DNA of 35,360 nucleotides from positions 1 to 35,360 of IMG/VR virus record IMGVR_UViG_3300021197_001938. One strand, written 5' to 3'. A program made the translations under genes and the position numbers. This DNA is from a virus. The notes under the pieces are model-generated. The model searched no databases and was not told where the DNA came from. It was given only the letters and a program-made list of their open reading frames with translations. This document shows, piece after piece, positions 1 through 35,360 of this stretch; position 1 is the stretch's first letter; each line of letters begins with the position of its first letter.

Positions 1-90
1 AAAATAGATCTAGGAATAATAGAAATATTAAAGGAAGATGCCGCAGCCTTGTTTAATAAAGTTCGCGAAAACTTAGAAGAGTTCGAATAA
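1..90 (+). CDS. 3' end of an unknown gene (partial), possibly continuous with the next ORF
   Basis: The first 29 codons read open from the window edge to a TAA at 88-90 and encode an acidic helical-looking tail (…LFNKVRENLEEFE). The gene's beginning lies outside the window and no family can be named. The reading frame is the same as that of the 294-aa ORF that follows, with only 27 bases between the stop and that ORF's first GTG, and all nine intervening codons are open. This may be an independent gene end, or the upstream half of a longer protein interrupted by one stop codon. The gene context (next to gp25 and gp6) suggests a baseplate or tail protein. Confidence 0.6.
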   Translation, partial: KIDLGIIEILKEDAAALFNKVRENLEEFE

Positions 91-117
91 GATCAAATAG
101 AAGATTCAGATTTATTT

Positions 118-1002
118 GTGCAGGCAAATTTGATCTATATAGAAGACCTAATCGCTGATTTTTCTGAAAGAACAATATCTTCCACCATAAAGGATTTTAG
201 GAAATCATTTAGTTCAAGAAATGTGTTCTTGGATCAGTTTGTTTTGGGGCCATTAATTCAAGACGGCGCAAGAGACGTTGTAAAAAATGTGGAGACATCT
301 GAAGAATTCTTGAAAATAAAAGGTGGAAGTAAGCCATCTTTATCAGTCCCACTACCTAAATCTTCAGATTATAAGAAAACTAGAATTACAATTGAAAAAT
401 TTATCTTAATAGAAGAAAGAGATGCATTACCATCCTCAGTCAGGACAGAAGTTGAAGATCGGCCCGATAACTTATTTGGGGTTGTCAATTTAGATTCTTG
501 GAAGAATTATCTTAACACATATAAAGAGAAATTTAGTTCTTATAATATTGGCCAGTTATGGAAAAGTTGGAAATTTGGATTAAGAATATCATATGTCATG
601 CCAGATATTATAAAAACAGAAGATATCTCTCTGGATGTTAGACAGAAAAGCAAAGCTTACAATGTCTTATTTAATTTAGAAAATACCACTCTCGTGCCGC
701 TCGTTAGTGTAGAAAAAGATATTGAAAACCAAATGATAAATTCTAAAATAATTGATGAATATGAGATCTCTTGTTTGATTTATGATCTATCAAGAAAAGA
801 AGAATATCAAAAATTATTCAGAGATGTTATAGACATTGAGACATTAATTTCTTTAATCACTATTTACAGTGTTGATAACTATGAAAATTATTTGGGCTTG
901 GGGGATAAGTCATCTAGCGACTTAAACAAGTGGCAGAAAAATCCTCAATCTTTTACAAATATCAAAAGATCAATAATTGAAATTTTAAAGGATTTTAAAT
1001 AA
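118..1002 (+). CDS. Unknown protein, 294 aa, upstream of baseplate gene 25; start uncertain
   Basis: I do not recognise this protein. It is charged, without signal peptide or membrane segment, mixed alpha/beta in appearance, with Trp-rich LWKSWKFGLRISYVMP near the middle. The only early start candidates are GTG at 118 and TTG at 130; neither has a good Shine-Dalgarno sequence (a weak AGAAG lies 14 nt before the GTG). The frame is open leftward to TAA 88-90 and then continues in the preceding ORF, so this could be the C-terminal part of a larger protein. Its TAA overlaps the ATG of the gp25-like gene by one base (TAATG), which implies co-translation with the baseplate genes and a structural or assembly role by inference only. 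Confidence 0.7.
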   Translation: MQANLIYIEDLIADFSERTISSTIKDFRKSFSSRNVFLDQFVLGPLIQDGARDVVKNVETSEEFLKIKGGSKPSLSVPLPKSSDYKKTRITIEKFILIEERDALPSSVRTEVEDRPDNLFGVVNLDSWKNYLNTYKEKFSSYNIGQLWKSWKFGLRISYVMPDIIKTEDISLDVRQKSKAYNVLFNLENTTLVPLVSVEKDIENQMINSKIIDEYEISCLIYDLSRKEEYQKLFRDVIDIETLISLITIYSVDNYENYLGLGDKSSSDLNKWQKNPQSFTNIKRSIIEILKDFK

Positions 1003-1391
1003 TGTCCAAAGGATTATCGGCAGCACTACCACTGATAGTTAGCCAGCAAGATGGCCCATATAGATTAAATAAAACAATTCCGGAACTAGCACAACAGAAC
1101 TTAAAAATGTTGCTATTAACAAATCCGGGTGAAAGAATTATGATTCCAGAATATGGAGTTGGTCTAAGTTCCTATTTGTTTGAAAACGATTCTCCACAGT
1201 TGAGGGGAGAAATTCTTGGTAGAATAAGCAGACAAGTTTCAGAATACCTTCCATATATATTTTTAGAAAATGTGTCGGTCCAACCTTTTGGAGAAAATGA
1301 AAATCAACTAATAGTTAGTATACAGTACTTCATCCCGAATGAAAGTCAAAAACAGAATCTTAACATCATTTTGAATAACGATTCTTTATAG
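1002..1391 (+). CDS. 25: Baseplate wedge protein, T4 gp25 / phage GPW family
   Basis: The 129-aa product matches the GPW/gp25 family in length and in its core motif: residues 41-55 read NPGERIMIPEYGVGL, the conserved GER…PEfG-L segment around the EPR-type core of gp25. Family members sit in the baseplate wedge of contractile tails and help nucleate the sheath. The older 'lysozyme' label for this family does not reflect a proven enzyme activity, and no lysozyme catalytic motif is visible here. The ATG at 1002 overlaps the previous stop. The gp6-like gene follows after ten bases, and a gp25-gp6 pairing is the normal core of T4-type wedges, which supports both calls. Confidence 0.9.
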   Translation: MSKGLSAALPLIVSQQDGPYRLNKTIPELAQQNLKMLLLTNPGERIMIPEYGVGLSSYLFENDSPQLRGEILGRISRQVSEYLPYIFLENVSVQPFGENENQLIVSIQYFIPNESQKQNLNIILNNDSL

Positions 1392-1401
1392 GAAAAGACA
1401 A

Positions 1402-3195
1402 ATGGCAAAGAAAATAAAACCAATAAACTACACAAGTCGCGACTTTGATTCAATAAAGAGTGATTTGGTCGACTACGCAAAAAGATATTACCCTGATTCT
1501 TATCAAGATTTTAATGATTCTTCATTTGGATCTCTTATGCTTGATACAGTATCTTATGTGGGAGATATTTTATCTTTCTATTTAGATTATCAAACCAACG
1601 AATCTTTCCTTAATAGGGCTACAGAGCTTGGAAATGTTATAAATCTATCCAGACAATTGGGCTACAAATATCAAAGTACATTCTCTTCAACAGGGGAAGT
1701 ATCATTATATGCACTTGTCCCTGCAAAGACTACTCATCCGGGACCAGATACGAATTATTACCCGGTAATGAGACAGGGTAGCACATTTACATCATCTGGC
1801 GGATCCTCTTTCATTTTGTCCGAAGACGTTAGATTTGATTCTGCAGACACAGAAGTCGTTGTTGGTCGCGTTGATGAGGCTACTGGTGAGCCAACTTATT
1901 ATGCAATTAAATCAAAGGGCAAAGTTATATCTGGACAAATTGTCGAAGAAAGATTTAATATTGAAGAGTTCGCAAGATTTAGAAAGCTGTTCCTAAGAAA
2001 CTCTGACATTGTTGAGATAATTTCAATTATTGACAGCGAAGGAAATGAATATTACGAAGTTGATAATCTTTCGCAAAACACTATATTTAAAAACATATCA
2101 AAGTATACCGAAGGCCAGTACAATTATAAACAAAATCTTAGGCCGATTATTGCTCCAAGAAGATTTGTTCATGAATACGATGGCGCAAACCACTACATTC
2201 AATTTGGTTATGGCTCTGAAGACGAGATTTTAGACAATCAGGTTGCAGATCCATCGTCTGTTGTATTAAAACTAGAAGGAAAAGATTACACAACTGACTC
2301 GTCTTTTGATCCGAAAAAACTATTAGAAACGGATAAGTTGGGAATTTCTCCATCAAATACGACACTGACAGTTAGAATGAGAATTAATACAACATCGAAC
2401 GTTAATGCACCAGCAGGTACAGTTACTAGAATTGATGGAATCATCGCCGATTTTGAAGACGTGACATCCCTAAATGGCCTGCAATTATCTTTTGTGAGAA
2501 GTTCTTTTCAAGTCTACAATGATGATCCAATTGTCGGAGATGCATCAGAAATAACAGCAGAAGAGATAAAAATGAGAGCACAGTCTAGCTTTTCATCTCA
2601 GAATAGAGCCGTTACAGCTTCTGATTATGAGTATGTTACTTATGCAATGCCTTCAAAATATGGAGCCATAAAAAGATGTAAAATTATAGTAGATGACAGT
2701 TCATTTAAAAGAAATCTGAACCTATATGTACTATCTCAAGATTTTGACCAAAAGCTCACAGTAGCTAATAAACAAATGAAAGACAACTTAAGGTTTTGGT
2801 TGTCTGACAGAAAAATGATAAACGATACAATTGATATTATAGACGGAAAAATTATCAATATTGGTATAGAATTCGAAGTAATTTCCGACTTAAATTCAAG
2901 CAAAGAAGAGGTCTATAGATCTTGTATCTCAAGAATTAACGATAAAATAATGAATCCACTGCAAATGGGAGAAAGTTTCTATATAACAGATATTTTTTCC
3001 GAATTAAACAAAGTTCGCGGTGTTGTGGATACAACCAGAGTAAAATTAACAAACAAGACAGGATCAAATTATTCTTCAGTATCCTACTCGATAGATGCTA
3101 ACATGTCTCCTGATGGCAGAATGCTTATTTGCCCCCTCAATGCATGTTTTGAGATTAAATTTCCTGAGATTGATATAAAGGGAGTTGTTAGATAA
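1402..3195 (+). CDS. 6: Baseplate wedge subunit, T4 gp6-like (baseplate J family)
   Basis: A 597-aa protein, slightly shorter than T4 gp6 (about 660 aa). The N-terminus (residues 8-90) carries the family block INYTSRDFDSIKSDL … DSSFGSLMLDTVSYVGD … LDYQTNESFLNRA … LSRQLGY. A second block near residue 400, with NRAVTASDYEYVTYAMP, is the baseplate-J signature shared with P2 gpJ and T4 gp6. In T4 gp6 forms the dimeric wedge ring that joins the inner baseplate. An AGGA about 8 nt upstream of ATG 1402, overlapping the gp25 stop, is a suitable ribosome site. The stop overlaps the next start (TAATG). Confidence 0.9.
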   Translation: MAKKIKPINYTSRDFDSIKSDLVDYAKRYYPDSYQDFNDSSFGSLMLDTVSYVGDILSFYLDYQTNESFLNRATELGNVINLSRQLGYKYQSTFSSTGEVSLYALVPAKTTHPGPDTNYYPVMRQGSTFTSSGGSSFILSEDVRFDSADTEVVVGRVDEATGEPTYYAIKSKGKVISGQIVEERFNIEEFARFRKLFLRNSDIVEIISIIDSEGNEYYEVDNLSQNTIFKNISKYTEGQYNYKQNLRPIIAPRRFVHEYDGANHYIQFGYGSEDEILDNQVADPSSVVLKLEGKDYTTDSSFDPKKLLETDKLGISPSNTTLTVRMRINTTSNVNAPAGTVTRIDGIIADFEDVTSLNGLQLSFVRSSFQVYNDDPIVGDASEITAEEIKMRAQSSFSSQNRAVTASDYEYVTYAMPSKYGAIKRCKIIVDDSSFKRNLNLYVLSQDFDQKLTVANKQMKDNLRFWLSDRKMINDTIDIIDGKIINIGIEFEVISDLNSSKEEVYRSCISRINDKIMNPLQMGESFYITDIFSELNKVRGVVDTTRVKLTNKTGSNYSSVSYSIDANMSPDGRMLICPLNACFEIKFPEIDIKGVVR

Positions 3196-4667
3196 TGGCT
3201 ATTAAAAAATATTATGCAAACAAAGACAATACAATAACAAGTGCTTTCCAGTCAAACTTGACAACAAGAGCAACAGATGCAAACATGGGCCTATCTGACA
3301 TATTAGAAACATTTTCTATCTATGGTCAAGCTTCTTCTACTTCCACGGAACTAGAAAGAATATTGATTGAGTTCCCTGTTAATCAGATTATAGCTGATAG
3401 GGCAAGCGAGACAATTCCAGAATCTGGAAATGTAAACTTTTATTTAAATATGTATAACGCGCCAAACAATCAAACCACCCCCAGAGATTTAAAATTGGTT
3501 GTACTTCCGATTTCCAGTTCTTGGCAAGAAGGAACGGGACTAGATATGGACCAATATCAAGATGTTTTAGACGGAAATGCAGGATCTTCGTGGTTTACAG
3601 CAAGCCTTGGAACACCTTGGTCACGCCCCGGTGGAGACTACTTAAACAGTCCGGTATTTTCTCAACAATTTTCTGCTGGAAGCGAGGATATGAAGATAAA
3701 CATCACGTCTCTTGTTGAGGAATGGATTGCTGGCACGATTGATAATTACGGTGTCGGTGTACATCTTACATCAAGTCAAGAAGCTTATTTCTCAAACTCT
3801 TCTGGTGTTGACGTGGGTGCTCAACTTTTCAATCCAGACGGTGCTACTGAATCTTATTACACTAAGAAATTTTTTGGAAGAGGTTCCGAATTCTTCTTTA
3901 AAAGACCGACTATCGATGCGATTTGGGACTCTTCTGTAAAAGATGATAGAGGTAACTTCTATGCAAGTTCTTCCTTGCTCCCGGCATCAGAAAACAATAG
4001 AACTATTTATTTATATAATGCAATTGGTGGGCGGCTGAGAGACGTTCCGGGTGCAACTACTCTGGGAGTTAGAATATATAGCGCGGAAACTGGAGGAGAT
4101 CAGATTAATACATCTCCAATCACAGCCGGTAAAGTTTCTACAGGTATTTACTCCGCCTCATTTGCACTTGATACTTCTGCGAGTGTTGTGTACGATCGCT
4201 GGTTTGATTCTGGATTTACCAACTGTTACCACACTGGTACGGTTGAAATAAAAAACCATCAGGCATCTGGATACAATCCTTATCCTAATTACGTAACCAA
4301 TCTTACAAACTTAAGGCCGATCTACTATACTCATGAAACAAATAGATTTAGATTTTATGTTCGCGAAAAAGATTGGAGTCCAACTATTTATACAGTAGCC
4401 ACAGCAAAAACTGATACATTGGTTGTTGAAAGTGGTTCTTATCAAATTCACAGAATAACAGATAATTTGGTTGCAATTCCATATAGTACGGGCAGCGATA
4501 GGGGAACAGAAATGTCTTTCGATGTAAGTGGAAATTATTTTGATTTAAAAATGGATCTTTTAGAACCCGGATATTCATATGGTATTAAATTAGCCTACTA
4601 CGAAGAGACAGTAGGAAGTTATGTTGAACAACCGTATATGTGGAAATTCAGGGTTGAAGAAGTATGA
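3195..4667 (+). CDS. Tail/baseplate structural protein with a DNRLRE-like domain, 490 aa
   Basis: The N-terminal half resembles the DNRLRE (disaggregatase-related) beta-sandwich seen in surface and tail proteins. Visible landmarks are SSWQEGTG at about 108-115, the W-rich and GGD-containing stretch WFTASLGTPWSRPGGDYL at 133-150, and MKINITSLVEEWIAG … NYGVGVHL at 166-191. A second conserved-looking block follows at about 224-255 (KKFFGRGSEFFFKRP, then IWDSSVKDDRGNF). There is no signal peptide or membrane helix. It is translationally coupled on both sides (TAATG with gp6, ATGA with the giant gene). I infer a virion component of the baseplate or its periphery, perhaps sugar-binding; no T4 protein at this position is clearly homologous. 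Confidence 0.75.
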   Translation: MAIKKYYANKDNTITSAFQSNLTTRATDANMGLSDILETFSIYGQASSTSTELERILIEFPVNQIIADRASETIPESGNVNFYLNMYNAPNNQTTPRDLKLVVLPISSSWQEGTGLDMDQYQDVLDGNAGSSWFTASLGTPWSRPGGDYLNSPVFSQQFSAGSEDMKINITSLVEEWIAGTIDNYGVGVHLTSSQEAYFSNSSGVDVGAQLFNPDGATESYYTKKFFGRGSEFFFKRPTIDAIWDSSVKDDRGNFYASSSLLPASENNRTIYLYNAIGGRLRDVPGATTLGVRIYSAETGGDQINTSPITAGKVSTGIYSASFALDTSASVVYDRWFDSGFTNCYHTGTVEIKNHQASGYNPYPNYVTNLTNLRPIYYTHETNRFRFYVREKDWSPTIYTVATAKTDTLVVESGSYQIHRITDNLVAIPYSTGSDRGTEMSFDVSGNYFDLKMDLLEPGYSYGIKLAYYEETVGSYVEQPYMWKFRVEEV

Positions 4668-7600
4668 GTATAAGAGATTTATTTTTAAAAAGCGATAACA
4701 AACTTTTATCAAAAGAGCCAGCAGATCTAAGAAAGGATGCTGAATCAATTGGTAATATAACTGCAACTACAGAAAATAGAAGCAAGTTTATACCTAAAGT
4801 GGATTTTTCGGATCCTGCCAATTTTGCAAACTTTGGATCAGCAGAGTCTTATTATGAAGATGCTATCACGAGAGTTTACGAAAATTATCCTTACGATGGA
4901 TCTTCGAAAGAAAGGCAGGAATATTTAAACGAATCAACTTATATTGATTTGTGGATGCTTGAAAACAAGTATCCTAGAACAACTGGTTACATAATACTTT
5001 CAGCAGAAGATGGCACATCGACCGCTGATGATGACGGCTGGCAAAATCCCAATGTTTCAGAATATATTTCTTTTGTTGGAGGCCCGCATACAGCATCTCA
5101 AGGCATGGTTGGCAAGCCTATAAGCTCTACTTTTGATGATTCAAACAAGTACGACACAGATATCTATAGAGATAAAGGCTTTTCTGGAACAGGTACACGA
5201 GAAAACAATCTTAAAACAAATTTTGATAACGGTGTGACAGTTGAGTTTTGGTTCACCACGGAACAAGTAGCCGTCAGAAAGCATACTGTTTTTGACTTAT
5301 GGAACTCTTCATCCGATTCTGCTTCTTATGGCAGAATTAACGTCGCATATGATAAAGCGTCTTCTAGATTTTCTCTTACTGCACAGTCTGGATCAAGCGG
5401 TATCAATGAAGAGTTGGTAGGGTCAGATTTATCCACTCTGCAGAATTCTTTTCATCATTACGCTATCAGATTTTATAATTCTGGATCAAATTTAAATGTT
5501 GATTTTTATATTGATGGCGATTTGGATGCACAAGAGACATATGCTGGTGAATCTATGGAGGAGGTGACCGGCCCGTTGACAGCGAATATTGGTGCCCTAA
5601 CTTCCCCCTTTGTTGATGCGGGCGGTGTTAACAGAGGTGATATTGGCTGGGGCAAGCTTTCTGGATCTCTAGATGAATTTAGATTTTGGAAAACAAAAAG
5701 AACTTCTGAAGAGATAGGCAGAAACTGGTTTGATCAGGTTTATGGAGGGACTAATACGGATATATCAAATGCGGATCTTGGAGTTTATTTCAAGTTCAAT
5801 GAGGGTATTACCGGAAATTCTTCTATAGACTCTACAGTTTTAGATTATTCTGGCAGAATAACAAATGGTACTTGGACAGGCTACAATACAGAAGCTAGAA
5901 ATACAGGTTCTGCAATCGTTTTAGCAAACGCAGCCATTTCAGAATTCCAAGACCCGATTGTTTACCCGGAACACCCAGATGTTCAATCTGTATTAGCAGA
6001 AATGAAAGCGTCCGGCTCCGCCCATGATTATACAAATAATTCTTCGTTGTACAACGGATTTCCTCTGTGGGTTATCGAAAATGATAACGACAGCAACGGA
6101 GAACTTAAAAAACTTACACAAGTTATGTCAAGTTATTTAGACACTCTTCAACTACAGATTCAGGAATTACCAAAATTACAAAACGTAGATTATTATAGCG
6201 GCTCCTATTCCAAGGAATACCCATTCATGTCAGATCTTCTAGAAGGTAGGGGAATGGTATCAAAAGATATTTTTGCTGATGCTACAGTTTTGGAGCAAAT
6301 TTTCTCTAGATCAGAGACTGATTTATACTCTTCTGACCTGACAGAGGTGAAGAACTTAATTTATAGAAACATTTATAACAATATTTCTTATATTTATAAA
6401 TCAAAGGGCACGGAAAAGTCCTTTAGAAACCTTATTAGATGTTACGGTATTGATGATTCTTTGATTAATCTAAATCTTTACTCCAACAATCTAACTTACG
6501 AACTAGAAAACACTTACCAGTTTGACTCGGAAAAGAAAAGATATGCGGATTTTTATAGTCCAAGTTCTTTCGAGGCCACTGTTTATCAGCAAACTTCTAG
6601 TGCAATTGCCAATAGTGTGTCTTTTATATCTGCATCAGGCGCAGATCAAGAGAAATATAGCTCATTCACACTAGAAGCAGATATAATTTTACCAAAAAAG
6701 AGACTAGAGAGCGATTTAGACCACTTTAGTACAACCTTCTCTACCTCTTCATTATTCGGTTTTCATACAGCAGACAGTTCAAATCCAGAGGACTTTGCAT
6801 GGCCTGCAACAGATTATGACTTAAAAGCTTATGTTGTTCGCCCCCCCGATAATGATAACTTAAAAGATGCCTATTTTTTACTCACAAGTTCATATTTTGG
6901 CTTAAATTTAACAAGCTCCATCATAAAAGATGCTTATGACAACAGGAGATGGAATGTTAATGTTAAATTCTATCCGGAAAAAGCATCAAACCTTGTATCT
7001 GGATCTTCTAACACATCCTATGTCGTAGACTTTTCCGGAATTCAAAAAGATTTAGATGTAGTTGTTGATGAATTTAGTGTTACAGAGAGCGTAGCCACAG
7101 CAGAATTTCTAACACAGCCAAAAAGAATATACGCAGCAGCCCACAGACAGGACTTTAGCGGATCAATTCTGGAAAAAACAGATGTAAAATTGGGATTTGT
7201 TAGATATTGGATGAGTAAGCTGAGCGATTTGGAGACGCAATCTCACGCTCAAGATCCTACAAACTACGGAAAAGAGCACCCATTAAGAGGTATAGGCGTA
7301 TATGACACTACCTTGGGCAACATAGAGGTTCCCCAAGCGAAGACTTTGGCACTAGACTGGGGATGGGATGTGGTTTCCACATCATCAACTGGCGGAACTT
7401 ATGGATTGTTGGATAAATCCTCGGGATCCGCAGAGGATTTAGGCAGGTATGGTTGGCTTTCTAATGTATCAGAGCGACAACATACCGGAATTGGAGATTA
7501 TAATCCTGTGTCGCAAAGGGTTGTTAACGTAGAATACATTCCCGTTGCAAGAAAAAAGAATCCCGAATCTTTAAATCCAACAATGACATCCATAAAAGTA

Positions 7601-10600
7601 ATAAATGAATTCGAAGAAGAGGTCTTTGATAGGAATACTAGGCCGGTTAACTTTTATTATTCTTTAGAAAAGAGTATGTACTCTTCCATTTCCAAAGAAA
7701 TGTTAAGATATTTTGCGTCAATTGTAGATTTCAATAACTTAATTGGCGAACCGGTAAATAGATACCGATCAAATTATAAGGACATGTCCAAGTTAAGGCA
7801 GATTTTCTTTGAAAGTGTTCAAAATGAACCAAAAGTAGAGAAGTTTATTGATTATTATCGCTGGATTGATGAGTCTCTATCCTCAATGTTACAACAATTA
7901 GTCCCTGCTAGCTCTGAAATATCAGAAGGAATTAGAAATACTATTGAAAGTCATGTCCTAGAGAGAAACAAATACAGAAATAAGTTCGCAACTCTTGGTA
8001 AAATAGATACTGATTTAGAAGCTGGGTTATATGGGGTTGAGAGATCTTCATATCCATGGAGATTTGGTACTCCAACCCTCCCTCAGTCTCCGCCTCCTAC
8101 AAATGAACATTGTTTTTGGTGGAGATATAGAGCAGATAGAACAAACGAGAGAATAACATCTGGAGACTCTGCCGTTGATGCCACCAGAAATGCAATTTTA
8201 GCCGCTGTACAAAGCAGTGTAAACAGAAGTTACACTTCTCCCGTTCGCGTGACGATGAAAAAAGAAGAAATTTATGGCTCTGGCTTAAATTCATCAAACA
8301 ATAACATAGCTGATTACTTAAAAAGTTCAATTGGTTTTGGATCCTCGGACGGATTGCTGTTTGAGGCAGGAAAAGTTAAAGACTTTATTGATTGTCTCGA
8401 TGTTATTGACCCTTTAGAGAAGAAAAAATGGTCATATGCTGGACAAAACCAAAAAGATACTTCAGATTATGCCACTTCAGAAGGAGATTTGGTTTCTCCC
8501 TTTGTTGCTGTAAGCTCTTCTGTGACGACAGGTTATAATAGTGAGTTAAATGCTAGCTTTAAACAGGGGTTCTCTATAGAAAACCTTCATATTGATGGGT
8601 ATTCCAATGGGGAATTGCCACTACAAGGTCCATTCACCGAAAAATATGTAGGTGGAAGACAAAACAGGCACGTCGCCTTGAATACCGGAACCGATTCCGC
8701 AGAAAGCAGACCAGAAGCATGGAAACTAGAGTTTACACCATCTCCGGGAATGAAAATAATACATCAACCAGTAAATCAGCCACGAGCAGCACTGTATAGG
8801 GGCCTTACTGCTAAATCTCCATTGAATATTGCGAATATTAAAACAAATCTAACTACAGGAGACGCTGGTAACTACTCAAAAGATTATGAAATTGTCCAGA
8901 CAGTCAGTAGAACAAAGAATAATGTAGCCTACACTAAAGCAGAGGGATTCAATCTTTCTGACATTCCATCACCATACATTGCTGGCATGGATGATTATGC
9001 AAAGCCAAATAGGGGAAGAACAGAACACGTATTTGTTAATCGTTTTTCTTCTCCGGGTTCTCCCGATACTGCAGGAGATTCGAACGGTGGCCCAGCATTA
9101 GACACATTCGCAGCAGAGTACTCTCCATACAACAATATAAACTACAGAAACACAACTACTAGAAACATTTATAAATTGTTGCACGCTTCTCATGTTAATC
9201 AATTTGGATTTTATTCGGATAACTTTGGAATCGGCGCAGGCCCGTCTCAAGTTGGATCCGAAGACTATAGCGGCACAGGAAGCATCTATCAAACAAATAG
9301 AAATCCCATAAAACAACTCAAGGAGTCTGGAGCTACAACAGTTACGGCATCAGTGTACGACAATTATTTTGTACAGCACGCTATTCCTAGATCAGATCTT
9401 CAATATTCTTGGATTACATCTTCCTACACATCTTATGATACATTTGGATACCTACCTTATTCTGGCGAGGTATCTTCATCTACAGGAGAAACCTCGCTTG
9501 TGACATTCTCGTCTGCAAGTGACTTCATCTCATACAAGACAGGAATGTTTGCCCCTGCATTTGGAAAAGATAAATCATCACCGGCAGGTTCTAACTTTTT
9601 GCCAACCGTTTACAACGGATTGAATTATAATGTTTACGAACCTTCCGATAGAGATACAGGCTTTTTGGGATATAAGGAGCAGACTGCAGAACCGAGAGTT
9701 AGAGTTGGTGCCTCTAATTATAAAAATGACACACTGGTTCCTTTGATGACAGGAGATGGCGAAGCCACTATATTAAACGCCCTATTATTAAAAAGAAATG
9801 GACCCTATCAGCATCCAACGTGGAAGCAGATAAGAAACTCTGACAATCCAGTTGTAAGAAATAGAAGGCAGAATGGACTAACGGCGTACAATATTAAAAA
9901 TAGTTCTCAAAATGGAAATGTGGAACAAACAGCAATAATACCAGTTAACAGATTTTCATCAACAAAATTGGTTAAAGACCCGGCAGTAATTGGAAAATAT
10001 AAGCCATTAGAATTCGGCTTAAAGACATCGATGGATTCAAATAATCAAGATGTTACTATAGAGACAGTTAGGGCAGAATGTGTTTATGGAAATCAAATCG
10101 GCAGATTCGCCAACAATCAGATCACATATGATCTCTTAAGAGATAATTTATCTGATAAAGATACTTCATATAGAGCAATATACGATCTCTATTCTGACGG
10201 AAAATTGCAGGATTCTTCAAGCCCAATAGAGGAGCTTGTATATCTAAATTATTCTGAACAAGTATATCCGTCATCTATAAACTGCTACTCTAAAGTAAAT
10301 AGAGAAAGAATTGGATTCAAAAATACTTTCTGGAAAGACTCTAGAGAGGAGAGAACCACTCTTGGTCAAGATAAATTTAATGGAAACAATACACAAGGCG
10401 TATCACGACAACAAAGTGCTTGGGGTCTAGATGCAGCCGAGCAATTCGGTGAGACCTTGGCAATCTCTGCTTATTATGCATTTGATTATAATTCTGGATC
10501 AGCAGGTGAATTGCAAAATCAATACACATTTTTCTTTAGAAAAGGTCTTTTGGATACAAACGGTTCCGCATCGCTTTTGGTCCCGTCGCCTATTTTGTCA

Positions 10601-13345
10601 AGAAAGAATGAAATTAATAGTAAGTATTCTGTTGTAACACCGACAGGCATGGAGACCATAGTTAGTGCCGCAACGAGCACAGTATATTTAACGGACTACG
10701 AGGATGCAGCTGCAACAGGTCCGTTCGCACTTCCATATGGCATACCTTTAGATAGGGGTGGTACAGCAAAGTTTGAAGCACATACTTTGGCAGGATACAT
10801 AAAAGATGGTGTATTTGTTAGTTCTTCCGCCAAGCCTTTCTATGATAAATATGATCAATACAATCTAGAGATGAGACTGAACAACAAAGATATGTCGCTG
10901 GTCCCAGAGTTTAGAATAAGTGAAAATATCGAAAAATATCTAAACGACTCAAACGGATTTGTATCTGATAATGAATCATCTTTTAATATATTTGGAGTTA
11001 ATCAACAAGGAAATCAGAATATTTCCTATACAGATCAGATCATGCAGACAGAGACATACAATGTTCAAGTTGGCGAAATAGCACCTTCTAGTAGTTCTGA
11101 AGATCAATTCTACAAAATATATTCATTCTCCGACTTTATGCAATATTTTGATGTAATCAATGAAGATCATACTGATTATGACTTACCAAAGGGGCTAACA
11201 CTTTCGTGTAAAGCACTGATGAAATTCATTCCTTACGATGGCTTTTATCCAGCTGAACACACATTGGAAATTGCCAATGCTTTCTCGCAGTCTTATTCTC
11301 AATACATAGATTTTACCGGTTCTGGAATTTTAGGTGGAGACGTGACAGACCCACTTAGAACTAGACCAATTTACGAAACAATGTTTTCTCCGGGAATCTT
11401 ATTTAATACGATCAAATCTGGTGTAGCCGTTGATTATCCAGTTTACACCGGGTCTTATGACATTGTAACATACACCACAGGCGGCACAAACACCACCATG
11501 GCAGCTCTTGGAACTGGTTCTAGGGGTGGAAATGGCTGGGATTATAGAATCTCTTTTGAGACCCTTCTAGAGCCGGAAAAGTTAAATAATATTCCAATCA
11601 TGGACATGAACGTAGGTCTTTACACTACCCGGTTGACAGCCTATTCTGATTTTTGCTCTGCCTCATTAGATGCTCCATCTGGAATGAATTCATACAAATT
11701 AATGATGAGTAATTTCTTGGCAGAAGTACCAAGTTTCTTTTTGGAAAATGGTATGACAAGATTTTCATCGAACATGGCAAAGGACATCGCGCCAGATCCG
11801 AACACAACATATGGACTTCGCGTAAAAATGTATAGATCCATGAACAAGGAAAGAGTTATAACTGGCGATTTCATGCCTCCACAGGACGATATTACCGACA
11901 CTTCTTTATTTGAAACAATGACGATGTACAGCCGACCAACGGCTTTCGGCCCACCAGTAGCTGGCTCTGATACAGTAGACGCTGCAGCCCTGCAAGCTGA
12001 CAGTACTTGTGGCATTAACCCATCATTTACTCCCCCTTATTACAATGGAGAATGTTGGGCAGATATTTATTATACAACAGATGCAACTGCCTCTGCAGTG
12101 ACTATAGAAGATATTTTATCATCGGCATCAGTTAACTATTTGAGGTCAGATCCAGAAGGCTCATGGCCAATGTCAACTGCGACGGGTGTAGATCAATATC
12201 CTTACGAAACAGCCGAGACAGCAAATAAATTTTCTATGCAATTATCTGCTTCAATGAACTTATTTGCTAAAGATTCAGCTGGAAATTGGAATATTCAGAC
12301 AAAATTTGAAACACCAATTTTGAACTTTGGAGATAAGACAAAGCGTCCACTTAGTTTCGATAACATCACACTGCCATCTACCGGCGCAGCTGGAGATTCT
12401 ACAGATTGGGATGATGGATATGGTGGACAAACAACAACTCCTATTGGCATTTGGCATCAGTTCGGGTTAGTCCCAGAAGAGAACCAAGGTATTTACGTTT
12501 CAGTTGAGGATATAGGTATTGAATTTTTGAAAAATGCCTCCGAAAGCCTTTCTGATGGAGAAAATACCAAATCCCTTATTGATTTGGTGGGCTTTGAGAG
12601 GGATGTCAAGAAGCTTGGCCAAGTCAAAGACACAAAAACAGTGTACGAATCAGTAGTTGCTGTTCCGTTTAGGGAAGATCGTAATTGCAATAAGGTATTT
12701 TTTGAAATAGAAAAAACGTCAAAAGACTACGCTGATTTGGAAAGCAAAATGAATAAGTATGTTTTCCCTCCCCAGTTTGATTTCTTAAGAAATGGAAACG
12801 CCACTCCCTTAGCTATGTATGTATTTGAGTTTGAACACACATTCGATAGAGATGATTTATCTCACATTTGGCAGAACATTTCTCCTAAATTTGGGGAATC
12901 TTACAAGACAGCGGTTTCATCAATTTCTCATCCTTTATTAGAAGGGCAAAGACTTTCAGACTTATCCGGACGCATAAAGTGGATGGTTTTCAAAGTAAAA
13001 CAGAGAGCAAGAACAAATTATTATGAAAACTTGGTTAACCCACCCGGTCCATCTGGCGCATCAATGGCCACTTCAAACGATCAGAAGTTTAGTTATAACT
13101 GGCCATATGATTATTTCTCAATGGTTGAGTTTGCAAAAGTGGAAGCATCCGTTAATTTTGGAAAAGAGCCTACTCAAGAAATAGAGAGCAAGCCTACTGT
13201 CTCTGGAGATTACAAGAGAGAGAACGTAACAAAAGATATGACCGCAGTGTCCTCTAAGACGACAGACGAGTTGAAAAAGATAGACTCGGAAGCGTCTGCA
13301 TTCGTAAAGGGCAACAGATACTTAGATAAAGATAAATTAGGATAA
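4664..13345 (+). CDS. Giant virion structural protein, 2893 aa, with LamG/concanavalin-like domain
   Basis: A single uninterrupted frame of 8.7 kb. Residues about 55-110 carry FGSAESYYEDAITRVYENYP and later LENKYPRTTGYI, a motif I associate with large tail proteins of marine myoviruses. Residues about 185-405 look like a LamG/concanavalin A-like jelly roll: VTVEFWFTTE, HHYAIRFYNSGSNLNVDFYI, LSGSLDEFRFWKTKRTSEEI, then a YFKFNEG … LDYSGR tail. The remaining ~2,450 residues are rich in Ser, Asn, Tyr and Asp and suit beta-structured virion proteins, but I cannot assign domains. It starts with ATGA overlap to the previous gene. A host-surface-binding or baseplate-wedge scaffold role is inference; the size far exceeds any T4 baseplate protein. 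Confidence 0.85.
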   Translation: MSIRDLFLKSDNKLLSKEPADLRKDAESIGNITATTENRSKFIPKVDFSDPANFANFGSAESYYEDAITRVYENYPYDGSSKERQEYLNESTYIDLWMLENKYPRTTGYIILSAEDGTSTADDDGWQNPNVSEYISFVGGPHTASQGMVGKPISSTFDDSNKYDTDIYRDKGFSGTGTRENNLKTNFDNGVTVEFWFTTEQVAVRKHTVFDLWNSSSDSASYGRINVAYDKASSRFSLTAQSGSSGINEELVGSDLSTLQNSFHHYAIRFYNSGSNLNVDFYIDGDLDAQETYAGESMEEVTGPLTANIGALTSPFVDAGGVNRGDIGWGKLSGSLDEFRFWKTKRTSEEIGRNWFDQVYGGTNTDISNADLGVYFKFNEGITGNSSIDSTVLDYSGRITNGTWTGYNTEARNTGSAIVLANAAISEFQDPIVYPEHPDVQSVLAEMKASGSAHDYTNNSSLYNGFPLWVIENDNDSNGELKKLTQVMSSYLDTLQLQIQELPKLQNVDYYSGSYSKEYPFMSDLLEGRGMVSKDIFADATVLEQIFSRSETDLYSSDLTEVKNLIYRNIYNNISYIYKSKGTEKSFRNLIRCYGIDDSLINLNLYSNNLTYELENTYQFDSEKKRYADFYSPSSFEATVYQQTSSAIANSVSFISASGADQEKYSSFTLEADIILPKKRLESDLDHFSTTFSTSSLFGFHTADSSNPEDFAWPATDYDLKAYVVRPPDNDNLKDAYFLLTSSYFGLNLTSSIIKDAYDNRRWNVNVKFYPEKASNLVSGSSNTSYVVDFSGIQKDLDVVVDEFSVTESVATAEFLTQPKRIYAAAHRQDFSGSILEKTDVKLGFVRYWMSKLSDLETQSHAQDPTNYGKEHPLRGIGVYDTTLGNIEVPQAKTLALDWGWDVVSTSSTGGTYGLLDKSSGSAEDLGRYGWLSNVSERQHTGIGDYNPVSQRVVNVEYIPVARKKNPESLNPTMTSIKVINEFEEEVFDRNTRPVNFYYSLEKSMYSSISKEMLRYFASIVDFNNLIGEPVNRYRSNYKDMSKLRQIFFESVQNEPKVEKFIDYYRWIDESLSSMLQQLVPASSEISEGIRNTIESHVLERNKYRNKFATLGKIDTDLEAGLYGVERSSYPWRFGTPTLPQSPPPTNEHCFWWRYRADRTNERITSGDSAVDATRNAILAAVQSSVNRSYTSPVRVTMKKEEIYGSGLNSSNNNIADYLKSSIGFGSSDGLLFEAGKVKDFIDCLDVIDPLEKKKWSYAGQNQKDTSDYATSEGDLVSPFVAVSSSVTTGYNSELNASFKQGFSIENLHIDGYSNGELPLQGPFTEKYVGGRQNRHVALNTGTDSAESRPEAWKLEFTPSPGMKIIHQPVNQPRAALYRGLTAKSPLNIANIKTNLTTGDAGNYSKDYEIVQTVSRTKNNVAYTKAEGFNLSDIPSPYIAGMDDYAKPNRGRTEHVFVNRFSSPGSPDTAGDSNGGPALDTFAAEYSPYNNINYRNTTTRNIYKLLHASHVNQFGFYSDNFGIGAGPSQVGSEDYSGTGSIYQTNRNPIKQLKESGATTVTASVYDNYFVQHAIPRSDLQYSWITSSYTSYDTFGYLPYSGEVSSSTGETSLVTFSSASDFISYKTGMFAPAFGKDKSSPAGSNFLPTVYNGLNYNVYEPSDRDTGFLGYKEQTAEPRVRVGASNYKNDTLVPLMTGDGEATILNALLLKRNGPYQHPTWKQIRNSDNPVVRNRRQNGLTAYNIKNSSQNGNVEQTAIIPVNRFSSTKLVKDPAVIGKYKPLEFGLKTSMDSNNQDVTIETVRAECVYGNQIGRFANNQITYDLLRDNLSDKDTSYRAIYDLYSDGKLQDSSSPIEELVYLNYSEQVYPSSINCYSKVNRERIGFKNTFWKDSREERTTLGQDKFNGNNTQGVSRQQSAWGLDAAEQFGETLAISAYYAFDYNSGSAGELQNQYTFFFRKGLLDTNGSASLLVPSPILSRKNEINSKYSVVTPTGMETIVSAATSTVYLTDYEDAAATGPFALPYGIPLDRGGTAKFEAHTLAGYIKDGVFVSSSAKPFYDKYDQYNLEMRLNNKDMSLVPEFRISENIEKYLNDSNGFVSDNESSFNIFGVNQQGNQNISYTDQIMQTETYNVQVGEIAPSSSSEDQFYKIYSFSDFMQYFDVINEDHTDYDLPKGLTLSCKALMKFIPYDGFYPAEHTLEIANAFSQSYSQYIDFTGSGILGGDVTDPLRTRPIYETMFSPGILFNTIKSGVAVDYPVYTGSYDIVTYTTGGTNTTMAALGTGSRGGNGWDYRISFETLLEPEKLNNIPIMDMNVGLYTTRLTAYSDFCSASLDAPSGMNSYKLMMSNFLAEVPSFFLENGMTRFSSNMAKDIAPDPNTTYGLRVKMYRSMNKERVITGDFMPPQDDITDTSLFETMTMYSRPTAFGPPVAGSDTVDAAALQADSTCGINPSFTPPYYNGECWADIYYTTDATASAVTIEDILSSASVNYLRSDPEGSWPMSTATGVDQYPYETAETANKFSMQLSASMNLFAKDSAGNWNIQTKFETPILNFGDKTKRPLSFDNITLPSTGAAGDSTDWDDGYGGQTTTPIGIWHQFGLVPEENQGIYVSVEDIGIEFLKNASESLSDGENTKSLIDLVGFERDVKKLGQVKDTKTVYESVVAVPFREDRNCNKVFFEIEKTSKDYADLESKMNKYVFPPQFDFLRNGNATPLAMYVFEFEHTFDRDDLSHIWQNISPKFGESYKTAVSSISHPLLEGQRLSDLSGRIKWMVFKVKQRARTNYYENLVNPPGPSGASMATSNDQKFSYNWPYDYFSMVEFAKVEASVNFGKEPTQEIESKPTVSGDYKRENVTKDMTAVSSKTTDELKKIDSEASAFVKGNRYLDKDKLG

Positions 13346-13352
13346 AACATTA

Positions 13353-14339
13353 ATGACTTTTATGAATAAAAAAGAAGAAGTTCTTGATATAAAACTTACT
13401 CAATATGGCAAAAGATTACTATCTCAAGGTAAATTTGATCCAGTTTATTATACTTTTCATGATGAAGGTGTTCTATATGATTCAGAATATGCTTCGTATG
13501 AAGAACCACAGAATGATATAGAGGGAAGAATTCTTGAAGAAACTCCGAATTTGAGAACGCAGCATAATTTTGTAGCTGCAAAAGACAGTGGAGGAATTAT
13601 AAAAGTTAAAAATCCAGATGGATCCACAAGAGAGATAGACATTTATCAAGTATTGTCGAGAGGCGCATTGTCTGGAGAATTGGGTCAATCAGAATTTGGA
13701 AATCAGAACTTTCCTTCGTTGATTCTGCATATGGATGGCGGCGAAATAACTTCTGTAAATAATTTTAGAGATAAGTATGGAAAACAAATCCCACAAATAG
13801 AATGTGAAATAAAGGCAAAAGCTCAGGTGAGAAACATATCTGACGTTCAAAAATACGAAGAACCATTTGAAACAGCCATTTCACCCGTCGCTCCAGACGG
13901 AACTTATCTATCAATCAAATTACCAAACTTTATTCTCCAACTTGTAGAAGAGAATACAGACTTTAATACAGAAAACTTTGATATGGAAGTTTTCAAAATA
14001 AACACTGAACTGTTAACTGGCGATCAGACTTTGGTTCCTTTAGATTTTGTTTCACAAAATAGGCAATCCAATATAGTGAACAACATATTGTTGGATTCAG
14101 AAGAAGACCCAGATGAAAATTTTGTACTACCTACTGTAGATAACGTTGAGTATTATTTTATGATGAATAAGGATGGAGACATACTGCCGCAAATAATAGA
14201 GCAATCATCATTCAGTTCTAAATCTAAATCTTTCTATAGTGACAAGGCGACAACATCAATAAGAGATAAAACAAGTTTGGCGATATCTGATATTTATTCA
14301 AGCACGTCGGATACTGACGATATAGAGGATTGCGGATAA
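13353..14339 (+). CDS. Structural protein, 328 aa, with N-terminal LTxxGkrLLsqG motif
   Basis: Residues 8-46 contain EVLDIKLTQYGKRLLSQGKF followed by a short stretch ending FHDEGVLYDSEYAS. The same arrangement, hydrophobic-LT-x-x-G-(K/R)-x-x-L-(S/A)-x-G then an acidic D-E turn, starts the 289-aa protein at 20009, so the two appear to share an N-terminal fold. The rest is acidic (DSEEDPDENF near residue 250) with no membrane segment. The chosen ATG at 13353 has AGGA 11 nt upstream; a second in-frame ATG at 13362 is possible. Its stop overlaps the next start by one base. Presumably a virion protein of the tail region; the exact function is unknown. Confidence 0.75.
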   Translation: MTFMNKKEEVLDIKLTQYGKRLLSQGKFDPVYYTFHDEGVLYDSEYASYEEPQNDIEGRILEETPNLRTQHNFVAAKDSGGIIKVKNPDGSTREIDIYQVLSRGALSGELGQSEFGNQNFPSLILHMDGGEITSVNNFRDKYGKQIPQIECEIKAKAQVRNISDVQKYEEPFETAISPVAPDGTYLSIKLPNFILQLVEENTDFNTENFDMEVFKINTELLTGDQTLVPLDFVSQNRQSNIVNNILLDSEEDPDENFVLPTVDNVEYYFMMNKDGDILPQIIEQSSFSSKSKSFYSDKATTSIRDKTSLAISDIYSSTSDTDDIEDCG

Positions 14340-16900
14340 TGACAATTGTAACAAAACATTTACTAAAAGCAAGAGAAAAACTAAGATTAAGAAGAGAGGA
14401 AGAGACACCAGAGAGTGCCAGTATTGCCTTATCTAAATTAACTTTAACAAATAATAATTTACAGTTTGGATTATCTGCAGAAGTTATTTTATCTATAGAT
14501 ATAATTGAAAATAGTCCCGCTTATCAAACGAGTGAAGGATCCAACATATATATAAAGACATTAAAGACAGAAGATAAAACTGTTAAAGAGGCTTTAATAA
14601 ATTCTTCTCAAAATTATCATGAATTTATGAAGGTAGTCTCGGATAATCAAGGCAAGATAGAACAAATTGATACACCGTACAACAACAAGGGCACAAGGAG
14701 AGAGAAGACACTACAAACTACAGAGATTATCTCCTTCAAACCTTTGGCTTTAAAAGAAAAAAACAGTCCAGAAAATTTATCTATATTCTCTGTTGCGGTT
14801 ATAGAAAGCGAGCAAAGCAAAAAAGCTCTCGCAATATCGAAAATAGTCTTTCAAGACATCATAGTGGGAAATGAATTGTTATCCACTGGAAACATAAACG
14901 ATATAAGAAGTATAAAATTGGAATCTTATTTAGATTTTGATATTGTTGGAGCAGCTGATGATAACAATAAGGCTTACTTTTCTGATCAGTTTATTAGTCT
15001 AGATAAAGATGGGTATTTAAAGTTTATTTTTATGTGGGATAAGATTAGATTTCTACAAGAAATGTCTTTGTTCGGAAATATTCTCAGGAACGGCTCCATG
15101 GAGGAGACAAGAAGAAAAATTATAGAAGATTCCAGAATATCAAATATCAAAATATCCCGAAGACGAGTTAAAAGAAGCATTAATGGATTCTCAAATTTCA
15201 ATAGTAATCAAAAGAATGAGGTAGTAATATCTTCTTCTGACGATGATTCCGGAGATCTACTAAAAAATAGAAAAACTAATCTCAATACAGGAAAGATACA
15301 GTCTGAAATATCAAGCATGGATAACATTAAGAACTCAAAAGATTATATAGTATTTGCAATCAATGACTATGCTCCGAGAACAATAAAATATGGAACATAT
15401 CAATACTTTATAGACGTAGAAGTTCAAGATGGTATGTTGAGATACCTTCTAGACTCCCTATCTGAATTGAGGGGCATCAACAAAACCTTTCTGGAGTACC
15501 AATCAACGTTTTTTTCTCCGAATCCTGACACAAAAACAAAAACTCTGGAAGGTGTTGGTAAGATTTTAGAGATATTATTCACTTTAGGAAAGTTTTCAGC
15601 ACCAGAAAAGGGTCGTATCGAGAGGGAACTAAGCTCTTTGATGAGATTTATAGATGGATTTGAGACACTTATCTCTTTTAACGATGAATTTATGAATAAA
15701 ATTTCGTATGCCTTATCAAAAAGAGGTGTATCATCAACAAAAGGGAAGGATGCCACATACAGAAAGAACGTTAGTAAGCTATTTTTCTTGCAAGATCATC
15801 AAAAATTCTCAGAAATTATAGATTTTTCTGACTTATTGAGGCAAAAAGATGAATATTTGGACATCGAAGCCCCGGATACCGTTGGAATCGCTACTTTTTC
15901 TGAGAATTCTATAAAAGATAGGTTCATGGAAGAGTTTGAGAAGAATATTAACTTCAAAGGCGATTATGACGGCATTAATTTCTCTGATCTAAACGAGAAA
16001 CTGACGGAAGACAATCTGAATGTAACACAGAATGCAGAAATCTTTGATTTAAAGTCTAATTTCTTCTCTTATTTGTCGCCAGCATCAGTTTTTGTCGGCG
16101 GAAAAGACGTAAAAAACAACAGCTTTAATCCAAATGACTATACTCCGGACGATAATTCTTCTTTGGATATGATGGCTAGCGAATTATTATCAAAAGGGAT
16201 AAAAATAATGTCTCCCGTATCTATTGGACAAAACAATCGCTCGCGAAAAGAAGCGACAAGATGTTCAGAAAGTATATTCGGAGAAAATGACATCATAAAT
16301 AATCAGAAAACCTATGAAAATCAATCCGAGTTGGACACTTCTGCTAATTCTGAAAGGCACTATAAATCTTTGAGCGACTCAAAAACGTTAGCAACGGGAA
16401 TAGGAAGGCATTATAACAACTTTAATTTAAAAAAAGAGGATTATAATCTAAGTTCTCCAAGTAATTTCTTAAAAAAGAAGAAAAGCAACGAAAACATTGA
16501 ACTTTTAAACTCAGAACTTGAAGATATGCCAAATCAAGTTAGGGTTCTTTTTGGATCTAATTCAGAATTGGTAAAGAACAGGTGGAACTTAACGGAAAAC
16601 GACCTCTTCATGAACCCACAATCAGCAAAGATGATGCAGGAAAACTATAGCAACCTAATCAAAGTGGAAGTATTGAGTGATTTTTCAGATGATGCCTCTG
16701 GTTCAAAGAATATAAAATTACCAGTTTTCAGAAAATTAAAAATAGAGGATATAGTTGCATTGAAATCCGGCGAGACATTGTTTTGCAAGACCTATATCTT
16801 AAATGATCAAACTTTAGGAATAGGACAGCGTAATATTTCTGACAATGAGTCTATTTATTACAACAAATATTTTCTTATTAAAAAAGAAGAGAGTGAATAA
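14339..16900 (+). CDS. Large uncharacterised tail-region protein, 853 aa
   Basis: I chose ATG 14339, which overlaps the preceding TAA (TAATG) and has AGAGGA about 10 nt upstream, rather than a TTG three codons earlier. The N-terminus is basic and helical (KHLLKAREKLRLRREEE), the middle is charged (ISRRRVKRSINGFSNF), and a helical stretch near residues 400-450 (GVGKILEILFTLGKF … ELSSLMRFIDGFETLISF) is followed by an extended polar region. No signal peptide, transmembrane helix, or catalytic motif is apparent. I do not recognise the family. Its position in an unbroken chain of translationally coupled tail genes suggests a virion or tail-assembly role. Confidence 0.7.
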   Translation: MTIVTKHLLKAREKLRLRREEETPESASIALSKLTLTNNNLQFGLSAEVILSIDIIENSPAYQTSEGSNIYIKTLKTEDKTVKEALINSSQNYHEFMKVVSDNQGKIEQIDTPYNNKGTRREKTLQTTEIISFKPLALKEKNSPENLSIFSVAVIESEQSKKALAISKIVFQDIIVGNELLSTGNINDIRSIKLESYLDFDIVGAADDNNKAYFSDQFISLDKDGYLKFIFMWDKIRFLQEMSLFGNILRNGSMEETRRKIIEDSRISNIKISRRRVKRSINGFSNFNSNQKNEVVISSSDDDSGDLLKNRKTNLNTGKIQSEISSMDNIKNSKDYIVFAINDYAPRTIKYGTYQYFIDVEVQDGMLRYLLDSLSELRGINKTFLEYQSTFFSPNPDTKTKTLEGVGKILEILFTLGKFSAPEKGRIERELSSLMRFIDGFETLISFNDEFMNKISYALSKRGVSSTKGKDATYRKNVSKLFFLQDHQKFSEIIDFSDLLRQKDEYLDIEAPDTVGIATFSENSIKDRFMEEFEKNINFKGDYDGINFSDLNEKLTEDNLNVTQNAEIFDLKSNFFSYLSPASVFVGGKDVKNNSFNPNDYTPDDNSSLDMMASELLSKGIKIMSPVSIGQNNRSRKEATRCSESIFGENDIINNQKTYENQSELDTSANSERHYKSLSDSKTLATGIGRHYNNFNLKKEDYNLSSPSNFLKKKKSNENIELLNSELEDMPNQVRVLFGSNSELVKNRWNLTENDLFMNPQSAKMMQENYSNLIKVEVLSDFSDDASGSKNIKLPVFRKLKIEDIVALKSGETLFCKTYILNDQTLGIGQRNISDNESIYYNKYFLIKKEESE

Positions 16901-16902
16901 CA

Positions 16903-19900
16903 ATGGCTAAATCAGATCCAAAGAAGGGTTCTCCTTCTGCAGAAGTTGTAAAAGAGGCAAAGAGAAGTCAAACGACAAAAAGTCTACCAACATTTGTAAA
17001 AAGAAACAGAAACCACGTAATAACATCAGAATTTGAAAGATCTTCAGACCCAGTTCGAAATTCTCTAGAGAAATATTGGGTTAATTTAGCTGATGAGATA
17101 CGCTTTCAAGGCCCAGCAATACCAGATATCATATCTATAAAAGAAATTCAGAAAAAGATAGTTGATATTTTAAATTTTGAAGATGGAAATATATATAAAG
17201 GAATAAGTCAAACTTTCACTGTTTCAGATTCGTCTGCTGCTATAGTGGGATCCGTATCGGCCCCAGAAGTGATAGATCCCACACAAGATTTAGCAGCTTT
17301 GAGAAAATCAGGGGATTTGTTTAGTAATCTAGAGGCCCTGCAGGAGTCTGGATTGATAGAGACCATTGAGATTTATAATTTCAATTCGGATAATCCAATT
17401 GAGTATCCAACGAAGTATGAATCTCAAGCAGCTATAGGTAACCCAGATGCAGATATATCCTTTATTTATAATTATGGGCTATCAAATTACGAACAATTTT
17501 CATCTGATGACTCTGTATCAGAAACACAACTATTAAATTATTATAATGATTATGAAGCTATTGATCAAGTATTAAATAACGCTATAGCTAGAAAGCCCTC
17601 ATCGGTTAAATCAGGTCCAACTGGTATATTATCAAAGTTGGTTATACCAGCGACTAGAGATAGTATAGATAAAAATATGATATCTATGACGGAAGCAAAG
17701 AAAGTAGATGATAATAATATCATTGTTATGGATACAGGCATGGAACAGGTTGACTCCAAAAATAACAAAATATTATCTTTACCTTTTTACAATAAAATAG
17801 AATTTGGTCACTCAAAATTATCTGGATTCCGAGAACAACTTAGTTCAAATATTGAAAATCTAATTTTCTCTAAAACAACCGAGGTGGCAGGCACACCAGT
17901 AACGTCTGTGGGTATTTATGATAGCGTAGCTAACTACTGCTTACAGTTGACATCTCCGGGCGGAAATACTGATTTTTTCAATAAAAGAGGTTTCACTAAT
18001 TCTTTTAAAGCACCACGATTTAAAAATACAAGCCAGACAGAAGTTGAATTGATTAAAGAAATAGGTCAAGAAACATTATTTCTAATTGATGCTTATGCTA
18101 TGGCTGAAAATCTATATAGTGGAGACCAAATATTAAACACAAGAGAGCAAGAAACAACACTTATCGGCGGAAGTGAAATAAAAATAGGTAAATCTAGGGC
18201 TTTAGGTTTTAGGGATGAAATAGAAAGCCTTTTTGATGAAGAAAAGAATCCACAATTGCAAAATTCTTATGAGGACATCATCGACGGTAAGTCAAACTTC
18301 TATATGACAAACACTATACTCTATAAAATATCAAAGTTTGATGAAGATGATCTTGAGAATCCCATACAAAATATATTCTTACCTAATGTCAATAACGACA
18401 AAAAAATAACGTATATTGATTCGCAAGTCAAGTACGGAAAGAAATATGTCTATAAAATCTTCGCTTATAAATTTATTTCCGGAACAAACTATACCCTATC
18501 TGTCGCAGGAAATCAGGATATGTCTGCATATGCAGAATATTTGCAAGAATACGAAGAGCAGAGATCTGACATTGAAGTTGAACTTGTTCTCTCCGGAGGC
18601 GTTCATAGCTTTGATGAGATATATGCTGATCTTTTAAGGAACATGAAAAGAGTTGTAAAAGATACTGACAGTTTTACTAATATCACAAATGAAAGTTCAT
18701 TTCTAAGAGGTACGATTTATGCCCTCAATCAATTGAAGGAATATTTTGTAGACCGCAGAAGTATAACGATTTTGGCAGAAATAGAAGACAGATTATCCTC
18801 TTCGTCTAGCTTGGGCCTAGTTATTGATTCTGGACTTTTGAGTACAGAAGTGAAAGGCAAGCTCACCGCGACCCGTGATTTGATTAAGAAATTCAGAGAA
18901 GACATGGTTGATTTGCTTGATACTCTCATAGGCTTTTTTACAGATACTGGCCTCGGAGAAGACAAACCTACCAGAAAGCTCAACGCCCTCAAAACTGTGA
19001 ACGCCATGGAAGACTTGCTTGAACTGGAAGAGCAAACTCTTGATGCAATCGCTGGTATAATGAGGTCTGATGTCGATGGAAACTTTAATGAAAAAGACAA
19101 AAATTTAACAGCCTTTACATATCCGGTAATAAAGATGGTTGAAATACCATACTATGAAGACGCAGGTGCAATATTGGATAACCCTCCAATGTTTCCAGAT
19201 ATCAATTTTGTTCCTTATAAAGGAAATAGTAGGAATATTTCCTTCTTTATATCTTCTGGAGTTGGAAGCACGGAAGAGAATCCAGTCTTATTTAATGAGG
19301 ATGAGGCATTATATTATGACCTCTGGAGGGAATCAAAAAAGTATAACCAATTTGAGCCAATACCCTTCTTATCCGACGAGGTTCAAAATTTGGGAGCATC
19401 ATTTGAAATATATAGATTGAGTGACGCTCCGAATAGTTATGAAGATTTTTATAATAAAAACTCTCTGTACCAAATCGTATCGGAAAATTTCAAAGGTGGA
19501 ACAACTCGCTTACCTTCTGTATCCTTTATGGAAAAAATAAGGCCAAATAAAACATATTACTACATATTTAGACAGAGAGATAGTCGAGGTGTTGTTTCTA
19601 ATCCGACTGCTGTTTTTTCTGTCTTATTGGTAGACGAAGGCGGCCTTGTTTTCCCGATAATTGAGCAGTATGAATTTCCAGAAAAAGAAAGAGAATACAA
19701 AAGGTCAATGAGGAAATTATTAAATATAACACCTTCGATAAATCAAATAACTCCCCGACAATCAGAATCAGGAACATATAGTTCTTATTCTTTACTAGAT
19801 GAGGTTGGAAGCCTTATGGGACTGACAAACGAAGGAATTTTTGGAAAAACTTTTAAAGTAAGATTTACTTCCAAAAAAACAGGAAAACAAATAGATTTAA

Positions 19901-19935
19901 ATGTAACATTTAAGACAGAACTAGCATCAGACTAA
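16903..19935 (+). CDS. Large tail-region protein with fibronectin III-like segments, 1010 aa
   Basis: Two stretches look like the F-G strands of fibronectin type III domains: residues about 503-535 (ITYIDSQVKYGKKYVYKIFA) and about 877-912 (KIRPNKTYYYIFRQRDSRG). Between them is a helical, partly coiled region (about 540-720) with EYLQEYEEQRSDIEVE. The N-terminus is basic and polar without a signal peptide. FN3-type segments are common in phage tail and baseplate proteins, where they act as spacers or contacts. It starts two bases after the previous stop with an AAGAAGAGAG ribosome site, and is followed by the only sizeable AT-rich gap in the tail block, so it probably ends a transcriptional subunit. 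Exact role unknown. Confidence 0.75.
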   Translation: MAKSDPKKGSPSAEVVKEAKRSQTTKSLPTFVKRNRNHVITSEFERSSDPVRNSLEKYWVNLADEIRFQGPAIPDIISIKEIQKKIVDILNFEDGNIYKGISQTFTVSDSSAAIVGSVSAPEVIDPTQDLAALRKSGDLFSNLEALQESGLIETIEIYNFNSDNPIEYPTKYESQAAIGNPDADISFIYNYGLSNYEQFSSDDSVSETQLLNYYNDYEAIDQVLNNAIARKPSSVKSGPTGILSKLVIPATRDSIDKNMISMTEAKKVDDNNIIVMDTGMEQVDSKNNKILSLPFYNKIEFGHSKLSGFREQLSSNIENLIFSKTTEVAGTPVTSVGIYDSVANYCLQLTSPGGNTDFFNKRGFTNSFKAPRFKNTSQTEVELIKEIGQETLFLIDAYAMAENLYSGDQILNTREQETTLIGGSEIKIGKSRALGFRDEIESLFDEEKNPQLQNSYEDIIDGKSNFYMTNTILYKISKFDEDDLENPIQNIFLPNVNNDKKITYIDSQVKYGKKYVYKIFAYKFISGTNYTLSVAGNQDMSAYAEYLQEYEEQRSDIEVELVLSGGVHSFDEIYADLLRNMKRVVKDTDSFTNITNESSFLRGTIYALNQLKEYFVDRRSITILAEIEDRLSSSSSLGLVIDSGLLSTEVKGKLTATRDLIKKFREDMVDLLDTLIGFFTDTGLGEDKPTRKLNALKTVNAMEDLLELEEQTLDAIAGIMRSDVDGNFNEKDKNLTAFTYPVIKMVEIPYYEDAGAILDNPPMFPDINFVPYKGNSRNISFFISSGVGSTEENPVLFNEDEALYYDLWRESKKYNQFEPIPFLSDEVQNLGASFEIYRLSDAPNSYEDFYNKNSLYQIVSENFKGGTTRLPSVSFMEKIRPNKTYYYIFRQRDSRGVVSNPTAVFSVLLVDEGGLVFPIIEQYEFPEKEREYKRSMRKLLNITPSINQITPRQSESGTYSSYSLLDEVGSLMGLTNEGIFGKTFKVRFTSKKTGKQIDLNVTFKTELASD

Positions 19936-19961
19936 AATAAAAGGTTTTTTATTCTATTTTT
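19936..19961 (+). terminator. Weak AT-only hairpin with T-rich tail, possible terminator
   Basis: Directly after the stop of the 1010-aa gene, AATAAAA (19936-19942) can pair with TTTTATT (19947-19953) around a GGTT loop, followed by CTATTTTT. The seven pairs are all A-T, so stability is low, and the following gap to 20008 is also T-rich. It may be a weak or leaky intrinsic terminator, or simply AT-rich spacer. The gap holds no ORF; it ends in the AAGGAAAG ribosome site of the next gene. Confidence 0.3.
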
Positions 19962-20008
19962 AAACTATTTATTTTTGAAACTTTTGCTTTTTAAAAAGGA
20001 AAGATATA

Positions 20009-20878
20009 ATGGGTTTTTTAGATAACAGTGGCGATATAATTTTAGATGCCGTCTTAACAGACGCTGGTAGAGAGAGATTGGCGAGAGGAGACGGAAGTTT
20101 CAAGGTAGTCAAATTCGCATTAGGTGATGATGAGATTAATTATGAAAACTATGATCTGCTAGCGGCTAGTACCTCTAAGGATTTGCAAATTTTACAAACT
20201 CCAGTTTTAGAGGCTTTTACAAATAATACTTCTTTGATGAAATCAAAGCTTATTACAATAACTAGGACAGACCTTCTTTATCTTCCTGTTGTCAAATTGA
20301 ACGAAAGCTTGGGTGTTGCAAAATATTCTAGTGAAAATGTAGTTCTTGTGACGGTTGATGAAACAACTACAAACAACATGACAGTTGATAGTTATCTTAA
20401 CGGATATGATGTTCTTGGCGGAAAATTGTTAAGAGCAGATCAGGGTCTGAATACTACAGCAGAAAGCGCAAATCAAACTTTGGATTCAGACTTGGTAGAA
20501 ACACAATACATCGTAGAAGTTGATAACCGCCTCGGTGCCCTTTATTCTTCAGAGGGATCACCAGCCCCAGTATCATTTATTGATGATGACTCTGTTGCTA
20601 GTTACTTCTTCTCGCGAGACGATGTATACGTAAGGGACAACCTCGATACAACAAGTGACAATCAACAACCCATCGAGGGTCCAAGAGGTACTTATGTTAG
20701 TTTTAAAATTAGAGCGTCCACAAATTTGAAGTCTAGTACGTACCTTTTTGATCTTTTAGGATCTACATTTACAATTGGTTCCACTACTTATAAATATATT
20801 GATACAAACATTAGAATCAGCGGTGCCACTACAGGATATAGCCTAAGTGTGCCAGTTAGATTCATTAAACAGAATTAA
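20009..20878 (+). CDS. Virion structural protein, 289 aa, LTDAGRERLARG motif
   Basis: The N-terminus (residues 9-48: GDIILDAVLTDAGRERLARG, then FKVVKFALGDDEINYENYD) is a motif found in structural proteins of many large phages, and is echoed in the 328-aa protein at 13353. The rest is beta-rich and Thr/Ser/Asn-rich, as expected for a tail or fibre-adaptor protein, with no signal peptide or membrane helix. ATG 20009 is supported by AAAAAGGAAAG about 8 nt upstream. It opens a three-gene set (with 20892 and 21944) after the AT-rich gap. I infer a virion protein near the baseplate or fibres; the biochemical role of the motif is unknown to me. Confidence 0.75.
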   Translation: MGFLDNSGDIILDAVLTDAGRERLARGDGSFKVVKFALGDDEINYENYDLLAASTSKDLQILQTPVLEAFTNNTSLMKSKLITITRTDLLYLPVVKLNESLGVAKYSSENVVLVTVDETTTNNMTVDSYLNGYDVLGGKLLRADQGLNTTAESANQTLDSDLVETQYIVEVDNRLGALYSSEGSPAPVSFIDDDSVASYFFSRDDVYVRDNLDTTSDNQQPIEGPRGTYVSFKIRASTNLKSSTYLFDLLGSTFTIGSTTYKYIDTNIRISGATTGYSLSVPVRFIKQN

Positions 20879-20891
20879 GAGAGACTAAAAC

Positions 20892-21926
20892 ATGGCAGTT
20901 ACATTTAAAAACCTTGTAGCAGATAGAGACGTTGCAAATACAAGAACGTTATTGAACGAAGCAATCCCCATCACTGGATCAGTTGTTTCTGGAACATATA
21001 GTGATAATAATATCAAGAACTATGCCCATGGCATGTTCCAATCGGTATATGATTATCCTTACCTAAGTTCTTCAGCAAATCATATTTTTGATTTAACCGT
21101 TGGGTATTCTGCAGATTCAGCTTTGTCTGGTGCAGCAAGTACTCAAAATGCGAAGAAAATTAATATCTACAATCAAATGGCTCAAGTGCTAGTTGGTTAT
21201 GACGAGAATAATAATATCAGAGAGTTTGATAGAGACGGAAGTTTGTCCACTGGTGATAAGCTCAAAGAATGTGTTTTTGTCAACTTGGCAAGGCTTCTCA
21301 CAAAAGATGAAGTCCAAAAGCAATCTTTGGTCTTGACCGTCGCAACAGGTGGCACCCCAGCATCTCCAGACTTTGCATCTCCTTTGACAATTAGTGATTA
21401 CGGAGCAGCGACAAGTTATAAAACAAACTCTCCTGCAGGTGAATATGGAATTCTCTATACTGGCTCTGCAGCTGTTGAAGGCACTGGTGTTGGCTTGGTT
21501 TATTATCAGGCAGGAATCGCAGTATTGACATCCTCCGTATTTGACGGAACGTTTGGAGCACCGGGCGCAACATATGATACCAGCTCAATTGATGCTGTTT
21601 TGACCGGATCAGAGATTTCTTCTTCTTGTGACGGATTCAGAAACAGAATGGATAACTTGGATTTCAACAATACAACAGAGTTAAATTCTACAATTTATTT
21701 CTGTAGAGCGAATACAAGCGATTTCAATTATAGTGCGAATCCGACTTATCTTTCTGGAAGTAAAATAAGAGTTAAGGATCAAGAGACCGATACTCCAATC
21801 TCGTATGTTACAACTGTTGGACTGTATTCGGCAGATAATGAACTCTTGGCAGTTGCAAAGCTTTCAGAGCCTTTAAAGAAAGATCCAACAAACGAGTTCA
21901 CTCTAAGGGTTCGTTTAGATTACTAA
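20892..21926 (+). CDS. Tail structural protein, 344 aa, paralogue of the next gene
   Basis: Residues about 15-50 have DVANTRTLLNEAIPITGSVV and a region naming NYAHGMFQSVYDYPYL. The C-terminal ~75 residues (NTSDFNYSANPTYLSGSKIR, then SYVTTVGLYSADNELLAVAK and ending FTLRVRLDY) match the end of the next protein closely. This C-terminal block recurs, from memory, in structural proteins of marine T4-like phages. No catalytic or membrane features are seen. Start ATG 20892 is 13 bases after the previous stop with an AAGAGAG ribosome site. Likely a surface-exposed tail or fibre-attachment component, by context only. Confidence 0.75.
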   Translation: MAVTFKNLVADRDVANTRTLLNEAIPITGSVVSGTYSDNNIKNYAHGMFQSVYDYPYLSSSANHIFDLTVGYSADSALSGAASTQNAKKINIYNQMAQVLVGYDENNNIREFDRDGSLSTGDKLKECVFVNLARLLTKDEVQKQSLVLTVATGGTPASPDFASPLTISDYGAATSYKTNSPAGEYGILYTGSAAVEGTGVGLVYYQAGIAVLTSSVFDGTFGAPGATYDTSSIDAVLTGSEISSSCDGFRNRMDNLDFNNTTELNSTIYFCRANTSDFNYSANPTYLSGSKIRVKDQETDTPISYVTTVGLYSADNELLAVAKLSEPLKKDPTNEFTLRVRLDY

Positions 21927-21943
21927 TATAGGAAGAGTAGGAA

Positions 21944-23092
21944 ATGTCTTTTAAAAAGTTTGAAAAAAAAGACATTCTTCGTAATGTTATTGAAACGCAT
22001 CCCAATATTCGTTTCGATATTTATGATTCTAAGTTGTATTACAATAATAGGACTCAGTTGAGTGGAGCATTTTCTGAAGATGTCCGAAACGTTCCTTCTG
22101 GATTTATATCACTATATGAATTAAACATTGATAAATCTGATGGTCAGAATAACTTCATTTATCCTTTTATAGAAAAAGGTTCAAGTCTTCTTAAATTTAA
22201 AGCAGGAACGAAAGTTGATTTTGACGAAAGCTCGTATGGCGACCAGCTGACGGGATCCTATCCTCTATCTGCGTCAATCACTAGAGACGTTTTAACGGGA
22301 AGCGCAGACCTTAAATTTAATGCTCTGAAGAACACAATTGATTACTATTCTATAATGAGCAGTCAATATACGAATGTCGCCGAATACACCACTTTCAATT
22401 CAGCTAGTTTGATATCTATCCCATCTATATTTTACGGATCTTCGATAGAAAAGGGTTCAATTGATTTAAAATTTTATGTCTCCGGAACCCTCATTGGACA
22501 ATTGAAAGACGAGAATAACAACGGCGAGCTAATACAGGTTGGCCCTTCTGGTAGTGTCGGTTCTGGATCAACAGCCGGAATCGCCCTATACAATGAGGGC
22601 TTCCTTTTCCTCACAGGAAGTTGGGACTTGAGTAATGGTTCACATACAGAACCTTATGATGGGGCAAAGCCTCCTTCTTGGATTTATTACGCCGTTGGAG
22701 CAAATGATGGCACTCCGACTGGAACCATACCAAGCTCCAGCTATACCATGGAAATGAACGGAACAAATTATGTGCCATCTTACACGATGTTTGCACATGC
22801 TAATTTGGGAGAGTTTAATCACTCAAACAATCCAACTTATATAGAATACGGGCAAAGTAAGCAGACCCTATCAGGAGCCTATATTTATGAAGAGCCAACA
22901 GACTTATTAATTAAAAACTCAGTAAGTTCTTCATATGTTGATCCCACGGGATCTTTCGAAAAGACAACTTACATTTCAAAGATTGGTATCTACGATAAAG
23001 ATAAGAATTTGATTGCAGTTGCAACAACTTCTACTCCAGTTAAGAAGACACAAAATAGAAACCTCACTTTTAAACTAAAATTGGATATTTAA
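21944..23092 (+). CDS. Tail structural protein, 382 aa, paralogue of the preceding gene
   Basis: The C-terminus contains LGEFNHSNNPTYIEYG and, after an insertion of roughly 20-30 residues, TTYISKIGIYDKDKNLIAVA and LTFKLKLDI, aligning with the end of the 344-aa protein. The N-terminal half is different and carries a Ser/Gly-rich turn (VGPSGSVGSGSTAG, about 196-209). A strong ribosome site (AGGAAGAGTAGGAA) precedes ATG 21944. The stop overlaps the ATG of the RuvC-like gene (TAATG), linking the last structural gene to the DNA-metabolism island. I infer a duplicated virion module whose N-terminal parts have diverged; the function of each is unknown. Confidence 0.75.
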   Translation: MSFKKFEKKDILRNVIETHPNIRFDIYDSKLYYNNRTQLSGAFSEDVRNVPSGFISLYELNIDKSDGQNNFIYPFIEKGSSLLKFKAGTKVDFDESSYGDQLTGSYPLSASITRDVLTGSADLKFNALKNTIDYYSIMSSQYTNVAEYTTFNSASLISIPSIFYGSSIEKGSIDLKFYVSGTLIGQLKDENNNGELIQVGPSGSVGSGSTAGIALYNEGFLFLTGSWDLSNGSHTEPYDGAKPPSWIYYAVGANDGTPTGTIPSSSYTMEMNGTNYVPSYTMFAHANLGEFNHSNNPTYIEYGQSKQTLSGAYIYEEPTDLLIKNSVSSSYVDPTGSFEKTTYISKIGIYDKDKNLIAVATTSTPVKKTQNRNLTFKLKLDI

Positions 23093-23604
23093 TGATTCTA
23101 GGATTAGATGTAAGCACAAGCATCATCGGTGTTTGTTTACTTAAAGATAATAAAATTGTCAAAGCTGATTATATCGACTTAAGAAAAACGACGGGCCTAT
23201 TACACAAGGCACAAGTTGTTGAAGATTATATAAATCATAACCTAAAACATGTTGAAATAGAGCACATCTTTATTGAGCAAGCTCTCATGTTTTTCAGAAG
23301 AGGTGGATCTACTGCAAAAACAATGGCAACACTTCAAAACTTCAATGGTGTGGTCTCTTGGCTGTGTTTCAAGATGTTAGAATTAGAGCCAAATTATGTA
23401 ACCCCAATTTCAGCACGCTCGAAATGTGGCATCAAAGTACCAAGAGGTAAAAAGGCTAAAGAAGTGGTAATGGAGCATTTTTTGGAAACTGGCGAATTTC
23501 CAATAGATTATACCAGATACGGAAATGTACAGAAATATTGCTATGATATCGCAGATGCTATAGTAGTTTCAAGAGCAGGCTACTATTTATTGCAGGAGAA
23601 ATAA
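23092..23604 (+). CDS. RuvC-like Holliday junction resolvase / RNase H-fold nuclease
   Basis: The 170-aa protein has the RuvC layout and length: strand-1 GLDVSTSIIGVC with Asp6, IFIEQAL with Glu62, a basic central part (RGKKAKEVV, 118-126), and YDIADAIVVS with Asp152 and Asp155. These would be the D-E-D-D metal ligands. RuvC enzymes cut four-way DNA junctions symmetrically; in a phage this would resolve recombination or replication branches before packaging, a job done in T4 by the unrelated endonuclease VII. ATG 23092 overlaps the upstream structural gene's stop, and primase and gp47/46 functions follow, consistent with DNA metabolism. A substrate other than Holliday junctions cannot be excluded. 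Confidence 0.85.
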   Translation: MILGLDVSTSIIGVCLLKDNKIVKADYIDLRKTTGLLHKAQVVEDYINHNLKHVEIEHIFIEQALMFFRRGGSTAKTMATLQNFNGVVSWLCFKMLELEPNYVTPISARSKCGIKVPRGKKAKEVVMEHFLETGEFPIDYTRYGNVQKYCYDIADAIVVSRAGYYLLQEK

Positions 23605-23606
23605 AA

Positions 23607-23909
23607 ATGGCCAGAAAATTAACAAATTCAATTTTAGAAAAACTCATTAAAGAACAGATTAGTGGCCTAGGAGACCTATCTGGGAAAATGACAAAAGCCC
23701 AGCAAGTCAACAAGGAAAGAGAAAGGATAAATTCTATTGATGGTGCAGAAACCAAAGGCATAGATAATACGGAGAGAGCAATCATTCAAAGTGTAGAAGA
23801 CGCACTCACCATAATCGCGTCAGAAGGAAATTTAAATCGCTTTAAAGACCGACTAGAGTCTTTTTTACAAAATATAATTAACGATCTTGGTCTTGGGGAT
23901 GAAGAATAA
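23607..23909 (+). CDS. Small helical unknown protein, 100 aa, with KLTxxxLxxLIxEQI N-terminus
   Basis: Almost entirely helical and charged, with no membrane segment or Cys/His metal site. It begins MARKLTNSILEKLIKEQISG, similar to the first 16 residues of the 116-aa protein at 31151 (MKLTKNKLKQIIREEL), a head-motif I recall from other small marine phage proteins. The C-terminal half (ERAIIQSVEDALTIIASEGN, then FKDRLESFLQNIINDLGLG) suggests a helical bundle. AGGAGA nine nt before ATG 23607, inside the end of the RuvC-like gene, is a strong ribosome site. The stop is nine bases from the -35 element of the primase promoter. Function unknown; the neighbourhood suggests DNA metabolism. Confidence 0.7.
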   Translation: MARKLTNSILEKLIKEQISGLGDLSGKMTKAQQVNKERERINSIDGAETKGIDNTERAIIQSVEDALTIIASEGNLNRFKDRLESFLQNIINDLGLGDEE

Positions 23910-23917
23910 AATAATCC

Positions 23918-23946
23918 TTGACACGTAGAAAATAGTGTGTTATATT
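23918..23946 (+). promoter_or_regulatory. Near-consensus sigma70 promoter with extended -10
   Basis: TTGACA (23918-23923) is followed by exactly 17 bases and TATATT (23941-23946), with TGT immediately before the -10 giving an extended -10 (TGn). This matches the bacterial housekeeping consensus in all -35 positions and five of six -10 positions. The predicted start point, seven bases after the -10, falls on the A of the primase ATG at 23953. It is the clearest promoter in the window and separates primase and the gp47-gp46 gene from the upstream late structural block, so it is probably an early or middle phage promoter read by host RNA polymerase. Confidence 0.75.
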
Positions 23947-23952
23947 AATAGT

Positions 23953-24888
23953 ATGAATGAGAAACTTTCTATACTTCACAACATACTTGGTAAAAGCTAT
24001 AAGTCAAATGATGAGCATTTGTTTGCGTGTCCTTATTGTGGCCATCATAAGAATAAATTTTCTGTCAATGTTGAGAAGAATGTTTATAAATGCTGGATTT
24101 GTGATGCACGAGGTAAGAATCTATTTCGTGTAATTCGTCGTTTTGGTACTTTTTCTCAACAAGAGAAGTGGAAAGAGCTTAGTGGAGATACTCAAGATCT
24201 AGGAGAGTTCGATAGGTTATTTGAAATACCTGTTCGGGAAGAACAAATAGAACAAATTCTAGAAATGCCGCAAGGCTTTAGGACTTTGACATCTGTATCT
24301 AACAGTAGATCATATTTGAAGGCAATGAGATACCTTTCGCAAAGAGGTATTAAAGCGACAGATATTTTAAAGTGGAAAATGGGGTATACAACAGAGGGAA
24401 ACTTTAAAAATAGAATAATCATCCCTTCATTTAATTCTAAGGGTAATTTGAATTATTTTGTAGCCCGAACATTCTCTGGAGACTATAGAAGATACATGAA
24501 CCCTCCAGTGTCAAGAAATATTATTTTTAACGAGCTTTATGTAGATTTTGAAGAAGAAGTGACGATTGTCGAGGGAGCCTTTGATGCGATTAAGGCAGAA
24601 AACGCCATACCCATTTTGGGATCAACTATAAGAGAGACATCAAAATTGTTTCAAAAGATAGTAACCAATGATACTCCAGTCTTGTTAGCTCTGGATCCAG
24701 ATGCGAGAAAGAAGTCAGAGTCAATTAAAAAGTTATTTTTAAAATATGGAATAGAAGTAAGAGAAGTAGAATATCCTGATGAGAGAGATATAGGGGATAT
24801 GTCCCGAGAAGAAGTTTCAAACTTAAGTCAAAAAGCCAATTTTGTTCAGAGCAGTGATAGCCTGATCAATGCAATTTCCGCCATTTAG
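23953..24888 (+). CDS. 61: DNA primase, DnaG/T4 gp61-like
   Basis: A 311-aa protein with an N-terminal zinc-binding site (Cys26, Cys29 with nearby His31/His32, Cys47, Cys50: ACPYCGHHKN … YKCWICDARG) and a TOPRIM domain (IVEGAFDAIKA with Glu207; LLALDPDARKK with Asp248 and Asp250). It would make RNA primers with the replicative helicase at the fork. T4 gp61 is of similar size. I chose ATG 23953: a GTG six codons upstream (23935) lies inside the promoter spacer and also lacks a Shine-Dalgarno. The ATG itself has no ribosome site and coincides with the predicted transcription start, so translation may be from a leaderless mRNA. The gp47-gp46 gene follows after 13 bases. Confidence 0.88.
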   Translation: MNEKLSILHNILGKSYKSNDEHLFACPYCGHHKNKFSVNVEKNVYKCWICDARGKNLFRVIRRFGTFSQQEKWKELSGDTQDLGEFDRLFEIPVREEQIEQILEMPQGFRTLTSVSNSRSYLKAMRYLSQRGIKATDILKWKMGYTTEGNFKNRIIIPSFNSKGNLNYFVARTFSGDYRRYMNPPVSRNIIFNELYVDFEEEVTIVEGAFDAIKAENAIPILGSTIRETSKLFQKIVTNDTPVLLALDPDARKKSESIKKLFLKYGIEVREVEYPDERDIGDMSREEVSNLSQKANFVQSSDSLINAISAI

Positions 24889-24890
24889 TT

Positions 24891-24896
24891 AGGAGA
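24891..24896 (+). promoter_or_regulatory. Strong Shine-Dalgarno deciding a TTG start
   Basis: AGGAGA sits five bases before TTG 24902. The TTG codon begins the peptide MKFAHIADTH, the invariant first strand of SbcD/Mre11 nucleases, and there is no in-frame ATG close by. Spacing and family alignment together make the TTG the convincing start. Confidence 0.8.
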
Positions 24897-24901
24897 AAAT
24901 T

Positions 24902-27900
24902 TTGAAGTTTGCTCATATTGCAGATACACACATTAAGAACTTGAAGTATCACCATGAATACGGTATTGTTTTTGAAAAGCTCTACAAGACCCTTAGAGAA
25001 GAGAATGTAGATTATATTGTCCATTGTGGGGATATTGCACATACTAAGACACAAATTTCACCAGAATTTGTGGAAATGTGTACTAAGTTTTTTAGAAATT
25101 TGGCAGATATTGCACCAACATATATTATTTTAGGAAACCATGATGGTAATCTTAAAAATTCCAGCAGGCAAGATGCCCTCACTCCTATCGCAGAAGCTTT
25201 GGAGCACCCAAATCTCCACTTGTTAAAGGACTCTGGAGAGGTGGTATTAGATAATTTCGCTGCCTTGAATGTTTTGTCTGTCTTTGATGAGGATAATTGG
25301 GTAACACCTTCAGATCCAGATAAGGTGAATATAGCCTTATATCACGGGTCTATTTCTGGCGTAAAAACAGACACCGGATATATAATGACTCACGGTGAAC
25401 ACCCTATCGAAATTTTTGAGGGCCATGATTATGCCTTCTTGGGAGACATTCATAAAACAAATCAGATTTTAGATGATGATGGTCGTGTGCGCTATTGTGG
25501 CTCTACGGTGCAGCAGAACCACGGAGAGACAAACGATAAAGGGTATCTTGTTTGGGATATCAAGGGAAAAGAGGACTTCACATGCAAGCATATTGTTTTA
25601 GAAAACCCCATTCCTTTTGTTACAATTAATTTAACTCCGAAGGGAAAAATGCCAAAGGGAGTTCAAGTCCCTGAAGGATGTCGTCTCCGTTTGGTTACTC
25701 AAAACAATCTTCCTCTGGATGTAATGCGAAGAGCAACAGATGTGGCAAAAAGAAGATTCAATCCAGTGGCGATTACTCGTCTAAATAGATCACAGGGCGA
25801 ACGTGGCACAGTACAAGACATGGCCAGTGATTTAGAAGCTCAAGACTTGAGAGATATTGAAGTTCAAGAGAAACTTATTAAAGAATATCTAAAAGACTAT
25901 GAAGTCGAAGAAAATCTCATGGACAAAGTGCTATCACTTAATTCAAAATATAACAAGATCGCAGAAGACAACGAAGAGATTTCAAGAAACGTCAATTGGA
26001 AGCTGCGATCTCTCGAGTTTGACAATCTTTTTAATTATGGAAGTTCTAATTCTATAAATTTTGAGAACTTGAACGGTATTGTTGGCATCTTTGGAAAGAA
26101 TTATTCTGGAAAATCCAGCATCATTGATTCATTGTTATTCACGATGTTTAATTCTACATCAAAAAACGACAGAAAGAACTTAAATGTAATTAACCAGAAT
26201 AAGGAAGAGTGTTTTGGAAAGGCAACGATTTCTATTGGAAATCTTGACTATACAATTGAGAGATCTGCCACAAAATATGTCAAAAAGCTAAAGGGCGAAA
26301 CTACTCTAGAGGCAAAGACTAATGCAGATTTTAGTGTATATTGCCCAATAGATGATGATCATGAAAGTCTTAACGGGACAACCAGAAACGAAACTGACAA
26401 AAACATTCGTAAAGTATTTGGAAATCTTGATGATTTCCTATATTCCTCGATGGCTAGCCAGTTAGATTCCTTATCTTTTATTAAGGAGGGGTCAACAAAA
26501 AGAAAAGAAATTCTGGCAAACTTTCTTGATCTTAAGTTCTTCGATAGCAAATACAAGCTAGCTAACGATGATTCGGCCCCTATTTCAATTGAGTTAAGGA
26601 AATTGCAAGATAAGGATTTCAATCAGGAAATCCTAGAAGTGAAGATGGACTTAAGTGAAAAAGAAGCAGAATTAAAAAACCAAAAGGAACTCTGTAAAGA
26701 GTACAAGCAGAAATCAAAAGATTGTAACGAAAGAGTGGCGATTATCAGGGAAAAGATTCGTTCAATTCCGGCAGAAGTCATTGATGTCGCTAGGGTGCGA
26801 AAAGACTTAAACAGAAAGAAAAGCCAGATGGTGAGCACTCAAGATCAGATTCAGACAGACAAGGGAGAAAGAGACTCCAAAAAGAACGAATATCAGGCAA
26901 TTTGTGATTTTCTTGGCACCTACTCAAAAGATGATCTTTATGGGGAAAGAGAAAATATTGAAAATTTGCGAAATGACATTGTTGGGTTGAATGGAAAACT
27001 GAAAAAAGAGGACGAAGAGCGCAAAAGAAACCAAAAGAGAGTCCAGTTGTTGGATGGCATTCCATGCGGCACGTCCTTTCCTACCTGCAAATTCATCAAG
27101 GATGCTCTCGTCGCGGAAGCAAATATACCAGAAAATCAAAAGAGAATAAATTCAATTCAAGATAGTATCAATTTGATTGATGAACAGATTAAATCTCTTG
27201 ATCCAAAGCTGGTGGAAACAAAAATCGGCGCATATGAAAAAATCTTATCCGAAAGAGATACTTTGTCAAATAACATTACAAACTTGGATTTGAAAATTGA
27301 CAAGAATAAAGCTTGTGTAGCAACTTTACTGGTTGAGATTGAAAGACTTGAAGATAAAGTTTCTGAATATGAAACGAACAAAGATGCAATTGAAAACTTG
27401 GAAAGCCTAAATTCACAATTGGCATCTTTGGAGTTTGATCAGAAGAATTATGAAATAAAGTGTGAAGAATGTAACAACAACTTTTTGAACCTTTATAAAG
27501 AGATTGGATCTGCGGAGCAAAAAGTGAAGCAAATCACAGATCAAAAAGAATCTTTCGATAATCTTCAAGAGCAATATTCTGCATTTGATCTTTATAAGCA
27601 GTGCATGCATCCTAATGGGATTGCTTTTGACGTAATTCGCAAGAAGTTGCCAGTCATTAACGAAGAAATTGGAAAAATTCTGTCAAATATTGTAGATTTT
27701 GAGGTTTTCTTTGAGGATGATGGTAAGCGTTTGGATATTTTTATCAAACACCCTCTTTACGACCCGCGACCTTTGGAGATGGGATCTGGAGCAGAAAAGA
27801 CAATTTCAGCTATGGCAATTCGGCTAGCCCTATTAAGTGTATCTAGCTTGCCTAAAGGGGATATTTTTGTTCTGGACGAACCGGGCACTGCATTGGATGA

Positions 27901-28054
27901 AGAAAACATGCAAGGCTTTGTAGACATTCTGTCTATTATCCGAAATTATTTTAAAACAGTTTTATTAATCTCGCATCTTGACACGTTGAAAGACTGTGTT
28001 GACATGCAAATAACAATTGACAAAAAAGACGGCTATGCATCCGTTAATGCATAA
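24902..28054 (+). CDS. 47-46: Fused SbcD/gp47 nuclease and SbcC/gp46 (Rad50-like) ATPase, 1050 aa
   Basis: Residues 1-~340 are a calcineurin-type Mre11/SbcD nuclease: ADTH (Asp8, His10), CGDIAH (Asp44), LGNHDG (Asn79, His80), YHGS (His148) and GDIH (181-184). From ~366 a Rad50/SbcC/gp46 ATPase begins: Walker A GKNYSGKS (398-405), long coiled-coil arms (~620-930) around a hook-like Cys722-x6-Cys729 (IPCGTSFPTCKF), signature MGSGAEKT (~960) and Walker B IFVLDEPG (~987). T4 makes these as two proteins that form the end-resection complex feeding recombination-dependent replication. Here no stop or start separates them (the join is about residues 340-366), so a 1:1 complex is covalently fixed. TTG start with strong AGGAGA. 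It lies directly after primase, sharing its promoter. Confidence 0.88.
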   Translation: MKFAHIADTHIKNLKYHHEYGIVFEKLYKTLREENVDYIVHCGDIAHTKTQISPEFVEMCTKFFRNLADIAPTYIILGNHDGNLKNSSRQDALTPIAEALEHPNLHLLKDSGEVVLDNFAALNVLSVFDEDNWVTPSDPDKVNIALYHGSISGVKTDTGYIMTHGEHPIEIFEGHDYAFLGDIHKTNQILDDDGRVRYCGSTVQQNHGETNDKGYLVWDIKGKEDFTCKHIVLENPIPFVTINLTPKGKMPKGVQVPEGCRLRLVTQNNLPLDVMRRATDVAKRRFNPVAITRLNRSQGERGTVQDMASDLEAQDLRDIEVQEKLIKEYLKDYEVEENLMDKVLSLNSKYNKIAEDNEEISRNVNWKLRSLEFDNLFNYGSSNSINFENLNGIVGIFGKNYSGKSSIIDSLLFTMFNSTSKNDRKNLNVINQNKEECFGKATISIGNLDYTIERSATKYVKKLKGETTLEAKTNADFSVYCPIDDDHESLNGTTRNETDKNIRKVFGNLDDFLYSSMASQLDSLSFIKEGSTKRKEILANFLDLKFFDSKYKLANDDSAPISIELRKLQDKDFNQEILEVKMDLSEKEAELKNQKELCKEYKQKSKDCNERVAIIREKIRSIPAEVIDVARVRKDLNRKKSQMVSTQDQIQTDKGERDSKKNEYQAICDFLGTYSKDDLYGERENIENLRNDIVGLNGKLKKEDEERKRNQKRVQLLDGIPCGTSFPTCKFIKDALVAEANIPENQKRINSIQDSINLIDEQIKSLDPKLVETKIGAYEKILSERDTLSNNITNLDLKIDKNKACVATLLVEIERLEDKVSEYETNKDAIENLESLNSQLASLEFDQKNYEIKCEECNNNFLNLYKEIGSAEQKVKQITDQKESFDNLQEQYSAFDLYKQCMHPNGIAFDVIRKKLPVINEEIGKILSNIVDFEVFFEDDGKRLDIFIKHPLYDPRPLEMGSGAEKTISAMAIRLALLSVSSLPKGDIFVLDEPGTALDEENMQGFVDILSIIRNYFKTVLLISHLDTLKDCVDMQITIDKKDGYASVNA

Positions 28055-28069
28055 GAAAAAGGAGAAAAA

Positions 28070-29239
28070 ATGTCAGTATTAACACAAGATACCAATTTTA
28101 CCAGTTATCAGAACACAGAGGAGATAGGTCCCGAGGCCCCATCAGTATTTAATGATGGGTTTGAAAAAGGTCCATCTCAGACAGGATTCTTTATTTATTC
28201 CGAAGAACCATATTCATTATGGTTCAACGACGGTAATGGCTGGATTCTCCATCAGGCATTTACAGTGGCAAATTTAATTACCGGAACAAACTATGCTTGG
28301 GGAGAATATACAGCTGCTTATGTAGAGACAAGTGGTGTTCACACTGTCCACGTTAAGCCCCGAACTGGAGACCTTCTTATTGACGGGAACATTGGAGACG
28401 GCGCAAATCAGCACGATACACTTATCGTTTCTGGAAATTCAATTAGTGCGAGCGTTGTCTCACCACAGGCAGTGCCTTCATCTGGTCAATTTAAATGGTC
28501 AAACTGGATGGGTCAGGCTCCCGGCTTTCAAGCTGGAAATATGGAATATGGTGGAGTTGCAGCCTATGGTGAGGCTACACAGTTAACATTTCATAAAGAA
28601 GATGCAGACGGAGTAGATCAATCAGCGTTTTTAGACCAATATTTAAACGCCAAATCTGGTCAAATCAAAACAATACTTGATGCAAACTCAGGACACCATA
28701 ACGTTTTTCAGATTGTAGGGGCAAGTATAGACAGCAATGGAAATTATAAATTTGATGTATATAATGTATCCCATGATGATATTGCAGTTACCACAGGAAG
28801 TACTACAGTTTATTTTGTACTTGTAGGAGCGGAAGGTGCTCAAGGTCCAGCGGGTCCAGCAGGTCCAGCGGGTCCAGCAGGTCCAGCAGGTGCAAATGGA
28901 ACCAGTGGAGATATGGGCGGAACAATGACAAGCCACATCATTCCAGACACTAATGCAGCATATGACTTGGGCAATGCGGAGTATAAAATTCGTCACCTTT
29001 TCTTATCTGACAACTCAATGTACATCGGAGATACTTGGATCAAGGCCGAGGGCGACTCTGTTAAAATGCCAAATCTTTTGGTTGGTGACTTGAATCTCAA
29101 CAACACAGGCCGTCAAAATGAAGTTGACGGAACAAGTGGCCACTGGTCTATTCAAGAAGGCTCTGAAGATCTTTTCTTGATTAACCGAACAACAGGAAAG
29201 AAATATCGCTTTAACATTACAGAAGTAGAGGAGAACTAA
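28070..29239 (+). CDS. Collagen-repeat tail fibre or virion surface protein, 389 aa
   Basis: The N-terminal part (FFIYSEEPYSLWFNDGNGWILH at about 40-60) is beta-rich. Residues 259-273 are five Gly-Pro-Ala triplets with a further G-A-N-G turn, a collagen-like trimeric rod. After it comes SHIIPDTNAAYDLGNAEYKI, then RHLFLSDNSMYIGDTWIK, a motif common in marine phage structural and fibre proteins (often 'YDLGS…FRDLYLSG…IGD'). The end (FLINRTTGKKYRFNI) is short. No signal peptide. GGAG lies seven bases before ATG 28070. I infer a trimeric fibre or capsid/tail surface protein; no chaperone domain is visible. The gene stands between DNA-metabolism and envelope genes. Confidence 0.75.
   Translation: MSVLTQDTNFTSYQNTEEIGPEAPSVFNDGFEKGPSQTGFFIYSEEPYSLWFNDGNGWILHQAFTVANLITGTNYAWGEYTAAYVETSGVHTVHVKPRTGDLLIDGNIGDGANQHDTLIVSGNSISASVVSPQAVPSSGQFKWSNWMGQAPGFQAGNMEYGGVAAYGEATQLTFHKEDADGVDQSAFLDQYLNAKSGQIKTILDANSGHHNVFQIVGASIDSNGNYKFDVYNVSHDDIAVTTGSTTVYFVLVGAEGAQGPAGPAGPAGPAGPAGANGTSGDMGGTMTSHIIPDTNAAYDLGNAEYKIRHLFLSDNSMYIGDTWIKAEGDSVKMPNLLVGDLNLNNTGRQNEVDGTSGHWSIQEGSEDLFLINRTTGKKYRFNITEVEEN
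28844..28888 (+). repeat. Five tandem 9-nt repeats (GGTCCAGCR) encoding Gly-Pro-Ala
   Basis: GGTCCAGCG/A is repeated five times without interruption at 28844, 28853, 28862, 28871 and 28880, varying only at the last base; the unit encodes Gly-Pro-Ala. Direct repeats of this type can gain or lose units by replication slippage in steps of three codons, so rod length may vary between phage isolates while the frame is kept. The long minus-strand ORF over it is a by-product of the repeat. Confidence 0.9.
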
Positions 29240-29240
29240 A

Positions 29241-29435
29241 ATGACTGAATTAGCAAGAGGTGCGGTAGATAAGGCTTTAGAAAAGGTGGTTTCTCGCAAA
29301 CTGCTTGTCTGGGCAACAGCAACAGCACTTATGTTCAACGCGACAATTGACAGTGGAGATTGGCTTATTTTAAGTGCGCTTTATATTGGTGGCCAATCTG
29401 TTATTGATGCAATTGTAAAGTTGAAAGGTCTCTAA
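29241..29435 (+). CDS. Small two-helix membrane protein, possible holin
   Basis: 64 aa with a short amphipathic N-terminus and two hydrophobic segments, about residues 19-33 (RKLLVWATATALMF) and 40-57 (DWLILSALYIGGQSVIDAIV), separated by a short NATIDSG turn, then a basic end (KLKGL). Small size, two membrane passes, and a location just before two other envelope proteins are the profile of a class II holin, but no sequence family is certain. AGGAG precedes ATG 29241. The next gene starts one base after its stop. Alternatives are a generic inner-membrane accessory protein. Holin is a guess from shape and context. Confidence 0.55.
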   Translation: MTELARGAVDKALEKVVSRKLLVWATATALMFNATIDSGDWLILSALYIGGQSVIDAIVKLKGL

Positions 29436-29436
29436 A

Positions 29437-29838
29437 TTGATCAACGTCGATTTAGGCGAAGCATTTAAGGCCATCGGAGCTTTTGTAGCCAAAAACTGGC
29501 AAACATTAGCTCTGATAGCCTTTATTGTTTTCTTTTTTCTTTCCAAGAATGATTATGGCGCACTTAAAAAATCTATGGAAGTAATGACGGTTAGTTATCA
29601 AGAACAGCTTGCAACAATGGAAAGACTTCATCAGAAGGAACTTAAGCTTCGGGAAGAGTCAATTGCAAAATATGAAAAAGAAATTGCAGATCTAACAAAG
29701 AAATATGACGAAGCCTTGGTAGATCTTCGAAAAACAAAAGAAGAAGACATCGAAAGAATAGAGAAAGACTTCAAAGAAAAGCCAGAAAAGCTGGCTGAAG
29801 AAATAGAAAACCAATTTGGATTTAGCCATGTTAAGTAG
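29437..29838 (+). CDS. Inner-membrane-anchored coiled-coil protein, i-spanin-like
   Basis: 133 aa. Residues 20-36 (NWQTLALIAFIVFFFLS) form one N-terminal membrane helix; the rest (about 40-125) is a highly charged coiled coil (LKLREESIAKYEKEIADLTK, then KKYDEALVDLRKTKEEDI). This is the topology of Rz-type i-spanins, which link inner and outer membrane at lysis. Start is TTG 29437 with AAAGG about nine nt upstream; there is no ATG until codon 42. The end overlaps the next ORF by 11 bases, as Rz and Rz1 genes often do. Spanin families are defined by topology more than sequence, so this is a plausible but unproven call. Confidence 0.65.
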   Translation: MINVDLGEAFKAIGAFVAKNWQTLALIAFIVFFFLSKNDYGALKKSMEVMTVSYQEQLATMERLHQKELKLREESIAKYEKEIADLTKKYDEALVDLRKTKEEDIERIEKDFKEKPEKLAEEIENQFGFSHVK

Positions 29839-30262
29839 AATATATTTATTAGTATTTATATTGATTTGTTGTGAAAACGCCGAAGCTTCCGGTGGTAAGT
29901 TCACTTTCATCCAGCAGGGTAGGCAAGCACCCTTCACAGGCACCCTATTTGACCCGACAGCGACTGCAAAAATAATGGCCAATAGGAAGTTCCTAAAAGA
30001 AGAGTACGAGCTTAAGCTGGGGTTTGAGCTGCAAAAAAGACAAAAACAATTTGATTTAGATCTCGCTCAACTAAATATTACCCTCGATACCGAGCGAGAA
30101 GGTTTTCAAAAAACCATTGAAGTTAAAAATAAAGAGATTGAGCAACTAAATAATATAATAGCAAAGAAGCCGGGAACCAACGCCTTGTTGTGGGGAGTAA
30201 TTGGTGGATTTGCAGTCGGCGTTGCAACAACTGTCGGCATAACTTATGCGGTGAACAAATGA
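29828..30262 (+). CDS. Secreted coiled-coil protein with C-terminal membrane anchor, 144 aa
   Basis: I chose ATG 29828, which overlaps the upstream gene by 11 bases; a TTG four codons earlier is less likely. A signal peptide (MLSRIYLLVFILICCENAEA) ends in an A-E-A site, so signal peptidase I cleavage is expected; the two cysteines do not form a good lipobox. Next comes GGKFTFIQQGRQAPFTGTLF, an 'APFtGtLF' motif I recall from small marine-phage and vibriophage proteins, then a charged coiled coil (about 55-110), and a C-terminal helix (ALLWGVIGGFAVGVATTVGI). The paired coiled-coil partners suggest an envelope complex with the preceding protein. Its C-terminus is anchored, so it is not a typical o-spanin. 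Function unproven. Confidence 0.6.
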   Translation: MLSRIYLLVFILICCENAEASGGKFTFIQQGRQAPFTGTLFDPTATAKIMANRKFLKEEYELKLGFELQKRQKQFDLDLAQLNITLDTEREGFQKTIEVKNKEIEQLNNIIAKKPGTNALLWGVIGGFAVGVATTVGITYAVNK

Positions 30263-30642
30263 AAAAAGATTTAAACGATATTGCAAAATACGAAGTAGCT
30301 ATTTCCAAGAAATACGGAAAAGAGGCTATTCAACATCCTAAAGCTGATTGGGACGATGAAAAAGAGAAAGATTACCAGCAGCAAATCAAAGATCTGTACC
30401 AAAAACAGAAAAAGCAAGAAGAAAAAAACGAAAAAATTGAAATGGATGGGTTTTTAATTTCTAAAAAACTATTTAATAAAGATGACAATAGAAATTGTCT
30501 TGTTTGTCAAGCTTATTCTTTTGAATTAAGAGATGATGTTTACATGGCAAAATTTGATTGTTGCTTTAAATGCTACATACAGTGGGTCGATGGCCGAGAG
30601 GCCCGGTGGAAAACCGGATGGCGACCTGAAGAGGGAAAATAA
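30259..30642 (+). CDS. Zinc-ribbon-like small protein, 127 aa
   Basis: I chose ATG 30259, which overlaps the upstream stop (ATGA), not a GTG 23 codons earlier. The N-terminal half is a charged helix rich in Lys, Glu and Gln. The C-terminal half holds two Cys pairs, NCLVCQAYSF (about 81-90) and DCCFKCYIQW (about 101-110), then VDGREARWKTGWRP; four cysteines spaced this way suit a structural zinc ribbon. I recall close relatives just ahead of packaging genes in marine myoviruses but do not know a function. The site could bind nucleic acid or another protein. GC and codon use are like its neighbours. Confidence 0.65.
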   Translation: MKKDLNDIAKYEVAISKKYGKEAIQHPKADWDDEKEKDYQQQIKDLYQKQKKQEEKNEKIEMDGFLISKKLFNKDDNRNCLVCQAYSFELRDDVYMAKFDCCFKCYIQWVDGREARWKTGWRPEEGK

Positions 30643-31149
30643 ATGGCTACAACATTAGAAATCATTCAAGGAATTAATCAAGCGGCAGCTAATGCCTATG
30701 ATGGTGCTCATGATGAAAGGTTTGTCTCTGGAGAAACCAAGGAAATTGGACTAAACCGCGAATCCGGAGATTCAATTATTGATAGCAGAATCTCTGATGG
30801 GTTCGGCGTAAAGATCATTGGAGACATGCTTCAAATTAACTACGAAGCAAACATTAGATTGAAAGATGTTTATGCTGGCGGATTCGAAGAAGAGTGTGAG
30901 AGAAAACTGCAAGCAATTGCAGACTTTCTAAAAAAAGAATATAAAGTAATCACAGGAAGCAACCTTTCTCTTGCTCCACAAGGAGAATGCAAATGCATCG
31001 TGCAACACACTTCAAGAGTAAGAACTTTTGTTATGGCTCATAAATTATTTAAAATCGGCGGCATGACTGGAGTTGAAACATTGGGAGAGGCCATTACAAA
31101 CCCGATGGACGTTAAATACCAAAAATTCTTAAAAAAAGGAAAATTCTAA
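30643..31149 (+). CDS. Uncharacterised protein conserved near phage packaging genes, 168 aa
   Basis: The N-terminus reads MATTLEIIQGINQAAANAYD, then IGLNRESGDSIIDSRISDGF. The protein appears mostly helical and beta mixed, with no membrane segment and no catalytic motif; cysteines (ECKCIVQ at 124-130) are not arranged as a metal site. I recall this 'EIIQGINQAAANAYDG…SRISDGFGVK' pattern in marine T4-like phages next to terminase, where it is usually annotated hypothetical. AGAGGG precedes ATG 30643. A head-tail joining or head-morphogenesis role is possible from position; I cannot show it. Confidence 0.65.
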   Translation: MATTLEIIQGINQAAANAYDGAHDERFVSGETKEIGLNRESGDSIIDSRISDGFGVKIIGDMLQINYEANIRLKDVYAGGFEEECERKLQAIADFLKKEYKVITGSNLSLAPQGECKCIVQHTSRVRTFVMAHKLFKIGGMTGVETLGEAITNPMDVKYQKFLKKGKF

Positions 31150-31150
31150 A

Positions 31151-31501
31151 ATGAAACTTACAAAAAATAAATTAAAACAGATTATCAGAGAAGAGCTTGA
31201 AAATGCAATGTCGGAAGTTGAAAGACCTAAGACAACAGAGGCATCTCGTGATGCCCATAAAGCTTTGGTGAAGCAATCTGACACGATGAAAGATGCAAAA
31301 ATTGCTCTCGATACAGCTAAAGAGGAACACACAAAGGCAACGAACCACGCCATCCAAAATCCCCAAGGAAGGAACTATGACTGGTACGCCGATATGTATA
31401 TGTACCAAGCCCGCGCAGAACTTGCAGCCGCCGAAGCTGTCTATGAAACAGCAGTTGCAACATACAAAGAAATGCACGAAAAAATAAAATCTGATAAATA
31501 A
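31151..31501 (+). CDS. Small helical protein with KLTKNKLKQIIREEL N-terminus, 116 aa
   Basis: MKLTKNKLKQIIREELENAM opens the protein, the same short amphipathic motif seen less perfectly at the start of the 100-aa protein at 23607. The rest is Ala-, Lys- and Glu-rich helix, with a Tyr/Trp island (NYDWYADMYMYQARAELAAA at about 74-93) and no membrane segment. AAAGGA precedes ATG 31151, only one base after the previous stop. The last bases of the gene (GATAAATA, 31493-31500) may double as a late promoter for the terminase. The motif may be a shared docking tag for a phage or host protein, which is inference only. Confidence 0.65.
   Translation: MKLTKNKLKQIIREELENAMSEVERPKTTEASRDAHKALVKQSDTMKDAKIALDTAKEEHTKATNHAIQNPQGRNYDWYADMYMYQARAELAAAEAVYETAVATYKEMHEKIKSDK
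31493..31500 (+). promoter_or_regulatory. Possible T4-type late promoter (NATAAATA) before terminase
   Basis: GATAAATA overlaps the stop of the upstream gene and lies 16 bases before the terminase ATG. T4 late promoters use TATAAATA and marine T4-like phages NATAAATA, recognised by gp55 with no -35 element. Such 8-mers also occur by chance inside genes of this AT-rich sequence (for example 10844, 20789 and 33238), so only the position speaks for it. Confidence 0.25.
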
Positions 31502-31515
31502 AACAAGAACATTAA

Positions 31516-33105
31516 ATGTCATACACACTATCCAAAAAAGAGATAGTAGCTGAAATATTGAAATGCGGAAAAGATCCGGTTTATTTCATTGACAACTACG
31601 CAAGAATATCTCATCCGATTGATGGCTTGATTCCTTTCAAGACATATCCATACCAAGCAGACTTACTGCAGGATTTTAACGATTATCGTTTTAATGTCAT
31701 CCTGAAGGCACGCCAGCTTGGTATTTCTACTATAGCAGCAGCATATGTTGTTTGGCTGATGTTGTTTCATCGTGATAAAAATATTCTTGTTATGGCAACA
31801 AAATTCAAAACAGCTTCCAACTTGGTCAAAAAAGTTAAAGCTATTATGAAGAACCTGCCAGAGTGGATTGTCATTGCAGAGATTTCCATTGATAATAGGT
31901 CTTCATTTGAATTGGCTAACGGTTCTCAAATTCAAGCAGCCTCGACTTCCGGAGACGCAGGTCGTTCAGAAGCTCTTTCGCTTTTGGTTATCGATGAGGC
32001 CGCCCACGTTGAGAACTTAGATGAATTGTGGGCAGGTCTATATCCTACCATCTCTACTGGTGGACGAGTGATTGCCCTAAGTACGCCAAATGGTGTCGGT
32101 AATTGGTTTCATAAAACATATATGGAAGCAGCAGAAGGTTCAAATGACTTTCACCCAATCAATCTCTCATGGGATGTTCATCCGGATAGAGACCAACAGT
32201 GGTTTGAGAAAGAGACAAGAAACATGTCTAGGCGAGAAATCGCTCAAGAGCTTGAGTGCAACTTTAATACTTCTGGAGAGTCGGTAATACACCCTGATGA
32301 CATCGCTTGGATAGAAAGCATTGTATGCGAGCCTAAGTACAGGACTGGATTTGATAGAAACTTATGGATCTGGGAACAATATCAGGCAGGTTGCACTTAT
32401 TTGCTTGTCGCTGATGTGGCCAGAGGTGACGGGGCCGACTATTCTGTCTTTCACATTATAAAATTAGAGACGATGGAGATAGTCGCGGAATATCAAGGCA
32501 AGCCTAGCTTAGATATGTATGCAAATATACTTATGCAGACAGGAAAAGAGTTTGGTAATTGCCTTCTAGTCGTCGAGAATGTCGGTATTGGTATCTCGGT
32601 TCTTGAAAAATTAATAGACTTGCAATATCCAAATATATATTATTCAATAAAAGGGTCGCATGAATTTATTGAAGGATATCAGGCAGAAACAAATAGTTCT
32701 GCAGTACCCGGATTTACAACATCTTCAAAAACTCGCCCACTAATCGTAGCAAAATTGGAAGAATTCATCAGAAACAAACTAATTAAAGTATACTCTGTTC
32801 GCTTTTCTAATGAATTACGAACCTTTATTTGGCATAATGGCAAACCTCAAGCGATGAGAGGATATAATGACGACCTTACAATGGCGTTAGCAATCGCATG
32901 CTGGGTTAGAGACACGGCACTTACTGTAAATCAAAGAGAGGCAGATTATAAGAAAGCTTGTTTGGGATCAATAGTTAAAGTTAATACAAAAGTGAACACA
33001 ACAATTCCCGGAATGCAAGGGTATAGTAGAAAAGAGACACTAGACGACAAAATGTTTAAAGCAAAGCAAGATTATAAAAAATATTCTTGGCTCATTAAAG
33101 GATAG
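31516..33105 (+). CDS. 17: Terminase large subunit, T4 gp17-like
   Basis: 529-aa packaging motor. The ATPase domain shows the deviant Walker A KARQLGIST (64-72), Walker B LLVIDEA (156-162, with Asp160-Glu161) and the coupling motif STP (189-191). The RNase H-type nuclease domain has VADVARGDGADYS with Asp300, VVENVGIG with Glu354, and YNDDLTMALA with Asp452/Asp453. It drives DNA into the prohead through the portal and cuts the concatemer. It is about 80 residues shorter than T4 gp17 and no small terminase is recognisable in the window. The start has only a weak ribosome site (CAAGAAC). The portal gene follows after three bases. Confidence 0.93.
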   Translation: MSYTLSKKEIVAEILKCGKDPVYFIDNYARISHPIDGLIPFKTYPYQADLLQDFNDYRFNVILKARQLGISTIAAAYVVWLMLFHRDKNILVMATKFKTASNLVKKVKAIMKNLPEWIVIAEISIDNRSSFELANGSQIQAASTSGDAGRSEALSLLVIDEAAHVENLDELWAGLYPTISTGGRVIALSTPNGVGNWFHKTYMEAAEGSNDFHPINLSWDVHPDRDQQWFEKETRNMSRREIAQELECNFNTSGESVIHPDDIAWIESIVCEPKYRTGFDRNLWIWEQYQAGCTYLLVADVARGDGADYSVFHIIKLETMEIVAEYQGKPSLDMYANILMQTGKEFGNCLLVVENVGIGISVLEKLIDLQYPNIYYSIKGSHEFIEGYQAETNSSAVPGFTTSSKTRPLIVAKLEEFIRNKLIKVYSVRFSNELRTFIWHNGKPQAMRGYNDDLTMALAIACWVRDTALTVNQREADYKKACLGSIVKVNTKVNTTIPGMQGYSRKETLDDKMFKAKQDYKKYSWLIKG

Positions 33106-33108
33106 AAA

Positions 33109-35064
33109 ATGGCAGATCAAAAAAAGAATCCAAATAACCCACAATCAGAATTATTCAGAAGATTGACGAGATTGTTCTCCGGCCCAATTGTTAATTGGCG
33201 AACTCAGATGAATCGTAAGATTCGCAGAACATCACTAGATAAATATGCTACTCAATTTAGGTCAGCATCAGGACAGCAATTCAGAAAAGCTGAATATAGT
33301 CCTTTCGATGTGATGCATTCTAAGATTATGGCTCAACAAAATAGGGCAGAACGATATGTTGATTACGAACAGATGGAATACATGCCAGAGATCGCTTCTG
33401 CTCTTGACATCTACGCTGATGAGATGACAACTCACTCTGCATTGTCACCAATGATGCACATTGACTGTCCGAACGAAGAGATAAAGGCTGTGTTGTCATC
33501 TTTATATGAGAACGTATTAAACATTGACCACAACCTTTTTGGTTGGTGTCGTTCAATGTGTAAGTTTGGAGATTTTATTCTGTACTTGGACATCGATGAC
33601 CGCATCGGAATTAAAAATGTTGTACCTGTACCTCTACGCGAAGTAGAAAGACTTGAAGGTGAAGATCCAACAAATCCAAATTATATCCAATACCAGTGGA
33701 ACTCAGCTGGAATGACTTTTGAAAATTGGCAAGTTGCTCATTTTAGAATTCTCGGTAATGACAAATACACTCCTTACGGAACCTCCGTATTGGACGCTGG
33801 TAGAAGAATCTGGAGACAGCTTGTTTTAATGGAAGATGCTATGATGGCATATAGGATTGTGAGATCTTCTGAAAGAAGAGTATTTTATGTTGATGTTGGT
33901 AATATTGCCCCGCAGGACGTAGAACAATTTGTTCAGAAAACAATTACCTCTATGAAGAGAAATCAAGTGGTGGATGCAAACACTGGCCGAGTAGACTTGA
34001 GGTATAATCCATTATCAGTAGAAGAGGACTATTTTATTCCTGTCAGAGCGGGAGAGTCTTCAAAGATTGAAACTTTAGCAGGTGGACAGTTCACAGGCGA
34101 TATTGACGATGTGAAGTATCTTAGGGATAAGATGTTCTCTGCTCTTAAGATACCCGCAGCCTATCTTTCAAGCGGAGACGAGGGTGCATCAGAAGATAAG
34201 ACAACATTGGCACAAAAAGACGTTCGTTTCGCTAGAACTATCCAAAGACTGCAGAGAGCAGTGATTTCTGAACTAGAAAAGATTGGCATCATTCATCTTT
34301 ACACTCTTGGATTTCGCGGTGACGACCTTGTTAGCTTCAGGTTAAAGTTAAATAATCCTTCAAAAATCGCCGAACTGCAGGAATTAGAACATTGGAAGCA
34401 AAAATTTGATATTGCTGGCGGCGCAACTGAAAACTTTTTCTCTCGACGTTGGATTTCTCAAAATATTTTTAGTTTATCCGAAGAAGAGTTTGTCAGAAAC
34501 CAAAGAGAGATGTTCCATGATAGGAAATATGAAGCAGAACTCAACGCCGCAGCCGAAGCCGCAGGCGAGCAAGCAGCTAGTGGATTCGCCGGAGAAGCCT
34601 CTGATGGCCTAGGTCTTGACCAAGACACACCGGGCGAGGATCTTTCCATCCCTGCAGACGACAATGACGGCCTTGATTTGGATTTTGATACAGAAACTAC
34701 CCCAGAAGAATCGCCAGCTGAAGAAGAGCCGCTTTTGGCAGCACCAGCTAGAAGAGATGATCGTGGTAGAAAAATGACAACTACCGCAAGGTCAAAAAGT
34801 TACTACACGCCAAAGAAGAATGGCCGTGGTGGAGACCGTAGAACTGGTATCTCTCATCATTTATCTGCAATTGCAATACCTAAGCCCAAAGATATCATAC
34901 CCGGATCTTCAGATCTTAAGAGTTTATCTCGTGGTATTACGGAATCGCAGACTAATTATAGAAAACAAGAAAAAAGTATTTTTGATACAAACTTAGAAAT
35001 CAGCAAATTGATTTCAGACTTAGAAAGAACGGAGATTCAAATCGATGAAGATGAAACACAATAA
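33109..35064 (+). CDS. 20: Portal protein, T4 gp20-like
   Basis: 651 aa, longer than T4 gp20 (524 aa). Core portal features are the N-terminal wing and YVDYEQMEYMPEIASALDIYADEMT (83-107, in two halves), FGWCRSMCKFGDFIL (143-157), LGNDKYTPYGTSVLDAGRRI, and the stem/crown region DKMFSALKIPAAYLSSGDEG then RTIQRLQRAVISELEKIGII. The C-terminal ~150 residues are an added acidic and then basic low-complexity tail (DDNDGLDLDFDTETTPEES; RSKSYYTPKKNGRGGDRR). The portal is the dodecameric vertex ring through which DNA enters, and it nucleates head assembly. It directly follows the terminase with which it works. The stop overlaps the next ORF. Confidence 0.92.
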   Translation: MADQKKNPNNPQSELFRRLTRLFSGPIVNWRTQMNRKIRRTSLDKYATQFRSASGQQFRKAEYSPFDVMHSKIMAQQNRAERYVDYEQMEYMPEIASALDIYADEMTTHSALSPMMHIDCPNEEIKAVLSSLYENVLNIDHNLFGWCRSMCKFGDFILYLDIDDRIGIKNVVPVPLREVERLEGEDPTNPNYIQYQWNSAGMTFENWQVAHFRILGNDKYTPYGTSVLDAGRRIWRQLVLMEDAMMAYRIVRSSERRVFYVDVGNIAPQDVEQFVQKTITSMKRNQVVDANTGRVDLRYNPLSVEEDYFIPVRAGESSKIETLAGGQFTGDIDDVKYLRDKMFSALKIPAAYLSSGDEGASEDKTTLAQKDVRFARTIQRLQRAVISELEKIGIIHLYTLGFRGDDLVSFRLKLNNPSKIAELQELEHWKQKFDIAGGATENFFSRRWISQNIFSLSEEEFVRNQREMFHDRKYEAELNAAAEAAGEQAASGFAGEASDGLGLDQDTPGEDLSIPADDNDGLDLDFDTETTPEESPAEEEPLLAAPARRDDRGRKMTTTARSKSYYTPKKNGRGGDRRTGISHHLSAIAIPKPKDIIPGSSDLKSLSRGITESQTNYRKQEKSIFDTNLEISKLISDLERTEIQIDEDETQ

Positions 35065-35281
35065 AAAGCGTAATACGGGCTTTATTTACGAAGCAATCAT
35101 TAGAGAGCTTGCAAAATCAATTCATGAAGGAATGGATGACAAAAAATCTAAAATTATAAAGATTATTAGAGAGAGTTTCCGCAGTAATGCTTTACTTGGA
35201 AAAGACTTAGATCTATATAAATCAATTTTGGAAACTAAGGATGTTGACAAATATAGAGCAGAAAAAATCATGTTTCAATAA
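35045..35281 (+). CDS. Short post-portal protein, 78 aa, possibly truncated
   Basis: The start ATG 35045 (another at 35051) overlaps the portal end by 20 bases. The product MKMKHNKKRNTGFIYEAIIR, then ELAKSIHEGMDDKKSKIIKI, is a basic helical protein. I recall proteins with the same beginning directly after the portal in marine myoviruses that are several times longer, continuing beyond the 'AEK…' helix where this one stops at TAA 35279-35281. A run of six A's just before and ten A's just after that stop would be prone to indels. So this may be a genuine short protein, a truncated gene, or a sequencing error. Function unknown; position suggests head morphogenesis. Confidence 0.55.
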   Translation: MKMKHNKKRNTGFIYEAIIRELAKSIHEGMDDKKSKIIKIIRESFRSNALLGKDLDLYKSILETKDVDKYRAEKIMFQ

Positions 35282-35360
35282 GAACTTCAAAAAAAAAAGA
35301 ATAATAACAAACGAATATTTTAGCAACAAATAAAATAAATAGGAAAGAATAATAAAGAGA
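35282..35360 (+). promoter_or_regulatory. A-rich gap with possible late promoter and ribosome site for a gene beyond the window
   Basis: No ORF is seen. AATAAATA (35334-35341) fits the marine NATAAATA late-promoter pattern, and AGGAAAG (35341-35347) just after it could be a ribosome site, so a gene (in T4 order the next would be the prohead core/protease genes) likely starts beyond 35360. Promoter and ribosome site overlap closely, so at most one may be functional as drawn. Confidence 0.3.

Follow-up and report, generated by a model that had tools for sequence, protein, structure and literature searches.

The DNA analysed here (the window; 35,360 nucleotides from an IMG/VR record) represents part of a T4-like myovirus genome, with nearly all genes on one strand. 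The genes include those for a baseplate wedge, a tail-fibre-like protein, terminase and portal. Embedded among these structural genes are three others, encoding a RuvC-like resolvase, a DNA primase and an SbcD-SbcC-like fused nuclease. Their coordinates are listed in Table 1, together with those of the elements described below. The nuclease joins SbcD and SbcC homologous parts in one reading frame of 1050 aa. Elsewhere in the window, positions 4664-13345 encode a 2893-aa protein with a PF13385 concanavalin-like lectin domain near the N-terminus and no other Pfam matches.

Table 1. Features of the primase locus and octamer sites in the window.
Feature	Position	Strand	Match or remark
Octamer ACTATTTA	859, 4002, 4383, 19964, 23582, 30468	+	
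RuvC-like Holliday junction resolvase	23092..23604	+	PHROG 159, E=1e-9; direct upstream neighbour of the primase in many relatives
100-aa ORF between RuvC and promoter	23607..23909	+	No PHROG match
−35 hexamer TTGACA	23918..23923	+	
17-base spacer	23924..23940	+	3′ end is the extended −10 element TGT (23938-23940)
−10 hexamer TATATT	23941..23946	+	
Discriminator AATAGT	23947..23952	+	Six bases; pyrimidine at −1; no Shine-Dalgarno sequence
Predicted +1 and primase start codon ATG	23953..23955	+	
DNA primase	23953..24888	+	311 aa; zinc-binding N-terminus; PHROG 47, E=1e-45
SbcD-SbcC-like fused nuclease	24902..28054	+	PHROG 100 and 77; TTG start; Shine-Dalgarno energy −7.3

The PHROG 47 profile match covers residues 12-292 of the primase, i.e. 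most of the protein. When 24 primase members were aligned, residues C26, C29, C47, C50, E207, D248 and D250 were invariant. By family resemblance, the cysteines would bind zinc and the acidic residues would have catalytic-type roles. The 100-aa ORF that lies upstream in the window is missing at the primase junction in relatives where RuvC directly adjoins.

The primase gene is immediately preceded by a sequence with a TTGACA-like −35 element, a spacer within the range of 16-18 bases, a TGn motif and a TATAAT-like −10 element, as expected of a σ70-type extended −10 promoter. The sequence-only reading had placed +1 of this promoter at the first base of the primase ATG, and both its coordinates and its arithmetic are right. 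The last base of the −10 element is counted as −7. This follows the rules of E. coli, which may not be those of the host; a host search among genome contigs gave mixed MAG matches only, and no host was inferred. One match from that search (L394, a WOR-3 MAG) was, by eye, leaderless too.

The primase promoter is the top σ70-type site between positions 16000 and 35360, with 11 of 12 hexamer bases and the TG. The same region holds 61 promoter-like sites, compared to 56.6 +/- 6.9 expected, which is chance level. Allowing up to 2 mismatches, the extended −10 pattern has one occurrence in the window, with 0.9 expected. Since promoter-like sites arise by chance at this base composition, the site alone is not significant, and the window alone proves little. 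Simple arithmetic gives a chance of ~3e-4 that a site this good falls exactly on one of ~25 gene starts.

No Shine-Dalgarno (SD) sequence precedes the primase ATG, as had been claimed. At +0.1 kcal/mol, the SD energy ahead of 23953 is weaker than at any other start in the window. The accompanying statement, that most other genes have strong ribosome sites, holds for the majority (−3 to −9) and fails for the starts at 118, 14330, 29816 and 31516, which are weak. An alternative GTG start at 23935 was considered and rejected: in several relatives there are in-frame stops between the GTG and the ATG, and homologous proteins begin at the ATG. In most of the relatives, an in-frame stop close upstream makes the ATG or GTG at +1 the only possible primase start.

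A protein search found 37 loci with relatives of the primase, and 22 distinct promoter-bearing upstream regions were compared. Primase identity among these falls to about 40%. The TATAnT hexamer, the 17-base spacer, the six-base gap before the start codon and the pyrimidine at −1 are each present in 22 of 22. TG is found in 21 and TTGAC in 20. All but one start with ATG at +1, the exception having GTG. Most spacer bases drift and carry little information, whilst the spacer length is fixed. The register is off by 1-2 bases in L103 and L150, and the −10 elements of L115 and L148 are weak. A different layout occurs at L008/L009 (about 1800-2001), where a small membrane-type ORF sits between the promoter and the primase. 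There, the promoter and a leader with an SD (GGAG) precede the small ORF, whose end region overlaps the primase start.

In many relatives the RuvC stop codon lies 15-24 bases before the ATG, within the promoter. This would fit a real promoter that owes its register to compaction: wedged in between RuvC and the primase, it would have no space for a leader, and coupling or 70S scanning on read-through RNA would supply most of the primase. We consider this unlikely. The register is the same in the window and six relatives (L006, L010, L012, L025, L082 and L130), where the upstream neighbour is a different ORF ending 31-52 bases away; in those six, the upstream ORF has no match to the window RuvC at the cut-off used. 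In addition, some relatives have a leader of 8-13 nt with an SD at the same junction, which shows that room can be made, and promoter-to-start distances of 3-7 do not occur among the primase relatives. As judged from these comparisons, the promoter and the primase start codon act as one unit. Within this mostly marine family of T4-like phages, even very distant relatives share the register, which therefore looks selected, as a control feature, and not coincidental.

Start-site choice at bacterial promoters varies by 1-2 bases. The promoter could thus fire with +1 a few bases away, giving a leader of 1-5 nt or an AUG that lacks its A, and the displaced registers of L103 and L150 fit such a shift. 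This is a good deal less probable than compaction. All 22 regions combine a pyrimidine at −1 with a purine at +1, which fits a preferred start exactly at the start codon. Moreover, a leader of 1-3 nt would still be without an SD, and would behave as leaderless.

To place the primase promoter among others of its type, we scanned ten contigs of the lineage (about 755 kb). Away from the primase, 25 promoters lie within 40 nt of a gene. Their leaders are 13-39 nt and nearly all have an SD, compared to a distance of 0 at the primases. Among protein genes in the ten contigs, register 0 was seen only at the primase. A candidate for a second leaderless gene (G020:20578; L040:578-834) was discarded, as it is really a tRNA array (Met, Asn, Arg) and its 72-aa ORF is spurious; this array is headed by the same promoter type at register 0. 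Four contigs contain several promoters of this type, 45 on the coding strand and 0 on the other. This bias supports the promoters being real. Membership in this lineage-wide set, confined to the coding strand, supports the site upstream of the primase being a promoter. In G020, a 193-kb relative, the primase promoter is the sole one of its type between 39.3 and 124.7 kb.

Some structural genes near the primase bear a different upstream motif. Regions upstream of genes are enriched for the octamer ACTATTTA (often AACTATTTAT), which occurs nearly only on the coding strand and often lies 25-45 nt before an SD and ATG. The split between the coding and the other strand is 32:1 in G020 (L039-L048), 15:0 in G012 (L049-L054), 7:0 in G001 and 6:0 in the window. 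The octamer is a candidate for the late promoter of the lineage. The T4 late promoter TATAAATA shows no enrichment in the window.

An alignment-based search for distant relatives extended the comparison to about 110 primase loci. Three designs of the primase start were found. In the first, the gene is leaderless and there is no SD. The second has the short leader and SD noted above. The third has no promoter, and an SD usually lies within the end of the upstream gene. Median SD energies are +0.6, −6.1 and −5.6 kcal/mol respectively, and the leaderless class differs from the rest with p=8e-13, a value not corrected for relatedness. The start codon is ATG in 27 of 28 distinct relatives of the leaderless class and GTG in the other. 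On a tree of 100 rows, the leaderless label requires 9 changes, or at least 6 if only strong promoters are counted; gains and losses are not separable. A paired test corrected for relatedness has 4 independent pairs of leaderless and other loci, too few for significance. Leaderless genes show neither less structure at the 5′ end nor a higher A content in their first codons. One cultured relative, Microcystis phage Mel-JY01 (L080), has a terminator-like hairpin and then TTGCAC-17-TATATT upstream of position 1453, five bases before the annotated primase ATG. Its primase is possibly near-leaderless.

A scan of IMG/VR for the pattern in exact register returned, among the matches listed, T4-like DNA polymerases, exonucleases, a thymidylate synthase and others. 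For promoters that played no part in the selection, the set chosen on a different spacing has an ATG at six bases more often than at neighbouring distances (9 among the matches listed, for ORFs of at least 60 aa). The excess is less clear in a second promoter set (5 among the matches listed). In both sets, starts with the ATG at six bases are without an SD (median energies of 0.7 and 0.2 versus about −6). The gp43-type DNA polymerase of other marine T4-like phages (L403-L482) was followed further. TTGAC-17-TGnTATAnT with an ATG at +1 is found in 37 of 45 distinct upstream regions, although the search query was itself picked for its register, so that its close relatives are not independent. These polymerases range from near-identical down to about 54% identity, and all cases in the same register have a pyrimidine at −1. 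The leaderless register is absent from the cultured relatives Methylophilales phage Melnitz and cyanophage (gp43) and from the PA5oct and XaC1 exonucleases.

The background of promoter-like sites, at chance level overall and with the 2-mismatch pattern expected about once in the window, might suggest that a promoter-like string has simply arisen in AT-rich sequence before an ATG. Such an accident is exceedingly improbable, since the arrangement is conserved exactly among 22 distinct relatives and reappears in separate clades and a second gene family. The leaderless transcript proposed in the sequence-only reading is well supported, as a prediction, by the exact register and SD absence in divergent relatives and by recurrence on the tree.

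From the promoter, its exact register, the missing SD, and their conservation and recurrence, all apparent in the sequence, we infer the following route of primase expression. Positions 23918-23955 form a host-type, σ70-like extended −10 promoter that runs directly into the start codon of the primase. RNA polymerase would start at the A of the ATG, or within 1-2 bases, to give a leaderless and SD-free primase mRNA. The 70S ribosome and initiator tRNA would then bind the 5′ AUG directly, as they do on the λ cI mRNA. In this way, the primase would get its own early expression, apart from late transcription of its neighbours. Given its place among structural genes, and the lack of another such promoter in about 85 kb of G020, own early expression is the most likely arrangement; the early timing is suggested by the promoter type and by that same gene position. 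Overall, we put a probability of roughly 80% on a host-type promoter producing a leaderless primase mRNA that is read by 70S ribosomes, so that a replication gene is expressed independently of its structural neighbours. The SbcD-SbcC-like nuclease probably shares the message by co-transcription, and read-through RNA from upstream may carry the primase as well. Leaderless messages are stimulated by initiator tRNA and (p)ppGpp and inhibited by high IF3 (PMC9031893). By analogy, host-state-dependent control of the primase is conceivable, which is speculation.

More broadly, leaderless initiation could be a dedicated and repeatedly selected route for replication genes (primase and gp43-type DNA polymerase) in uncultured marine T4-like phages, set apart from the SD-led bulk and used by 70S ribosomes at a low or host-state-dependent rate. 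We offer this tentatively, and rate it as somewhat less probable than its opposite. Whether or not it holds, a promoter class is described for uncultured marine phages, and one gene junction offers a natural comparative series of leaderless, short leader with SD, and promoterless starts. With this series, it becomes testable when selection favours leaderless over SD-led initiation.

Leaderless messages as such are already known from many bacteria (PMC3160421). Our search of the open-access literature, by title or abstract, turned up no phage replication gene described as leaderless. What appears to be new, on the sequence comparisons made here, is a conserved and recurrent leaderless arrangement at such genes. 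DnaG-like primases of SPO1-type and other phages (PHROG 47) are homologous to the primase of the window and likewise lie near nuclease or resolvase genes. However, in SPO1, Flavobacterium phage immuto and LR756508, no leaderless promoter was seen upstream of the primase. The λ cI mRNA, a leaderless phage transcript (PMC5230787; PMC9031893), usually serves as the model for natural messages of this kind. It is made from PRM and, like the message predicted here for the primase, starts at the AUG without an SD and is synthesised by host RNA polymerase. The two differ in that cI regulates lysogeny in a temperate phage, whereas the present case concerns a replication gene of T4-like phages, with a cassette kept over deep divergence. 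In TA-led leaderless bacterial genes, the start is preceded, at a distance of about 10-12 bp, by a −10-like signal (PMC3160421). As at the primase, the −10-like hexamer ends just before the start codon and there is no SD. Those genes were predicted in bacteria; here, the signal includes a full −35 element, the TG and a fixed spacer, in phage genomes that are otherwise SD-led.
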